DNA of 64,000 nt. It comes from Ruminococcus flavefaciens (GTDB lineage: Bacteria > Bacteroidota > Bacteroidia > Bacteroidales > P3). The notes below the pieces were generated by a model. It did not search any database and was not told the origin of the DNA. It saw nothing but the letters and a program-made list of their open reading frames with translations. The stretch lies in NCBI GenBank assembly GCA_023667315.1, contig JAMPAI010000003.1, forward strand, positions 282,499 through 346,498. The letters run 5' to 3'. The position numbers and the translations under genes were made by a program. Below, piece by piece: positions 1 to 64,000 of the stretch. Numbering within the stretch: the first letter of the stretch is position 1; each line of letters opens with the position of its first letter.

Positions 1-1092
1 CCCAAGTCCTGCGAACCGGTAAAACTCAAGAAACCGCAGGAAATAAAGCTGTTTCTCGACCAGTACGTTATCGGGCAGGACGAGGCCAAGAAGGTGCTTG
101 CGGTGGCGGTGTATAACCACTACAAGCGCCTTAACTATTCGGCCGGGATCAAAGACAGCAACCAGACGGAAATCGAGAAGTCGAACATACTGATGGTGGG
201 GCCCACCGGTACGGGCAAGACCCTTCTGGTGCGCAGCATCGCCCGTTTGCTCGATGTTCCTTTCTGCATCGCCGACGCCACCGTGCTTACCGAAGCCGGT
301 TACGTGGGCGAAGACGTGGACTCGATCCTGAGCCGCCTCCTGCAGGCCGCCGACTTCGACGTGGCACAGGCCGAGCGCGGCATTATCTTTATCGATGAAA
401 TCGACAAGATCGCGCGCAAGAGCAGCAATCCTTCCATTACCCGCGATGTCTCGGGCGAGGGGGTTCAGCAGGCCTTGCTGAAGCTGCTGGAGGGCACCGA
501 CGCCTTGGTTCCGCCGCAAGGAGGCCGCAAGCATCCCAACGCCGAGATGGTGAAGATAAACACCCGGCATATCCTCTTTATCGGCGGCGGCTCTTTCGAC
601 GGCATCGAGCGGCATATCGCCTCGCGCATGAACCGCACTGCCATCGGATATAGGAAAGATGAGGAACGTCAACGCGCGGACAAGGACGAGAACGTACTTA
701 AATATATCACCCCGCAGGACTTGCGTTCTTTCGGCATGATTCCCGAGCTGGTGGGGCGTTTCCCGGTGCTTACCTGGCTTGACGAACTGGACCGCGACGC
801 CTTGCGCAGCATCCTTACCGAACCCAAGAACGCGCTGGTGCGCCAGTACAGGCAGTTGTTCGCCATCGACGGGGTCGAATTGGAATTCGATCCGGAAGTC
901 TATGATTTCGTGGCGGACAAGGCCTTGGAATTCAATATAGGCGCGCGGGGTCTGCGCGGCATCATGGAAGGCATGATGAACGAGCTGATGTACGAGATTC
1001 CGTCTTCCGGCATTAAGGAATATCGTGTAACTTTGGATTACGTAAAGTCCCATTTCGGAAAGGGACTGGCGGATAAACTCAAAAACAGCTGA
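1..1092 (+). CDS. clpX: ATP-dependent Clp protease ATP-binding subunit ClpX (5' end outside window)
   Basis: ClpX is the AAA+ unfoldase that feeds tagged proteins (including tmRNA-tagged ones) to ClpP in the cytoplasm. The reading frame is open from base 1, so the N-terminal zinc-binding domain lies upstream of the window. Visible are a Walker A (GPTGTGKT, about residue 67 of the visible part), the GYVG pore loop (about 100), a Walker B (FIDEID, about 130), the RKH loop (GGRKHP, about 176) and a sensor-2 stretch (GARGLR) near the C terminus. The zinc finger and the conserved IGQDEAK entry to the AAA module frame the visible start. The next gene begins 3 bases after the stop, so the two may be co-transcribed although their functions are unrelated. 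Confidence 0.97.
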
Positions 1093-1095
1093 GGT

Positions 1096-2463
1096 ATGTT
1101 CCGTAGAGCGGTATGTCTGTTTCTTTTTTGCCTTTCCTGCTGTGGCCTGAACGCACAGCCGGACTGGTTCGAAAAGGCTTTTCCCCAAGGCGGGCGTATG
1201 GCTCAGGGCGAAACCAAGGCGGCCTCGCCGGTAAGGATCGTGTACGACGCCAACGTGATTTGCGTGGGGGGCGCGGCACACCTGAGCGTGGATCATTCCT
1301 TGTACGGCCCGGGAAGCGACCTGAGTTTCGAATGGTTTCAGAAAGGGGAGGATGGTTCGGAAGTTTTGCTCGGTACGGGCGAGAGCACGGACTTTAACTC
1401 CTATGTGGAACAGGAAGTGTGCATTATCCTGAAGGCGATGGACGGCAGCCTGCCCATAGGCACCGACACGCTTTGGATTTACACGACCCGGATGCCCGGA
1501 TACACCACCGTTGACGACACCATCTGCAAGGGTATGGAGGCGACCGTGGGCGTGAACGGCGGCGGATACTGGGCCTGGAGCACCTCGGGAACCACATCGT
1601 TCATCAACATACGTCCGGCGCAGACTACGGTCTATCGGGTGCGCGTCTCGAATTATCCTATCGTGCAGAGCGGCTATGTCAACGCCTGCTACGCCGAAGA
1701 CTCGGCTATCGTGACGGTAAACGACTCGGCCATATTCACCTTGGCGGGCGACGGGGAGATGTGCGCGGGATTCGACGCCACGGTGCGTGTGGAAGGCGGT
1801 ACGGACGTTTACTGGAACGGAACGCCGGGCGGAATATCCCATGCCGTTACCGTGCTGCGGGATACCGTGTTGAATGTTACCGCCACCGACCGCTTCGGCT
1901 GCCGGGGCGTCAAGAAGTGGCCCCTTACGGTGGTGGAGAACCCCAAGGGCGAGATTTACGCCTATGTGGATGGAGAGCTTTCCGACACGGTCTGCTTAGG
2001 CTCGGCCATCAGGATAGAGGTGGAAAGCGAGATGGAATGCCGTTACCGCTGGTTCAACCGCGACACCACGCCTTTCGTGGAGATTTACCCGCAGGCGGAC
2101 TTTACTGCCTATTGCGATATCTCGGTGGGCGGCAGTCTGGCGGGCACCGTGTGCAAGGCCCGTCTGGAAACCTTCGTTACCGTAAAGAACTGCCACCACG
2201 TATATTTTGCCAGCGGCTTCGTGCTGGACGGCTATAACAAGACCTTCGGCCCGATAGGGGTGGAAGACACGACCCGCACCTACGAGTTCCGCATCTTCAA
2301 CCACAACGGAACGCAGGTGTTCCAGACCACGCGCTTTACCGAGGGCTGGGACGGCCGCTACAAGGGGCAATGGGTGCCGCCGGGCGTGTATGTCTATGTG
2401 TACCGCGAAAAGTACCGTCAGCTTACGTGGGAACGCAAGGGCACGTTTGCCGTTATCAAATAA
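1096..2463 (+). CDS. secreted protein with T9SS type B (CHU_C) C-terminal sorting domain
   Basis: The 455-residue product begins with a hydrophobic signal peptide ending in LNAQ. It has a body of Ig/PKD-like beta domains (spaced cysteines, repeated 'T..YRVRVSN' and 'VTVN' strands), and ends in a gliding-motility-associated C-terminal (CHU_C) module: the final 85 residues contain IFNHNGTQVFQT, GWDGRYKGQWVPPGVYVY and a terminal FAVIK strand. Known CHU_C domains direct export through the type IX secretion system, so the protein is probably released or surface-bound. The passenger's ligand is not recognisable. It starts only 3 bases after clpX. Confidence 0.85.
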   Translation: MFRRAVCLFLFCLSCCGLNAQPDWFEKAFPQGGRMAQGETKAASPVRIVYDANVICVGGAAHLSVDHSLYGPGSDLSFEWFQKGEDGSEVLLGTGESTDFNSYVEQEVCIILKAMDGSLPIGTDTLWIYTTRMPGYTTVDDTICKGMEATVGVNGGGYWAWSTSGTTSFINIRPAQTTVYRVRVSNYPIVQSGYVNACYAEDSAIVTVNDSAIFTLAGDGEMCAGFDATVRVEGGTDVYWNGTPGGISHAVTVLRDTVLNVTATDRFGCRGVKKWPLTVVENPKGEIYAYVDGELSDTVCLGSAIRIEVESEMECRYRWFNRDTTPFVEIYPQADFTAYCDISVGGSLAGTVCKARLETFVTVKNCHHVYFASGFVLDGYNKTFGPIGVEDTTRTYEFRIFNHNGTQVFQTTRFTEGWDGRYKGQWVPPGVYVYVYREKYRQLTWERKGTFAVIK

Positions 2464-2511
2464 GGTCCGGAGAATGGATTTTCAGAAACTTGCTTTGGAA
2501 TGCCGTGGTCG

Positions 2512-2527
2512 TCGGGAGGAATCCCGA
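2512..2527 (+). terminator. hairpin terminator between convergent genes
   Basis: TCGGGA (2512-2517) and TCCCGA (2522-2527) form a 6-bp stem with a 4-base loop, followed by TAGTTCTTTATTT. It lies between the convergent T9SS cargo gene and pgi and could terminate the former. Confidence 0.45.
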
Positions 2528-2534
2528 TAGTTCT

Positions 2535-3866
2535 TTATTTGCCTAAAAGCTGGAACATGTTCTGTTTGTAGGCTTCCACACCGGGTTGGTCGAAGGGGTT
2601 CACGTCCATTGAATAGCCGCTCAGTCCGCAGGCGAATTCAAAGAAATAAATCAACTGGCCGAGATACCGTTCGTTCAGCTCGGGAACGCAGATGCGCAGC
2701 ACAGGCACGTTGCCTTGTCCGGAATGCGCCATGAGCGTGCCTTCTTCGGCCTTCTGGTTCACGAACGCCATTTCCTTGCCGGCCACGAAATTCATGCCGT
2801 CCAGATTGCGTCCGTCTTGCGGAATGCTTATGCGGGTGTGCTGCCTGTCGAGGCTCAGCACGCTTTCGAAAAACAGGCGTTCGCCGTCCTGGATGTATTG
2901 GCCCAACGAATGCAGGTCGGTGGTGAAACCGGCGTTGGAGGGGAAAAGGCCTTTGCCCTGCTTGCCCTCGCTTTCGCCGTAGAGCTGTTTCCACCATTCG
3001 CTCAGGTAGTAGAAGCGCGGTTCGAAGTTAACAAGCAGTTCCACTTTCTTGCCGTTACCCACGTATTGCATCTGGCGGAAAAGGGCGTATTGGGCGGCGA
3101 TGTTGCCGGTCCAGTCGATTGTGTCGGAAATAAGTCTTTCCTGCATTTGCGCCGCGCCCTTCACCAATGCCTTGATGTCGATGCCGGCCACCGCCAGCGG
3201 GAAAAGCCCCACCGGGCTGAGCACCGAATAACGGCCGCCGATATCGTCGGGCACCACGTAGGTGGTGTAGCCTTCTTCGGTGGCCAGGGTGCGCAGGGCG
3301 CCTTTGGTGCGGTCGGTAATGGCCACGATGCGTTGGCGCGCTTCTTCCTTGCCGTATTTCTTTTCGAGATGGTTGCGCAAGAGGCGGAAGGCGATGGCCG
3401 GTTCGGTGGTGGTGCCCGACTTGGAGATTACGCAGAGCGTGTAGTCGTGGCTGTCGAGCAGGGAGAGCAGTTCGTTCATGTAGTCCTGCCCCAGCTGATG
3501 CCCCGCGTAGATAACGGCCGGGCATCCGGGCATGCGGTCGGCCAGCTGCGGCTTAAGCGCCTCGATAATGGCGCGCGTTCCCAGATAGGAACCGCCGATG
3601 CCGATACATACGAACAACTGCGATTTTTGCTTGAAATCCTCCGCCTTGGCGATCATGGTGTCGAGTTCCTCCGCACGGATCTGTTCCGGCAGGCGGATCC
3701 AACCCAAGAAACCGTTGCCCGCTCCGTTTCCGTCCAAGAGGGTGCGGTAGGCTTTCTCGATACGGTCTTTCAGAGCCGGAGTGTCGGCATCTTTGCGTTC
3801 CGCAAGGCTCTGAAGCGTTTTGCCGGCATCGAGCCCGTAGGTGAAGTCGAGGCGGAGGGATTCCAT
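2535..3866 (-). CDS. pgi: glucose-6-phosphate isomerase
   Basis: This enzyme interconverts glucose-6-phosphate and fructose-6-phosphate in glycolysis and gluconeogenesis. The product carries the family blocks IGIGGSYLGTRA, the signature GGRYSVLSPVGLFPLA, and the GESEGKQGKGLFP stretch with the catalytic glutamate. An upstream in-frame ATG (3902) would overlap gapA, so the start at 3866 (MESLRLDF) is preferred; it sits 13 bases after the gapA stop and gives 443 residues, normal for the short bacterial type. It is probably co-transcribed with gapA. Confidence 0.96.
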   Translation of the reverse strand: MESLRLDFTYGLDAGKTLQSLAERKDADTPALKDRIEKAYRTLLDGNGAGNGFLGWIRLPEQIRAEELDTMIAKAEDFKQKSQLFVCIGIGGSYLGTRAIIEALKPQLADRMPGCPAVIYAGHQLGQDYMNELLSLLDSHDYTLCVISKSGTTTEPAIAFRLLRNHLEKKYGKEEARQRIVAITDRTKGALRTLATEEGYTTYVVPDDIGGRYSVLSPVGLFPLAVAGIDIKALVKGAAQMQERLISDTIDWTGNIAAQYALFRQMQYVGNGKKVELLVNFEPRFYYLSEWWKQLYGESEGKQGKGLFPSNAGFTTDLHSLGQYIQDGERLFFESVLSLDRQHTRISIPQDGRNLDGMNFVAGKEMAFVNQKAEEGTLMAHSGQGNVPVLRICVPELNERYLGQLIYFFEFACGLSGYSMDVNPFDQPGVEAYKQNMFQLLGK

Positions 3867-3879
3867 GACAGACTGGTTT

Positions 3880-4887
3880 TTATTTGAACAGGCGGCAGGC
3901 AAGGTCGGCCACGCGGCAGGAATAACCGAATTCGTTGTCGTACCAGGCCACCACTTTTACAAAATTGCCGTCCATCACCTTGGTGAGTTTGGAATCGAAA
4001 ATGGCGGAGTGATGATTGCCCACGATGTCGATGCTCACGATGGGGTCTTCGGTGTATTCGATAAAGCCCTTCATCGATCCTTCGGAGGCTTCTTTCATGG
4101 CGGCGTTCACTTCTTCCACCGTTACGCTGCGGTTCAGTTCGGCCGTAAGGTCAACCACCGATCCGTCGGGGGTGGGAACGCGCATGGCGAAACCGTCCAT
4201 CTTTCCCTTGAGGTCGGGCAACACCAGGCCCACGGCCTTGGCCGCACCGGTGCTGGTGGGGACAATCGACATGGCTGCCGCGCGGGCACGGCGCAGGTCG
4301 CTATGGTTGCCGTCCAGGATAACCTGGTCGTTGGTATAGGAGTGGATGGTATTCATGAAACCGCGGCGGATGCCGAATTTTTCGTGCAGCACCTTGGCCA
4401 CGGGAGCCAGACAGTTGGTGGTGCAGGAAGCGTTGGAAACCAGTTTCAGGTCGGGCGTGATTACGTGTTCGTTAACCCCCATCACGATGGTGGCGTCCAC
4501 ATCTTCGGCCTTGCCGGCGGGCGCGGTGAGCAACACTTTCTTGGCGCCGGCGGCCAGATGTTTCTCCATGCCCTCGCGTTTGCGGAAGACCCCGGTGGCT
4601 TCGATCACTATGTCCACATCGTGCTGCGCCCAGGGGATAAGGGCGGGGTCTCTCTGGAGATAGCAGGGAATGGACTTGCCGTTGACCACGAGGTTCTCGT
4701 TCTCCAGACGGGCCTCGCCGGGGAATTTGCCGTGCACGGAGTCGAATTTGAGCAGATGAGCCCTGGTTTCAAACGGCATCGTGCCGTTGATGGCCACGAT
4801 TTCCACTTCGGATTTTTCCAGAAGGTTTCTGAAAGAGATGCGGCCAATACGGCCAAAACCGTTGATGGCGACTTTAATCTTAGACAT
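3880..4887 (-). CDS. gapA: glyceraldehyde-3-phosphate dehydrogenase, possibly NADP-preferring (GapB-like)
   Basis: The protein oxidises glyceraldehyde-3-phosphate to 1,3-bisphosphoglycerate. It shows the Rossmann start INGFGRIGR, the catalytic site SNASCTTNC (Cys155), YTNDQ and the C-terminal WYDNEFGYSCR. At the end of the second beta strand it reads VAINGT, where NAD-specific enzymes have an aspartate (VAIND) that binds the adenosine ribose. Loss of that acidic residue is typical of NADP-using GapB enzymes, so the cofactor is uncertain. At 335 residues it is full length. A -7 element lies at 4957-4964, and pgi follows in the same transcript. Confidence 0.95.
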   Translation of the reverse strand: MSKIKVAINGFGRIGRISFRNLLEKSEVEIVAINGTMPFETRAHLLKFDSVHGKFPGEARLENENLVVNGKSIPCYLQRDPALIPWAQHDVDIVIEATGVFRKREGMEKHLAAGAKKVLLTAPAGKAEDVDATIVMGVNEHVITPDLKLVSNASCTTNCLAPVAKVLHEKFGIRRGFMNTIHSYTNDQVILDGNHSDLRRARAAAMSIVPTSTGAAKAVGLVLPDLKGKMDGFAMRVPTPDGSVVDLTAELNRSVTVEEVNAAMKEASEGSMKGFIEYTEDPIVSIDIVGNHHSAIFDSKLTKVMDGNFVKVVAWYDNEFGYSCRVADLACRLFK

Positions 4888-4956
4888 AATGCAAATTGTT
4901 TGTTACGGTGTTAAACGTCTGCCGCACCTCCGTGGTTTACGGGAAAACGGCAAAAA

Positions 4957-4964
4957 CAAAGGTA
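4957..4964 (-). promoter_or_regulatory. -7 promoter element of gapA-pgi
   Basis: The minus strand reads TACCTTTG, a match to the Bacteroidota -7 consensus TAnnTTTG, about 70 bases upstream of the gapA start. No clear -33 TTTG was found at standard spacing. Confidence 0.45.
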
Positions 4965-5000
4965 CGTAATTTAGACCAATTTACGAAAAGGGATATTTTT

Positions 5001-6590
5001 TTACACGAACTTCGCCTCGCGGCGGAAGATCTTGCGCAGGCTTTTCCATTTAGGAAAGATGGCGAAGGGGCGTATCGGGGCGTGGCTCACCAGGATCACG
5101 AGCAGCGACACGAGGGCTGCCATGAGCAGCCAGCCGTAAATCTCCTTCATCGACACCACCAGGGCCTGTCGCTGCACCATGCCGTAGAGATTTCCCAAGG
5201 GAATATGCGCCGCGGCGGGGTTCACATCGGTAAACCTCGCGCCCAACAAGGCGGCGTTCTTGGCCATGGTGTGCCGCAGCAGTTCGCCCACGATGGCCGG
5301 GCTGAGCGTGGCGCCCACCACCGCGCCCGTAAAGCCGTTGATGGTGAGCGCCTGCGGAAACACGAAGAAATGCAGCCCGCTCTGCACGATCGAGGTAAGG
5401 AAGACAATCGAGATGACCACCGAGGCGAAACCCCGTATGAAGAGCGGCAGGAACAGCGATTGCTTCTCCACCCCGTAATCGATCATGAAGTAGAACCACG
5501 CCAAATAGACGGCGGCCAGGGCGAAGCCGATGGCGGTCATGGTCTTGTAGCGCCATTTGCGCAAGGCAAAGCTGAGGTAGGTGAAGCCGCATCCGGCCAG
5601 AATGCCGGCGAAGGCGTAGAGGTTCAGGTCGATGGCGTTGGTTTCGTCGAAGCCGAGGATGGCGAAGGCATAGGTATGCTCGAACACGTGTTCGGTGGCA
5701 ATCAGCGTAAAGAACACTAAGTAGATGAGGGTCGCCCGCACCACGTTGCGGTTGGTCATGGCCTGGAAGCTGATGTAGGGGTGGTGCAGGAAAGAGGCCC
5801 GCCAAAGGTTGATGCATAGACAGGCCGCGCCCAATACCGTGGCGCCGATAATCTCCCCGGCTTCCCACCAGTCGTAGAAATTGCCGTACACGCAGATAAA
5901 GGTGAAGCAGAGCATGAACACGCTCCACAGGCCGGCGCCGATCCAGTCGATGCCCAGAAAGGGAATCTGCATCATGTCGCGGTGCGGTTTCACCAAAATA
6001 AGCACCATCACGATCATCAGAAGCAGAAGGCCGCTCATGATCCAGTGCATGTATTCCCATTGGGCAAAGAAGGCGGTATATACGGTGGCCAGGCCGCTGA
6101 GCTGTATCACGCTGTCAACCACTAAGTATACGTAGCAGAAGAAAATGGCCATGTCGCGCACCGGGGTCAGCCAAAGCTGTATCGTGGAGTTGCAGGCGAA
6201 GGTGGCCTGCATGCGGAACCAGCCCGCGATAAAGCAGGTAAGCACCAATACGGGCACGGAGGAGGTGTGGGCGCAGATAAGGGTGGCCGCCAGCAGCACG
6301 CCCGCGCAGGTGAGCAGGCTCACCCGGTTGGAGAACCGGAACTTTACGCGGAACATCACGCAGAAGTTGATGGCCATGCCCACCAAGGAGGCGTAGCCCG
6401 CCATCAGGATGTCTTCCTGCATCAGCGCGGTGCTGCCCACCATATCGGAGGCCGCCGCCAGATAAACCCCGCCCGAGAACTGCACGATCAGCACGAAGAA
6501 GATGAACAGCCAGGGTTTGAGCCGCCTCGGAATGTAATCGGGAACGTCAGGGATGTCGAAAGGCCCCTGCGATGCGTGCCAGTCCGCCAT
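5001..6590 (-). CDS. MFS multidrug efflux permease, EmrB/DHA2 family
   Basis: The 529-residue integral membrane protein has about 14 hydrophobic segments, as expected for the DHA2 (14-spanner) drug:H+ antiporters that work with an EmrA-type adaptor and an outer-membrane channel. The short N-terminal cytoplasmic part is followed by the first membrane segment at about residue 28. It is the last gene of a three-gene operon (TolC-like, HlyD/EmrA-like, MFS), with a single base between the adaptor stop and this start. The substrate is unknown. A fatty acid, bile acid or antibiotic would be typical of the family, but nothing in the sequence decides this. Confidence 0.85.
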   Translation of the reverse strand: MADWHASQGPFDIPDVPDYIPRRLKPWLFIFFVLIVQFSGGVYLAAASDMVGSTALMQEDILMAGYASLVGMAINFCVMFRVKFRFSNRVSLLTCAGVLLAATLICAHTSSVPVLVLTCFIAGWFRMQATFACNSTIQLWLTPVRDMAIFFCYVYLVVDSVIQLSGLATVYTAFFAQWEYMHWIMSGLLLLMIVMVLILVKPHRDMMQIPFLGIDWIGAGLWSVFMLCFTFICVYGNFYDWWEAGEIIGATVLGAACLCINLWRASFLHHPYISFQAMTNRNVVRATLIYLVFFTLIATEHVFEHTYAFAILGFDETNAIDLNLYAFAGILAGCGFTYLSFALRKWRYKTMTAIGFALAAVYLAWFYFMIDYGVEKQSLFLPLFIRGFASVVISIVFLTSIVQSGLHFFVFPQALTINGFTGAVVGATLSPAIVGELLRHTMAKNAALLGARFTDVNPAAAHIPLGNLYGMVQRQALVVSMKEIYGWLLMAALVSLLVILVSHAPIRPFAIFPKWKSLRKIFRREAKFV

Positions 6591-6591
6591 C

Positions 6592-7626
6592 TCAGTACCT
6601 CACTTCGCTTTCCACATTCATACCGGCACGCAGCAAGGCCATCTTGTCGGCATCGTTGCCTTCCGAGAACTCGATGCGCACGGGAACGCGCTGGCGCACC
6701 TTTACGAAATTGCCCGCCGAGTTGTCTTGCGGCAAGATGGAAAGGCTGGAGCCCGTGGCTTTCGAAATCGACACCACCTCGCCCTTGAAGCGGACGCCCG
6801 GAATGGCATCCACCTTGATATCCACCTCGGCGCCCGGGCTGATGTGTTTCAACTGGGTTTCCTTGTAGTTGGCCGTTACCCAGATCTCGCCCTCGTCCAC
6901 CACGTCGAGCAGGGTCTGTCCGGGCTGGATCAGCTGGCCTATCTGGATTTCCTTGCGGGAGGTGAAGCCGTCGCAGGGCGCCACAATCACGGTGTAGGAG
7001 AGGTTCAGCCGTGCCGTTTCCAGCAGGGCCTTGGCCAGTTCCACGCCGGCGTCCGTCTGGGCGGCACGGTCCTTGGTCTGTTCCACGGCCGATGAAGTGG
7101 TGGCGTATTGACGTTTGCACATCTGATAGCGCGCTTTCTTGGCTTCGTAATCGGTTTTGGCCGCATCGTACTGTTGCCTGGTAACGGCTTGCTGTTCCAG
7201 CAGTTTTTCGTAACGGGCAAACTCGGTGGCGGCGTTTTCCATCAATACCTTGGCCTCGAAAACAGAGGCTTCGCTCACCTCGCGGCTGGAGGCGGCCATG
7301 CTTACGCCCTGATTGGCAGCCTTGCGGCCGGCCAGCGCGTTCTGATAGTCGGCATTGGCCTGCGCCACACGCAGGCGCATGTCTGCATCGTCGATAATCA
7401 CCAAGGTGTCGCCTTTCCTCACGTATCGGTATTCTTCAAAGCGTATTTCCTTGATGTAGCCCTGCACGCGGCTGTTTACCGGCACGATCTGCCGGCAAAC
7501 CTGGGCGTTGTCGGTAAATTCCACGCGTCCGAGGTGGATGAATTTGCCGCAAATCCAAACGGCGGCTACGGCGATCACGGCAATGGTGACGGCGTAAGAC
7601 AGTATTTTCTTGCTGCGGTGTCTCAT
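6592..7626 (-). CDS. HlyD/EmrA-family periplasmic adaptor
   Basis: The membrane-fusion protein bridges the MFS pump and the outer-membrane channel. It has one N-terminal membrane anchor (about residues 10-27), a biotinyl-lipoyl-like half motif near GYIKEIRF, a long coiled-coil hairpin (about residues 80-190) rich in Ala, Lys, Glu and Gln, then the second lipoyl half (IVAPCDGFTSRKEIQIGQL) and a beta-barrel with VDIKVDAIPG. The start codon overlaps the stop of the TolC gene in an ATGA arrangement, implying translational coupling. Length (344) is usual for EmrA. Confidence 0.9.
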   Translation of the reverse strand: MRHRSKKILSYAVTIAVIAVAAVWICGKFIHLGRVEFTDNAQVCRQIVPVNSRVQGYIKEIRFEEYRYVRKGDTLVIIDDADMRLRVAQANADYQNALAGRKAANQGVSMAASSREVSEASVFEAKVLMENAATEFARYEKLLEQQAVTRQQYDAAKTDYEAKKARYQMCKRQYATTSSAVEQTKDRAAQTDAGVELAKALLETARLNLSYTVIVAPCDGFTSRKEIQIGQLIQPGQTLLDVVDEGEIWVTANYKETQLKHISPGAEVDIKVDAIPGVRFKGEVVSISKATGSSLSILPQDNSAGNFVKVRQRVPVRIEFSEGNDADKMALLRAGMNVESEVRY

Positions 7627-8945
7627 ATCTTTCCGGTTGTAAATAAGAGTTTGTAATAGTAATAGATGATGTTGATGCGGGCGTTCACCAACTGCTGCTC
7701 GGCATCCAGTTGCGCGTTGGCTGCATCGAGCATATCGGTAATCAGCGCCATGTCGGCCGCGTAGCGGGTGGAGGTGGTGCGGTAGTTGCGGCTCGCCAGT
7801 TCCACGCTCTTCTGCTGGGTGAGCAGTTCCTGATAGGCCTCCATGTAGCGGATATAGTTGGCGCGAACCGCCAGGGCGATGTTCTCGCGTGCCACATCAA
7901 GTTCTTCCTGGGCCTGCTGCGTGGAAAGCCGGGTGGCGGCCAGTTTCCGGCTGCTCTTGTATAGCGAGGAGAAGTTATAGCTCACGCCCAGGCCCACGTA
8001 CCAGTAGCTGAGGTTCTTGTCGAGGGGCGGGATTTCCACGAGGATGGGACCGTCGAGTGTCCAGAAGGCCTGCACGCCGATTTGGGGCAGGCGTTCCGAT
8101 TTAATCAGCGATTCGGCCTTGCGGCTTATGTTGACCCCCGATTCGGCCAATTGCAGGGAAGGGGCGTTGCCTTCGGCTTCCTGCTGCCACCAGGCCGGCT
8201 CGTTGCCGGGCAGGGATTCGGCGAATATGGACGAGTCGGGCAGCACCACGGTGCCTTCCGGCAAACCGGCCGTAACCACGAGGTTGTCGTTGAGGATTTG
8301 CAGCGTGTTGTCGATTTTCACCAACTGCAGTTCGAGCGTGGAAACCAACAGTTCGTAGCGGGTGATGTCGTTCTGAAGCGCCGTTCCCTGGCTGTAGCGG
8401 GCCTTCATGTCGTCGAGCACCTGCTGGGCCTGCTCGATGTTCTTCTGCATCACCTCTTTCAGGTTGGAATATTTGTAGAGGTCGAGGTAGAAGCCGGCAA
8501 GGCGGAAGCGGATGTTGTCGCGCTGGAAATCGGTGGCGTAGCGGGCGGCGGTGCTTTGCATCTTGGCCATGTCGATGGCGTTCTTGATGGCCCCGCCCGT
8601 ATAGACGGCCTGTTCCACCTTTACCGAAAGCCCGTTGCCGAGGTGGGGGATGGGGGCTTTCGTGTAGTTGGAGAAATCCCGGTCGGTGATGAATCCGTCG
8701 CCGATATAACTGAGCGAGAGTGCGGCGTTTATTTCGGGCAGCCGTCCGCTTTTGGCCACCGACACTTGTTTTTCCGCCACTTTTTCGGCGGTCAACAGGG
8801 GGCGCAGGTGAACCCCGTTGGTTTCCGCTGACTCGAATATCTCTTTGAGCGTAAACGTTTTGGGTACATCCTCTGCATAAGCGCATGCGCCAAGGCTCCA
8901 CAGCGCAGCCAACAGCAGCCCCGTGAGCAATCTGGTACTGTTCAT
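7623..8945 (-). CDS. TolC-family outer-membrane efflux channel
   Basis: The 440-residue protein has a signal peptide ending near ACAYA-ED and the two-fold alternating helix/strand pattern of outer-membrane efflux proteins (long amphipathic helices around residues 120-200 and 330-430, beta segments such as LSYWYVGLGVSYNFSSLYKS). It is first in the operon with the HlyD and MFS genes and so forms the exit duct of a tripartite pump. Confidence 0.9.
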   Translation of the reverse strand: MNSTRLLTGLLLAALWSLGACAYAEDVPKTFTLKEIFESAETNGVHLRPLLTAEKVAEKQVSVAKSGRLPEINAALSLSYIGDGFITDRDFSNYTKAPIPHLGNGLSVKVEQAVYTGGAIKNAIDMAKMQSTAARYATDFQRDNIRFRLAGFYLDLYKYSNLKEVMQKNIEQAQQVLDDMKARYSQGTALQNDITRYELLVSTLELQLVKIDNTLQILNDNLVVTAGLPEGTVVLPDSSIFAESLPGNEPAWWQQEAEGNAPSLQLAESGVNISRKAESLIKSERLPQIGVQAFWTLDGPILVEIPPLDKNLSYWYVGLGVSYNFSSLYKSSRKLAATRLSTQQAQEELDVARENIALAVRANYIRYMEAYQELLTQQKSVELASRNYRTTSTRYAADMALITDMLDAANAQLDAEQQLVNARINIIYYYYKLLFTTGKI

Positions 8946-9144
8946 AAAACTGTAATTAAAGACTGAAAATCCCGGAATTTATCGAGGAAAAAAGATTCGG
9001 CTTTCGGGAAAACCGATGGCAAAAAAGTTATTGGGAACTCTTCCAGCTTTCTTTAAAGGCCTGGTTTATGATGTTTGGCATTTCGCCTGAAAGAGAATAC
9101 GTTATAAGTTTCATTGCAAGCACGGCTCTTTGTGAACCGCGGTG

Positions 9145-9179
9145 CAAAAGTACGGAAAAATTTTGTTTAAATCGCCAAA
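9145..9179 (-). promoter_or_regulatory. candidate promoter of the efflux operon
   Basis: The minus strand reads TACTTTTG (9145-9152, -7 type) with TTTG at 9176-9179 (-33 type), spacer 23 bases. It is about 200 bases upstream of the TolC gene and overlaps the stop region of the ATPase gene. The stretch 8946-9144 holds no gene that I can support. Confidence 0.35.
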
Positions 9180-10321
9180 CTACGCCACTGCAAGGCATTT
9201 CCGGCGGTAGTCTTGATATCGTTTTCTCCATTGTAGATGGCAAAGCAGCGTTCGGGCGGCGTGTTCGACAGTTGAGCCCATTTAACGATACCTTTAAAGA
9301 AATCGGAGGAGAAGGTTGCGCCCGATTTTATTTCGTAAGCCTGTGCATCTCCCTTTATATAGCGCAGCAAGTCCACTTCGTTGCCGGTGCTGTCGCGCCA
9401 AAAAGAGAGGGTGGGGCTTTCTCCCCGGTTGTAGGCTGCCTTGATGAATTCGTTCACCACCAAGTTCTCGAACAGGCTGCCCCGCAAAAAGTGGGTGGAC
9501 AGCTGTTCAGGACTTTGGATATCCAAAAGAGAACAGGCCAAGCCGGTATCATAGAAGTAGAGTTTGGGCGTTTTAACCAGGCGTTTGGCGAAGTTGTTGT
9601 GGTCGGGTCTGAGCAGGTGGCAGACATAACTGGCTTCCAATACGGAAATCCAGTTGGTGATGGTGGATACCGCCACATCGCATTCGTTGGCTAAGGAAGA
9701 TAGGTTGAGCAACTGCCCGATACGTCCCGCGCACAGCTTGATGCAGCGGATAAATTTGCCCAAATCCCCGATATTCTTCATAAGCCGCACATCCCGATCC
9801 ACATAGGTCTGTATATAGAACGGATAGTAGTCGGTGGGGCTGATATTCTTGTCGTAAAGACGAGGGTAGCCGCCCGTAAAGATTTCCTTGTCGAGCGAAT
9901 CGGGCAGGATTTCACCCTCCTGCATTTCCGCATGAGAGAAAGGCAATAGCTTCAACAGGGCTGTCCTGCCCGCCAGCGACTGGCCGATACGTTCCATCAG
10001 CAGGAAATTGTGTGAACCGGCCAGCAGGTACATGCCCTCCTTGCCGGCATGGTCGATATGGGTCTGCAGGTAGGAGAACAGTTCGGGTACCCGCTGTGCC
10101 TCGTCGATAATCGTTTTGTCGGGATAGGTGGCCAGGAAGCCCTTGGGGTCTTCGGTGGCGAACAGGCGCATATCGGGGTCTTCGAGTGACACGTACCGGT
10201 ACTCGGGAAACGAGTTTTTCAACAGCGTGGATTTGCCCGACTGCCGGGGTCCGGTCAGGGTGACAACCGGGAATTTAGAGGTCAGCTCCACAAGTTTGTA
10301 CCGTAACAATCTGTCAACCAT
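9167..10321 (-). CDS. ATP-binding protein, AAA_14 + DUF4143 family
   Basis: This family has an N-terminal P-loop ATPase and a C-terminal DUF4143 domain with a nuclease-like fold; its cellular role is not established. Seen here are Walker A TGPRQSGKST (about residue 24), Walker B-like TIIDEAQRVPEL, the family motif FTGGYPR, a helix-turn-helix-like ECDVAVSTITNWISVLE, FYDTGLAC, GSLFENLVVNE and the restriction-like FWRDSTGNEVDLL...YEIKSG, which has the E/D-x-K arrangement of PD-(D/E)XK folds. An upstream in-frame start (10384) lies before the predicted promoter, so MVDRLLRY at 10321 is preferred, giving 384 residues. It appears monocistronic. Confidence 0.88.
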   Translation of the reverse strand: MVDRLLRYKLVELTSKFPVVTLTGPRQSGKSTLLKNSFPEYRYVSLEDPDMRLFATEDPKGFLATYPDKTIIDEAQRVPELFSYLQTHIDHAGKEGMYLLAGSHNFLLMERIGQSLAGRTALLKLLPFSHAEMQEGEILPDSLDKEIFTGGYPRLYDKNISPTDYYPFYIQTYVDRDVRLMKNIGDLGKFIRCIKLCAGRIGQLLNLSSLANECDVAVSTITNWISVLEASYVCHLLRPDHNNFAKRLVKTPKLYFYDTGLACSLLDIQSPEQLSTHFLRGSLFENLVVNEFIKAAYNRGESPTLSFWRDSTGNEVDLLRYIKGDAQAYEIKSGATFSSDFFKGIVKWAQLSNTPPERCFAIYNGENDIKTTAGNALQWRSLAI

Positions 10322-10341
10322 TGGTGTTTTGTTTGTTTTTG

Positions 10342-10372
10342 CAAATTTACGATTCAAAACTAAAATTGCAAA
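10342..10372 (-). promoter_or_regulatory. promoter of the AAA_14/DUF4143 gene
   Basis: The minus strand reads TTTG (10369-10372), a 19-base spacer, then TAAATTTG (10342-10349), a full match to the Bacteroidota TTTG / TAnnTTTG promoter. The initiation site should fall about 15 bases before the ATG at 10321, which rules out the longer reading frame. Confidence 0.65.
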
Positions 10373-10483
10373 CTTTTCTTGCAAATTTTCGATTGATGCC
10401 GAAAGGGAGAGCCTTTTGCGGTCAAGGAGGCAAATGATTTCTTTGGAAAATTTCGGTTTTTATTTTGTCTTATTGATTAATAA

Positions 10484-11404
10484 TCAGTGTATTATTGTTT
10501 CGTTGCGTCCGGCCAGTACATTTTTTTTCAACCCGTCCAGGCCGGCGCGGAGGAGGGCGGAGTGGGCGAAGGCTTGTTGGAATTCGGATTCGGACATTGA
10601 AAAGATCCGCTCCCGGCTTAGGTTCAGCAGGGCTTCCGAGGCTTGGAACTCGGGATGGCTGGGCGTTTCTATCCTGTGGTTCACAGGGCAAGCCTTTTGG
10701 CAGGCGTCGCAGCCGAACCAGCAGGAGGCAGGTAGCGGGGGGCGTTCCCCCTTGTGTTCAATCGTGAGATAGGAAAGGCATTTGTTGGCGTTCAATCCGT
10801 CCTGCAGGGCATGGGCGGGGCAGGCATCCTCGCAACGGCTGCAGTCTTTGCAAGGGTGCGCGAAACCTACTTCTTGTAGCAGCGGCCTGTCGTAGGTGTC
10901 GAATTCGGCCTGGGTAAGCAGGATTCCGATAAAGCAGTAGGAACCAAAACGGGGATTCAACAGCAGCGAGTTCCTTCCGACAACGCCCAAGCCCGCCTGT
11001 TCCGCCCAGTATTTCTCAAGCACGGGCGCGGTATCGCAGAAACAGCGGAACGAGCCTTCGGGCAGGCCGTCCGCCAGAGAGAAAAGCTTTTCCTTTACGT
11101 AAAGATGGTAGTCTTTGCCCTGGGCGTAGAGCGACACCTCGGGGTTGCGGGGCGTGTTCCCGTGTTGGGCGTATCCGCAGAGAATCACCACGAGGCTCTT
11201 GGCTCCGGGCAACAGCAGCGCGGGGTCGAAACGTTTGTCGATATGGCGTTCCAGATAGTGCATTTCCGCCTGCCGCCCCTGTTCGAGATAGGCACGGAAG
11301 GTGTCTTTGACAGCGGCATCCACCGGTTTCATGGGGGTGATGCCGATGCCGTCTATCTGCAACCGTCCGGCCTTTTGCTTCAGCTCGCTCGCGCTCAACA
11401 GCAT
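10484..11404 (-). CDS. queG: epoxyqueuosine reductase
   Basis: QueG carries out the last step of queuosine synthesis, reducing epoxyqueuosine in tRNA with a cobalamin and two [4Fe-4S] clusters. The clusters are seen as CKDCSRCEDACP (residues 185-196) with Cys209, and CWFGCDACQKACP (228-240). The cobalamin-domain block CDTAPVLEKYWAEQAGLGVVGRN (aspartate 124 region) is intact. The length of 306 residues is normal. It is 11 bases downstream of ruvB and most likely in the same transcript. Confidence 0.95.
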   Translation of the reverse strand: MLLSASELKQKAGRLQIDGIGITPMKPVDAAVKDTFRAYLEQGRQAEMHYLERHIDKRFDPALLLPGAKSLVVILCGYAQHGNTPRNPEVSLYAQGKDYHLYVKEKLFSLADGLPEGSFRCFCDTAPVLEKYWAEQAGLGVVGRNSLLLNPRFGSYCFIGILLTQAEFDTYDRPLLQEVGFAHPCKDCSRCEDACPAHALQDGLNANKCLSYLTIEHKGERPPLPASCWFGCDACQKACPVNHRIETPSHPEFQASEALLNLSRERIFSMSESEFQQAFAHSALLRAGLDGLKKNVLAGRNETIIH

Positions 11405-11415
11405 GGTGTGCCGGC

Positions 11416-12441
11416 TTAGTCGAAAAGCGAGTTTTCGATGTGTTTGGGCGTTCTGCCCAGATGTTGGTAGGCGAGGGGCGTTACTTCGCGGCCACGGGGG
11501 GTGCGCATCAGGAAGCCTTCCTGAATCAGGTAGGGTTCATAAACTTCTTCGAGCGTGCCGGGGTCTTCGCCCACGGCGGTGGCTATCGTGTTCACACCCA
11601 CCGGCCCCCCCTTGAATTTGTCGATGATGGTGAGCAGGATGCGGTTGTCCATTTCATCGAGGCCGAACTTATCCACGTTGAGCGCGTCCAAGGCATGGCG
11701 GGTAATGTCGATCTCCACCGAGCCGTTGCCCTTTACCTGGGCGAAGTCGCGCACGCGGCGCAAGAGCAGGTTGGCGATACGCGGGGTGCCCCGGCTGCGG
11801 CGGGCAATCTCGTAGGCGGCGTCTTCGTGTATGTCCACGTCAAGCAGTCCTGCCGAACGCTGTATGATTTTCTGCAGGGTATTGGCGTCGTAATAGCTCA
11901 GGCGGGCATTGATGCCGAAACGGGAACGCAAGGGGGAGGTGAGCAGCCCGCTACGGGTGGTGGCTCCAATCAGCGTAAAGGGGTTCAGACCTATCTGCAC
12001 GCTGCGGGCGTTGGGGCCGCTGTCGATCATGATGTCGATCTTGAAGTCTTCCATCGCCGAATACAGGTATTCTTCCACCACGGGGGTGAGCCGGTGTATC
12101 TCGTCGATAAACAGCACGTCGTTGGGCTCGAGGTTGGTGAGCAGCCCCGCCAGTTCACCGGGTTTGTCGAGCACGGGGCCGGAGGTGGTCTTGATGCCCA
12201 CGCCCAGTTCGTTGGCGATGATGTACGACAAGGTGGTCTTGCCCAAGCCCGGAGGGCCGTGCAGCAGCACGTGGTCGAGAGCCTCCTTGCGCTGGCGGGC
12301 GGCCATCACAAACACCTTGAGGTTGCCCGTTACGCTTTCCTGACCTTGGAAACTGTCGAATCCGGAGGGGCGCAGAGCCTTTTCCAACTCTTTGTCGGTG
12401 CCCGTAAGGTTGTTCTTTTCGGGATGAAGGATATCGTTCAT
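11416..12441 (-). CDS. ruvB: Holliday junction branch migration ATPase RuvB
   Basis: RuvB is the hexameric motor that drives branch migration with RuvA. Motifs are Walker [11 protein letters not shown], Walker [12 protein letters not shown], sensor-1 [20 protein letters not shown], the arginine-finger region [18 protein letters not shown] and the winged-helix end with RTPRGR. The upstream in-frame ATG at 12480 is rejected because a -7 element (12449-12456) lies downstream of it; the start at 12441 (MNDILHPE) gives 341 residues. The -7 box is only 7 bases from the ATG, so the transcript may be leaderless. queG follows. Confidence 0.96.
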
Positions 12442-12448
12442 GGGAAGG

Positions 12449-12456
12449 CAAAGGTA
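12449..12456 (-). promoter_or_regulatory. -7 element of ruvB, immediately before the start codon
   Basis: The minus strand reads TACCTTTG, then 7 bases, then ATG. With the usual distance from -7 box to initiation site, transcription would begin at or next to the A of the start codon. Confidence 0.5.
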
Positions 12457-12469
12457 CGAAAAGTCGAGC

Positions 12470-12584
12470 GCAGAAGCCAACCGAAGGTTGTTCTACGCGA
12501 TTGTCTCGGAAAAGGCCAAGTTTACCTGGCTTTTTCGAGATGATGGCGTAGATAACCGCAAACTTGTTTGCGGTTGGCTTCTGC
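12470..12584. repeat. 115-bp imperfect inverted repeat (large hairpin)
   Basis: GCAGAAGCCAACCG (12470-12483) is perfectly complementary to CGGTTGGCTTCTGC (12571-12584). Further inward, TCTACGC pairs with GCGTAGA, and CTCGGAAAAGGCCA pairs imperfectly with TGGCTTTTTCGAG. The stretch 12457-12668 between ruvB and ssrA holds no gene. Confidence 0.7.
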
Positions 12585-12668
12585 CGAGACGGAGTACCTT
12601 CTGCGGAGCGCAGCGAAGCAAAAAGTACGAAAAAGCTGAGTGCAAAGCCAGAATTTACAATTTATAAC

Positions 12669-12676
12669 TATCTTTG
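12669..12676 (+). promoter_or_regulatory. -7 element of ssrA
   Basis: TATCTTTG matches TAnnTTTG, 17 bases before the mature tmRNA 5' end; initiation would be about ten bases before the processed end. The -33 TTTG is not evident. Confidence 0.5.
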
Positions 12677-12693
12677 CACCTCTTGATTTTCAC

Positions 12694-13071
12694 GGGGCCG
12701 ACTGGTTTTGACAGCAGGGACAGTGGAAAGCAAGCACGCCGAGGGTTGGGTAACTGCCTCGCTAAAACCAATGCTCACGCCATTAAACGGCAACAATAGC
12801 GATTACGCTCTCGCTGCCTAGTACAAGGTACTACATTCAGCGACGCTTCCGGAAAAAGCCATGACCGCCGGCTCGTTTCCACCGAAGTGCAAAACAATCA
12901 AAGTCGGTTCCGGGCTCATCCCGCTTTCGGTTGTGTCCGGTAATTAGGAAGATAAGAACGGGATACGGATGCTTTTCGCCAGTCCCGTTACGAAAATCAA
13001 AGGAAAGGCTAAGCGTGTAGAAAACTTTTTTGCTGCTTGTTTGGACGGCGGTTCGATTCCGCCCGGTTCCA
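12694..13071 (+). ncRNA. ssrA: transfer-messenger RNA (tmRNA)
   Basis: tmRNA rescues stalled ribosomes and tags the truncated protein for proteolysis, for example by ClpXP, whose clpX is at the window start. The 5' end GGGGCCGACTGGTTTTGACAG and the 3' T-arm GGTTCGATTCC followed by GGTTCC(A) pair as the tRNA-like acceptor stem. The tag frame 12789-12818 reads GNNSDYALAA and stops at TAG 12819-12821; the ALAA end is the typical ClpXP degron. The discriminator is A13071, and CCA is not encoded because the next bases are CTTA. Confidence 0.93.
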
Positions 13072-13200
13072 CTTAAAAGCGATTTGGGCGGCGATTTGCT
13101 TCGCCGCAGATATTGGGTTATCTCGGTCACGTACATTAGTACGCTCCCTCGAAACCCGATATCTGTGGCTTGCACCTCACCGCCCAAATCACTTTTAAGT
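13071..13200. repeat. dispersed palindromic repeat, copy A
   Basis: The arms 13071-13091 and 13180-13200 are complementary at 20 of 21 positions (core GATTTGGGCGG / CCGCCCAAATC). The interior carries GATATTGGG / CCCGATATC and the centre GTACATTAGTACGCTCCCTC. It begins on the last base of ssrA and may act as its terminator. The same interior occurs in copies B, C and D, with different outer arms in C and D. Confidence 0.8.
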
Positions 13201-13456
13201 AAACGTGGTTTAGTCCAAGTTTTGGAAACCTGCCATTTGAGGCTCGCATCTTACCGCTCCGAATGCTTTTTTTTGTTACTGAGCTAAGGGGCTCAAGTTT
13301 TTAAGGCAAAAAGTGGATGTCTTTGATGGACAGGGTACGGACTGTCTCCGCTGGGGCATCTACAGACAAAATAGGAATGGTAAGCCGATTCAGTGATCTT
13401 GTAAACCTAAGCTGTTAAACAACCTATAGAGTGTCAACCTTTTTCATGGGGAGTCA
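13201..13456. other. intergenic stretch without recognisable gene
   Basis: No reading frame, RNA or repeat that I can support is seen between copy A and the small reading frame at 13457. Confidence 0.5.
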
Positions 13457-13522
13457 ATGGAGGCGTTGAGGGCCAAGGTGAACCGGTTGGAGAAATATAT
13501 CAAGAAACGGCTTGGGAAATAA
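13457..13522 (+). pseudogene. possible 21-residue C-terminal remnant of a larger protein
   Basis: An ATG preceded by GGGGAG opens a 21-codon frame, MEALRAKVNRLEKYIKKRLGK, which looks like a basic amphipathic C-terminal helix. The frame continues upstream without an ATG for about ten codons to a stop. It could be the tail of a decayed transposase or a chance frame; no family is recognised. Confidence 0.2.
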
Positions 13523-13570
13523 TAGGAGAAGGGGGCAACCTGATGGATGCACCCCTTCTGATAGGTTAGG

Positions 13571-14386
13571 CTATTTGCTCTTATAAGTTACCTTATAGGT
13601 GATTTTACCGGTTGATTTATATGAGCGATAAATGGCGGAAACGAATCCATCCTCATCAAAATCGTAGGTGTAGTTGCACTCATAATCTTCAGAGGGGAGA
13701 CCTTGGCATTTGCTGCCGAGGTATCCTTCCGAAAATCCCCAGGACAGACAGATGGAGGGGAGGTCAACGAGGTCTTCGTTGTCGTCGTGGTGGCGGTAAT
13801 AATCGAGGTGTCTCCATGATTGGAAGAATGCGCACCAGTCCATATTGGACGGGTGCGATTGGGTGGTGTATGCCACCTCGTCGTTAAAGATGTTGCCATC
13901 TTCCCATTCGAAAGTCCACATTAATTCATCGCCGTCGAATACGCTATGCAGGTATTTTCCGCTTTCATCGTAGGAGAGCCTGAAATTCTCCTTTCCCTCC
14001 CAACCTCTGTCAAGAACGATTAAGCCCTTTGAATTTAAGTCGAAAGAGGTGCTGGTTTCATCATCAATGGTATTCGTGGCGTCGTAATCGGTACGATTCA
14101 TATATAGCGTGTTGTTTTTCTTTTCGAAGGAAAGTACGTAGTGGTATTTGCTGTCTTCGCTGTTCCAATAGTGGGTAAGGGTTTTGAGGGTTCCGTCGCT
14201 GTTGTACGAAAAGTGGTATGAAAAATAAGTGGTGTCTGCGGTGTTGTATTGAGTGGCTTCCACTTTTTCCACCAGCCGTTCGCCGGCCTTGTTGGTGGCG
14301 AATTGCTTTTTGTCGTTGTCCTTGTTGCAGGAGGTGGCGAACAGCAGGCAGCCCGCGGTCGCCAAAAGCGTAATCATGCGTTTCAT
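13571..14386 (-). CDS. lipoprotein, DUF4595-like
   Basis: The 271-residue product has a lipoprotein signal (lipobox ATSC, Cys20) followed by a chain of beta strands with repeated YxYDxDG / YNSDGTLK / YDFDEDGF patterns. This is the layout of the DUF4595-type outer-membrane lipoproteins common in gut Bacteroidales and resembles short RHS/YD-like repeats. Function unknown. A -7 element (14425-14432) lies 39 bases upstream; the gene appears monocistronic. Confidence 0.75.
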   Translation of the reverse strand: MKRMITLLATAGCLLFATSCNKDNDKKQFATNKAGERLVEKVEATQYNTADTTYFSYHFSYNSDGTLKTLTHYWNSEDSKYHYVLSFEKKNNTLYMNRTDYDATNTIDDETSTSFDLNSKGLIVLDRGWEGKENFRLSYDESGKYLHSVFDGDELMWTFEWEDGNIFNDEVAYTTQSHPSNMDWCAFFQSWRHLDYYRHHDDNEDLVDLPSICLSWGFSEGYLGSKCQGLPSEDYECNYTYDFDEDGFVSAIYRSYKSTGKITYKVTYKSK

Positions 14387-14424
14387 GAAGATGTGTTTTT
14401 AAGGTTAAAGTTTAAATAAACGCA

Positions 14425-14432
14425 CAAAGGTA
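14425..14432 (-). promoter_or_regulatory. -7 element of the DUF4595-like lipoprotein gene
   Basis: The minus strand reads TACCTTTG, matching TAnnTTTG, 39 bases before the ATG. Confidence 0.45.
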
Positions 14433-14553
14433 TAAAAGTTTATTTTATTCTTTTGTATCTTGTTGAAAATTTGTATTATAATAGTTTTATGTATCAGACG
14501 ATAATTTATGCACAATGTTGCATCTTTAAGGAGGCAATAGGGCTACTGCGGGT

Positions 14554-15021
14554 TTAATAAATGTCGTTGGATGAGGACAGTGAGTCTAAGATGCTTTCAA
14601 AAATCCGTCGGTCCTTGTTTTTTGTGCCCCGGTATTTGAAAAAACTGTACAGCAGGTCAAACAGTTCCTGCTTGACAAGTCGGTCGCAGACTTTAATTTC
14701 GTAAGAGGCAAGTTGTGCAGGGGAGAACCTGTGTACGTTGCTCCGATGGGATATGATGGTGTGCTTGTGAAAGAAAAAGCCCTTTTCGCCGACCTTGCGG
14801 CCTCGCTCAAAGCAATATACCGACATATCCCGGTCAACGATGAGGCCGTGTTTCAGAAGGCCAGTGTCAAAATAAATCTTTGAGGTCGTCATGGAAAGCA
14901 GGTGCAGGTCATTGCCCTCGGTGCCCAGTACGATGAAGAATTTATCCTTGGTGGCGGTAGGCAAGTGGTAGTCGTGAACCAACAGGATGGAGCCGATGGG
15001 AAACCGTTCAGCAGATGCCAC
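14554..15021 (-). CDS. putative toxin partner of a Panacea/SocA antitoxin
   Basis: The 155-residue protein starts at a GTG that overlaps the last 14 bases of the upstream SocA-like gene, so translation is probably coupled. The N-terminal half is beta-rich (IGSILLVHDYHLP...KFFIVLGTEGNDLHLLSMTTS), reminiscent of the small SH3-like barrel of PemK/MazF-type proteins. The C-terminal half is helical and charged. No family is recognised with certainty. Panacea-domain antitoxins are known to pair with many unrelated toxins, so position and size make a toxin role plausible but unproven. Confidence 0.5.
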   Translation of the reverse strand: MASAERFPIGSILLVHDYHLPTATKDKFFIVLGTEGNDLHLLSMTTSKIYFDTGLLKHGLIVDRDMSVYCFERGRKVGEKGFFFHKHTIISHRSNVHRFSPAQLASYEIKVCDRLVKQELFDLLYSFFKYRGTKNKDRRIFESILDSLSSSNDIY

Positions 15022-15577
15022 TTTCCATCAGTTTGCTTTCCAGGGCGTTGTAATAGACGGTCTTCTTCATGCCGTCATCAAGCAGCTCCGAAAAATCAAT
15101 CTCCGCCTCGCTCGTGCTGTTGTCCGGCGTGAACGATATGTGTTCCCGTTCTTTGGTGTTGCTCCAGAGCGAACCTTTCCTGTGGGTGATTTTCACTAAC
15201 TGGCTTGCGGATAACTTCCCGTACCGTTCTGCGATATCGGAAATCACTTCCATGTCCAGCTCGCTGAACTCTGAGTCATCGAATGTATTGGCCGGCCTTA
15301 CGATGCAGGTGCTGCCTTGAAAATCGAATTTCACGTAGTCGGAAAAGAGGTTGGTTCCCGGATATTTTGCAAAGAACACGTCTTGTGCCACAGGGCCTAG
15401 CTTCCATACGCGATAGGGAAGCCATGTAATGGGGGTTCCATACCGTTTTGTGGATTCTTCATCAATCAGGTACAGCAACTTCAGCAGTTTGGTTTGACAC
15501 AACGGCTGACATTTTTCGGCAAGGAACAGAATGAGGTTCCCCACCAGGTCTTTGTTGAGTTTTATTCCGCTGTACAT
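15008..15577 (-). CDS. Panacea (SocA/DUF4065) domain protein, likely antitoxin
   Basis: The 189-residue protein carries the typical Panacea pattern: KLLKLLYLIDEESTKRYGTPIT, WLPYRVWKLGPVAQDVF and a later DIAERYGKLSASQLVKITHR. Proteins of this family act as antitoxins or proteolytic adaptors (SocA) and are normally encoded next to their toxin. Here the partner is the overlapping downstream gene at 14554-15021. A -7 element at 15613-15620 suggests a bicistronic transcript with the antitoxin first. Confidence 0.8.
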   Translation of the reverse strand: MYSGIKLNKDLVGNLILFLAEKCQPLCQTKLLKLLYLIDEESTKRYGTPITWLPYRVWKLGPVAQDVFFAKYPGTNLFSDYVKFDFQGSTCIVRPANTFDDSEFSELDMEVISDIAERYGKLSASQLVKITHRKGSLWSNTKEREHISFTPDNSTSEAEIDFSELLDDGMKKTVYYNALESKLMESGIC

Positions 15578-15612
15578 CGTTTTATGAATTGAAGATGAAT
15601 CAATCTCGGCAA

Positions 15613-15620
15613 CAAAGATA
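15613..15620 (-). promoter_or_regulatory. -7 element of the Panacea operon
   Basis: The minus strand reads TATCTTTG, matching TAnnTTTG, 35 bases before the ATG of the antitoxin gene. Confidence 0.45.
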
Positions 15621-15660
15621 ACATAAATTTAAAACAGGGGACGGGCATCGGAGACAACAA

Positions 15661-15720
15661 CATTAGTACGCTTCCTCGAAACCCGATATCTGCGCCTCGC
15701 ACCTCACCGCCCGAATTGCT
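15661..15720. repeat. dispersed palindromic repeat, copy B (right half only)
   Basis: The stretch matches 13134-13193 of copy A almost base for base (CATTAGTACGCT, CTCGAAACCCGATATCTG, GCACCTCACCGCCC). The left half is absent, so this is a truncated copy. It abuts the 3' end of folB. Confidence 0.7.
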
Positions 15721-16083
15721 TTATCTTTCTATCTGGAGTTCTATGCCGGAGGCGTGGATTTTTTCTCCTAGGGGCGGGTTCAGTTTCTGGAGTTTTATCC
15801 TTAGTCTTTCGATGGTGGGGAAGTCGCGCAGGATGCGGTCGGCTATGCGGCGGGCCACGTGTTCCATGAGTTTGGAAGAAATCTTCATTTCTTCCTTGAC
15901 CCTGTTATATACTTCCGCGTAGTTTACGGTGGACTCTAAGTTGTCGGTAAGTTGCGCCTGTCCGGTGTCGGTGTAGAGGTACAGGTCAACCTTGAACCAG
16001 GTGCCGATGGCGCGTTCCTGTTCGAAACACCCGTGGTGGGCGTAAAACTCCATGCCTTCGATAAAGATGCAGCTGTTTTCCAT
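15721..16083 (-). CDS. folB: dihydroneopterin aldolase
   Basis: FolB cleaves dihydroneopterin to 6-hydroxymethyl-dihydropterin in folate synthesis. The product is 120 residues, normal for the family, with the N-terminal IFIEGMEFYAHHGCFEQER (catalytic-tyrosine region), TVNYAEVYNRV and LMEHVARRIADRIL containing the substrate-binding glutamate. Its ATG directly follows the stop of the LpxH-like gene (TAAATG), so the two are translated from one message. Confidence 0.93.
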   Translation of the reverse strand: MENSCIFIEGMEFYAHHGCFEQERAIGTWFKVDLYLYTDTGQAQLTDNLESTVNYAEVYNRVKEEMKISSKLMEHVARRIADRILRDFPTIERLRIKLQKLNPPLGEKIHASGIELQIER

Positions 16084-16968
16084 TTAGAACGAGTTTTGGG
16101 TCGCCTCGCCTTCCAGTTTCAGGATGTTTCCGTCGTAGGAAGCGAAGGTGCAGTAACGGATCCAGTCGCCGGTGTTCAGGTAGAACGACTTGCGTTCCTG
16201 TTCTCTCTTGCCGTGCTCCAGCGCGGTCTGGTTTTCGGGCAGTACGCGCACCTCCGGCTTCTGCCGGTCGATTTCCGCCAGAACGGGCCAATGCCGGTGG
16301 GCGAAGATAAAGAAGTCGATATGTTTCTGTTCGAGTGCCTCCTGCATGAATGCGAGCAGGTTGCGGTTCTTCCACTGTTCGCGCCTGCGGTGCTGCTCGG
16401 CTTCGGCCGCCACGCCCGTCTTGCGGCTGTGGCGCGACATCGACTTGGCCATCAGGCTGCCCCAGTACGGATGCAAGGCGGCATAGAGCACCCGGCTGGT
16501 CTTGGCTTCGAATATGGCCTTCATCAGTTTGTAGCTCCGTTCGTTCGCGCCCAAGCCGTCGCCGTGCCCGATCAGGAAACGGGCGTCGCCCACATGGAGT
16601 TCCATAGTGCCACGGTACACCTGCATGCCTAATTCCTGCTGGAAGTAAGTATTGTTCCACGTGTCGTGGTTCCCTCCGAAGAAATGCACCGGGATGCCGG
16701 CGTCGGTAAGTTCGGCAATCTTGGCCAGCAGGCGCACGAAGCCTTTCTGCACCACATGGCGGTATTCGAACCAATAGTCGAAAATGTCGCCCAGCAGGAA
16801 CAGGGCCTCCATTTCGTGCCGGTGGGCATCCATCCAGGCAATCACCTTGCGTTCCCGTTCGCGGCTTTCCTCGTAATTCGGAGCGCCCAAATGGAAGTCG
16901 GAAAGAAAGAAAATCTTTTTCCCCGGCGTTAACGCAAGCGATAGGATGGACGGTTTACCGGTGGTCAT
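16084..16968 (-). CDS. lpxH: UDP-2,3-diacylglucosamine pyrophosphatase LpxH-like metallophosphoesterase
   Basis: The enzyme removes UMP from UDP-2,3-diacylglucosamine in lipid A synthesis at the inner membrane. Metal-binding motifs in order are FLSDFHLGA, LLGDIFDYW, GGNHDTW, GHGDG and FAHRHWP. The frame extends upstream to 17064, but MTTGKPS at 16968 is the likelier start: it overlaps the preceding lipoprotein gene by 14 bases and gives 294 residues, near the usual 240-260 with an extra insertion around residues 165-200. A related metallophosphatase of other specificity cannot be excluded. Confidence 0.82.
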   Translation of the reverse strand: MTTGKPSILSLALTPGKKIFFLSDFHLGAPNYEESRERERKVIAWMDAHRHEMEALFLLGDIFDYWFEYRHVVQKGFVRLLAKIAELTDAGIPVHFFGGNHDTWNNTYFQQELGMQVYRGTMELHVGDARFLIGHGDGLGANERSYKLMKAIFEAKTSRVLYAALHPYWGSLMAKSMSRHSRKTGVAAEAEQHRRREQWKNRNLLAFMQEALEQKHIDFFIFAHRHWPVLAEIDRQKPEVRVLPENQTALEHGKREQERKSFYLNTGDWIRYCTFASYDGNILKLEGEATQNSF

Positions 16969-17758
16969 GGCTTTCGTTCTCTTCGTGTTCGGTGCCGTTG
17001 AATATCTGGCGTTGTTTGAGGCGGTTCGCGGCCCGTTCCACATTGAACCGGAAGCGTGCCGCATGGCCGTTGCCGGGCAGATGTTTCACCATCGAGTCGG
17101 CGCAGGCCTTCAAGAAGGCGATGTCGCCACCGTCTTCCAGGTTGAACAAGGCGTGGCTGCCCACGGTCTTGTTGACGATGAATACCGGAATCAGGTTGTT
17201 CGTGTTGCGGCTGCACAGCTTCATGGCCTCGTGGTGTATGTTCTCCAACAGGCTGTTGATGCGCAGACTGCAGGCCTCGTGCAGGGAGTCGGCGTTCCGC
17301 ACCTTATAGCGGTTCGCCATCCAGAGCCGTTCGGTGTTCTCGATAAGCGATTCCGTTTGCAGGAGCCGCTTCTGGTAGTCGATAACGGCCTGGTTCACCG
17401 GTGCTGAGATCCCGTCGCAGATATTGGCGTCGCTTACCAGCGAATCGTAGGAGGTATGCAGGTGCAGGCGTTCGTCCGGCATGGGGAGCAGCACCAGGGG
17501 ATTTTCGGAACCGTGGGCGAAGAGTGCGTATATATGCATGTCCTCGCAGGGAAAGATGAACTCGTTATTCCGTCTTTTTGCCGGATAAATCGAATCCACG
17601 AAAACGGCTCCCTTTTCGTCGGAGATTTCAAACAGGGCCAAGGCTCTGCCTTGCGCATTGGCCACACTCAGTTCCGCAACTTTGTGCGGTTCGGATTTGC
17701 AGGCGAAGAAGCACATCGCGGCAAATCCCACGGGGATAAGAAAAGAAAGGTGCTTCAC
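16955..17758 (-). CDS. lipoprotein resembling the N-terminal part of TlpA-like/DUF4369 proteins
   Basis: The 267-residue product has a lipoprotein signal (lipobox FFAC, Cys20), a beta-sandwich region (AQGRALALFEISDEKGAVFVDSIYPAK) and a helical segment (residues about 115-185), then ends without the thioredoxin domain that usually follows in Bacteroidota DUF4369/AhpC-TSA proteins. It may be a truncated or specialised member; no function is assigned. It is the first gene of a run with lpxH and folB. Confidence 0.6.
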   Translation of the reverse strand: MKHLSFLIPVGFAAMCFFACKSEPHKVAELSVANAQGRALALFEISDEKGAVFVDSIYPAKRRNNEFIFPCEDMHIYALFAHGSENPLVLLPMPDERLHLHTSYDSLVSDANICDGISAPVNQAVIDYQKRLLQTESLIENTERLWMANRYKVRNADSLHEACSLRINSLLENIHHEAMKLCSRNTNNLIPVFIVNKTVGSHALFNLEDGGDIAFLKACADSMVKHLPGNGHAARFRFNVERAANRLKQRQIFNGTEHEENESHDHR

Positions 17759-17787
17759 GGTGGTTCGGTTGGTTCGGTGGTTCGGGT

Positions 17788-17805
17788 GCGGGATTTCTAT
17801 CCCGC
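17788..17805. terminator. short hairpin followed by T-rich tract
   Basis: GCGGGAT (17788-17794) and ATCCCGC (17799-17805) form a perfect 7-bp stem with loop TTCT; CTTTTAT follows on the plus strand. A second hairpin, GCTCCGG/CCGGAGC, is at 17823-17841. Both lie between the lipoprotein gene and glnS. Confidence 0.4.
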
Positions 17806-17858
17806 CTTTTATGCCTCGGCAAGCTCCGGATAAGCCGGAGCCTGCGTTCGGCGGTTGA

Positions 17859-19574
<1,716 letters not shown>

Positions 19575-19622
19575 TGGAAAAGTATTTAGCCCATCCTCTT
19601 TGTTTGAGAAAAAGGATACGTG

Positions 19623-19654
19623 CAAAGTTAATGTAAAGTAAGAAAGGGCGCAAG
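19623..19654 (-). promoter_or_regulatory. promoter of glnS
   Basis: The minus strand reads CTTG (19651-19654), a 20-base spacer and TAACTTTG (19623-19630), one mismatch from the Bacteroidota TTTG/TAnnTTTG consensus. Confidence 0.55.
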
Positions 19655-19668
19655 TGTTTTTGCAGGTT

Positions 19669-20706
19669 TTACCGCCTCGGGTTCCCCTGTTCGAAAAGCG
19701 AGAGCGAGCATCCCGCGTCCTGAATCATGTGCAGCAGGTTTTCCCGGCTGTCTTGCGCCGACTGGCTGATGCAGATCTTGTTCTCGTAGAGCGAATAGTC
19801 CTTGCGGTGCAGGGCGGGCGTGATGTTGGGCATGATTACGTTGGCTGCCGTGTAGAGTGCCGCCCGCCGGCCATCGGGATGCAGGGTTCCCATGGCGGTG
19901 GTGGCGGCTATGTTGATGCGCGGCATAAGCAGGCGAAGCACCGCCAGGGCGTTCAGGTTCAGTTCGTAACGCTCTTCCTTGTTCGGAATTTCGTTCCGCT
20001 GCGCCCACAGGGGCGTCTGTTCGTGTTCGAGATACGGGCCCATGCCCACCATATCCACGCCCAAGTCCTTTAAAAACAGCAGGTCGTGTGCCACCTGCGC
20101 CGTATTTTGGAACGGCAGGCCGATCATGATGCCGCTGCCCACGTAGTAGCCCGTTTTTCGCAGGCGGTGCAGGCAAGCCAGGCGTTCCTCAAAGCTATGG
20201 TCGGCAGGATGCAGTCTCGCGTATAATTCGGGGCTGGAGGTCTCGATGCGCAGCAGGTAGCGGATGGCGCCTGCCTCGCGCCAGCGGCGGTAGGTTTCCT
20301 CGCTCTGTTCGCCCAAAGAAAGCGTGATGCCCAGTTCGCCCTTGCTCAGCTGCATGATTTCGCGCACGAGTTCTTCGATAAGTCTGGTAAAGGCGGCATC
20401 GCGGCGTTCGCCCGATTGCAGCACGATGGAGCCGAAGCCCTCCTTGTGGGCGAACTCGGCGGCCTGCAACACTTCTTCGGGCTTGAGCGCGTAGCGGTGA
20501 ACATTGGTGTTGGATTTGCGGATGCCGCAGTAGAGGCAGTCTTTGGTGCAGATGTTCGAGAATTCGATAAGCCCGCGCAGATACACCTTGTCACCCACCT
20601 CGCGCAGTTTGGTCTGGCGGGCGGCCTCCCGCAGGGCTTGCGCATGTTCGCCGCGCAGTTCCAACAAGTGCGCGATGTCTTGCCATGTGTCGGTTGGAAA
20701 TTCCAT
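19669..20706 (-). CDS. hydE: [FeFe] hydrogenase H-cluster radical SAM maturase HydE
   Basis: HydE is a radical SAM enzyme that helps build the diiron site of [FeFe] hydrogenases. The product has the cluster motif CTKDCLYCG (Cys53, 57, 60) preceded by LRGLIEFSN, and the HydE-type blocks [23 protein letters not shown] and [11 protein letters not shown]. The start at 20706 (MEFPTD) gives 345 residues; the longer frame to 20790 begins inside the terminator hairpin and is rejected. No hydF, hydG or hydrogenase gene is nearby. A methylornithine synthase-like (PylB) assignment is less likely because of the surrounding motifs. Confidence 0.88.
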
Positions 20707-20767
20707 GTACACGTAGTGAAGTACAAAATCCTCACAAGATAGCAAAAAAATCAACACCCTGTAAAGC

Positions 20768-20802
20768 AGAGGGGGGCGCATGCGTTGCATGCGCCCCCCT
20801 CT
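20768..20802. terminator. perfect 16-bp hairpin at the end of the M16 peptidase gene
   Basis: AGAGGGGGGCGCATGC (20768-20783) and its exact complement (20787-20802) enclose a GTT loop. It lies 22 bases after the peptidase stop, and only a weak T tract follows on the minus strand. Confidence 0.6.
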
Positions 20803-20823
20803 TACGGCATCAAGCCCTGTGGA

Positions 20824-23727
20824 TTAATAGCCGAAGATGTCTTCGGTGGAGAGCATCTTGACCTTGCCGAGGGTCTTGAGGTAGTTGAAGTCCAAGGCGG
20901 CCTTGTTGCCGAGCACCATATAGTCGAACGGCTTGCCCTTTACTTCCGCTTTCTGGAAGGCGATCACGTCCTCGAGGGTAAGCGGCAGCAGGTGTTCATA
21001 TACGTACTGGCTCTGTGATTCGTCTTCAAAACCGAATTTCTTGGAATCCAGGTAGGTGAAGAAGATGCTTTCGCGCAGCACGCGGTAGGTGCGGTAGCTG
21101 TCCAGCTCGTTGGTCTTGGCCAGCACGAAGTTCTTTTCGGCCACCGGCATGTCTTGGATAATTTCGTTGAAGGCGGCGATGGCGTCTTTCATCTTGTCGG
21201 TCTGCGAGCCGATAAAGGACTGGAAGCCGTACTGCAGGTCGGGTCTGGACGGACGGCCGTAGTAGGAGTAGGCCGTGTAGGCCAGGGCGCGAGCCTCTCG
21301 CATTTCCTGGAACACGATGCCGCTCATGCCGCCGCCGAAGTAGGCGTTGTACATGGTGGAGGGAGCCAGGAGCTCCTTGGAGTAGTCGGCACCCTTCATA
21401 TAGGTACCCACATAGACCTGCGGCGCGTCGTAGTTGGCCACGAATACCGAGCCGTCGTTGTCTCGCATCGTGAACTTACGGGCTTCGGGCATGGCTTTGA
21501 ATTCTTCGGGCAGGATATGCTTGGCAAGGAGAACCTTAACCAGCCCCTGCATCGACTGCGGGCCGAAGTACATGATGGTGTGCTCGTAGTTCTTGAGGTC
21601 CTTGATGGTGGTGGTGAGCGTGTTGGGATTCATGTCGCGCACTTCCTTGTTGGAAAGCTGCCATGTCAAGGGGTTTTCGGGACCGTAGAACGCGTACTGC
21701 ATCAGGCGGCGCCAGTTGTCGCGCTGGGTCTTCTTGGCGTCCATGCGCTGCTTGACCAGGTCGTCGGCCAGGTTGGCGTAACGTTCGGGATCGGCCACCA
21801 CCGAGTTGAGCAGGTGTTCGAACAAGTCCACCGAGGCTTCGAAGTTCTTGTCGATCCCCGAAAGGATTACATATACGCGGTCGCTTCCGGCAATGGCGCT
21901 GTAGTTGGCGGCCAGTTTGTAGAATTCGTTCTGCAGTTCTTCGGCCGAGTATTTGTCGGTGCCGAGGTAGGGCAGGTATTCGAATGCGATGTCGAGGTTC
22001 TTGTTGTTGAACTGCCCCATTTCATAAACGTAGTAGAGGCTGAACAGGGGGTCGCCGTCGTTGTGCTTGTAGAGCAGGGGCAGGCGGTCTTTGAACTTGC
22101 TTACCGTAAGGTCTTTCGAGAAGTCGGGGAACACCGGCTCGATGGCCTTTACCTGCGATTCCTGAATGTCCTTGAGGTACTGGCTGGCCGTGTCGCGGTT
22201 AATCGAGAGCGGGGTGATCTGCGGTTTCTCGATGCGCGGATAGGAAGGCGCGCCTTCGAGTTTATACACGATGGCGTAGTTGTTCAGGTATTTGTTGGCG
22301 AAATCCACGATGTCCTGCTTGGTAACCTTCGACATCCTGTCGATGCTGTTCACCACGTCCGCCCAGTTTTCGTGGTTGTTGAAGGCCGTCATCATCGTCA
22401 TGGCGCGGTTGTTGTTGTCGCGGATTGACTTGTATTCGTCGGCCGTGTAGTTGTCCACGATGGCCTTGAGCATGTCTTCCGAGAAATCGCCTTTCTTGAG
22501 GCGTTCAACCTGGGCATACATCAGTTCTTTCACTTCGTCCAGGCTCTGGCCCTGACGCGGCATGCCGAAAGCGAGCAGCATACCGTAGTCGGCAAGGCTT
22601 TCGTAGAAGGCCTGGGCGTACATAACCTGCTGTTGCTGAACCAGGTTCACGTCGAACAAGCCCGTCTTGCCGTTGGTAAGGATGTTGGCCACCAGTTCGG
22701 CCACATGCACTTCGGGGTTGCGGGGCGAGGGCAGGCGGTAGGCGAAGGCCACGCAGGCCGGATCCTGACCGATTACCGTGTCGGCGATAACCTGCTGCAT
22801 TTCGGGTTCTTCCTCGTAGGTGAACGCGGGCACGTCCTTGCGTTCCATCTTGCCGAAGTAACGGTCAACGATGGCGATGGTCTTGTCCGGGTCGAGGTCG
22901 CCCACCATGACCACGGCCATGTTGTTGGGCACGTAGTAGGCGTCGAAGAAGTTCTTGATGTTTACGATCGAGGGGTTCTTAAGCTGTTCGGGCGTGCCGA
23001 TAACGGTCTGCGTGCCGTAGGGATGGTGGGGGAAGAGCATCGTGAACATCTTTTCCCAAACCTGGCGCATGTCGCTGGCCTTGCCCATGTTGTATTCTTC
23101 GTATACGGTTTCCAGCTCGGTGTGGAACAGACGGATGATCGGGTTCTGGAAACGGTCGGCCTGAATCTTGGCCCAGTTCTCGATCTGGTTGGCGGGAATG
23201 TCTTCCACGTAGGCGGTAACGTCGTTGCTGGTGAAGGCGTTCGTGCCCTGGGCGCCGATGGCGGCCATCAACTTGTCGTATTCGTTGGGAATGGCGTACT
23301 GGGCGGCGATCTGCGAAACGCTGTCGATCTTGCGGTAGATGGCGGTGCGTTCGGCTTCGTCCGTAGTCTGGCGGTAGGTCTCGAACAGGTCTTCGATCTG
23401 GTCGAGGTATTCTTTTTCGGCTTCGTAGTTCACGCTTCCGAACGATTCGGTACCCTTGAACATAAGGTGTTCGAAGTAGTGCGCCAGGCCGGTGGTTTCG
23501 GCCGGGTCGTTCTTGCCGCCGGCGTTCACGGCGATGATCGTTTGCAGGCGCGGGGCGTCCTTGTTTACCGACAGGTACACCTTCAGACCGTTGTCCAAGG
23601 TGTAGATGCGGGTTTTCATGGGATCGTCGGGAACGGTCTCATACTTGTACTTGCCCTGGCAGGAGGCAAGCATCATGGCTGCCGGCAGGACCAACAAGCC
23701 CAGAAGGCGGAAAATGTTGTTTTTCAT
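20824..23727 (-). CDS. M16 family zinc metallopeptidase, lipoprotein
   Basis: The 967-residue protein has a lipoprotein signal (LASC, Cys23) and two M16 halves in one chain. The zinc motif HYFEH (residues 83-87, the inverted HxxEH type) with a downstream glutamate in ELETVYEEYNMG marks the active N-terminal half. The C-terminal half contains PSTMYNAYFGGGMSGIVFQEMREARALAYTAYS, with the R/Y motif that helps bind substrate in pitrilysin-type enzymes. It is probably anchored in the periplasm or at the outer membrane and degrades peptides. Apparently monocistronic. Confidence 0.92.
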   Translation of the reverse strand: MKNNIFRLLGLLVLPAAMMLASCQGKYKYETVPDDPMKTRIYTLDNGLKVYLSVNKDAPRLQTIIAVNAGGKNDPAETTGLAHYFEHLMFKGTESFGSVNYEAEKEYLDQIEDLFETYRQTTDEAERTAIYRKIDSVSQIAAQYAIPNEYDKLMAAIGAQGTNAFTSNDVTAYVEDIPANQIENWAKIQADRFQNPIIRLFHTELETVYEEYNMGKASDMRQVWEKMFTMLFPHHPYGTQTVIGTPEQLKNPSIVNIKNFFDAYYVPNNMAVVMVGDLDPDKTIAIVDRYFGKMERKDVPAFTYEEEPEMQQVIADTVIGQDPACVAFAYRLPSPRNPEVHVAELVANILTNGKTGLFDVNLVQQQQVMYAQAFYESLADYGMLLAFGMPRQGQSLDEVKELMYAQVERLKKGDFSEDMLKAIVDNYTADEYKSIRDNNNRAMTMMTAFNNHENWADVVNSIDRMSKVTKQDIVDFANKYLNNYAIVYKLEGAPSYPRIEKPQITPLSINRDTASQYLKDIQESQVKAIEPVFPDFSKDLTVSKFKDRLPLLYKHNDGDPLFSLYYVYEMGQFNNKNLDIAFEYLPYLGTDKYSAEELQNEFYKLAANYSAIAGSDRVYVILSGIDKNFEASVDLFEHLLNSVVADPERYANLADDLVKQRMDAKKTQRDNWRRLMQYAFYGPENPLTWQLSNKEVRDMNPNTLTTTIKDLKNYEHTIMYFGPQSMQGLVKVLLAKHILPEEFKAMPEARKFTMRDNDGSVFVANYDAPQVYVGTYMKGADYSKELLAPSTMYNAYFGGGMSGIVFQEMREARALAYTAYSYYGRPSRPDLQYGFQSFIGSQTDKMKDAIAAFNEIIQDMPVAEKNFVLAKTNELDSYRTYRVLRESIFFTYLDSKKFGFEDESQSQYVYEHLLPLTLEDVIAFQKAEVKGKPFDYMVLGNKAALDFNYLKTLGKVKMLSTEDIFGY

Positions 23728-23827
23728 TGTGTAAAAGTTTGTTTATGGCTCCGGAATGAAACCTCACCCCGTTAACAGCGCACGAATGTACGATTTTTTT
23801 CGGTAGGAAACACGGCCTTGCCTTGTT

Positions 23828-26335
23828 TTAGTTGCCGCGGGCGTTGCTTCCGCCTCCACCGCCTCCCAGGCGCGAGGACTCGTCGGCCGCCGCCTTCTGG
23901 CGCGGGTTGCGGTTCATCAGCTTGTTGTTGCCGAAGCGGTACGAAAGCGAGATCCTGCCCGTGTACATGTCCCAGCCGTAGTGCATCTTGGAGACGGTCT
24001 TGCGCCCGTCGGCCTCCGGATAAGTGGATTTTGTGTCGTAGCCGGTAAAGGAAGCGTAGAACGAGGCCGAGAGGGTCAGCGTCTTGTCGAGGAAGAAGGC
24101 TTTCAGTCCGAGTCCGCCGCCGTAGATGCCGTAATTGTATTCGAACAGGGAGCGGGTGGGCATCGTTCCCCAGCTGTAGGCCGAGAGGGTCAGGTTCTTG
24201 TGGGCGTCCACCTCGGTGTTGATCCAGTAGCCGGAGGTAAAGGTGCGGCGCGATTCCTCCATACCTCTGTATTTGATGTGTTCCTCGCCGTAGCTGCCGT
24301 TCAGGAACACCGAGAGCCGCCATATCTTGAAGAAGGTGAGCTGGGTGGAGAGGTTTATGTCGAGCCGGTCGCTCTTGCCCGCGTTTACCGTCTGGCGGAA
24401 GGTTACGGGGCGTCCGTCGGGGTCGAGGCCGTAGAAGTTTATCTGCTGCGGGGTCCCGTCGGTATGCACGTAGCCCACGGTGGCGAAGAACTTGTAGTTG
24501 AACGAATAGGTGAGGTCGAGCACATGGGAGTATTCAGGCTTCAGGAAAGGGTTCCCCGCGCTGTATTGGTCGGCCTGGTTCCGGGTCAGGAAAGGATTGA
24601 GCGAGTAGTAGCCGGGACGCGAGAGCCGGTAGCGGTACGACAGGCTCAGCTGGTTCTTGCTGCCGATGGGCTGGCTTATGCTGATGTTGGGGAAGGGGCG
24701 TATGTACTGGTTGGTGTTTGCCGAGTCCATGTCGAGGTTCTTGCCGTGGGTGCGCGTGTATTCGGCGCGCACGCCCACCTGCAGCACGGTCTTGGTCTTG
24801 AAGGTGTGGTTCACCATAGCGTAGGCAGCCCCGATGATCTCGTTGTAGAGGTAGCGGTTGGGAACGGTGGCGCTGTCGAACTCGGTGTAGAAGTAGCGGT
24901 AGTTGTTGCCGGTGTAGCTGAACTTGAGGCCGGCTTCCAGGCGGGTCTGTGTGTTGAACGGATGCTCGTAGTCGGCCTTGAAGCTGTATATGTCCGACGA
25001 AAACGGGTTGGAGAGGTCGTATCCCGTGGCCAGGGCGGGCGCGTTGCCGTTAAAATCGCCCGTATAGTAATTGAGGCCGTTTGAACCGTGGCTTTTCTCG
25101 ATATTGCGGATATAGTCGAAGTTGAGCGTGAGCTTGCGGTTATATACGGTATCGAAGGTGTGCTCGTAGTTCAGGTTCACGTTATGGTTCTGTTCGTCGT
25201 AGGTGGAGTTGGCCGTTTGGTCGAAGGTGTAGAGCACCGAATCGGGCGTCTGCACGGGGTAGAAACGGGTGCGGAGGTTGTTGAAATCGTTGCGGTATTT
25301 GCCGCCGGAACCCTGGTAGGTAAGGCTCAGCACGTCGGCTTTGGAGATATAGTAGTCCAGACCGCCCTTGCCGTAAAAGCTCAGGTAATTGTTCATGCCG
25401 GAACGTCTGCCGGATTCCTTGCCGTTCACTTCCTGCCGGCTGCCGTCCGCATAGTGGGTGTAGCCCGAAAAATACTGGCTGTTGTATCCCTGATAGGCCG
25501 AGAAGGAGCCGTAAACGGTAAATTTCTTGTGGCGGTAGTTCAGGTCAATGCCCGCGTTGTAGCCTACTTTCGAGGCAATCCGGATTCCCGCGTCCACCGA
25601 ACCCGAGAAGCCGCTGTTCTGAATCTTGGTGGTCTTGATGTTGATGATGCCGCTCACCCCCTCGGCGTCGTACTTGGAGGAGGGGTTGTTCATCGTCTCG
25701 ATCTTGTCCACGCTGTTGCCGGGCATGCTGCGCAGGTAGTTGGCCAGGTTCTGCCCGCTCAGGTGGGTGGGGCGGTCGTCCACCGTAACCATCACGCCGC
25801 CCTTGCCGTTGAGCGAGATGTTGTCGTCTTTATCGACCGTGATGCCGGGAAACTTCTTGAGCATCTCGAAGGCGTTGTCTTCCTGGGCGATGATGCTTTG
25901 GGACACGTTCATCGTGATCTTGCCTGCCTCCATCTCCATCAGGGGGCGTTTGGCGCGTATCACCACCTTGTCTAGCTGTACCGAGGCGGAGGTCATTCCG
26001 ATTTCGCCCAGGTCGATCTCCCGGTGTCCGGCATCCACCTTGAAAACGGGCGAGTTGTTGCGGTGGTAGCCCAATACCGCCACCTGCACGAAGTAAGACC
26101 CGGCGGGAATCCGCTTGAACGAAAACGAGCCGCTGTCGGACGAGGCCGTTCCCATTACCTGCGTGCTGTCTGCGGCCTTTACCAGCACCACGTTGGCGAA
26201 GGGAATGCCCGATAGGTTGTCCTTGTCGAGCACGCGCCCCTTTACGTTGCCCGTCTGGGCCCACAGGCTTCCCGCCCCGCCGGCTGCCAGCCCCAGGACG
26301 AGCAGCAGCCGTGTATATCCAATCAGCTTTTTCAT
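23828..26335 (-). CDS. TonB-dependent-receptor-like outer-membrane beta-barrel protein
   Basis: The protein has a signal peptide, a carboxypeptidase-regulatory-like domain (GRVLDKDNLSGIPFANVVL), a plug-like domain (ITMNVSQSIIAQEDNAFEMLKKFPGI, with SGIINIKT) and a C-terminal 'outer membrane beta-barrel family' domain with alternating aromatic strands. It ends in a Gly-rich, Ser-rich tail (GGGGGGS). Such proteins are TonB-dependent receptor relatives; the substrate is unknown. MKKLIGYT at 26335 is the start (835 residues) because the -7 box at 26341-26348 excludes the upstream ATG at 26383. Confidence 0.85.
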   Translation of the reverse strand: MKKLIGYTRLLLVLGLAAGGAGSLWAQTGNVKGRVLDKDNLSGIPFANVVLVKAADSTQVMGTASSDSGSFSFKRIPAGSYFVQVAVLGYHRNNSPVFKVDAGHREIDLGEIGMTSASVQLDKVVIRAKRPLMEMEAGKITMNVSQSIIAQEDNAFEMLKKFPGITVDKDDNISLNGKGGVMVTVDDRPTHLSGQNLANYLRSMPGNSVDKIETMNNPSSKYDAEGVSGIINIKTTKIQNSGFSGSVDAGIRIASKVGYNAGIDLNYRHKKFTVYGSFSAYQGYNSQYFSGYTHYADGSRQEVNGKESGRRSGMNNYLSFYGKGGLDYYISKADVLSLTYQGSGGKYRNDFNNLRTRFYPVQTPDSVLYTFDQTANSTYDEQNHNVNLNYEHTFDTVYNRKLTLNFDYIRNIEKSHGSNGLNYYTGDFNGNAPALATGYDLSNPFSSDIYSFKADYEHPFNTQTRLEAGLKFSYTGNNYRYFYTEFDSATVPNRYLYNEIIGAAYAMVNHTFKTKTVLQVGVRAEYTRTHGKNLDMDSANTNQYIRPFPNISISQPIGSKNQLSLSYRYRLSRPGYYSLNPFLTRNQADQYSAGNPFLKPEYSHVLDLTYSFNYKFFATVGYVHTDGTPQQINFYGLDPDGRPVTFRQTVNAGKSDRLDINLSTQLTFFKIWRLSVFLNGSYGEEHIKYRGMEESRRTFTSGYWINTEVDAHKNLTLSAYSWGTMPTRSLFEYNYGIYGGGLGLKAFFLDKTLTLSASFYASFTGYDTKSTYPEADGRKTVSKMHYGWDMYTGRISLSYRFGNNKLMNRNPRQKAAADESSRLGGGGGGSNARGN

Positions 26336-26340
26336 AGCCA

Positions 26341-26348
26341 CAAAGATA
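26341..26348 (-). promoter_or_regulatory. -7 element just upstream of the beta-barrel gene
   Basis: The minus strand reads TATCTTTG, then TGGCT, then ATG; a TTTG occurs 17 bases further upstream (26366-26369). Only 5 bases separate the box from the start codon, so the message may be leaderless. Confidence 0.5.
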
Positions 26349-26401
26349 TTAATATAAAACAAATTCAAAACAAGAAGATTCAAAACCTTTCCACCGTTCT
26401 T

Positions 26402-26743
26402 TCAGGCGTAGGCCTCCAGATCTTTGAATCCGAGGCCCAGGAGTTTCATGCGCGACACGAAATCCGGCACGCTCTTGAGAAAGTCTTCGCGCATCAGGGC
26501 GGTGGCCTTTTCCTGGCTGTCGGGCGAGATCAAAAAACCGATGCCCCGCTTGCTGTAGATGATTCCGTTGCGTTCCAGGTGTTCGTAGGCGCGCATCACT
26601 GTGTTGGGGTTCACCATAAGGGTGGCGCCGAACTCGCGCACCGAAGGAATGCGTTCATCCGGCGAATAATCGCCCTTCAATATCTTCTCGCACACATATT
26701 CGGCAATCTGCTCGAATATGGCCTTGTCCGATTTAAATTCCAT
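26402..26743 (-). CDS. GntR-family (YtrA-type) transcriptional regulator
   Basis: The 113-residue protein has the N-terminal GntR winged helix (FEQIAEYVCEKILKGDYSPDERIPSVREFGATLMVNPNTVMRAYEHLE) and only a short C-terminal helical pair, which defines the YtrA subfamily that usually controls an adjacent ABC transporter. It is the last gene of the operon ATPase-permease-regulator, so it probably represses its own operon through the palindrome at 28491-28526. Confidence 0.9.
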   Translation of the reverse strand: MEFKSDKAIFEQIAEYVCEKILKGDYSPDERIPSVREFGATLMVNPNTVMRAYEHLERNGIIYSKRGIGFLISPDSQEKATALMREDFLKSVPDFVSRMKLLGLGFKDLEAYA

Positions 26744-26779
26744 AGGGTTGTTTTTTAGCGTTAGACCAAGCGGCGCGGC

Positions 26780-27511
26780 TTAGAACTGCTGCCGTCTGAT
26801 TTTAAAGAAGCTCCATGCCCAAAGGCCCACTGGCACCACGATGGAAATGAAGACATCGAAGATGATGGCCAGGCGGGTGGCGGTGAATTCCTCGATATAG
26901 AAACCGTTCATCAGGGCACCGGAATGGTGCAGGCTGTAGCCGTACATGCTTACCAGGATCATTCCGGCTACCGAGACGCAGAGCAGCGAAAGCAGGGTCT
27001 TGCCGAATTTTCCGGACTTAAAGAAGCAGACACCCCAGACGGACACGCTCTGCATGCCCACGATCGACCAAAAGGTGGAGTCGAAAAAGCCGAGCCGGGA
27101 GCGGGAGGTAAAGCAGCCCAAGAGGTCGAACATCATTTCGCTGCGGCCGGTAAGTCCGACCCCGGCCAGACTCACGATCCAGGAAAAAACCAACATGGCG
27201 ATGGGTACGATAATCGTGCAGATGCAGAAAATGCTCAGGAATTTCTCGGTCTGGCTGGCGGGCAGCTGGCCGAATGCCACGCCTTTGGTGGTATGGAACA
27301 GGTGCTTGTAAAAGAAGAAAGGCAGGGCGAAGGCGGCGAAACCGATATAGGGGATAAAGGGGGAGGTGGACAGGTGGCCGTCGCCCATGGGAGAAAGCAG
27401 GTAAAGCCCGAGGATTACGCCGGTAAGGATCAGTATGTCCTTGAGGTTGCGTTGCAGTTCGCTCTTGAGCAACATGCCGAAACGGGATATGGAGAATTCG
27501 CTGGTATTCAT
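26780..27511 (-). CDS. ABC transporter membrane subunit (ABC-2-like)
   Basis: The 243-residue integral membrane protein has about six hydrophobic segments (starting near residues 28, 55, 98, 150, 178 and 215) and no soluble domain. It lies between an ABC ATPase and a YtrA-type regulator, 41 bases after the ATPase, and so is its likely channel partner. Substrate unknown; related systems respond to cell-wall antibiotics, but nothing here shows that. Confidence 0.7.
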   Translation of the reverse strand: MNTSEFSISRFGMLLKSELQRNLKDILILTGVILGLYLLSPMGDGHLSTSPFIPYIGFAAFALPFFFYKHLFHTTKGVAFGQLPASQTEKFLSIFCICTIIVPIAMLVFSWIVSLAGVGLTGRSEMMFDLLGCFTSRSRLGFFDSTFWSIVGMQSVSVWGVCFFKSGKFGKTLLSLLCVSVAGMILVSMYGYSLHHSGALMNGFYIEEFTATRLAIIFDVFISIVVPVGLWAWSFFKIRRQQF

Positions 27512-27552
27512 GGCTGAAATGTTTTAGGGTTAATGGTGTGTGATTGAATGGG

Positions 27553-28455
27553 TTATTTTAAAGAGTCGGCGTTGAGGCGCTTTTCCATCTCGATGGCGAA
27601 GTCGGAACGCAGTTCCGGGTTCTGCTCGTCGATGAACATGCGTTTGAACAGGCCCTTGTTCTGGATGGCGGCGTTGAACAGCATCTCGATATCCACCTTG
27701 GTTTCCTCGCCTTCTTCGTTGTATCCCACTATATTATATCCACCCACGCATTCCTCGCGGTAAAGGTCCTTGTCCGACTTTTCGGGTTTGCGGCCGAACC
27801 ACAGCTTACGGGTGATTTCTTCCACGCTGTTGTTGAGCAGGATACGGTTCCTTTCCAGGATGATGATGGGGTCGATGAGGTTCTCCAGATCCCTTACCTG
27901 ATGGGTGGAGATCACGAAGCACTTGCTGTCGTCGGCGGCCTGTGCGATGAGGCGGCGGAAGATGCCCTTGGAGGGGATGTCCATGCCGTTGGTGGGCTCG
28001 TCCATAAGCAGCAGCTTGGTGTTGCAGGCCAAGGCGAAGCACATCATGGCCTTTTTCTGCTGTCCGTGCGAGCTTTTGTTGATCTTGCGCGTGGGGTTGA
28101 TGCCTAATTCGCTTACGTAATGCGCCAGCTGTTCGTGGCTGAAGCGGGGGTAGAAGGGCGAATAGAGCCGCACGTATTCGTTGAGCGAGAGTTTGACGGG
28201 GTCGATCACTTCGGGCAGGTAATACACCTCCGAAAGCAGTTCGGGGGAGCGGCGGCGGGGATCGTGTCCCATGATGTGGATGGAGCCTTCGCATGGGAAG
28301 CGCAGGCCCGCGAGCATGCGCAGCAGGGTGGTCTTGCCCACGCCGTTCTCGCCCAGCAGCCCGTAGATATAACCGGCCTTGAGGTTCATGTTCAATTGTT
28401 CGAATACGGTGTAATGCTTGCCGTACCGGAAACTGAGGTCTTTTATTTCGATCAT
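27553..28455 (-). CDS. ABC transporter ATP-binding protein
   Basis: The 300-residue ATPase has Walker A GENGVGKTT (about residue 36), a divergent signature SSHGQQKKA instead of LSGGQ, Walker B LLLMDEPTNGMD and the switch STHQVRD. A C-terminal extension of about 90 residues (from about 205) is rich in charged residues. It is the first gene of an operon with a membrane subunit and a GntR regulator. Confidence 0.9.
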   Translation of the reverse strand: MIEIKDLSFRYGKHYTVFEQLNMNLKAGYIYGLLGENGVGKTTLLRMLAGLRFPCEGSIHIMGHDPRRRSPELLSEVYYLPEVIDPVKLSLNEYVRLYSPFYPRFSHEQLAHYVSELGINPTRKINKSSHGQQKKAMMCFALACNTKLLLMDEPTNGMDIPSKGIFRRLIAQAADDSKCFVISTHQVRDLENLIDPIIILERNRILLNNSVEEITRKLWFGRKPEKSDKDLYREECVGGYNIVGYNEEGEETKVDIEMLFNAAIQNKGLFKRMFIDEQNPELRSDFAIEMEKRLNADSLK

Positions 28456-28490
28456 CGTTGCAGGTATTAGGGGTTAGAAAATGTATTTTG

Positions 28491-28526
28491 TGTGCTACGA
28501 AAATACTGTATTAGTTTCGTAGTACA
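28491..28526. promoter_or_regulatory. putative operator of the ABC-GntR operon
   Basis: TGTGCTACGAAA (28491-28502) and TTTCGTAGTACA (28515-28526) form an inverted repeat with 11 of 12 positions paired and a 12-base spacer. It lies immediately downstream of the -7 box, over the expected transcription start, where a bound GntR protein would block initiation. Confidence 0.65.
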
Positions 28527-28529
28527 CCG

Positions 28530-28560
28530 CAAAGGTATGTTAAGTTTTTGAATCGGCAAG
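28530..28560 (-). promoter_or_regulatory. promoter of the ABC-GntR operon
   Basis: The minus strand reads CTTG (28557-28560), a 19-base spacer and TACCTTTG (28530-28537), one mismatch from consensus. Confidence 0.6.
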
Positions 28561-28728
28561 CCTTTTTTGAAAAAAAATTTTTTTGATGCTTTTGAAATGG
28601 TCTTTTTGTTGGTATAAATTGGTTGTAATCTGTATATTGTGTGGTTATGAAAATTTTTCTTGGAAAACATTTTTTGTATGAAACTTCGATAAATCCGCAA
28701 AACGGGATTATATAAGAAAACAGTCGAT

Positions 28729-30279
28729 ATGATTGCGAGAACGTACGGAGCGGCCATCGTGGGCATCGATGCCATGATAATACGGGTGGAAACCAGTGTG
28801 GAGACTGGCGTCAACTTCATGTTGGTGGGCTTGCCCGATGTGGCGGTGAAGGAAAGCCATTACCGTATAGCCACGGCTTTGGCGCATTGCGGCTACAAGG
28901 TTCCGGTAAAGAAGATAGTCATCAATATGGCACCGGCCGATCTGCGCAAGGAGGGCACGGCCTACGACCTTACGCTGGCCATGGGAATCCTTGCCGCTTC
29001 CGGGCAATTGAGCCGGAATGGCGCCGAATGCAAGGAGATAGAGGACTATCTGATTATGGGCGAACTTTCGCTAGACGGCAGCCTGCGTCCCATCAAGGGC
29101 GTGCTGCCGTTCGCGATAGAAGCCCGCAAGCAAGGCTTCAAAGGCTTGATACTGCCGATGAAAAACGCACCCGAAGCCGCCATGGTGGGTGGGATTCCCG
29201 TTTATGGGTCGGAGAATCTCGGGCAGGTGGTGCGTTTTTTCAGAGGCGAGGCCGGCTTGCAGGCCTTCGAACCGGAAAAGGACGGAGCAAAAGAAATGGA
29301 AGCGGCGGGGGAGGAACCCGATTTCTGTGATGTAAAGGGGCAGGCGTTCTGCAAGCGCGCCTTGGAGATAACCGCCGCCGGCGGGCACAACATACTGCTG
29401 ATAGGCCCGCCGGGTTCGGGCAAGACCATGCTGGCGCGGCGCTTGCCGGGCATCCTGCCGCCGCTTACCGTAGAGGAAGCCTTGGAGACCACCAAGATCT
29501 ATTCGGTGGCGGGCAAACTGGTGGCCTCCGACCGCCTGATACGTTCCCGCCCGTTCCGCGACCCGCACCACACGGTGAGTTATGCGGCGCTGGTGGGCGG
29601 CGGCTCCTTTCCGCAGCCGGGCGAGATCTCGCTGGCACACAACGGGGTGCTGTTCTTAGATGAACTGCCCGAATTTGCGCGCGCCACGCTCGAGGTGCTG
29701 CGGCAGCCATTGGAAGACCGCAAGATAAGCATCTGCCGCGCCAAGATGCGGGTGGAATATCCGGCGGGCTTCATGCTGGTGGCCTCGATGAATCCCTGCC
29801 CCTGCGGGTATTACGGTTCGCCCGACACACCCTGCACCTGCAGGCCGCCGGCGGTGGAACGCTATATGAACAAGGTCTCGGGACCCTTGCTGGACCGTAT
29901 GGATCTGCACGTGCAGGTGTTGCCCGTGCCCTACAAGGAACTGGCCTCGGCCTCGAGCGGGGAGCCGAGCGCGGTGATCCGCGGACGGGTGCTCAAGGCG
30001 CGGCAGATACAGCAGGCGCGCTTCGCGGGCTTGAACCTGTTCTGCAACGCCCAGATGTCGGTGCGGCAGATAGCCCGTTTCTGCGCGCTTGAAAAAGACT
30101 CGGGCAACCTGCTGAAGACCGCCATGAGCCAGTACGGGCTGTCGGCGCGCACCTACCACCGTATCCTGAAGGTGGCGCGCACCATCGCGGATCTGGCAGG
30201 CGCGGAAAAGATAGGCATCGAACACGTGGGGGAGGCCCTGCACTACCGCTGCATAGACCGCGCCGACTACGGCCGGTAG
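28729..30279 (+). CDS. comM: ComM/YifB-family Mg chelatase-like ATPase
   Basis: ComM is a hexameric AAA+ branch-migration helicase promoting integration of DNA in natural transformation. The 516-residue protein shows the N-terminal Lon-like domain (VGLPDVAVKESHYRI, INMAPADLRKEG), Walker A GPPGSGKTML, the Mg-chelatase block FRDPHHTVSYAALVGGG, Walker B GVLFLDELPEF, and a C-terminal CxC / CTC cluster (NPCPCGYYGSP, CTC) of the family. The start ATG follows an AT-rich intergenic region divergent from the ABC operon. Confidence 0.93.
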   Translation: MIARTYGAAIVGIDAMIIRVETSVETGVNFMLVGLPDVAVKESHYRIATALAHCGYKVPVKKIVINMAPADLRKEGTAYDLTLAMGILAASGQLSRNGAECKEIEDYLIMGELSLDGSLRPIKGVLPFAIEARKQGFKGLILPMKNAPEAAMVGGIPVYGSENLGQVVRFFRGEAGLQAFEPEKDGAKEMEAAGEEPDFCDVKGQAFCKRALEITAAGGHNILLIGPPGSGKTMLARRLPGILPPLTVEEALETTKIYSVAGKLVASDRLIRSRPFRDPHHTVSYAALVGGGSFPQPGEISLAHNGVLFLDELPEFARATLEVLRQPLEDRKISICRAKMRVEYPAGFMLVASMNPCPCGYYGSPDTPCTCRPPAVERYMNKVSGPLLDRMDLHVQVLPVPYKELASASSGEPSAVIRGRVLKARQIQQARFAGLNLFCNAQMSVRQIARFCALEKDSGNLLKTAMSQYGLSARTYHRILKVARTIADLAGAEKIGIEHVGEALHYRCIDRADYGR

Positions 30280-30358
30280 GCTTCTGTCGGGGCGCGGCGG
30301 CCTTCGGTGGGGAACCAACGCCAAAATGTTGTACATTCGCGGCCTTATTAAACAGACT

Positions 30359-32909
<2,551 letters not shown>

Positions 32910-32955
32910 GAATCATTTTTCCGCAGTATAAATGTTCGATAGAAATAATAAAACG

Positions 32956-34962
32956 ATGAAAAGACTGTTTTCGTTTTGCCTCTTGTTCGTGTTGGGCATG
33001 ACAGGATTGAACGCGCAGAAGATTAACGACGACTCCATCTTGCTGATCGTGGGTTCGGACACGACCACGCGCGGCGAGTTCTACAAGAACTATACGCAGA
33101 ACGCCGTGCAGGGCAGGAAGATTTCCACGAAAGCCGAGCTGGAGAACTACCTGCAGCTGTATATCAACTTCAGGCTGAAGGTGGAAGCGGCCAAGGATGC
33201 CGGTTACGATACCATCAAGCTCTTGCAGGACGAGTTGCAGAACTATCGGGCGCAATTTGCCAAACCGTACCTTTCCGATCAGGAGTTGGCGGAAGATTTA
33301 TATGAGGAAGCTTATCATCATATGCGTTACAATATGGGGGCACGGCATATCTTGATTGCGGTGAACAGATACGACAAGCCGGCCGATACATTGGCGGCGT
33401 ACAAAAAGTGTCTGGAAATTCGCAATCAGTTGATGGATGGTGCTGATTTTTGCGATATGGTAATCCGTTATTCGTCGGAATACCGTCGTCCCAAAGGACC
33501 TTTCGTACCCCAGAAAACAGGCTATGAAGGTCGTTTGCCTTATATTACGGGCATGAGTATGGTTTATCCGTTCGAACAGGCCTTGTACGGTCTCAAGTCG
33601 GGAGAAATTTCCATGCCGGTGAGAACCCGTTACGGATATCACCTGATTCAGTTGTTGGATAAACGTCCCGCCTTGGGCAAGGTTACCTTTCTGCATATCA
33701 TGGCAATGAATCGACCGGGAGACACCACGCAGAAGGCATTGAACCGGATGAAAATGGTGTACGATAGTTTGCAGGCCGGCGGGAATTTCTATGATTTGGC
33801 GAGCCGTTATTCGGACGACCGTTCTTCGGCTTCCCGTGGTGGTGAAGTGACGTTGACGAAGTTAGACAGGATGTATCCTGAGGTGATAGAACAGTTGTTT
33901 TCCTTGAAAGAAGGAGAATATACCCGGCCTTTCCCTTCCCGTTTGGGTTGGCATATCGTGAAATTGGTGAGCAAGGCTGGTATTGAAGACTACAGTAGTG
34001 CACGTGCGGCTATCATGTACACGTTTGACAATGATCCGGAACGTGGCATGATGCCTGTGGAAGCCCAGCAGAAGGACTTACTGAAGGATGCCAAGTGGAA
34101 ACTCAATCAGAATGTTTGGAAAGAAGTACTCAAATGGCTTCCCGATACTGTGTATGGCGATAAATTGCCTAAGGATTCAATGGACAATCCGGTATTGTTT
34201 GGTAAGACACTTTTGGTTTATGAGGGTAAGGATGTTCCGGTTTGGAGTTTTATTAAGTTGGCGCGATTGAATTCTCGTCGTGATGTTATCGTAGATGTGA
34301 AAATGTGGGCGGACGATATGTTTAAAACTTTTTTGGGAACACGGGCCACTATTCATGAAATGTCGGTGCTGGAGCAGAAATATCCCGATTTCGCCGCCAT
34401 GATGAAGGAATACCGCGACGGCATCTATCTGTTCGATATCAACAACCACAGGGTGTGGGGCAAGGCCGTTGACGATACGGTAGGCCAGCAGGCCTATTAC
34501 GATGAGCATAAGTCCAAGTACTTCTCGCCGGCCAAGGCCATCGCCACCGTGTTCACCTATAATGTGGCGAAAATCGATACCAAGAAGGTGCGCGCGCTGA
34601 TGCAGAAAGCCTACAAGGGGCATTGGACGTTCGAAAGGTTGAAGGCCGAGGCCGTCGATATGTTCGGCGAAAGCAATATCCGGGTGGACTCCATGGCATA
34701 TCTGAAAGGCAAGAATTATTTCGTGGACAAGGTGGAATGGAAACCGGGCCTTTCGGGCGACTTGATTTCCGGTACGGATTCCAAGGCGTTCGTATGGATC
34801 CACGATGTGATCGAACCTCGCCAGTATTCGTTGGAAGAAGTGAAGGGTACGGTGATTACCGATTACCAGGGATATCTGGAAGACGAGTGGATTAAAGAAT
34901 TGAAAAATACCTACAAGGTAACCTTGAACAAAGATGTTTTTGAAAGCTTGCTTCCGCGCTAA
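32956..34962 (+). CDS. periplasmic parvulin-type peptidyl-prolyl isomerase (PpiC/SurA-like)
   Basis: The 668-residue secreted protein (signal peptide ending LNAQ) carries two parvulin-type domains: one starting ARHILIAVNRYD (about residue 130), the second at KVTFLHIMAMNRPGDTTQ (about 245) with GGEVTLTKLDRMYPEVIEQLF. A SurA-like helical N terminus precedes them. It probably assists outer-membrane protein folding. It heads a run with a lipoprotein, SurA and MoxR genes. Base composition inside the gene is not uniform: about 33.29-34.36 kb is clearly AT-richer than the ends, suggesting a mosaic origin. Confidence 0.88.
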   Translation: MKRLFSFCLLFVLGMTGLNAQKINDDSILLIVGSDTTTRGEFYKNYTQNAVQGRKISTKAELENYLQLYINFRLKVEAAKDAGYDTIKLLQDELQNYRAQFAKPYLSDQELAEDLYEEAYHHMRYNMGARHILIAVNRYDKPADTLAAYKKCLEIRNQLMDGADFCDMVIRYSSEYRRPKGPFVPQKTGYEGRLPYITGMSMVYPFEQALYGLKSGEISMPVRTRYGYHLIQLLDKRPALGKVTFLHIMAMNRPGDTTQKALNRMKMVYDSLQAGGNFYDLASRYSDDRSSASRGGEVTLTKLDRMYPEVIEQLFSLKEGEYTRPFPSRLGWHIVKLVSKAGIEDYSSARAAIMYTFDNDPERGMMPVEAQQKDLLKDAKWKLNQNVWKEVLKWLPDTVYGDKLPKDSMDNPVLFGKTLLVYEGKDVPVWSFIKLARLNSRRDVIVDVKMWADDMFKTFLGTRATIHEMSVLEQKYPDFAAMMKEYRDGIYLFDINNHRVWGKAVDDTVGQQAYYDEHKSKYFSPAKAIATVFTYNVAKIDTKKVRALMQKAYKGHWTFERLKAEAVDMFGESNIRVDSMAYLKGKNYFVDKVEWKPGLSGDLISGTDSKAFVWIHDVIEPRQYSLEEVKGTVITDYQGYLEDEWIKELKNTYKVTLNKDVFESLLPR

Positions 34963-35815
34963 ACGTTTTGGATGGGTTTTGATTGCCCTGTGTGCCGTGT
35001 CGGCCGTTTCCTGCCAGTTCCGCAAGGGGGTTCCTTTCGATGCGGTGGCCAGGGTGGGGAATGAATACCTTACGGCTGTGGAGTTGAACCGGATGATGCC
35101 CGAAGGAATCCTTCCCACCGACAGCGCCGACGTGGCGCAGAAAAAGGTGTCGGCCTGGGTGGCCCGTCAGGTGTTGTTGGAAAAGGCTCGCCTGAACCTG
35201 GACGAACTGGAGGCGGACATCGAGGAACAGATATCCCAGTATCGGGAATCGCTGTTGATTTTCCTGTACGAGAACAAAATTACCCAGCAGTTGCTCGACA
35301 CGGTGGTGTCCGACAAGGAGATAGAAGACTACTACAAGGCGAACCAGTCGCAATTCGTGCTCAAGAGCAATATCGTGCGTCCCCGTTTCGTAAAGGTGAG
35401 CAAAACCGCCAAGGAATCGCAGCACATCAAGCGTGAGCTGTTCGCCGTGCCGTTCGAGGAAAGCAACCTGCATACATTGGTCGAGTTATGCCGCAAAAGC
35501 GCCGACAATTACTATCTGGACGACGAACGCTGGATTTTCTTCAACGATCTGTTGCGTGAGGTGCCCATTCAGACCTATAATCAGGAATCCTTCCTGAGAA
35601 ACAACCGCAACATCGAGGTGAACACCGGCGATTACTGGTATTACGTAACGATTGTCGATTTTAAGGTGCGGGACATGATTTCTCCCATTTCGTTCGAGAA
35701 AGACAGGATCCGCGCCATTATCCTCAACCAGCGCAAACGCGAGGTGCAGCGGGTTATGGAGGAGGATTTGCTGGAAAAGGCCTTGCGCTCCGGACAAATC
35801 GAATACTATTACTAG
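34934..35815 (+). CDS. lipoprotein with SurA-N-like helical domain, no isomerase domain
   Basis: The 293-residue product overlaps the end of the PpiC gene by 29 bases. It has a lipoprotein signal (AVSC, Cys27), a segment resembling the SurA/PpiC N-terminal chaperone domain (VARVGNEYLTAVELNRMMPEG, helices to about residue 150), and a mixed C-terminal part with no parvulin motif. Its position between two parvulin genes suggests a structural chaperone component of the same outer-membrane-biogenesis machinery. This is inferred from context. Confidence 0.7.
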   Translation: MFLKACFRAKRFGWVLIALCAVSAVSCQFRKGVPFDAVARVGNEYLTAVELNRMMPEGILPTDSADVAQKKVSAWVARQVLLEKARLNLDELEADIEEQISQYRESLLIFLYENKITQQLLDTVVSDKEIEDYYKANQSQFVLKSNIVRPRFVKVSKTAKESQHIKRELFAVPFEESNLHTLVELCRKSADNYYLDDERWIFFNDLLREVPIQTYNQESFLRNNRNIEVNTGDYWYYVTIVDFKVRDMISPISFEKDRIRAIILNQRKREVQRVMEEDLLEKALRSGQIEYYY

Positions 35816-35816
35816 C

Positions 35817-37336
35817 ATGAACGCGAGAAAACGCTTTTTATTTACGTTCTTGTCCTGCCTGCTTCCCCTTTCGTGCCTGTGGGCCGAAAACGCGGGATTT
35901 GCGGGTTTTGGCGGCGATACGCTTACGGATGAATTCAGGCGCGGCAAAAAGAGGAACCCCGACAACCGGGTCATGCCCATCGTGGATTCCTCGCTGCTGC
36001 AGTTTTCGGGTTCGGCGGGCAACGGCCCCATGAACCGGAACGATGTGCAAGGGGCGGAAGAAAATGTGGCGCAGGGAGGCTTTGTGGTGGATGAGATAGC
36101 CGCCGTTATCGGAACCAAGAAGGTAAAGCTCTCGGATGTGGAACGCTCTCTGGAGAATATGCGCGCCAGCGGCATGCCGGTTACCGAAGACTCGCGTTGC
36201 GAGGCCTTGGAGTCGCTCATGGTGTCGGCCCTTTACGAACTGCAGGCCGACGAAGACAGTATCCAGGTGGGCGAAGCCGAAGTGGAACAGGAACTGGAAG
36301 CCCGTTTGCGCTATTTTATCGAACAGATCGGTTCGCGCGAGAAACTGGAGGAATTTTACGGCAAGACCATCCTGCAGATAAAGGAGGAATACCGCGAGAT
36401 GATCCGCAAGGGCATCGTTTCCATGCGCATGGAGTCTAAGATTACCGAAGACATCAAGGTAACCCCCAGCGAGGTGAAGCGGTTCTACAACACCCTCGAC
36501 CGCGACAGCATCCCCTTAGTGCCGCTTAAGTTCGAGCTGCTGTATATCACCAAGAAACCCCTGGTGAGTCTGGAGGAACGCCAGATCGCGCGCCAGCGTC
36601 TGGAAGAAATCCGCGCGCGTATCGAGAAAGGCGAGCAGTTCAAGTCGTTGGCAGCCCTGTATTCGCAGGATCCAGGCTCGGCCAAACGCGGGGGCGATTT
36701 GGGTTACGGCGGCCGGGGCGACTGGACGAGCGAGTTCGAGTCGATGGCATTCAGCCAGCCGGTGGGCACGCTTTCGCCCGTGTTCGAGAGCCAGTTCGGG
36801 TTCCATATCCTGGAAGTGCTGGACCGCAAGGGCGAGATGGTCAAGGTGCGCCATATCCTGATCCGTCCGGAGGCCTCCGACATGGATCTGGTGCGCGCCC
36901 AGCGGGAACTGGATTCGGTGGCCAACCTGATCCGCGAGGGGGTGTTTACGTTCAAGGAAGCCGTGGCGCTCTTTTCGGACGAGGCCGGGGCGCAGGGCGA
37001 CGGGGTGTACCTGAGCCCGATGACCCACAAGCCCAACTATACCGCCGAAGAGCTGGAACCGATGGTGTTCCTTTCGATACAGAACATGGAGGAGGGCGAG
37101 AACACCAACGCGCTGCTCTACCAGACGCAGGACAACCAGCCCGCCTTCCGTATCTTCTACGTAAAGAAACGCGTTTCACCTCACCGTGCGGATATCCGTG
37201 CCGACTACGACCTTATCTACGAGATGGCCTTGTCCAAGGCCAAGGCGGACGCGATGAAGAAGTGGATGACCAACAAGATAGCCAACACCTATGTGCGGGT
37301 CATGGACCGCTATAAAAACTGCAAATTCACGTACCG

Positions 37337-37352
<16 letters not shown>
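35817..37352 (+). CDS. surA: SurA-like periplasmic chaperone/peptidyl-prolyl isomerase
   Basis: The 511-residue secreted protein has a signal peptide, a SurA N-terminal domain (VVDEIAAVIGTKKVKLSDVE onward, about residue 90) and parvulin domains: ARIEKGEQFKSLAALYSQDPGSAKRGGDLGYGGRGDW...FGFHILEVLDRKGE (about residues 260-345), then VKVRHILIRPEAS. It probably chaperones beta-barrel proteins on their way to the outer membrane. One base separates it from the lipoprotein gene and it overlaps moxR by 16 bases. Confidence 0.88.
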
Positions 37353-38314
<962 letters not shown>

Positions 38315-38375
38315 TCGAAAGATCTTAGAAAAAATCCGTGATGATGATTCGCGGACGTATCGTGCCGGAAGAGGT

Positions 38376-39143
38376 TTATCCTTTCAAGTTGGCGAAGCGT
38401 TCCATCGAGAGCTTGCGTCCCGTGACCGAGGCTTGCAATTGCAAGACCTGCGTGTGCATCGACAGGAGGCTGCCCGTAAAGAGACGGCCTGCCAGCGCGG
38501 GCTTCAATCCGCTCAGGATGCGGACACATTCGTGCGCCTGCATGGCCGCCACCCAGGCCGGGAGCGGGCCTATCACGCCTTTGGGCGCATCATCGGCCTT
38601 GCCCTCCGTTTCGGGAAAAAGGCAGCGGTAGGTGGTGGCGTCGTTATCCATATTGAACACCGCCACCTGTCCCGAATACTCGCAGATACTCCCATAGACA
38701 TAGGGAACACCTAAGCCCACGGCCAGGTCGTTCATCAGGTAGCGCGCCTTGGCGTTGTCGCTGCCGTCCACGATAATGTCGCAGCCACGGGCTATGGACA
38801 GCGCGTTCCCTTCGTTCAGGAATTCGGTATGGATCTCGAGCCGGGTCTCGGAATTGAGCGCATGCAGGCTCTGTTCCGCGCATTCGGCCTTGGACTGCCC
38901 GACCTGCGTTTCCCGATAAAGGATCTGCCGCTGCAGGTTGCTCAGCGAAACCGTATCCGCATCGGCCAGCACCAGTTTCCCCACGCCGGCGGCGCACAAT
39001 AAGGGCGCGATATGCCCGCCCAGGCCGCCCAGACCCACCAGTAAGGCCGTCTTTTGCCTGAGCCTTTCCTGATTCTCCTGAGTGAAGTCCGGCAAGATCA
39101 GATGCCGCGCGTATCGCTCCGTTGCCGTGTTATTTGGCGTCAT
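38376..39143 (-). CDS. thiF: ThiF/MoeB/HesA-family sulfur-carrier adenylyltransferase
   Basis: ThiF activates the C-terminal glycine of ThiS with ATP for thiazole synthesis. The product shows the nucleotide site LVGLGGLGGHIAPLL, DADTVSLSNLQRQILY and VDGSDNAKARYLMND. Of the usual zinc cysteines only Cys in YRCLFPE remains; the typical CPTC is absent, as in HesA-type members. The gene is last in the thiamin operon, overlapping thiH by 14 bases. Confidence 0.9.
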   Translation of the reverse strand: MTPNNTATERYARHLILPDFTQENQERLRQKTALLVGLGGLGGHIAPLLCAAGVGKLVLADADTVSLSNLQRQILYRETQVGQSKAECAEQSLHALNSETRLEIHTEFLNEGNALSIARGCDIIVDGSDNAKARYLMNDLAVGLGVPYVYGSICEYSGQVAVFNMDNDATTYRCLFPETEGKADDAPKGVIGPLPAWVAAMQAHECVRILSGLKPALAGRLFTGSLLSMHTQVLQLQASVTGRKLSMERFANLKG

Positions 39144-40269
39144 AGACCTTGTCCCAATCTTTCCAGACCACCTCGTAGCCCTGCGCCTCGATCATCTTCT
39201 TCATTTCCTCGGGCGAGCGGGTGTCGTTGGTGGCGAACTGCGCCGTTTCGGTGTCGGGGTGCGCGTAGCCCCCCGGGTCGGTCTGCGAACCGGCGCTGAT
39301 GGAGGTGATGCCGAGCGACACCATATGGTTGCGGAATTCGGGGCTTTCGCGCGTGGTCAGCGACATTTCCACATCATCGTCCAGGAGGCGGAAGGCCCAG
39401 ATCATCTGGGCGAACTCGCGGTCGCCCACCACGTGTTGCGGCTGGAACCCCTCGCCTTCGTGCGGCCGCATACGCGGGAATGCCACGCAGTATTTGGAAC
39501 GCCAGTAGGTCTTTTGCAGGTGCTTGAGGTGCAGCGCCATGCAGAAGGCCTCGATACGCCAGTCTTCCAGACCCAGCAGCGCGCCCAGGCCGATCTTGTT
39601 CACGTTGGCCGCGCCCAGACGGTCCTGGCTGTTGAGCCGCCAGGCGTAGTCGCGCTTCATGCCGGCCGGGTGGTAGAACCCGTAGCGTTCCTTGTTGTAG
39701 GTTTCCTGATACACATACACCGCGTGTAGGCCGCTCTTGCGCAGGCGCGCGTAGTCGGGCGTGTCCATGGGCTGCACCTCCAGCGAGATCTGTGCGAAAT
39801 GGGGCGCGACCAGCTGCATGGCGTGTTCAAGGTAGTCGATGCCCGCGATCTTGGGCGATTCGCCGGTAAGCAGCAGGATATGTTCATAGCCCATTTTCTT
39901 CAACACCGCGCATTCCTCCATAATCTGGGCATCGGTAAGCGTTACCCTATGGAACTTGTTCTCGTGGTTGAAGCCGCAGTAGATGCAGTGGTTGGTACAT
40001 TCATTGCTCAGATAGAGCGGAATGTAGAACTGTATGGTCTTGCCGAATTTCTTCTGGGTGGCGGTCCGGCTCAGCCCCGCCATCGTTTCCAGATACACAG
40101 GCCTGGAGGCGACGGGGCTTACAAGCGCCTTGAAATCCTCTAAGTCGAGTTCCCGGCCGGGTGTCTGTGCCTTTACCAGCGCGCGTTCCACATCGCGTTC
40201 GGTCTTGGCGTAGATGCTTTTGCCTATTTCGTCCCAGTTATAGTCTTTCAGTACTTCCGAGAATACCAT
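39130..40269 (-). CDS. thiH: 2-iminoacetate synthase
   Basis: ThiH is a radical SAM tyrosine lyase that makes dehydroglycine for the thiazole ring. The cluster motif is CTNHCIYCGF (Cys91, 95, 98); the barrel contains LLLTGESPKIAGIDYL and YQETYNKERYGFYHPAGMKRDYAWRL with DRLGAANVNKIGLGAL, and the C-terminal block has GSQTDPGGYAHPD. A HydG identity is less likely because the HydG C-terminal cysteine domain is missing. The 379-residue length is normal. Confidence 0.94.
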   Translation of the reverse strand: MVFSEVLKDYNWDEIGKSIYAKTERDVERALVKAQTPGRELDLEDFKALVSPVASRPVYLETMAGLSRTATQKKFGKTIQFYIPLYLSNECTNHCIYCGFNHENKFHRVTLTDAQIMEECAVLKKMGYEHILLLTGESPKIAGIDYLEHAMQLVAPHFAQISLEVQPMDTPDYARLRKSGLHAVYVYQETYNKERYGFYHPAGMKRDYAWRLNSQDRLGAANVNKIGLGALLGLEDWRIEAFCMALHLKHLQKTYWRSKYCVAFPRMRPHEGEGFQPQHVVGDREFAQMIWAFRLLDDDVEMSLTTRESPEFRNHMVSLGITSISAGSQTDPGGYAHPDTETAQFATNDTRSPEEMKKMIEAQGYEVVWKDWDKVYDAK

Positions 40270-40287
40270 TTCTTGCTCCTTTCCGAA

Positions 40288-42054
<1,767 letters not shown>

Positions 42055-42081
42055 TTATTCAGATGATAGATTGAAACGTCC

Positions 42082-42849
42082 TTAATTTAAAAACGAGGTG
42101 AGGGGGCTGCTGGCTTCGGCGGTGAAACCGGCTTCGGCGGGCTTGGCCTCGAACGCCATACGGCCCGATTCCACGGCCAGTTTAAAGGCCCGCGCCATGT
42201 TTACCGGATTGCCGGCCACGGCGGTGGCGGTGTTCAGCATCACCGCGTCCGCGCCCATTTCCATGGCTTCCGAGGCGTGCGATGGCCTTCCGATACCGGC
42301 GTCCACGATAACGGGAACGCGGCTCTGGCTGATGATGATTTGCAGCATGTCCTTGTTGCGGATACCCAGGTTTGTGCCGATGGGGGCGGCCAATGGCATC
42401 ACGGTGGCCACGCCTACTTCTTCCAGCAACTTGCAGAGCACAGGATCGGCCTGGATGTAGGGCAGCACCACGAAGCCCTGCTTTACCAGTTCTTCGGCGG
42501 CCTTAAGCGTTTCCACGGGGTCGGGCAGCAGGTATTTGGGGTCGGGATGAATCTCGAGCTTGACCCAGTTCGTGCCCAGGGCTTCCTTGGCCAGTTGCGC
42601 GGCCAGAACGGCTTCCTCGGCGGTACGCGCGCCCGAGGTGTTGGGCAGGAAGGTAACGCCGCAGTTGCGGATGTGCGCCATCATGTCGTCCTGTTCGTTG
42701 TTGGTGTCGATACGCTTGAGCGCGGCTGTCACCATTTCGGCGCCGGAAGCCTTGATGGCCTCTTCCATCACCTTGTTGGAACTGTACTTGCCCGTTCCCA
42801 TAATAAGCCGGGAGGTAAATTCCTTGCCGGCGATCACCAGATTGTCCAT
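42082..42849 (-). CDS. thiG: thiazole synthase
   Basis: ThiG condenses DXP, dehydroglycine and ThiS-thiocarboxylate to the thiazole phosphate. The (beta/alpha)8 protein shows [11 protein letters not shown] (with the Schiff-base lysine region further on at [10 protein letters not shown]), [27 protein letters not shown] and [27 protein letters not shown]. At 255 residues it is full length. Thirty bases separate it from thiC. Confidence 0.96.
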
Positions 42850-42888
42850 ATCTTGTATCTTTTTATTCTATTGTGCGTTGCCTCCGTG

Positions 42889-43539
42889 CTAAGCACCGAA
42901 GCAACGTAAAAACGCGGCGGCTTCCCCTTCGGGTTCCTCCGTGCTCAAAAGGGCGGAACTTACCGCGAGTCCGTCCACGCCGCAGGCCTTTAAACCGGCC
43001 GCGTCCCCGCTGCGTATGCCTCCGATGGCATAGACGGGCAGGGAAATTCCCGCGCTCCGGGCTTCGGCCATCAGGTTGCGGTAGCCATCCAAACCCAACA
43101 GGGGGCTCAGCCTTTCTTTGGTGGCGGTGAACCGGAAGGGACCCAGGCCGATATAGTCGCCGCCTTGTGCCGCGATGTCTTTCATATCCTGCAAGGTGTT
43201 GGCCGTGCCGCCGATGATGAAGCCTTCGCCCAAGATTTCGCGCGCCTGCCGTATCGGCATGTCGTGCTTGCCCAGGTGCACCCCGTCGGCCTGCAGGTCG
43301 GCGGCCAGTTCCACGCGGTCGTCGATAACGAACAGCGCCCCGTGTTCCCGGCAGAGTTCCTGCACTTGCCGGGCCGTTTGCCGCAGTTGTTCGGGTGGAA
43401 GTTCCTCCTTGCAGCGGAATTGTATCCAGCGGATCCCCAGGGAGAGCGCCTTCCGCGCCGATTCCACCAGCGAGAGCGTGGCAGATGCGTGGGTAATGAA
43501 CTGCAGTGCGGGCAGTGTTTTCAGCTTGCGGGAATTCAT
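42889..43539 (-). CDS. thiE: thiamin-phosphate synthase
   Basis: ThiE joins HMP-PP and thiazole phosphate into thiamin phosphate. Canonical motifs are all present: IQFRCKE (KE for substrate), LFVIDDRVELAADLQADGVHLGKHD, GGTANTLQDM, YIGLGPFRFTATKERLSP and VYAIGGIRSGDAAGLKACGVDG. The start overlaps the preceding gene in an ATGA. It is the more conserved of two ThiE-like proteins here. Confidence 0.94.
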   Translation of the reverse strand: MNSRKLKTLPALQFITHASATLSLVESARKALSLGIRWIQFRCKEELPPEQLRQTARQVQELCREHGALFVIDDRVELAADLQADGVHLGKHDMPIRQAREILGEGFIIGGTANTLQDMKDIAAQGGDYIGLGPFRFTATKERLSPLLGLDGYRNLMAEARSAGISLPVYAIGGIRSGDAAGLKACGVDGLAVSSALLSTEEPEGEAAAFLRCFGA

Positions 43540-44147
43540 GCCAAATCAGCCTTATGCAGGATATTGCTCAGATGCCGGGCAAAGCGGTCTAAGTCGGAAT
43601 CTTCCTTGAATTCCTGCCAGATCTCGCCCAAGAGGGCCGCCCCGCCGAATCCCCAGTGCCTCAGCAGCGGAAAATGTTCGGCGCGCACGCCGCCCAGGGC
43701 GAACACCTGCCGGTCGATCACGCCGTTGCGGGCGGCGTTTTCCAACAGTTCGGGCGAGAAATTGCTCTTGTATCCTTGTTTGGAAATGCTGTCGAAGATA
43801 GGGCTCAGGAACACGTATTCGCAGCCGGCTTTCTTTTCCTGCAATTCCGACAGGCTGTGGCAGCCGGCGCTTACCGAGTGGATTCCCGCGGGTGGGGTAG
43901 GGTTGCGCTGGTTCAGGTGCACGCCCTGCACCGCGTATTCTCCGCAAAGCTCAAAGTGGTCGTGCAGCCGCACCTTGCCCCGCACTTCGGGCGGCAGGGC
44001 CTCCAGCAGGGCGCGCAGCTCGCTTTGGCTGTAGCCGGGCTTGCGCAGGTGTACCGCGCATACTCTGGGCAGGTTGCCCACCATCCGCAACGCGTGGATT
44101 TCGTCGGGAAGCCTTTCGGGATAAGAAATCACTGCCAGCCGGAACAT
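43536..44147 (-). CDS. ThiE/TenI-like thiamin-phosphate-synthase homologue
   Basis: The 203-residue barrel protein retains VHLRKPGYS, LHDHFELCGEYAVQGVHLNQR, GCHSLSELQEKK, YVFLSPIFDSISKQGYKSNFS and FALGGVRAEHF, a pattern close to TenI (thiazole tautomerase), where several ThiE catalytic residues are replaced. Compared with thiE it lacks the GGTANT loop. It is the first gene after the riboswitch and probably supports thiazole handling rather than the synthase step. Confidence 0.82.
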   Translation of the reverse strand: MFRLAVISYPERLPDEIHALRMVGNLPRVCAVHLRKPGYSQSELRALLEALPPEVRGKVRLHDHFELCGEYAVQGVHLNQRNPTPPAGIHSVSAGCHSLSELQEKKAGCEYVFLSPIFDSISKQGYKSNFSPELLENAARNGVIDRQVFALGGVRAEHFPLLRHWGFGGAALLGEIWQEFKEDSDLDRFARHLSNILHKADLA

Positions 44148-44218
44148 ACTATTCGGTTTTTAAGGGTTCAATTTCGGAACGGGAAAGGCGGCAAAGGGGA
44201 GAGAGAAAAGAAAGTCGG

Positions 44219-44303
44219 AATCCCTACGGCGGCATTACCCGCATCAGGTTATATGGGTCTGATCTCAGCCTCCGACGGTGTTTGCCTGCGGAGACACCCC
44301 CTT
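44219..44303 (-). ncRNA. TPP riboswitch (THI element)
   Basis: On the minus strand GGGGTGTCTC begins the element, followed by GGAGGCTGAGATCAGACCC, ACCTGATGCGGGTAATGCCG and TAGGGA. This is the THI-box core (CUGAGA...ACCUGAU...GGxUAAUGCC) that binds thiamin pyrophosphate. It lies in the leader of the thiamin operon, about 70 bases before the first start codon. Confidence 0.93.
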
Positions 44304-44335
44304 GCCGGCCAGCCGGGCCGGTCTTAAATTGCGCG

Positions 44336-44343
44336 CAAATATA
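44336..44343 (-). promoter_or_regulatory. -7 element of the thiamin operon
   Basis: The minus strand reads TATATTTG, matching TAnnTTTG, about 33 bases upstream of the riboswitch. The -33 region would lie inside palindromic repeat copy C. Confidence 0.55.
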
Positions 44344-44421
44344 GCAAAAAATCGTTTTGGACGGCAATCTGCTTCGTTGTCAGCCCGCGCCTTGCATCTC
44401 ACCGTCCAAAACGATTTTTGC
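44344..44421. repeat. dispersed palindromic repeat, copy C
   Basis: The arms around 44346-44364 and 44402-44421 pair (TCGTTTTGGACGG / CCGTCCAAAACGA) with one extra A on the left side. The inner GGCAATCTGCTTCG and GCATCTCACCG match the interior of copies A and D, while the outer arms differ from theirs. Confidence 0.75.
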
Positions 44422-44438
44422 CTTGCTTCGATTACTCG

Positions 44439-44756
44439 CTATGAAAAATAAATCGTGTTTCTCTCATAGATCAAAATTTTATCGCGGTTGGCGCTCTCAA
44501 TGGCAAAAGGAAGCAGATAGCCGTCTTCCACAAGGTCAACGCTCTTATTGAGCAGTTTGTGAAGCTCGCTCCAGATGCCGCCTATATCGAACAAAGACAG
44601 TTTGTTGTCTTTGGCGTACTGAACCAAAAAATCTACATCGCTTTCGGCGTCCTCCTCCCCTCGGGCGTAGGAACCGAAAATCCAGGCCTTTTCGATAGGA
44701 TATTTATCGAAACACGCACGGATGGTTGGAAGTTTTTCCTGGATATACGCATTCAT
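44439..44756 (-). CDS. MNT-type nucleotidyltransferase (MntA-like antitoxin family)
   Basis: The 105-residue protein has the minimal nucleotidyltransferase motif AWIFGSYARGEEDAESDVDFLV (GSx10DxD) and a later LVEDGY strand. Such proteins (MntA) normally neutralise a HEPN toxin by adding AMP. No HEPN gene is adjacent, so this copy is an orphan; whether it is active is unknown. Confidence 0.85.
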   Translation of the reverse strand: MNAYIQEKLPTIRACFDKYPIEKAWIFGSYARGEEDAESDVDFLVQYAKDNKLSLFDIGGIWSELHKLLNKSVDLVEDGYLLPFAIESANRDKILIYERNTIYFS

Positions 44757-44833
44757 GGCATGGAATCTTCAACCCACAAATATAGCAAATTTTCGCCAAC
44801 ACCTTCTCGCCCCTTGAGTACCCGCACATTCCC

Positions 44834-44959
44834 AAAGTAAAATTTATATTATTATAATTTCCATCGGGGCGATGCTATCGCGCACGGGCCTGTGGCTTTG
44901 CCACGTGCGTTGGCAGCATCCTGCGCGTTGGAAAATTATAATAATATAAATTTTACTTT
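44834..44959. repeat. 126-bp cruciform-forming inverted repeat with GC-rich loop
   Basis: The 27-base arms 44834-44860 and 44933-44959 are perfectly complementary and consist almost only of A and T. The loop is GC-rich and itself folds (GATGCT/AGCATC and GCACG/CGTGC). It separates the nucleotidyltransferase gene from the LRR gene; no coding frame fits. Confidence 0.85.
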
Positions 44960-45002
44960 TCGTTCTAAAAACATCCATATATCGATAAAATTTAAATTAT
45001 AC

Positions 45003-45010
45003 TATATTTG
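45003..45010 (+). promoter_or_regulatory. -7 element of the LRR protein gene
   Basis: TATATTTG matches TAnnTTTG, 48 bases upstream of the ATG at 45059. Confidence 0.5.
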
Positions 45011-45058
45011 TAGTGGAATGATGCAGGGCGCGTGGCTCTGTAAAATAAGGTGAATAAA

Positions 45059-46594
45059 ATGAAAAACAATAAGATAATGAAAAGACTATGGATTGGCCTG
45101 GCGGTTCTTGTCCTGAGCCTGCTCTCGCTGCAGGCGCAGGAAAGCACCGCGCCTCGGATTTTGGGGTTTAGTTGCACTTATTCTAAGGTAACGAGTCTGG
45201 ATGTGAGCGGCTGCACGGCCTTGACAGAGTTGAATTGCGGCGAAAACCAGTTGACGGAATTGGATGTGAGCAACAACACCGCCTTAACTTCCTTGGATTG
45301 CCATGGCAACAACTTGACAAGTTTGGACGTAAGTGGATGCTCCGCCTTAACTTCCTTGGATTGCGATGGCAACAACTTGACAAATTTGGACGTAAGTGGA
45401 TGCTCTGCCTTGACTTACTTGTACTGCACATACAACCAATTGACCAGTCTGGATGTAAGTGGATGCTCTGCCTTGACTTACTTGTACTGCACATACAACC
45501 AATTGACCAGTCTGGATGTAAGCGCCTGCGCAGCCTTGTTTTACTTGGATTGCTCATACAACCGAATTCCATTGTCTTCCTTGAACGAATGCCTCCATGT
45601 CACTCAATTGGGGATTTTTGACTTTTACGGACAATCGGATTCCATCACCATTCTCATCAACCAAGACTTCGATTTGTCCTCGGAACGCATTATAGGACAG
45701 GTTCTCTCAACTTTTGAAATGTCGGATGCCTACGGAAAGGAAATGCCCGAGGGTTTTTGGACGGAAAACCGGTTTGAATTCCAATTTCACGACCCCCTTA
45801 TCTATACCTTGAAACTGCAGAATCTCAACGTTAAAGGATCTAATTGGTCCGAAGATCCGGTAACTTTTACCTGGCATATCTCGGTGGTGGAGGCACTGCC
45901 AGGGCAGCATACCATAAAGGTGGCTTCCAACAACACGGAATGGGGGAAAGCCACGCTTACCGGCAACGGTGCATATGAAATGGGAGCAAATGTAACCATT
46001 ACCGCCATGCCCAATGCGGGGTACCGCTTCGTAAACTGGACCAAGAAAGACGGAACGGTGTTCGCTACGACAGAGGTACACGCCTTTGCTGTCACGGAAA
46101 ACCTCGAATTAACCGCCAACTTCGAGAGAATCCCTGCCGATGAGGAAACCTTTTCGGTAAAGCTTTCGGTCAGCAACATCGACTGGGGACTTGCCTTTCA
46201 GCTGGGCAGCGGCAGGTATGGGAAGAATGAGGTGGTAACGATAATCGCCACGCCCAAGGATGGCTACCGTTTCGAGAACTGGACGAAGCCAGACGGAACG
46301 GTGTTCAGCAGGGAAACCGCCTGTACGTTTTTTATAACGGAAAACCTTGAACTTACCGCCAACTTCGGGAAACTTTCCGACGATGTAGCCAACGAAGGCC
46401 GCGAGACTGACAACTTCCACGTATATGTGCAAGACCGCGTTATCCATCTGTCGGCCGACAAAGGCGATGTGCAGGTATATAACGCGCTCGGGCAATGCGT
46501 GTACAGCGGCCATGCCACCGCCATCCCGGTGCGGAACAGCGGCCTCTATATCGTGAAGATCGGCAAAGGCGGTTACAAGGTAATGGTAAGATAA
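45059..46594 (+). CDS. leucine-rich-repeat T9SS cargo protein with InlB-like repeats
   Basis: The 511-residue protein has a signal peptide (cut near LQAQ), about six LRR units of the form LTSLDVSGCSALTYLYCxxNQ (about residues 35-165), two divergent InlB B-repeat domains (GAYEMGANVTITAMPNAGYRFVNWT and GRYGKNEVVTIIATPKDGYRFENWT) and a type A T9SS sorting domain ending in GLYIVKIGKGGYKVMVR. ATG 45059 has a spaced TAAGG; the GTG at 45050 is less likely. It is probably surface-exposed and may bind host or bacterial ligands. Confidence 0.88.
   Translation: MKNNKIMKRLWIGLAVLVLSLLSLQAQESTAPRILGFSCTYSKVTSLDVSGCTALTELNCGENQLTELDVSNNTALTSLDCHGNNLTSLDVSGCSALTSLDCDGNNLTNLDVSGCSALTYLYCTYNQLTSLDVSGCSALTYLYCTYNQLTSLDVSACAALFYLDCSYNRIPLSSLNECLHVTQLGIFDFYGQSDSITILINQDFDLSSERIIGQVLSTFEMSDAYGKEMPEGFWTENRFEFQFHDPLIYTLKLQNLNVKGSNWSEDPVTFTWHISVVEALPGQHTIKVASNNTEWGKATLTGNGAYEMGANVTITAMPNAGYRFVNWTKKDGTVFATTEVHAFAVTENLELTANFERIPADEETFSVKLSVSNIDWGLAFQLGSGRYGKNEVVTIIATPKDGYRFENWTKPDGTVFSRETACTFFITENLELTANFGKLSDDVANEGRETDNFHVYVQDRVIHLSADKGDVQVYNALGQCVYSGHATAIPVRNSGLYIVKIGKGGYKVMVR
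45392..45517. repeat. perfect 63-bp tandem duplication inside the LRR array
   Basis: The units 45392-45454 and 45455-45517 are identical, each encoding one 21-residue LRR. Neighbouring units differ at several positions, so this is a recent duplication that changes LRR copy number without a frameshift. Confidence 0.85.
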
Positions 46595-46607
46595 AGGGCG
46601 GTTCGTG

Positions 46608-46633
46608 GCCGTGCCGGGCAATCTAGGCACGGC
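46608..46633 (+). terminator. hairpin after the LRR gene
   Basis: GCCGTGCC (46608-46615) and GGCACGGC (46626-46633) form a perfect 8-bp stem with a 10-base loop, followed by TACAAGATTTTC. Confidence 0.45.
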
Positions 46634-46678
46634 TACAAGATTTTCAGTAAAAAGTAAAAACATAAAAAGAAAAATATC

Positions 46679-47011
46679 ATGAAGAATTTAAAAATATGGC
46701 TTTTGCTCATGTTTTTTGTATTGACGGGGGCACAGCTTTCGGCTACCGAAAACGTTATGTTGGAGAACGACCAACCGCTAACAGCCAAGACCGCACAGGC
46801 GGATACGGTGCGCATGACTTGGGATATCTATGATTACAAGTCTTTCTACTTCAACGGTGAAGAAGGAGCAACCTATAAGGTGGATTGGGGCGACGGAAAA
46901 ACAGATACCTATACGGGGAAAGGAGTGAATTCCCAAGTGTCCTGCTTTCATAGTTATAGCAAATCGGGGACCTACACGGTGCTGCTGTACGGCGTAACTA
47001 AAAATGAATAA
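46679..47011 (+). CDS. short secreted PKD-like protein, possibly truncated
   Basis: The 110-residue product has a signal peptide (cut near LSATE) and one PKD/LRR-cap-like module: TWDIYDYKSFYFNGEEGATYKVDWGDGKTDTYTG and HSYSKSGTYTVLLYGV. In larger Bacteroidota proteins this module sits before a leucine-rich-repeat domain, so the gene may be a remnant whose repeats and sorting domain have been lost. It lies 84 bases after the LRR gene. Confidence 0.6.
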   Translation: MKNLKIWLLLMFFVLTGAQLSATENVMLENDQPLTAKTAQADTVRMTWDIYDYKSFYFNGEEGATYKVDWGDGKTDTYTGKGVNSQVSCFHSYSKSGTYTVLLYGVTKNE

Positions 47012-47037
47012 AAATCAACAATTTAACATAATATATC

Positions 47038-47673
47038 ATGGCTAACAGACCGGATTTCTCGAATTATTTAGTGCATTTTACCAATAGTGGAAAACTCAAA
47101 GGTGGGTTAGAAGGAAATGCTGCTGCTGAGTTTGCTGATATGAGTGCCTATAATCGACTGGTAAGCATTTTACAGGACAAAAAAATCAGGGCATCGAGAA
47201 TGCCTCGGACAGGCGTGAATGCAGTTTGCTTTACGGAATGTCCGTGGTCAAGCTTACTGGCTCATACGGAGCGTTATTCATCGTATGGGATCGGTTTTTC
47301 CAAAAAATCGGTTTTTGCGAAGAATGGTTCCCCTGCAATCTATATAAGGCCTGATCATTATAAAGATCAAATGGAATCCGGTAAATTTACAAAGCACCTA
47401 TGGCCTTTTGTTACTTTTTTTGCTCCGTCATATAGACCCAATCGGATGAAGGACGACTATCCGGAGGATTGTGATTATACGCACGAAAGGGAATGGCGCG
47501 TGCCCCATGATTTTCCCTTTGATTACAGCCGTATAGAGTTTGTAATTCTGAATAGTTATGAAGATATGGCGAAATTTCCAAAAGAATTAAAGGACGCCAT
47601 AGGGCGAGAAAAGTTTATCCTGATGGATAACTATAAGCAGATTGAAAAGTTGTGGCCGGTACACAAGATTTAA
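47038..47673 (+). CDS. AbiGi/DUF2971-like protein
   Basis: The 211-residue soluble protein starts with YLVHFTNSG and continues with LVSILQDKKIRAS and VCFTECPWSSLLAHTERYSSYGIGFSK, then THEREWRVPHDFPFDY and IEFVILN. This order (HFT, short helix, CFTE, EREWR) is seen in DUF2971 and in AbiGi-type proteins annotated as abortive-infection antitoxins. The catalytic nature is unknown; an ADP-ribosyltransferase-like fold is a possibility by analogy to other HFT-type proteins. It stands alone, without a recognisable toxin partner. Confidence 0.5.
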   Translation: MANRPDFSNYLVHFTNSGKLKGGLEGNAAAEFADMSAYNRLVSILQDKKIRASRMPRTGVNAVCFTECPWSSLLAHTERYSSYGIGFSKKSVFAKNGSPAIYIRPDHYKDQMESGKFTKHLWPFVTFFAPSYRPNRMKDDYPEDCDYTHEREWRVPHDFPFDYSRIEFVILNSYEDMAKFPKELKDAIGREKFILMDNYKQIEKLWPVHKI

Positions 47674-47693
47674 CGGTGTAAGTTGAAAGGAAA

Positions 47694-47728
47694 GTGAGGT
47701 TGCGGATTTATCAAATTCGCAACCTCAC
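47694..47728 (+). terminator. hairpin after the AbiGi-like gene
   Basis: GTGAGGTTGCGGA (47694-47706) pairs at 12 of 13 positions with TTCGCAACCTCAC (47716-47728), 9-base loop, 20 bases after the stop codon. Confidence 0.5.
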
Positions 47729-48014
47729 CGTCAAAAGAATTCGACCCGTCTCTCGCTGATTCGGACGGAGCAGAACATTTCCGCAGGTTTCTGTCAAGGG
47801 CAAGAAAACAAGCCACCTTGCCCTCGCAACCTCCGCCCCCAGGAGACCTGATTCTCGATTAGGGTAGGGGGTATCAACCTTTTCAGGACAATCCAATAGT
47901 CTATTTTCCGAAAAATAGTGCAGTAATGAAGCATCGCTACGGGCGTTCAAAAGAAGATTGCACCTTTGGAGTGCATTTTTGGGCAAAACTTGCACTTTTT
48001 TTATGCAAATTTGC
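47729..48014. other. intergenic stretch without supported gene
   Basis: A 94-codon frame on the minus strand is present but has no signal, motif or plausible composition, so it is not called. Nothing else is recognised. Confidence 0.5.
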
Positions 48015-48022
48015 TATATTTG
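48015..48022 (+). promoter_or_regulatory. -7 element of the MNT gene
   Basis: TATATTTG matches TAnnTTTG, 21 bases before the ATG at 48044. Confidence 0.5.
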
Positions 48023-48043
48023 CGGGTAGAAGGCTTATAATCA

Positions 48044-48358
48044 ATGGCTACGAGAATGAACTTGATCAAGGACAATCTTCCGAAAATTTTCGACTTGTGT
48101 CGCAAACATAAGGTTAGCAAGTTGTACGCTTTCGGATCGGTTCTCACGCCAAAGTTCAATAACCGGAGCGATGTGGATATGTTGGTGGATTTTAAATCGG
48201 AAATAAATCACAACAACTATGCTGACAATTATTTGGACTTCCACGATGCCTTGCGGGCGTTGTTTGGAAGGGAAATAGACCTTGTGGATGATTCTGCTGT
48301 AACAAATCCTATTTTCAGGGAAGAACTCGATGAAACAAAGCAATTGATTTATGGATAG
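48044..48358 (+). CDS. MNT-type nucleotidyltransferase (MntA-like antitoxin)
   Basis: The 104-residue protein carries LYAFGSVLTPKFNNRSDVDMLVDF (GSx10DxD) and EIDLVDDSAVTNPIFREELDETKQLIYG, the normal C-terminal end of antitoxin nucleotidyltransferases of the MntA/HepT type. The next frame overlaps its end by 8 bases and encodes only the last part of a HEPN toxin. Confidence 0.85.
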   Translation: MATRMNLIKDNLPKIFDLCRKHKVSKLYAFGSVLTPKFNNRSDVDMLVDFKSEINHNNYADNYLDFHDALRALFGREIDLVDDSAVTNPIFREELDETKQLIYG

Positions 48359-48467
48359 GAAATTACATGCATACGATTCGCTGAATCCTGAAATTTTGTG
48401 GGGTATCATAGTGAATCATTTACCTCGATTGAAAAAGGAAGTCGAAAACTTATTGTCTGAGAAATAG
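48351..48467 (+). pseudogene. truncated HEPN (HepT/DUF86) toxin, C-terminal stub
   Basis: The 38-residue frame reads LHAYDSLNPEILWGIIVNHL and then PRLKKEVENLL, which corresponds to the last third of HepT proteins after the RNxxxH active site. About 75 residues of the N-terminal part are missing, and the arginine-histidine motif is not intact (DRKLH). ATG 48351 lies within the MNT stop region, as in intact pairs. A deletion, or a gene reduced after loss of toxicity, would explain it. Confidence 0.65.
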
Positions 48468-48609
48468 TCCCTGATTTGGTCCCAGGCAGGATTTCGCCAA
48501 GGTGAATTTCATCGGCAGCAGGAGAGCACGGAGCCGGAACAAAAAAGCTTTTAGTGTGGTGAGATGCGAAACGGATGACCAAGTTTGCGAGGGAGCGGCA
48601 ACCAGCAGG
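48468..48609. other. intergenic stretch with partial palindromic-repeat sequence
   Basis: GTGTGGTGAGATGCGAAACGG at about 48554 repeats the GGTGAGATGC core of copy D at 48626-48637, and GATGACCAAGTTTGCGAGGGAG resembles its centre. It looks like a degraded fifth copy. No gene. Confidence 0.45.
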
Positions 48610-48740
48610 AAAAAAAGCGATTAGGGTGGTGAGATGCAAGAAAAAAGCCTTAGGGGCGCGCGGGAGCGTACTTGAAGTACGTGACCAAGTGAACCTAAGG
48701 CTTTTTACGCAGCAGATTGCCGCCCTAATCGCTTTTTTTT
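48610..48740. repeat. dispersed palindromic repeat, copy D
   Basis: The outer arms AAAGCGATTAGGGTGG (to 48629) and CCGCCCTAATCGCTTT (from 48720) pair with one G-T type difference. The inner arms AAAAAGCCTTAGG (48642-48654) and CCTAAGGCTTTTT (48694-48706) are perfect. The centre GGGAGCGTACTTGAAGTACG followed by TGACC is the reverse complement of the centre of copy A. Confidence 0.8.
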
Positions 48741-48935
48741 GTGGAGAATAACGGATTTTTATTCTATTTGATTTACTGATTTTTATGTATTCCGTGGGCT
48801 GTAGCGTGGGCTACGGGGAATCGTAAAAAATCGCAGTATTTCAAAAAGTTATCAACAATCGGAAAAAATGGTTAAAATCGGTATTCGTCTCGGTAAATGT
48901 TGATGGCCTTTAAGGTTGTTTTTTGGGGGCATATC
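48741..48935. other. intergenic stretch without recognisable gene
   Basis: AT-rich, no frame or motif that I can support. Confidence 0.4.
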
Positions 48936-49358
48936 TTAAGGTAATGATTTCTTTAAAAATATTATAAAGAGGATCATTACGATTACTGTTTCGAGAATCA
49001 CTTCGAGGGATAATGATGTTGCCTTTGATGAATGTTCCGCAAGTTTGTCTATTTCATCAGTAGTCAGTTCGCTGAATTTTGATAGTTTACGACTGAATTT
49101 CATCATATGATAGTCTATAGACATCAACCTTATCAGGCAGGCAATAGGTATGGCCAACCAAAATGGACAGAGGGAAAATCGAGGTACGGCAACTAGTGTC
49201 ACGTATCCTGTAAGAAAAAATAATTGACAGGAGAACAGTTTGTCATTTATCCTGTCAAAGTATTTCCATATCTCATTACCGTAATGTTCCTCTTTCCTTT
49301 CGATGCGTTTATCACGTTCAAAAGTATCCTGTTCACTGTTGTCAACCATATCTGTCAT
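48936..49358 (-). CDS. small membrane protein of unknown function
   Basis: The 140-residue product has a charged N terminus (first 40 residues, many Glu/Lys/Arg), two hydrophobic segments around residues 45-62 and 65-80 and a third at the C terminus (about 118-135). No family is recognised. It lies next to a phage-type lysis cassette on the same strand, but 90 bases separate it from the cassette, so a link is uncertain. Confidence 0.55.
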   Translation of the reverse strand: MTDMVDNSEQDTFERDKRIERKEEHYGNEIWKYFDRINDKLFSCQLFFLTGYVTLVAVPRFSLCPFWLAIPIACLIRLMSIDYHMMKFSRKLSKFSELTTDEIDKLAEHSSKATSLSLEVILETVIVMILFIIFLKKSLP

Positions 49359-49448
49359 AATGTTCTTGAACTTTTTTAATAGTTGCGTGGAGCGTTTCCA
49401 AAATTAGGCTTTTCTCATGATTTTTGGGTATAAAGCGAGTGCAATTTT

Positions 49449-49985
49449 TTATTTAAAGAGTTTGGTGGTACGCCGGACGATTTGAAAGAGGAGGTACAAG
49501 AGGGCAATGGCTCCGGTGGTAGCGAGGTATTTGGTGAGGGGGCGGGTTCGGTATTCGATGATGTGTTGGGTGGTTTGGGTTTGGCGGCCTTGGTGGGTGA
49601 TGCGACGTTGGAGTTCCTTGAGTTGGGCGATGAGTAGTTGGGCGGTGTCTTTGTTCCGGAGGGTGAGGTGAAGTTGGTTTTGATGGAGCCAGGCGGTCGC
49701 GTGGGCAAGACTTGTTTCTGCGGTGGCGGTGTCGGGCGAAATGACGGTGTTTGCGATGCTTTCTTTTGGGAGGGCGACGGGTTGCAGGGTGTCGGTGTGA
49801 AAGCGTTCCACGATGAGGGTGTCGTGGCTCCATACGCTGTCGCGGGTGGTTTCGGGGGCGCATCGTTGGGCGTAATGCGCACATGGGTTGCAGGCGGTGA
49901 GTAGGAGGAACGTCATCGCGAGATTGAGGAAGGACGCCGCCCACAGGAGTCTGTGGGCGACGTGTTTGCGGTTTCTTACTTGCAT
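49449..49985 (-). CDS. u-spanin-like lipoprotein
   Basis: The 178-residue product starts at 49985, overlapping the M15 gene by 10 bases. It has a lipoprotein signal (lipobox LLTAC, Cys32), a central periplasmic region with beta segments and a helical segment (residues about 95-135, rich in Gln and Leu), and a C-terminal membrane segment (LATTGAIALLYLLFQIV) with a short basic tail. An outer-membrane lipid anchor plus an inner-membrane C-terminal segment in one chain is the architecture of unimolecular spanins that fuse the two membranes in phage lysis. Assignment rests on layout and neighbours, not on sequence similarity. Confidence 0.55.
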   Translation of the reverse strand: MQVRNRKHVAHRLLWAASFLNLAMTFLLLTACNPCAHYAQRCAPETTRDSVWSHDTLIVERFHTDTLQPVALPKESIANTVISPDTATAETSLAHATAWLHQNQLHLTLRNKDTAQLLIAQLKELQRRITHQGRQTQTTQHIIEYRTRPLTKYLATTGAIALLYLLFQIVRRTTKLFK

Positions 49986-50383
49986 AGGTGCAGGGATTGT
50001 TTGCGGTTGCCCCGGATGGAGTAACTGATGTGGAGCCATTGGAAGTGGTTTTCGTCGATGAGTTGGTCGAAGGGGATTTCGCTTTGCTCGATGAGGGTGA
50101 AAAGTTTTTGGTTGCCTTCGGGGGTGCCGGTGGTGAGGTCGGCAGCCTGTCCTCGGGTGTGTTGGGAATTTTCCGCCCCGCCGACGAGTTCGTTGAGGCG
50201 GCGGGAGCGGTAGCCGCTGGTGACGTACAACGGGGCGCCCCATAGTTCGCGGATGGGGTCGAGGACGTTGTGGGCGAGTTGGGAAAGGTTCTCTCTGGCC
50301 GTGGCACTGGGTTGGTTGGGAATGTGGTTTTCTTCGGCCTTTCGGGAATAGATAAGGTCTTTGAGGGCAAAATACTTACTCAT
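49976..50383 (-). CDS. peptidase M15-type endolysin / D-Ala carboxypeptidase-like protein
   Basis: The 135-residue protein carries the M15A zinc-site pattern: SGYRSRRLNELVGGAENSQHTRGQAADL (His and Asp ligands) and, later, FQWLHISY (third ligand). Phage and bacterial members cut peptidoglycan peptides. It overlaps the holin gene by 8 bases upstream and the spanin-like gene by 10 downstream, consistent with one translationally coupled lysis cassette. Confidence 0.88.
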   Translation of the reverse strand: MSKYFALKDLIYSRKAEENHIPNQPSATARENLSQLAHNVLDPIRELWGAPLYVTSGYRSRRLNELVGGAENSQHTRGQAADLTTGTPEGNQKLFTLIEQSEIPFDQLIDENHFQWLHISYSIRGNRKQSLHLCK

Positions 50384-50864
50384 GGTTGTTAGGTTTTAAG
50401 GGTTGGGTGTTTTCGAGGATAGCGCGGATGATTTTTTCGGCTTCGGCTTGACTTGTGGCGCGGATGATGTCGGAAGCCATTTGCCGGAGGTCGGCCAGGC
50501 GGCTTTTTCGGCGTTGGGCGTGTTCGTAGAGGCTTTTGATTTCCAAGCAGACCAAGCCGAGGGCAAAGAGCATGCTGATATAGGGCAACTGCCAAAGAGT
50601 GGTGAGGGCGCCGATGGCATCAACGAGCGCACCGAGAAAGAGCATACGGAGGTATTCTAAGATTTTGGAACCTGTTTTGCGGAAGCGGTGGCTGCGGATG
50701 GGTTCCTGCAACTTGCGGGCGGTGTGGATGGCATCCCACAGGTCAAGCAGAATGGCCGTTATCACGAGCAGAATCAGCAAAAAGAAAATCCCGCCGAAGT
50801 GGATGTATTTATCGAGGAGGGGCAAGTTATGGGCCCATTGGTGGAGGAGAAAAATGCAGTTCAT
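50376..50864 (-). CDS. phage holin-family protein
   Basis: The 162-residue protein has three hydrophobic segments (about residues 22-42, 72-88, 92-108) followed by a charged helical C terminus (residues about 110-162), as in Bacteroidota phage holin (phage_holin_4-type) proteins that perforate the inner membrane. It is in the middle of a five-gene run with DUF6266 proteins upstream and the M15 enzyme downstream. Confidence 0.72.
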   Translation of the reverse strand: MNCIFLLHQWAHNLPLLDKYIHFGGIFFLLILLVITAILLDLWDAIHTARKLQEPIRSHRFRKTGSKILEYLRMLFLGALVDAIGALTTLWQLPYISMLFALGLVCLEIKSLYEHAQRRKSRLADLRQMASDIIRATSQAEAEKIIRAILENTQPLKPNNHE

Positions 50865-50876
50865 GATTTGATGTTT

Positions 50877-51533
50877 TTAGGATATGTGTGTTTCGTTGAT
50901 TTTGGTGGCGTAGGTAAGTGTGGAGTATTGTTTTTCTTCGGCATCGCAGACATACGCCCATACGCGGATCTCGTCTTTCTTCCAATCGTCGGGGATGGCA
51001 ACACCGAGGTTGGAGGCTTCGCGGGTAATGGCCTTGATGGCGGTGGCAGTTTGACCGGAGGGAATATGATATACCACCACCGATATTTTGTCGTCTTTCC
51101 GGGGCGAGTCCTGTTCGGGTGTTGTCCACGAGATGGCTACTTTGGAGCCGAAAGAATAGTGCAGTAAGTGGCATCCGATGGCATCCAAAGGGGGAAAGTT
51201 GCCGCGGGTGAGGTTGACTTTGGAATAATCGATATTCACGTTGCCGTCCTTGCAGGTGGTGGCATTTCTTAGCAGGTCGGAAAAGGCGGCGTTGAAGGGT
51301 GTCTGGCCTTTCTTGGGGGGAGTGTAGGATTGCTTGATGATGGGCGTGAAGTGTTTTAGAAACCTCATCGCGGTGGCGAACTTGGTACGGTGGGCGGTCT
51401 GTGCGGGGGTGCGGGGATTGTGGACGTTGGCGGGAAGGGCTTTCATGTAGGGGATTCCTTTCCAGCTGCTGCCGACGACTTTTCCCACCTTGCCTTTGAA
51501 GCCGCCGAGGATGCCTTGTTTGATGGTTCCCAT
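50877..51533 (-). CDS. DUF6266 family protein
   Basis: The 218-residue protein starts MGTIKQGILGGFKGKVG followed by SSWKGIPYMKALP, the diagnostic DUF6266 N terminus, and has a beta-rich C-terminal half (KVAISWTTP, ISVVVYHIPSG, RVWAYVCDAEEKQ). Function unknown. It lies between a paralogue (51613-52248) and the holin gene, 12 bases from the latter. Confidence 0.85.
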   Translation of the reverse strand: MGTIKQGILGGFKGKVGKVVGSSWKGIPYMKALPANVHNPRTPAQTAHRTKFATAMRFLKHFTPIIKQSYTPPKKGQTPFNAAFSDLLRNATTCKDGNVNIDYSKVNLTRGNFPPLDAIGCHLLHYSFGSKVAISWTTPEQDSPRKDDKISVVVYHIPSGQTATAIKAITREASNLGVAIPDDWKKDEIRVWAYVCDAEEKQYSTLTYATKINETHIS

Positions 51534-51612
51534 AGGGTGTTCTTTTTAGGGTTAAGAAGAGGGGCGCCCGTTAGGAGCGCCCCGTGAACTTGCGGTGTGT
51601 CGGTGGTGGTCG

Positions 51613-52248
51613 TTAGGCGGCTTCGACGATTTCGCCAAGGTAGATGCTGTCGGACACGGTGCGGCTGTCTTCGCTCTGGAAGGCGAGGTAGCCGTGGAGT
51701 TTCTCGGTGGCCCAGCCGTCGGGAAGGGTGTAGGTGAGGCTTGTGTCGGTGCGGGTGGTGCTCCCGATTTGATAGACGGCCTCGCCGCGGTTTTCGTTGT
51801 AGAGCAGGAACATGATTTTGTCAGTGGTGGCGGCACCGGTGGTATCGCTGTTGTCGCTCCAGGATACTTTGACTTGTCCGGCATCGACATCGGCTGTGCA
51901 GCCCATCACGCCGGGCAAGGAACCGCGAGACACGACCACTTTGGCGAAGTCGATGGCGGTGCCGTCGGCATTGAAGGTTTCTTTGACGACGTGCGCCATG
52001 GCCGCGTTCATGGCGGTGCGCTTGTTGGCCTGGCTCTTGTAGCCGATTTTGATAAAGGGGCTGATGGATTGAAGGAACTTCAATGCGATTCGGAATTTGC
52101 TCCGCTGGTTTACCTGTTTTTCGGTGCGGGCGTCGTTGTAGCTTTGGGCGAGGGCGCGCATATAGCTGATGCCTTTCCAACTGCCGCCGATGACGGTTCC
52201 GACTTTGCCGGAGAAGCCGCCGAGGATGCCTTGTTTGATTACTCCCAT
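51613..52248 (-). CDS. DUF6266 family protein (paralogue)
   Basis: The 211-residue protein starts MGVIKQGILGGFSGKVG followed by GSWKGISYMRALA, so it shares the N-terminal module of its neighbour but diverges toward the C terminus (KVSWSDNSDT, IMFLLYNENRGEAVYQ). Function unknown. A good promoter (52374-52405) precedes it, making it the first gene of the cassette. Confidence 0.85.
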   Translation of the reverse strand: MGVIKQGILGGFSGKVGTVIGGSWKGISYMRALAQSYNDARTEKQVNQRSKFRIALKFLQSISPFIKIGYKSQANKRTAMNAAMAHVVKETFNADGTAIDFAKVVVSRGSLPGVMGCTADVDAGQVKVSWSDNSDTTGAATTDKIMFLLYNENRGEAVYQIGSTTRTDTSLTYTLPDGWATEKLHGYLAFQSEDSRTVSDSIYLGEIVEAA

Positions 52249-52373
52249 GGTGTTTTGTGTGTTTAGGGGTTAATGACTGGTTTTTGCTTGGACTTGACAC
52301 GACTTTGATGCGAGGGGAACCACTGCAAGGTCGGCCGGGGTCTTGGGTGGGTTGCTGTCGCTTCCGTCCGTGG

Positions 52374-52405
52374 CAAATGTAGGCTTATTTACAGCCAAAA
52401 ACAAA
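52374..52405 (-). promoter_or_regulatory. promoter of the DUF6266/lysis cassette
   Basis: The minus strand reads TTTG (52402-52405), a 20-base spacer and TACATTTG (52374-52381), a full consensus match. The leader to the first start codon is about 120 bases. Confidence 0.6.
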
Positions 52406-52800
52406 CATAAATCACTGTGTTTTAGTTTGTTATATAACATCGGAAGGGATAAGAAAAGAAGGGAAAGAAAGGGAAAGGAAAGGGGCGTGAAAAAAAATGT
52501 GCGAGGCGGTGTCCTTTCGGAGCCGCAGGCGCCGTCCCTCCAACCAAAATATTTCCCCCGCCCACAAAAAAATCAATGAGGGGGAAAAGAAAAAAAGATT
52601 GCAATCTCTCTGACGGAATGGAGGGTTTTGTCAAGGTTGCGGAGGAAGAAAAGTTTTTCGTTGGCTCGAAAAACTTTTTTCCGGAGCACCCGCAGGGCTT
52701 GACCTTGACAATGCCCGGAATGAAGTTTCCTTTGTAATCTTTTTTTTCTTTCGGGCGGGGTAAATGTTTTGGTTTTAAATAAAATTCCTATTTCGGCGGG

Positions 52801-52982
52801 GGCTTGCGGATGCAAGCCTCCGCTTTTCCCTTGGTGGGTGGCCGTGGAGCGTAGCGGAGCGGCCTCCCTCCATCTCGCCTTTCTCCTTGTTCCTCGACGC
52901 GGAGCGTCGTCCTGTTTGCGCGTAGCGCATGGATAATAAAGGGCGTAGCCCTTACTGCTTGATGTCTACGCTGTAAGCGTAG
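52801..52982. repeat. series of perfect short hairpins with GTA/GGA loops
   Basis: Five hairpins occur in 182 bases: GGCTTGC-GGAT-GCAAGCC (52801-52818), CGACGC-GGA-GCGTCG (52895-52909), TGCGC-GTA-GCGCA (52917-52929), AAGGGC-GTA-GCCCTT (52939-52953) and CTACGCT-GTA-AGCGTAG (52966-52982). Stems differ, loops are nearly constant. More loosely paired palindromes continue to about 53290. Confidence 0.75.
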
Positions 52983-53309
52983 CAGGAAAAACAGCCTTGA
53001 GCTGCGTTGGGCAGGAAGCCGTAGGCCGCAGGCCTATGGCTTCCGTGCGGGCGCGCCGTCTGCGCGCGGAGGGAGGGCGGGAGGCGCAGGTGGGGCGTAA
53101 CGAAGTGGAGCCCCGCGGCGACCTGCCTCCGGCCCCGGAGGCTTGCCGGGGATGGGATGTGGGGTGGACAAGCCGGAGGGATCAGCCCGACCGACCAGCA
53201 GGCGCGCCACACTAAGCGGCGGTTGCCCCCTTTTGACAATCCGGCGCGAAGCGCCTCCGCTTTGGGGTTACAGGGGGCAAGAGTAGCCGCGGGTGAGGAG
53301 GAACGCAGC

Positions 53310-53475
53310 AAAAAAGGATTTTTTTAGCTAAGCCCGCTTTGTTTTTTGCAAGGCTTTGCGAAAAACAAATGTGGGCGTGCGGTGCACACAAGGGTGGCCC
53401 CGAAAAATACTACCCGAAGGGTGGAGATTTTTCGGGGCCATTCACGCAGCCCTTGTGGGCAAAAAAAATCCTTTT
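53310..53475. repeat. nested inverted repeat
   Basis: Outer arms AAAAAGGATTTTTTT (from 53310) and AAAAAAATCCTTTT (to 53475); middle arms CACAAGGG (53387-53394) and CCCTTGTG (53450-53457); inner arms TGGCCCCGAAAAAT (53395-53408) and its exact complement (53427-53440); loop hairpin ACCC-GA-AGGGT. It could form a long branched stem in DNA or RNA. Confidence 0.75.
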
Positions 53476-53690
53476 ATTGCGGAGTGACGACGAACACCTT
53501 TTTTCCTGCTACGCGGCGACGTGTCTTGGCGGGTGCTACCCTACTCCGTGCCGGTGGGGCGAGGCCGGGCGGTGTGGTGCGGTCGCCTTAGGCGGCCGCT
53601 TCCCTTTGTTCCTATTGTGGACTGATTTGGAAAATATGAGCGAAAAAGAGTGTATGTGCTGTATATTGTATTGATATATAGGATACTGAT

Positions 53691-53728
53691 GGGATTACTA
53701 CTTATTTTGAGGGATTACTACTTATTTT
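53691..53728. repeat. two 18-bp direct repeats
   Basis: GGGATTACTACTTATTTT occurs at 53691-53708 and again at 53711-53728 (period 20). A related TTCTACTTATTTTTT lies at about 53769-53783, at the 3' end of the AlbA-type gene. Confidence 0.6.
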
Positions 53729-53775
53729 TGAAGTGAATTTCATTGTAAATCAATTGTATGGGTGGCTTGTTCTAC

Positions 53776-55449
53776 TTATTTTTTACTCGTTTCTAATGTC
53801 AAATGCCAATGCTTTCCGTCTGAATACAGGCGTCCGTCTTGTCGCATTTCCTTCAAAAGGTTGCTCAATATCCATAGTTTCTGTTCTTCGGTGCGGGTGG
53901 CGGGGAGGGCGGGTTTGATGTATTCGATGATTTCCTTCCGGGTGGCTCCGTTGGGGGCGGTTTCGATGAACTGCTCCACCATTTGACGCAGCCGTCCCCG
54001 TTCGAGGCCTTTTACTTGGTTGTAGTGGGTGAGTTGTTTGGTTTTCTGGGCTACCCCCAGGGAGATGGTGTAGTGCGGGGCGCGTCCTTCGATGAGGCCT
54101 TTGCTGCGCAGGTGCTTGATGGCCGCCGCGCTTACCGGGTGGTTTTTCTGTACGGCGTCCAGCCAGATGCACTCGTTCATGCTCAGGTTCTTGTTTTGCT
54201 TGAGAAGTTGGGTGTACTTTTCGTCTATCATCTTGCCGTAGATGGTTACCTTGACTTCTCTCCTTTCGGGGTCGATGGCATAGTCCGGCATGGGGAAATG
54301 GCGTTCTTTCTGCAGGTGGAAGATTTTGTTGATGCCCCGGCCGATGGTGTCGATCATATTGAAGTTCACCATGGCCTTGCACAGGCAGCGATTGCGGTAA
54401 TAGCGCTGGGGGTCGTGGCTTTTGAGCACGTTTTCGATGCTTCCGGGGGCGAAGTTCCCGCCGTTGGCATAGATGAGTTCTCCGGGGCGTTCGACCAGGG
54501 TGATGCGTTCTTCCATGCGGTAGTCCATATGGGCTATGCAGTTGTGCAGGGCTTCGCGCATGGAGTAGTTGTCGTATTGTTGCTCGATGTCGGGGAAAAG
54601 GGTGCCTTCGGGGAGGTCGCGCATGGTGAGGTTGCGGACTTTGGCCAGGACTTTGTCGACGGTGAGCAGGTATGGGATGGTGAAGTGCTCGTAGTCGAGG
54701 GGAGTGTTGTTTTCGTCTTGAAGGATCCAGGAAATCTGCACGACGGCGGGATTCAGCTTGGACAGGGCGGTGGGTTTGCCGAGGAGAACCAGGGCGGCCC
54801 GTGTGAGCCCTCTTTCGGTCAGGACGCCGCTGTATCGGAGGAACTCTTCGGTTGTCCAGCCGTTGATTTCCGCAGCGGGAATGCGTTCTTTGTGGACTTT
54901 GGCAAACTCGATGCGGGCTTTTGCCAAGGCCAGTTCGTCGAGGTCTTCCGGATTCCAGTTTTCGACGGTCTCGCCCGACCAGTCGCGGACGGGGGGCTGG
55001 TTGCGGATTTCGTCTTGCTTGCCTTGGTCTAAGGGTTTGAGGCTTTCCCCGATGCGGGCATAGGGTATTTTCTTCCAGCACATGACCATGTTGCGGGGGG
55101 TGGCCGGGATTTGGAACAGGAGGATGCGTTTCTCCTCTACCGTTATTTCGGCTATCTCGCGGAACGACAGGCCTCCCGTGGTGCCTTGGGCAAGGTCGTT
55201 CTTGACTTTCTGCAGGGCTTGTGGGCTTTGCTTGTAGCGGGTTCCCACAAGCTGCCGTTTCTTGTTTTCCACGCCGAAGATGAGCCAAGCGAAATCTTCG
55301 CCGCGCAGGTTGGCTTCGTTGCTCAGGGCGGAGAAGTATTTGCCCAGTTCGTCCCAGTCGAAGCTTTCCTTGGCTTCCTTGAACTCTACCACTTCGTTCT
55401 CGTGGTGGTTCCACAGTTTGTTGAATATGGCCGTGTAGTCTGTTTTCAT
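53776..55449 (-). CDS. ATP-binding protein with AlbA_2 (Schlafen-type) and HATPase_c_4-like domains
   Basis: The 557-residue protein has an N-terminal AlbA_2/Schlafen-like domain (NEVVEFKEA at residue 18, FAWLIFGVENKKRQLVGTRY), a central GHKL-like ATPase region (DNYSMREALHNCIAHMDYR, RPGELIYANGGNF, RGINKIF), and C-terminal winged-helix-like segments (VSAAAIKHLRSKGLIEGRAPHYTI; NGATRKEIIEYIKPALP). The family is widespread and generally annotated as transcriptional regulators; some members occur in defence loci. A promoter with -7 at 55470-55477 drives it alone. Confidence 0.87.
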   Translation of the reverse strand: MKTDYTAIFNKLWNHHENEVVEFKEAKESFDWDELGKYFSALSNEANLRGEDFAWLIFGVENKKRQLVGTRYKQSPQALQKVKNDLAQGTTGGLSFREIAEITVEEKRILLFQIPATPRNMVMCWKKIPYARIGESLKPLDQGKQDEIRNQPPVRDWSGETVENWNPEDLDELALAKARIEFAKVHKERIPAAEINGWTTEEFLRYSGVLTERGLTRAALVLLGKPTALSKLNPAVVQISWILQDENNTPLDYEHFTIPYLLTVDKVLAKVRNLTMRDLPEGTLFPDIEQQYDNYSMREALHNCIAHMDYRMEERITLVERPGELIYANGGNFAPGSIENVLKSHDPQRYYRNRCLCKAMVNFNMIDTIGRGINKIFHLQKERHFPMPDYAIDPERREVKVTIYGKMIDEKYTQLLKQNKNLSMNECIWLDAVQKNHPVSAAAIKHLRSKGLIEGRAPHYTISLGVAQKTKQLTHYNQVKGLERGRLRQMVEQFIETAPNGATRKEIIEYIKPALPATRTEEQKLWILSNLLKEMRQDGRLYSDGKHWHLTLETSKK

Positions 55450-55469
55450 CCTTGGCGTGTATTGCGGTG

Positions 55470-55477
55470 CAAAGGTA
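55470..55477 (-). promoter_or_regulatory. -7 element of the AlbA-type gene
   Basis: The minus strand reads TACCTTTG, 20 bases upstream of the ATG. Confidence 0.5.
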
Positions 55478-55681
55478 GCGATAAATTGCGGGGCTTTTCG
55501 AGGCCGAGTGGAATTAGAGGATTCAAGGCGCGTTGTCTTCTCTTGTCTTGTCTATTGTTTTGGTCTGGGTATGGAAGGCTGAGGGCATCTGACGGGAAAG
55601 ATGCGAAGTGTTTGGCATAAAAAATTCAAGAAAATGTTAACGTTTCTTAGAAAAGGCTAACTTAGCAGTTGAAAAATCCAT

Positions 55682-56557
55682 ATGCCTATGGAAGATTCTG
55701 TTATGCGTTTACCTTTGCACCAATTGGTGGATCAACTCCCAGAAAGCAATCGAGTGGGGTCAGATTATTTTTTTGTGGATAGCCGTTCATACTCTGATGA
55801 ATTGATACCTCTTTGTCATAAATTGACCGTAATGGTTCTCGCAACAAGAGGTAAGTTTGTTTTTTCGATTGGCGAAAAGAAATATGAAATGCAAGCGCCT
55901 TTTGCTGTTCTTTCTTTTAACAAGATTGAGCGAAAAATTCATTCATTGTCGAATGATGCTGAATTTAGAGTTATTATGATGTCTGATTGTTTCTTTTGTG
56001 AATTGTTTAGGGAATTTTCTTTGCATATGGCCATTCTTCGGCCCTTCTTTGAAGATTACGCTTTTTCTTTAACAAAAAATGAAGTGGAAGATATCATTGT
56101 TTACTATAATATGATTGCGAAAGAACTTAATAAGATAGAGAATATCAGACGTAGGGGGGTGATTCGTTGTCTTACCACAGCATTGCTTGTGGGTTATTCT
56201 CCTTCTAAACAAATGAAAAACAAGAGGTTTTTGCATAGAAAGGGTTTGATTGTGGAAAAGTTTATTGATTTACTTTTTTCTTGTTTTAAGGATCGGAGAA
56301 CAGTAAAATTTTATGCGGAGAAGTTATGCATAACGCCTGTATATTTGACTATGACCGTCAAGGATGTTACGGGAATTTCGGCATTGCAATGGATTGATTA
56401 TGTGGTTTCAACCGAGCTTATGTACATATTGCGTTCTACGGATTTATCCTTGGAGGAATTGGCGCAAATATTTCATTTTCAGGATACTGATTGTCTTAAT
56501 AAGTATTTTCGGCGGATAACAGGATATTCACCGAGCGTGTATAGAAAATTTCTATAG
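55682..56557 (+). CDS. AraC-family transcriptional regulator
   Basis: The 291-residue protein has an N-terminal cupin-like sensor (LTVMVLATRGKFVFSIGEKKYEM, about residues 48-75) and a C-terminal double helix-turn-helix (FYAEKLCITPVYLTMTVKDVTG; LSLEELAQIFHFQDTDCLNKYFRRITGYSP) typical of AraC/XylS. The base composition is markedly AT-rich, unlike the backbone, and continuous with the peptide-export genes downstream, so it may control them; this is inferred from position only. Confidence 0.88.
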   Translation: MPMEDSVMRLPLHQLVDQLPESNRVGSDYFFVDSRSYSDELIPLCHKLTVMVLATRGKFVFSIGEKKYEMQAPFAVLSFNKIERKIHSLSNDAEFRVIMMSDCFFCELFREFSLHMAILRPFFEDYAFSLTKNEVEDIIVYYNMIAKELNKIENIRRRGVIRCLTTALLVGYSPSKQMKNKRFLHRKGLIVEKFIDLLFSCFKDRRTVKFYAEKLCITPVYLTMTVKDVTGISALQWIDYVVSTELMYILRSTDLSLEELAQIFHFQDTDCLNKYFRRITGYSPSVYRKFL

Positions 56558-56680
56558 ACTTCGCTTTTGTGAAATCGAAAATATTCATCGTAGTTTAAAA
56601 ATCTTCGGATTTTGTCAAAATCTTGATATTTGTATATGGGCATATATGATATAGTTTTGTGCTGTAAGAGTTTTTGTCAT

Positions 56681-56932
56681 ATGAAGTTCTTGAAAGACAA
56701 GGAGCGCATTGAGCGGTTAGTTCGCTTAGTACAAATGCGATGGCATGGTACACCGGCAGACTATGCCCTGAAGTTGGAAATCTCTGAGAGTACTTTTTAC
56801 AGAATCATAGCAACTTTACGAGAGATGGGCGCTCCAATCGTTTATAACAATATTGATTGTTGCTATCAATTCACCCAGCCTACGGAAATAAAATGTTGTA
56901 TTGAGGTGTCTGTTTTAGATAGCAACGACTAG
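56681..56932 (+). CDS. small helix-turn-helix protein
   Basis: The 83-residue product starting at MKFLKDKERIERL has an HTH-11-like motif (RWHGTPADYALKLEISESTFYRIIATLREMGAPIVY) and a short C-terminal beta segment. Similar single-domain HTH proteins accompany GG-leader peptide loci in Bacteroidota. The 56630 start would add an unlikely hydrophobic leader; 56681 is chosen because it begins on the usual MKFLxDKxRIERL pattern. Confidence 0.75.
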   Translation: MKFLKDKERIERLVRLVQMRWHGTPADYALKLEISESTFYRIIATLREMGAPIVYNNIDCCYQFTQPTEIKCCIEVSVLDSND

Positions 56933-57043
56933 TAGGTTTGCAAAACATTCGGTATTAATGATATTGCTATTGATATCGATGCTTTTATTTCGAGTTTCTA
57001 AAATTTTGGTGGTATACATCCATTCGAACTTGAACGTTGTAAA

Positions 57044-58558
57044 TTAATGAGAGTTTAATTGCAATTGGTGATACTGAGTTGCCGACATCTCTAATTTTTG
57101 GTTTGTAGTAAAATCATAGAGGGTCATTTTGCGGATGGTGTAGTATAAAATCCAGTATTGTTTCAAATCCGATATATAGGTGTTTAGTAAATCGTTTTTT
57201 TGGGTAATGGCATCGCGGTATTCTGTAAAACTGATTTTTGATAATGTATATTGGAGGCGTTCCATTTCGGCTCTTTGAGTGGATATTTCGTAGGCCTGCT
57301 TGGATATTTTTAACTTTTTGGCATACATGACAAATTGTGCGATATTTTGCCTGAGTTCTCTTTCAATAGTTTGTTTCTCTTGGTGAATTTGTAATTGGAC
57401 AGACTCCTGTGTCACTTTTGCTTTGTTAATGCGACTTTTAGCCTTTCCCCAATCTAGCAAAGGAATTTGTAAACCAACTGATACCATTTCCCGATCTAGA
57501 AGAGAGGCGTAGGCTTGAGGCAAGTGTTCAGCATTTTGGTTGAGGCTAAAGGATGCGTAAATTTCCATGCTGAAACGATTTTCTGATTTGGCCTGTGCCA
57601 AATTACTCTTGGACTCCCATTCCCTTTGGAGGAATTCATGGTAAAGTGGATTGTTTTCCGCAATCTCATGCAAAGCAGTTTTTTCATCGATTTGGGGAAA
57701 TATTTCTACGGTGGGGATATTGAAAAACCAGGTTCCTTCGTGGGAGAGAGCGAGGAAGTCTTTCAGTTCGTTTTCTGCACTTTCTTTTTCCATGCGTTTT
57801 TTATCTTGTTCGTATTCTGCCTGTAGAAATGAAAGTTTTATTTGCAGGTAATCAGACTCTGTAATAGTATTGCGAGTGAATTTTTCATATGCTATGGCGT
57901 GAATGGTGTCGGCAGCGTCGCGGTCATTCTGGGCATTTGTGTATTGCTCCTGCTGCAACAAAGCCTCAAAATACAATTCAATTGCGTGAATGTGGATATT
58001 CTCTTGCTCCTGCATGTATTTTTGCCGAGCGACACTATATTTGATCGGGTTGATCTTCTGCTCCCATTTGCTGGCATTATATGTGAACAGAGATTGGCTA
58101 ATGCTGACATTAAAAGGAGTGGCGAGATAAGATTTGGTTCTGTTTATGCCATAAAGATCCAGTCGCTCGAGTCCGGATGAAACGGAAATTCGTGTATTGG
58201 TATATGGAATGAATTGTGTTAAACGTAAACCACCCTCATAGTCACCATAAAATTGAGGAACAAAAGTTTCACGACCGTCACTTAAAGTAGTTCGGGTAAA
58301 AGAGCGATTGATTTGGGGTAGGGTTCCTGTGAATGAGAGCTCGGGTAAAAGTTCTTTTTTTACGGCTATATATTCCCAGTGGCTTTCCATGAAAATTTTT
58401 TGGGCTATTATGGCTTGATCACTGTGGATAGACCATGCTAAAACATTTCCTATGGATACGGTACGAGATGGCGGGGGGCTATCATTACCACAATGGGCCA
58501 AATGGGAAATCAAACAACATAGAAGGCATATGATTATGCCTTTTAAATATGTTTTCAT
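57044..58558 (-). CDS. TolC-family outer-membrane channel of the peptide exporter
   Basis: The 504-residue protein has a signal peptide, long amphipathic helices (about residues 150-230 and 370-440) and beta segments (FNVSISQSLFTYN, VSVGLQIPLLDWGKAKSR), as in outer-membrane factors. It is the last gene of the ABC-HlyD-TolC operon; the ATGA overlap with the HlyD gene implies coupling. Its AT-rich codon use matches the exporter genes. Confidence 0.88.
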   Translation of the reverse strand: MKTYLKGIIICLLCCLISHLAHCGNDSPPPSRTVSIGNVLAWSIHSDQAIIAQKIFMESHWEYIAVKKELLPELSFTGTLPQINRSFTRTTLSDGRETFVPQFYGDYEGGLRLTQFIPYTNTRISVSSGLERLDLYGINRTKSYLATPFNVSISQSLFTYNASKWEQKINPIKYSVARQKYMQEQENIHIHAIELYFEALLQQEQYTNAQNDRDAADTIHAIAYEKFTRNTITESDYLQIKLSFLQAEYEQDKKRMEKESAENELKDFLALSHEGTWFFNIPTVEIFPQIDEKTALHEIAENNPLYHEFLQREWESKSNLAQAKSENRFSMEIYASFSLNQNAEHLPQAYASLLDREMVSVGLQIPLLDWGKAKSRINKAKVTQESVQLQIHQEKQTIERELRQNIAQFVMYAKKLKISKQAYEISTQRAEMERLQYTLSKISFTEYRDAITQKNDLLNTYISDLKQYWILYYTIRKMTLYDFTTNQKLEMSATQYHQLQLNSH

Positions 58559-59916
58559 CGGTAGAGGGATGATTTTATGGGTTTGATTATGCGATCCAAT
58601 ATACTGAGTTCTTCTGTAATAATTTCAGCATTCCCCTGCATCTCCTGAGAGAAGGGCAAAGTGATGCCATAATTTGTTGATAAGCTATCTGGAAGCAATA
58701 ATTCTACAATCATGTATTGAATATCGTCTTGTTGGACAGGGATAGTGGATATTTGTCCGACTTCGGCCTGAACCATACCAAATTCCATATATGGAAAGGC
58801 ATCAAACTGTATCTTTACTTTTTGACCTGCCTTAACCTTGCCTGCGCCTTGCGAGGGAAGTTTGGCCTTCCCCATGATTTTAAGGGTTTGGCAAGGAATA
58901 ACACTGAGTAGTATATCTCCAGTGTTGATTTGTTGATTTTCTTGCCAATAAGATGTTAGTGCTATTTTTCCATCGATGGGACTTCGGAGAATATAATTTT
59001 TTTCCCATGCATCTATTCCGGCACGAAGGTTTCCGCAAGTTGACGATAACTCAATAGTATATTGTTGGTATTGCTCGTTTTTTTGTTGAGCCAATTCCCA
59101 ATACTGTTCTTCTAATTGTGCAACGGAAAGATCGGCGGAAAGGATTTCTGCTTCCGCATTTTCTTTGGCTTGTATACTCTGCAGAAGATTTGTCCGTGTA
59201 TTTTCATATTCAATTTGAGTAATGGCATTTCGAATGAAGAGTAAAGAATCTGTTTGAAATAATTTCTTTTGTGATTCCAATTGTTGAATGGACAGTAGGT
59301 ATTTCCTTTTTGCGCTTTCACGCATTTTTTCATGTATGTCTTTTTGAACTAAGACAACCCTCTGTTTTTGATTGTAGTAGTCATTTTTCAAAAAATTCCT
59401 GTAATCTTGGAGTGCTTTGGCGAACTGGCTATAGTCACTTTGAAATTCACCCAATGCTAATGTTTCGCCTACCAGAGGAAAATACCCCGTGTCTGTTAGA
59501 TAAGATGGATGAGAGATGTAATCTTCCAAGATGGACTTAGCCCGTATGGCGTCTCTGTAGTTGGCCGGATTCTCCAATATGGCCAGGATATCTCCTTTTC
59601 TTACTTCTGAAGCTTCATGAATCAAGAGCGTGTCTATCTTTCCGGTAGAACGTGCAGCGAGATGAACGGGAAGGTTTATGGTGAAAACGGATACAGGGCA
59701 GGATATAGTGTCGGGATACTTTACAAAACCGCTCCCAATGAGAAGGATACCGATTACGGTAGAAACGACACCAATTCCCCAACGTATGATCCATTTTGGA
59801 GGGCGTCCTAAGATGTCTTGTACTTCAGGACTGAACTTTTGTGTATGGAAAAAGTTTTGCTCTTTTTCTTGTGTTGGATTGTTATCTGGCATCTTTTTAC
59901 TATTGTCCGAGTTCAA
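58555..59916 (-). CDS. HlyD-family adaptor of the peptide exporter
   Basis: The 453-residue protein has one N-terminal membrane segment (about residues 45-65), a lipoyl-like half (LAARSTGKIDTLLIHEASEVRKGDILAIL), a long coiled coil (about residues 180-300), the second lipoyl half (ILRSPIDGKIALTSYWQENQQINTGD) and a barrel region. The size and the N-terminal 'KFSPEVQDILGRPP' segment match adaptors that work with C39-peptidase ABC exporters. It overlaps the ABC gene by 17 bases. Confidence 0.9.
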   Translation of the reverse strand: MNSDNSKKMPDNNPTQEKEQNFFHTQKFSPEVQDILGRPPKWIIRWGIGVVSTVIGILLIGSGFVKYPDTISCPVSVFTINLPVHLAARSTGKIDTLLIHEASEVRKGDILAILENPANYRDAIRAKSILEDYISHPSYLTDTGYFPLVGETLALGEFQSDYSQFAKALQDYRNFLKNDYYNQKQRVVLVQKDIHEKMRESAKRKYLLSIQQLESQKKLFQTDSLLFIRNAITQIEYENTRTNLLQSIQAKENAEAEILSADLSVAQLEEQYWELAQQKNEQYQQYTIELSSTCGNLRAGIDAWEKNYILRSPIDGKIALTSYWQENQQINTGDILLSVIPCQTLKIMGKAKLPSQGAGKVKAGQKVKIQFDAFPYMEFGMVQAEVGQISTIPVQQDDIQYMIVELLLPDSLSTNYGITLPFSQEMQGNAEIITEELSILDRIIKPIKSSLYR

Positions 59917-62146
59917 GTTGGTTTTTAACTAATTCGTAGTAGGAGCCACGGATCGCCGTTAATTGTTCATGGGTACCTTTTTCTACGATCCTTCCATTTT
60001 TCAGCACTACGATTTGATCAGCGTGACGAACGGTGCTGAGTCGATGTGCCACCACGACAACGGTTTTCCCTTTAAAAAATGTTTGCAGGTTTTTCATAAT
60101 CGTTCGTTCATTTTCGGCATCCAAGGAATTGGTGGCTTCATCAAAAAAAATGTAATCGGGATTTTTGTATATGGTTCGTGCGATAAGTATACGTTGCTTT
60201 TGCCCTTGGCTTAATCCTTGCCCTTCTTTCCCGATCTTGGTTTGATATCCAGCGGGGAGTTGGTCGACCATATCTTGCAGGTTTGCCATGTGGATGGAAT
60301 GCTCTAACCGAAAAAGATCTATTCTGTCTTCTCCTACAGCGATGTTTCGTGAAAGAGTGTCAGAAAATATATAGCCGTCTTGCATAACAGCCCCACAACA
60401 AGAACGCCATGTGTGTGTATTGATTGTATCAAGACTATATGTTCCCACTTTGATTTTTCCATGAACAGGTTCGTAAAAACCCAATAACACCTTGACGAGC
60501 GTCGTTTTGCCGCTTCCGCTGATTCCTACAATAGCAGTTGTTTTCCCTGCAGGTATTTCTAAATTTATGTTTTCCAGGACGGAAGGTGTACTTGGCCCAC
60601 CATATCGAAATGAGAGGTTTTCTATGTGTATTCCCTGATTCTTGGGAAGTTGTGTTAGGCGACCCAAGTTCCCCTCTTCTTCGTCTTCCTTGTCGTGGAT
60701 TTCCCCCAGACGTTCCATACTTATTTTGGCATCTTGTCCGGATTGGATGAAAGAAACCAGTAGTGATATGGGAGAATTGAGTTGTCCGATGATATATTGT
60801 ACAGCCATCATCATACCAAGACTCATTTCGCCTTTAATTACAGCTCTTGCAGACAAAAAAGAAACAAGAATGTTCTTTGCTTGATTGATGAATGTACACC
60901 CGGCCTGTTGGTATTGTTGTAAGGCCAAACCATCTATGCTTATCTTGAACAACTTGGCCTGTATGGTTTCCCATGTCCAACGTTTCTGCTTTTCGCAATT
61001 CTGCAACTTTATCTCCTGCATAGCGGTTACCATTTCAAATAAATGGCTCTGTTCTGCCGATGTTTGAGCAAAGCGTTTGTAATCGATCTCCCGTCGTTTT
61101 TTTAGGTATAGGAAAATCCATAGCACATACAGGATGCTCGATATGGTAAAAACGATGAAAATAAGGCCATTGTATATAGCAAGGACAATAAGGAAAACTA
61201 TGAGAGAGAAGAACGAAAAGAAAGTCTGTAGGGTCTCCTGGGTTAGAAAACTTTGGATACGGGAATTGTCTCGTATGCGTTGGAGGAGGTCTCCTATGAG
61301 GCGGCTGTCAAAAAAACGGATAGGAAGTTTCATCAATTTAATGAGAAATTCCGATATCATTGATACATTGATACGCGTGGTAATATGGAGGAGAATCCAA
61401 GATTGAATAAACTCCACAATAGTTTGACTGGCAAACAAGACCAGTTGAGCGACCAGTATAAGCGTGACGAAACTTAAATTTTGATTCCCGATTCCATAGT
61501 CCACTATACTCTGCGTGAGAAACGGAAAGATAAGCTGAAGAATGGATGCTAAAACAACACCAATGAGTAGTTGAAGTACATACTTTTTATAGGGTTTGAG
61601 GTAACGTAATAAAAAGGAGAATCTTTTCCGGGATTGTGAGTCTTCTTTTTGTGTGTAAAAATCCGGGGTTGGCTCCAAAAGAAGGGCTATTCCCTGTTTT
61701 TCCTGCGCACTGCACCACCCGTTCAAAAAATCAGTGACGGATATACTGATAAGGCCATGAGCAGGATCTGCTAAAAGAATCTTTGCCTTTTCTTCGTTTT
61801 TCCTGTTGGAAATTTTATAAACCACAACGAAGTGATTTTGCTTCCAATGCACGATGCAGGGGAGAACGGCCTGTTCTAATAATTGATGGATGGTTATCTG
61901 AACTCCGATGGTGCGAAATCCCAAGGATTCCGCCGCGTTGCTGATATCAAGCAGTGACACACCTTGGCGAGTTGCGTAGCAAGCTTCGCGCAACCTTTCA
62001 AGTGAACGGTATTTGCCGTAGTATTGGCTTATCATGGAAAGACAGGCGACCCCGCAATCCATGCTGTCAGGCTGTTTTACAAAAGGGTATTTGGCTATAT
62101 GCACTATTCTACAATTTATTACAAATCTAAAAAATGACACTTTCAT
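59900..62146 (-). CDS. C39-peptidase ABC exporter for double-glycine peptides
   Basis: The 748-residue protein fuses an N-terminal C39 cysteine protease (catalytic Cys31 in KQPDSMDCGVACL, His105 in WKQNHFVVVY, Asp127 in LLADPAHG), six membrane segments (about residues 190-470) and an ABC ATPase (Walker A GISGSGKTT, signature LSQGQKQR, Walker B YIFFDEATNSLD, switch HRLST). Known members cut the leader after a GG pair and export the mature peptide through HlyD and TolC partners, both encoded downstream. The obvious substrates are the divergent peptides at 62312 and 63595. Confidence 0.93.
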   Translation of the reverse strand: MKVSFFRFVINCRIVHIAKYPFVKQPDSMDCGVACLSMISQYYGKYRSLERLREACYATRQGVSLLDISNAAESLGFRTIGVQITIHQLLEQAVLPCIVHWKQNHFVVVYKISNRKNEEKAKILLADPAHGLISISVTDFLNGWCSAQEKQGIALLLEPTPDFYTQKEDSQSRKRFSFLLRYLKPYKKYVLQLLIGVVLASILQLIFPFLTQSIVDYGIGNQNLSFVTLILVAQLVLFASQTIVEFIQSWILLHITTRINVSMISEFLIKLMKLPIRFFDSRLIGDLLQRIRDNSRIQSFLTQETLQTFFSFFSLIVFLIVLAIYNGLIFIVFTISSILYVLWIFLYLKKRREIDYKRFAQTSAEQSHLFEMVTAMQEIKLQNCEKQKRWTWETIQAKLFKISIDGLALQQYQQAGCTFINQAKNILVSFLSARAVIKGEMSLGMMMAVQYIIGQLNSPISLLVSFIQSGQDAKISMERLGEIHDKEDEEEGNLGRLTQLPKNQGIHIENLSFRYGGPSTPSVLENINLEIPAGKTTAIVGISGSGKTTLVKVLLGFYEPVHGKIKVGTYSLDTINTHTWRSCCGAVMQDGYIFSDTLSRNIAVGEDRIDLFRLEHSIHMANLQDMVDQLPAGYQTKIGKEGQGLSQGQKQRILIARTIYKNPDYIFFDEATNSLDAENERTIMKNLQTFFKGKTVVVVAHRLSTVRHADQIVVLKNGRIVEKGTHEQLTAIRGSYYELVKNQLELGQ

Positions 62147-62158
62147 TTATTGAGAGTC

Positions 62159-62182
62159 TTGGTGATGTACCCTTATCACCAA
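62159..62182. promoter_or_regulatory. inverted repeat in the divergent exporter/peptide intergenic region
   Basis: TTGGTGAT (62159-62166) and ATCACCAA (62175-62182) are perfect complements separated by 8 bases, 13 bases upstream of the exporter start. The symmetry suits a dimeric regulator acting on one or both divergent promoters. Confidence 0.45.
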
Positions 62183-62311
62183 CAACGAATTGGATGTGTC
62201 TCTGGATGATGTGCTGATTTGTCAAGTTGCCCTTTATAGGACAACGATGCGATGATGTCATTTTTTGCGAGTGAATTGTTCTTATTTTGTATGACTTTAA
62301 CTAGAATAGTT

Positions 62312-62545
62312 GTGAAAAAGTTAAAGAAACTTGATTTGCGACAGATGACACGTGAAGAACTTGTCAATACGATGGGTGGGGACGGGGCAAGTACGTACAC
62401 TCATTCCGTTGCAACAGCCACACCTTTTACAGACAGAGATGATTTCGTCTTTGACGACAATGACAGACTTGTTGCACATTATCGGATATTGCTTGAATCT
62501 CCTATACGAGCAACGGACACAGTGTCTAAACCATTACATCCTTAA
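62312..62545 (+). CDS. double-glycine-leader peptide 1
   Basis: The 77-residue product starts at GTG 62312 (the ATG at 62252 adds an unrelated hydrophobic stretch). The leader KKLKKLDLRQMTREELVNTM ends in GG at positions 22-23, followed by a 54-residue core. With this start the protein aligns without gaps to the 77-residue peptide at 63595 (38 of 77 identical by eye). The core has no Cys; it shares DR..F...DD...L.AHY and RA.DT with its paralogue. Predicted export by the C39 transporter encoded divergently. No modifying enzyme is seen in the window. Confidence 0.85.
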   Translation: MKKLKKLDLRQMTREELVNTMGGDGASTYTHSVATATPFTDRDDFVFDDNDRLVAHYRILLESPIRATDTVSKPLHP

Positions 62546-62548
62546 TCT

Positions 62549-63517
62549 ATGAATACGCCTAAACTTGTATTGGAGCTCCCCCTCTTGTTCGTAGGCTTTT
62601 TTACTGTGGCTTGTTCGAATAGGGAAACCCCACCCGATTACATCGAAAGCCGGTATTACACGCGGGTGGCGGAGGCACAGCTTGCCTACTTGCAAGACGA
62701 CTATGCGGAGGCATACCGGATTTTGTTGGATTTGGAAGCCGAAATTCCTCTCTTGAATAATTTAGAGTCGTATGAAATGCCTATGTTGGTGGAACTCTGC
62801 CTGCGTTACGGGGATTATGAAAAAGCCTATGCCTATATGAAATCCTTGGTGGCCGACCACGGGTTTCCTATCGACAACTTCAAAGACTACGAAAATCTCG
62901 ATATCCTGAAACGCCAGCCTTTCTACGATTCTTCCACTTTGGCAAGGTCGGAGTCGGATTTTGTAACCGACAGCGTTTGGGTTGAAGAAATGGGGGAACT
63001 CCTCCGGAAAGATATTGCCTGTAGGTCTTCGTTAGCGTATCCTTTTAGCGATTCCGTCATTGCAGCGTTCCGTTATGTAGACAGTTGCAATTTTTACCGC
63101 CTTAAAGAATTGATGATACAACACGGTTTTCCCCTTGCGCAAAACAAGAGATTTACTCTTCAGCAAAGGACTACTGTGTTTGTGGCACTCTCCACTTTGT
63201 GTGTGCATTTGGTGGATTCGGCGTATATGGCATTTCTAACGCCAATCCTCTATCAGAATATTAAAAGCGGGGATTGCCCTCCGGAATTCCTTGGTGCCAT
63301 GTTCGACAGCAAGGCGAGGGCGGATAGTTGCTTTCTCTTTGGCACGTATGTGGATGTTAGGAAGGATATGATATGCGATGTGGAGCATTTGGACGAAAGG
63401 CGCGCAGAAATAGGGTTACCACCCCATCGTTTATCTTGCCAATTAGCGCTTGCCTTTTTTCAAAAGTCCAACTCTAATGACACCACTGCTTTATCTATGT
63501 TCAACTGCGATTTTTGA
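62549..63517 (+). CDS. secreted lipoprotein following GG-leader peptide 1
   Basis: The 322-residue product starts 3 bases after the peptide stop. It has a lipoprotein signal (lipobox TVAC, Cys22) and then a helical pattern resembling tetratricopeptides (RYYTRVAEAQLAYLQDDYAEAYRILLDLE at about residue 35 onward, ELCLRYGDYEKAYAYMKSL). The C-terminal half has paired cysteines and FFQKSNSN. A paralogue follows the second peptide. Roles as immunity protein, receptor or peptide partner are all possible; none can be decided from sequence. Confidence 0.7.
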   Translation: MNTPKLVLELPLLFVGFFTVACSNRETPPDYIESRYYTRVAEAQLAYLQDDYAEAYRILLDLEAEIPLLNNLESYEMPMLVELCLRYGDYEKAYAYMKSLVADHGFPIDNFKDYENLDILKRQPFYDSSTLARSESDFVTDSVWVEEMGELLRKDIACRSSLAYPFSDSVIAAFRYVDSCNFYRLKELMIQHGFPLAQNKRFTLQQRTTVFVALSTLCVHLVDSAYMAFLTPILYQNIKSGDCPPEFLGAMFDSKARADSCFLFGTYVDVRKDMICDVEHLDERRAEIGLPPHRLSCQLALAFFQKSNSNDTTALSMFNCDF

Positions 63518-63558
63518 ATAAGTAATGGTGGGTGTCTTTTTTTGAGAGTAGATTGCTT

Positions 63559-63566
63559 TAACTTTG
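63559..63566 (+). promoter_or_regulatory. -7 element before GG-leader peptide 2
   Basis: TAACTTTG matches TAnnTTTG, 28 bases before the ATG at 63595; this cassette may have its own promoter. Confidence 0.5.
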
Positions 63567-63594
63567 ACTTATAAACCCCAAAAATAGAACAGCT

Positions 63595-63828
63595 ATGAAA
63601 AATTTAAAGAAACTTGATCTACATCAGATTACGCGTGAAGAACTCGCCAATACAAGAGGAGGAGATGGAGGAACCTCGTCCGCTATCTCCATTGCAACGG
63701 AAAGGCAACTTCCGGATAGGGAAAATTTTATCTATGATGACAAGGGTGTACTTCTTGCCCATTACATAGCATACTCCGCAACTCCCGTACGAGCTGCCGA
63801 CACCTCGTACACATATTTACGTCCTTAG
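63595..63828 (+). CDS. double-glycine-leader peptide 2
   Basis: The 77-residue product has the leader KNLKKLDLHQITREELANTR ending in GG at positions 22-23 and a 54-residue core without Cys. Conserved with peptide 1 are DR, F, DD, AHY, P, RA and DT, ending LxP in both. Predicted processing after GG by the C39 exporter. The leader pattern is the one annotated in Bacteroidota natural-product precursor families, but no radical SAM or lanthipeptide enzyme is visible in the window. Confidence 0.88.
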   Translation: MKNLKKLDLHQITREELANTRGGDGGTSSAISIATERQLPDRENFIYDDKGVLLAHYIAYSATPVRAADTSYTYLRP

Positions 63829-63831
63829 GTT

Positions 63832-64000
63832 ATGAATCGACAGAAATGGATACTACTGCTATTCCCTTGGCTTATCTGCATTCTCAAGGCCGAGGGCTCG
63901 GATACAGTAACGGTTCCCGATTATATCGGGAACCGTTACTATACACGGGTGGCGGAGGCGCAGTATGCGTTTATTCAAGAGAATTACAGGCAAGCCTACG
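63832..64000 (+). CDS. secreted protein following GG-leader peptide 2 (3' end outside window)
   Basis: The frame starts 3 bases after the peptide 2 stop and is open to the window end (56 codons). It has a signal peptide and then VPDYIGNRYYTRVAEAQYA, then FIQENYRQAY, matching PDYIESRYYTRVAEAQ of the first lipoprotein. Spacing and order repeat those of the first cassette. Whether it carries a lipobox is unclear (ICILKAEGS). Confidence 0.75.
   Translation, partial: MNRQKWILLLFPWLICILKAEGSDTVTVPDYIGNRYYTRVAEAQYAFIQENYRQAY

Follow-up and report, generated by a model that had tools for sequence, protein, structure and literature searches.

The window, i.e. the whole stretch of 64,000 bp that was analysed (contig C33, positions 282499-346498), carries at its right end a peptide-export island, the features of which are collected in Table 1. 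The genes for a C39 peptidase-ABC exporter, a HlyD-type adaptor and a TolC-type channel form an export operon on the minus strand, and the peptide and partner genes run divergently from it on the plus strand in the order peptide 1, partner 1, peptide 2, partner 2, the last of which reaches the window end. A preliminary description of this DNA had listed these genes along with an AraC-family regulator and a small HTH protein, and all of them were found in the order and on the strands described, with a gap of 3 bp between peptide and partner in both cassettes; its observation is confirmed and its interpretation as a whole is partly supported. The length of 77 residues that it gave for both GG peptides holds for peptide 2, and for peptide 1 only when the GTG at 62312 is taken as start, the longest ORF beginning at 62252.

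Table 1. Features of the peptide-export island and of a further partner copy in the same assembly
Feature	Position	Strand	Remarks
AraC-family regulator	55682..56557	+	HTH_18 7.5e-14, over cut-off
Small HTH protein	56630..56932	+	HTH_11, below cut-off
TolC-type outer membrane channel	57044..58558	-	PF02321 3.2e-27
HlyD-type adaptor	58555..59916	-	PF13437 1.5e-11
C39 peptidase-ABC exporter	59900..62146	-	PF03412, PF00664, PF00005 over cut-off
Shared element upstream of cassette 1, candidate promoter	62261..62284	+	pattern drawn from both sites
GG-leader precursor peptide 1	62312..62545	+	77 aa, GTG start; core rich in Thr/Ser/Asp
Secreted/lipoprotein partner 1	62549..63517	+	TPR-like N-half, DUF6624-like C-half
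Same shared element upstream of cassette 2	63538..63561	+	pattern drawn from both sites
GG-leader precursor peptide 2	63595..63828	+	77 aa; core without Cys
Partner 2, cut by contig end	63832..64000	+	56 aa visible
Further partner copy in own assembly	C44:1-160		no GG peptide before it

The leaders of the two peptides are conserved (18 of 23 positions identical) and end in GG, and the cores, identical at 21 of 54 positions, are both rich in Thr, Ser and Asp and free of Cys. The sequences upstream of peptide 1 and of peptide 2 also align with each other, so that the entire unit of peptide plus partner, upstream region included, looks duplicated. The chance figure for the shared element in these regions (mean 0.11; two matches reached in 2 of 100 shuffles) is post hoc, as the pattern was taken from the two sites themselves. 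The GC content of the island is 0.36-0.45 against 0.548 for positions 1-55681, and this AT-richness had been read as a sign of acquisition; the composition stands, and a second AT-rich stretch lies at 44-50 kb of the window (GC 0.445-0.474). A distant source is not required, since the exporters closest to that of the window, among the family genomes searched, belong to its own genus.

The partner proteins had been described as tetratricopeptide-like lipoproteins. The TPR-like character applies to the N-terminal half, on which the fold comparison mainly placed the protein, and a C-terminal half that appears distantly related to Pfam DUF6624 (PF20329) had been missed. This relation was seen in the C-terminal halves of two partner homologs (E 5.5e-4 and 9.8e-4; 19-20 bits against a gathering score of 27), while the window partner itself was not listed for PF20329 at E<=1; compared with DUF6624, the window-type partner has the TPR-like N-half in addition. 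Among ten cluster-linked proteins PF20329 was over cut-off in 3, below it in 2 and not listed in 5. A lipobox-like FTVAC can be made out by eye in partner 1, and partner 2 has a signal-peptide-like start with no canonical lipobox in the visible 56 residues. The N-termini were compared by hydropathy only (Kyte-Doolittle mean >=2.2), and a strongly hydrophobic N-terminus was found in 20 of 22 DUF6624-like proteins versus 7 of 79 ATP-grasp/SPASM ORFs, the two exceptions among the former being a contig-cut fragment and the protein of L134. This argues against a cytosolic tailoring enzyme and points to DUF6624-like partners acting outside the cytosol.

The right end of the window is also the end of contig C33. 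Contig C44 (209,817 bp), read in the same direction, breaks off within another partner gene at the very residue where C33 stops, and the final 55 bp of the two contigs are identical. In genome G007 there are likewise two contigs whose first bases lie within partner genes, and these share exactly 55 bp; both cases would be branch points of an assembly graph with k=55. The end of C33 is a repeat-caused assembly break and the locus continues past it. More copies to the right had been expected, to be counted by extension of the contig; the repeat shared with C44 stands at that point, and one further partner copy was obtained, on C44, but no additional peptide. It is preceded by a YafQ toxin gene (PF15738) and, by eye, an antitoxin-like ORF, and no GG peptide was present before it in three frames of 540 bp. 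The C44 copy and a partner gene on contig C2 of G007 were considered as orphan partner genes and dropped, as the sequence after them lies off the contig and only the absence of a GG peptide before them could be recorded.

Curated precursor families gave, for the window precursors, nothing beyond a match of 7 residues in NCBIfam (E 0.18) and a plant family in Pfam (E 0.027), and peptide 2 as query over 190 genomes of the family gave, beyond the two matches of its own genome, chance level only (best E 0.046), missing the precursors of G007 and G213; precursor sequences seem too variable to be traced by such a search. A single partner protein as query over the genome contigs found no relative, and the partner alignment as query gave three loci, on contigs equal in length to those of G007, G031 and G021. 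The two other genomes in which this partner was found beside a GG peptide are G007 and G213, and both loci are grasp-with-spasm RiPP clusters. In G007 two partners in a row precede one GG peptide, behind which come ATP-grasp, a small protein and SPASM (264 bits for TIGR04192 with a cut-off of 230, and 204 bits for TIGR04193 with a cut-off of 175), the contig starting inside the first partner; in G213 two GG peptides precede a single partner, and the ATP-grasp, small protein and SPASM genes behind it are followed by the start of a HlyD gene. The G007 core is free of Cys like the window cores, and one Thr and one Asp are common to the three sequences when aligned; the G213 precursors have Cys, which is common among precursors in the sampled ATP-grasp clusters.

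The partner had been regarded as dedicated to its peptide. The association is recurrent, and a strict 1:1 pairing as general rule was rejected on the ratios in G213 (two peptides, one partner) and G007 (two partners, one peptide) and on G031 and G021, where the partner genes (G031:C76 and G021:C24) are without a peptide found by leader scan and without an intact maturase on the same contig. These last two genes resemble orphan immunity genes.

The association of DUF6624-like genes with ATP-grasp genes was counted with our own profiles, trained on loci L017, L062 and L065, at E<=0.01 (weakest matches E 0.005-0.008). TIGR04192 at E<=1e-20 gave 15 matches in the 190 family genomes and 37 in 395 genomes of the phylum; 50 of these 52 were covered by the three training loci and 40 further stretches, a neighbouring pair in G308 being omitted. 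Of the 29 ATP-grasp genes accompanied by SPASM, 17 have a DUF6624-like gene within 5 kb (14 of 26 when the training loci are left out) and the other 12 show none; of the 21 that lack SPASM, in 15 loci, 1 has such a neighbour (L162, with two). The genes counted are non-independent: L134 and L135 are on one contig, and the 21 include many neighbouring pairs. Contig ends also shorten several of the loci. In an informal count, no second peptide-partner pair was noticed in the 23 clusters viewed over 3.5 kb upstream.

The window exporter is the sole match to PF03412 (C39) in its own assembly, and together with the conserved GG leaders this gives good support to the proposal that the two peptides are its cargo. 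Cys31, His105 and Asp127, which we take to be the catalytic residues, lie in stretches of catalytic type (DCG, HFVVV and ADP), and a Walker A motif is present. Most full-length relatives align only from residue 11-22 onward, so the real start of the exporter may be internal. The PCAT exporters (PDB 4ry2 and 8vp3; phmmer 6.5e-110 and 8.1e-110) likewise have C39 plus ABC along the whole length, P-glycoprotein scoring as high as these on the ABC part; unlike them, the window exporter is accompanied by HlyD and TolC, as suits a double membrane. The preliminary description had named as contrary evidence homologous cassettes in genomes without a C39 exporter: in G007 (only 84% complete), where GG peptide and partner occur together with maturases, both exporter matches (E<=1e-30) begin beyond the C39 domain, at query residues 240 and 245.

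An exporter match at E<=1e-120 is present in 19 of the 190 family genomes, the own genome counted. With at most 5 candidates scored per genome there were at least 23 exporter matches, of which one is the window's own, two are in ATP-grasp clusters (G071:C4 and G207:C39, by coordinates), three sit where contigs end, and at one (G032:C47) there is a GG peptide and no ATP-grasp match; in the 16 exporter loci that were fetched our own profiles found no ATP-grasp or SPASM match. This exporter type serves several kinds of RiPP and does not settle the kind of the window locus. Exporter phylogeny was rejected as proof of a graspetide type.

This association is already in print. In the available portions of Makarova 2022 (PMC8939145), Bacteroides-specific ATP-grasp loci are described with SPASM, GG precursors and a small LPL protein; almost all loci of 'branch 5' encode a 'cluster 23' protein or a homologue of one, for which no function is given and which in many cases has a signal peptide and a lipidation site, and conserved cysteines are typical of the branch 5 precursors. 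The accessible text of Carter 2026 (PMC13097080) reports SPASM throughout graspetide group 14 and DUF6624 often in groups 18, 20, 23 and 42, so the link of DUF6624 with graspetides is not new. Those portions of the two papers were not found to mention a repeat of the peptide-partner cassette, stand-alone partner copies or the narrow subfamily fused to TPR, and in the literature on the subject as far as available no function was recognised as named for the partner. Going by those portions, the Bacteroidota grasp-with-spasm clusters (branch 5; TIGR04192/TIGR04193) have GG precursors and C39/HlyD export in common with the window, and their secreted or lipoprotein 'cluster 23' protein may correspond to the window partner; the window differs in having no ATP-grasp or SPASM gene assembled, cores without Cys and a repeated peptide-plus-partner unit.

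Taken together, we consider it somewhat better than an even chance that the island is a graspetide (grasp-with-spasm) locus, coding for RiPP precursors and their export. It has the small GG-leader precursors of such clusters in its two 77-residue peptides, and its partner is homologous to partners adjoining ATP-grasp and SPASM genes and may be of the 'cluster 23' kind. Membership is unproven, as no maturase was found: neither TIGR04192 (ATP-grasp) nor TIGR04193 (SPASM) has a match at E<=0.1 in the own assembly, which is 98.9% complete with a contig break inside the locus. The exact 55-bp repeat at the break gives a ready reason for the missing maturase genes and is no proof of them. The missing maturase could also mean unmodified class II bacteriocin-like peptides, cut by C39 and exported, with the lipoproteins as immunity proteins; unmodified bacteriocins need only a GG leader and a C39 exporter. 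Both relatives with peptide plus partner carry ATP-grasp and SPASM, however, which makes this reading improbable to us and by analogy suggests that the window peptides are probably modified.

A radical-SAM system of TIGR04148/TIGR04150 type with its maturase past the contig end would agree with the exporter, as the nearest ones among the family genomes, those of G008 (75%) and G002 (69%), have TIGR04148 maturases 4-5 kb away. Proteins from 6 exporter loci were tested, and 4 of these loci exceed the cut-off for TIGR04148, the other 2 having radical-SAM/SPASM proteins below every cut-off shown. The G008 locus also holds a relative of the window's small HTH protein, which has relatives in four of the fetched loci (L179, phmmer 6.9e-22; L149, 8.8e-08; L167; L177). 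Against this, none of the 16 exporter loci that lie apart from known ATP-grasp clusters has a DUF6624-like gene, contig ends truncating several of these loci, and precursors seen in several of them have Cys, by eye, which the window cores do not. The TIGR04148/TIGR04150 systems house the nearest exporters by sequence, but the loci examined differ from the window in their maturases and in having no DUF6624-like partner, and we hold it rather improbable that the window belongs to them.

In the grasp-with-spasm reading, an ATP-grasp ligase with its SPASM partner, encoded in the unassembled part, would cross-link the precursors in the cytosol, joining Thr/Ser and Asp/Glu side chains. The C39 domain would then cut them after GG and the mature peptides would exit via HlyD and TolC, the partner presumably reaching the envelope by its own signal peptide. 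There it might bind or disarm the peptide for the producer, or receive it, and this is the least certain step. The pairing of one partner with each peptide at the window, the secretion and the peptide-less partner genes of G031 and G021 suggest such a self-protection or reception protein, which we propose tentatively, with the balance against it. With about the same reserve, the partner could instead be secreted to work on the exported peptide as a tailoring enzyme or protease: His220, Arg285, Asp155 and Asp178 are invariant in an alignment of seven partner sequences and suggest an enzyme over a pure binder, and the portions available of Carter 2026 (PMC13097080) and Makarova 2022 (PMC8939145) suggest a new enzyme class for DUF6624 and enzymatic activity for cluster 23, respectively. 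An enzyme is at odds with the partner genes of G031 and G021, near which neither a peptide nor an intact maturase was detected; no catalytic site is known for the partner, and the TPR half is mainly what the fold comparison placed.

It is also conceivable, though we think it unlikely, that the cassettes are exchangeable, each joining a graspetide precursor to its own peptide-recognising, envelope-anchored TPR/DUF6624 protein, of which copies stand alone (two beside toxin-antitoxin-like genes) and recombine with each other. If true, this would provide a function for a protein family that is among the commonest of those unexplained in graspetide clusters. The two diverged peptide-partner pairs side by side would allow a direct test of partner specificity by swap or deletion. 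In G021, an ORF of 100 residues (L020:10110-10412) contains an inner piece of a C39 exporter (9e-18) behind what is by eye the start of an ATP-grasp protein, and looks like a fusion of the two as from a collapsed cluster.

A further copy of the partner gene, which encodes the secreted, lipoprotein-type protein paired with the GG-leader peptide, was found as a gene start on contig C44 of the same assembly, where its neighbours are a toxin gene of the YafQ type and an ORF resembling an antitoxin. This copy is similar to partner 1 in its 5′ part and matches partner 2 exactly over its final 55 bp, as if the two had recombined. The beginning of the partner 2 coding sequence contains a perfect inverted repeat (arms of 16 bp, loop of 3 nt). 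At this site the sequence of the C44 copy is different, and a second inverted repeat of equal length is present in the window.

In genome G031 a partner gene for which no peptide was detected adjoins a putative HEPN/MNT-like pair, named by eye. Adjacent large secreted-looking proteins of about 570–760 aa, some with DUF6624-like matches, were observed at two loci (L023, G035:C14; L063, G139:C22) in a different genus of the same family.

A short ORF in G021 appears to join an ATP-grasp start to an internal piece of a C39 exporter and is possibly the remnant of a collapsed cluster. Two relatives of the window's small HTH protein carry a GG-leader-like stretch close to the C-terminal end. Elsewhere in the window, two similar proteins in tandem share the N-terminal start MG.IKQGILGGF.GKVG.

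Coordinates of the observed features
Feature	Location	Position	Strand
Partner gene start with toxin gene and antitoxin-like ORF	L016 (G000:C44)	1-778	
Inverted repeat in partner 2	window	63906-63940	
Second inverted repeat	window	20768-20802	
Partner gene and HEPN/MNT-like pair (putative)	L021 (G031:C76)	11102-12877	
Short ORF	L020 (G021:C24)	10110-10412	
Small HTH protein	L149	10543-10911	
Small HTH protein	L177	4311-4622	
Tandem protein	window	50877-51533	minus
Tandem protein	window	51613-52248	minus
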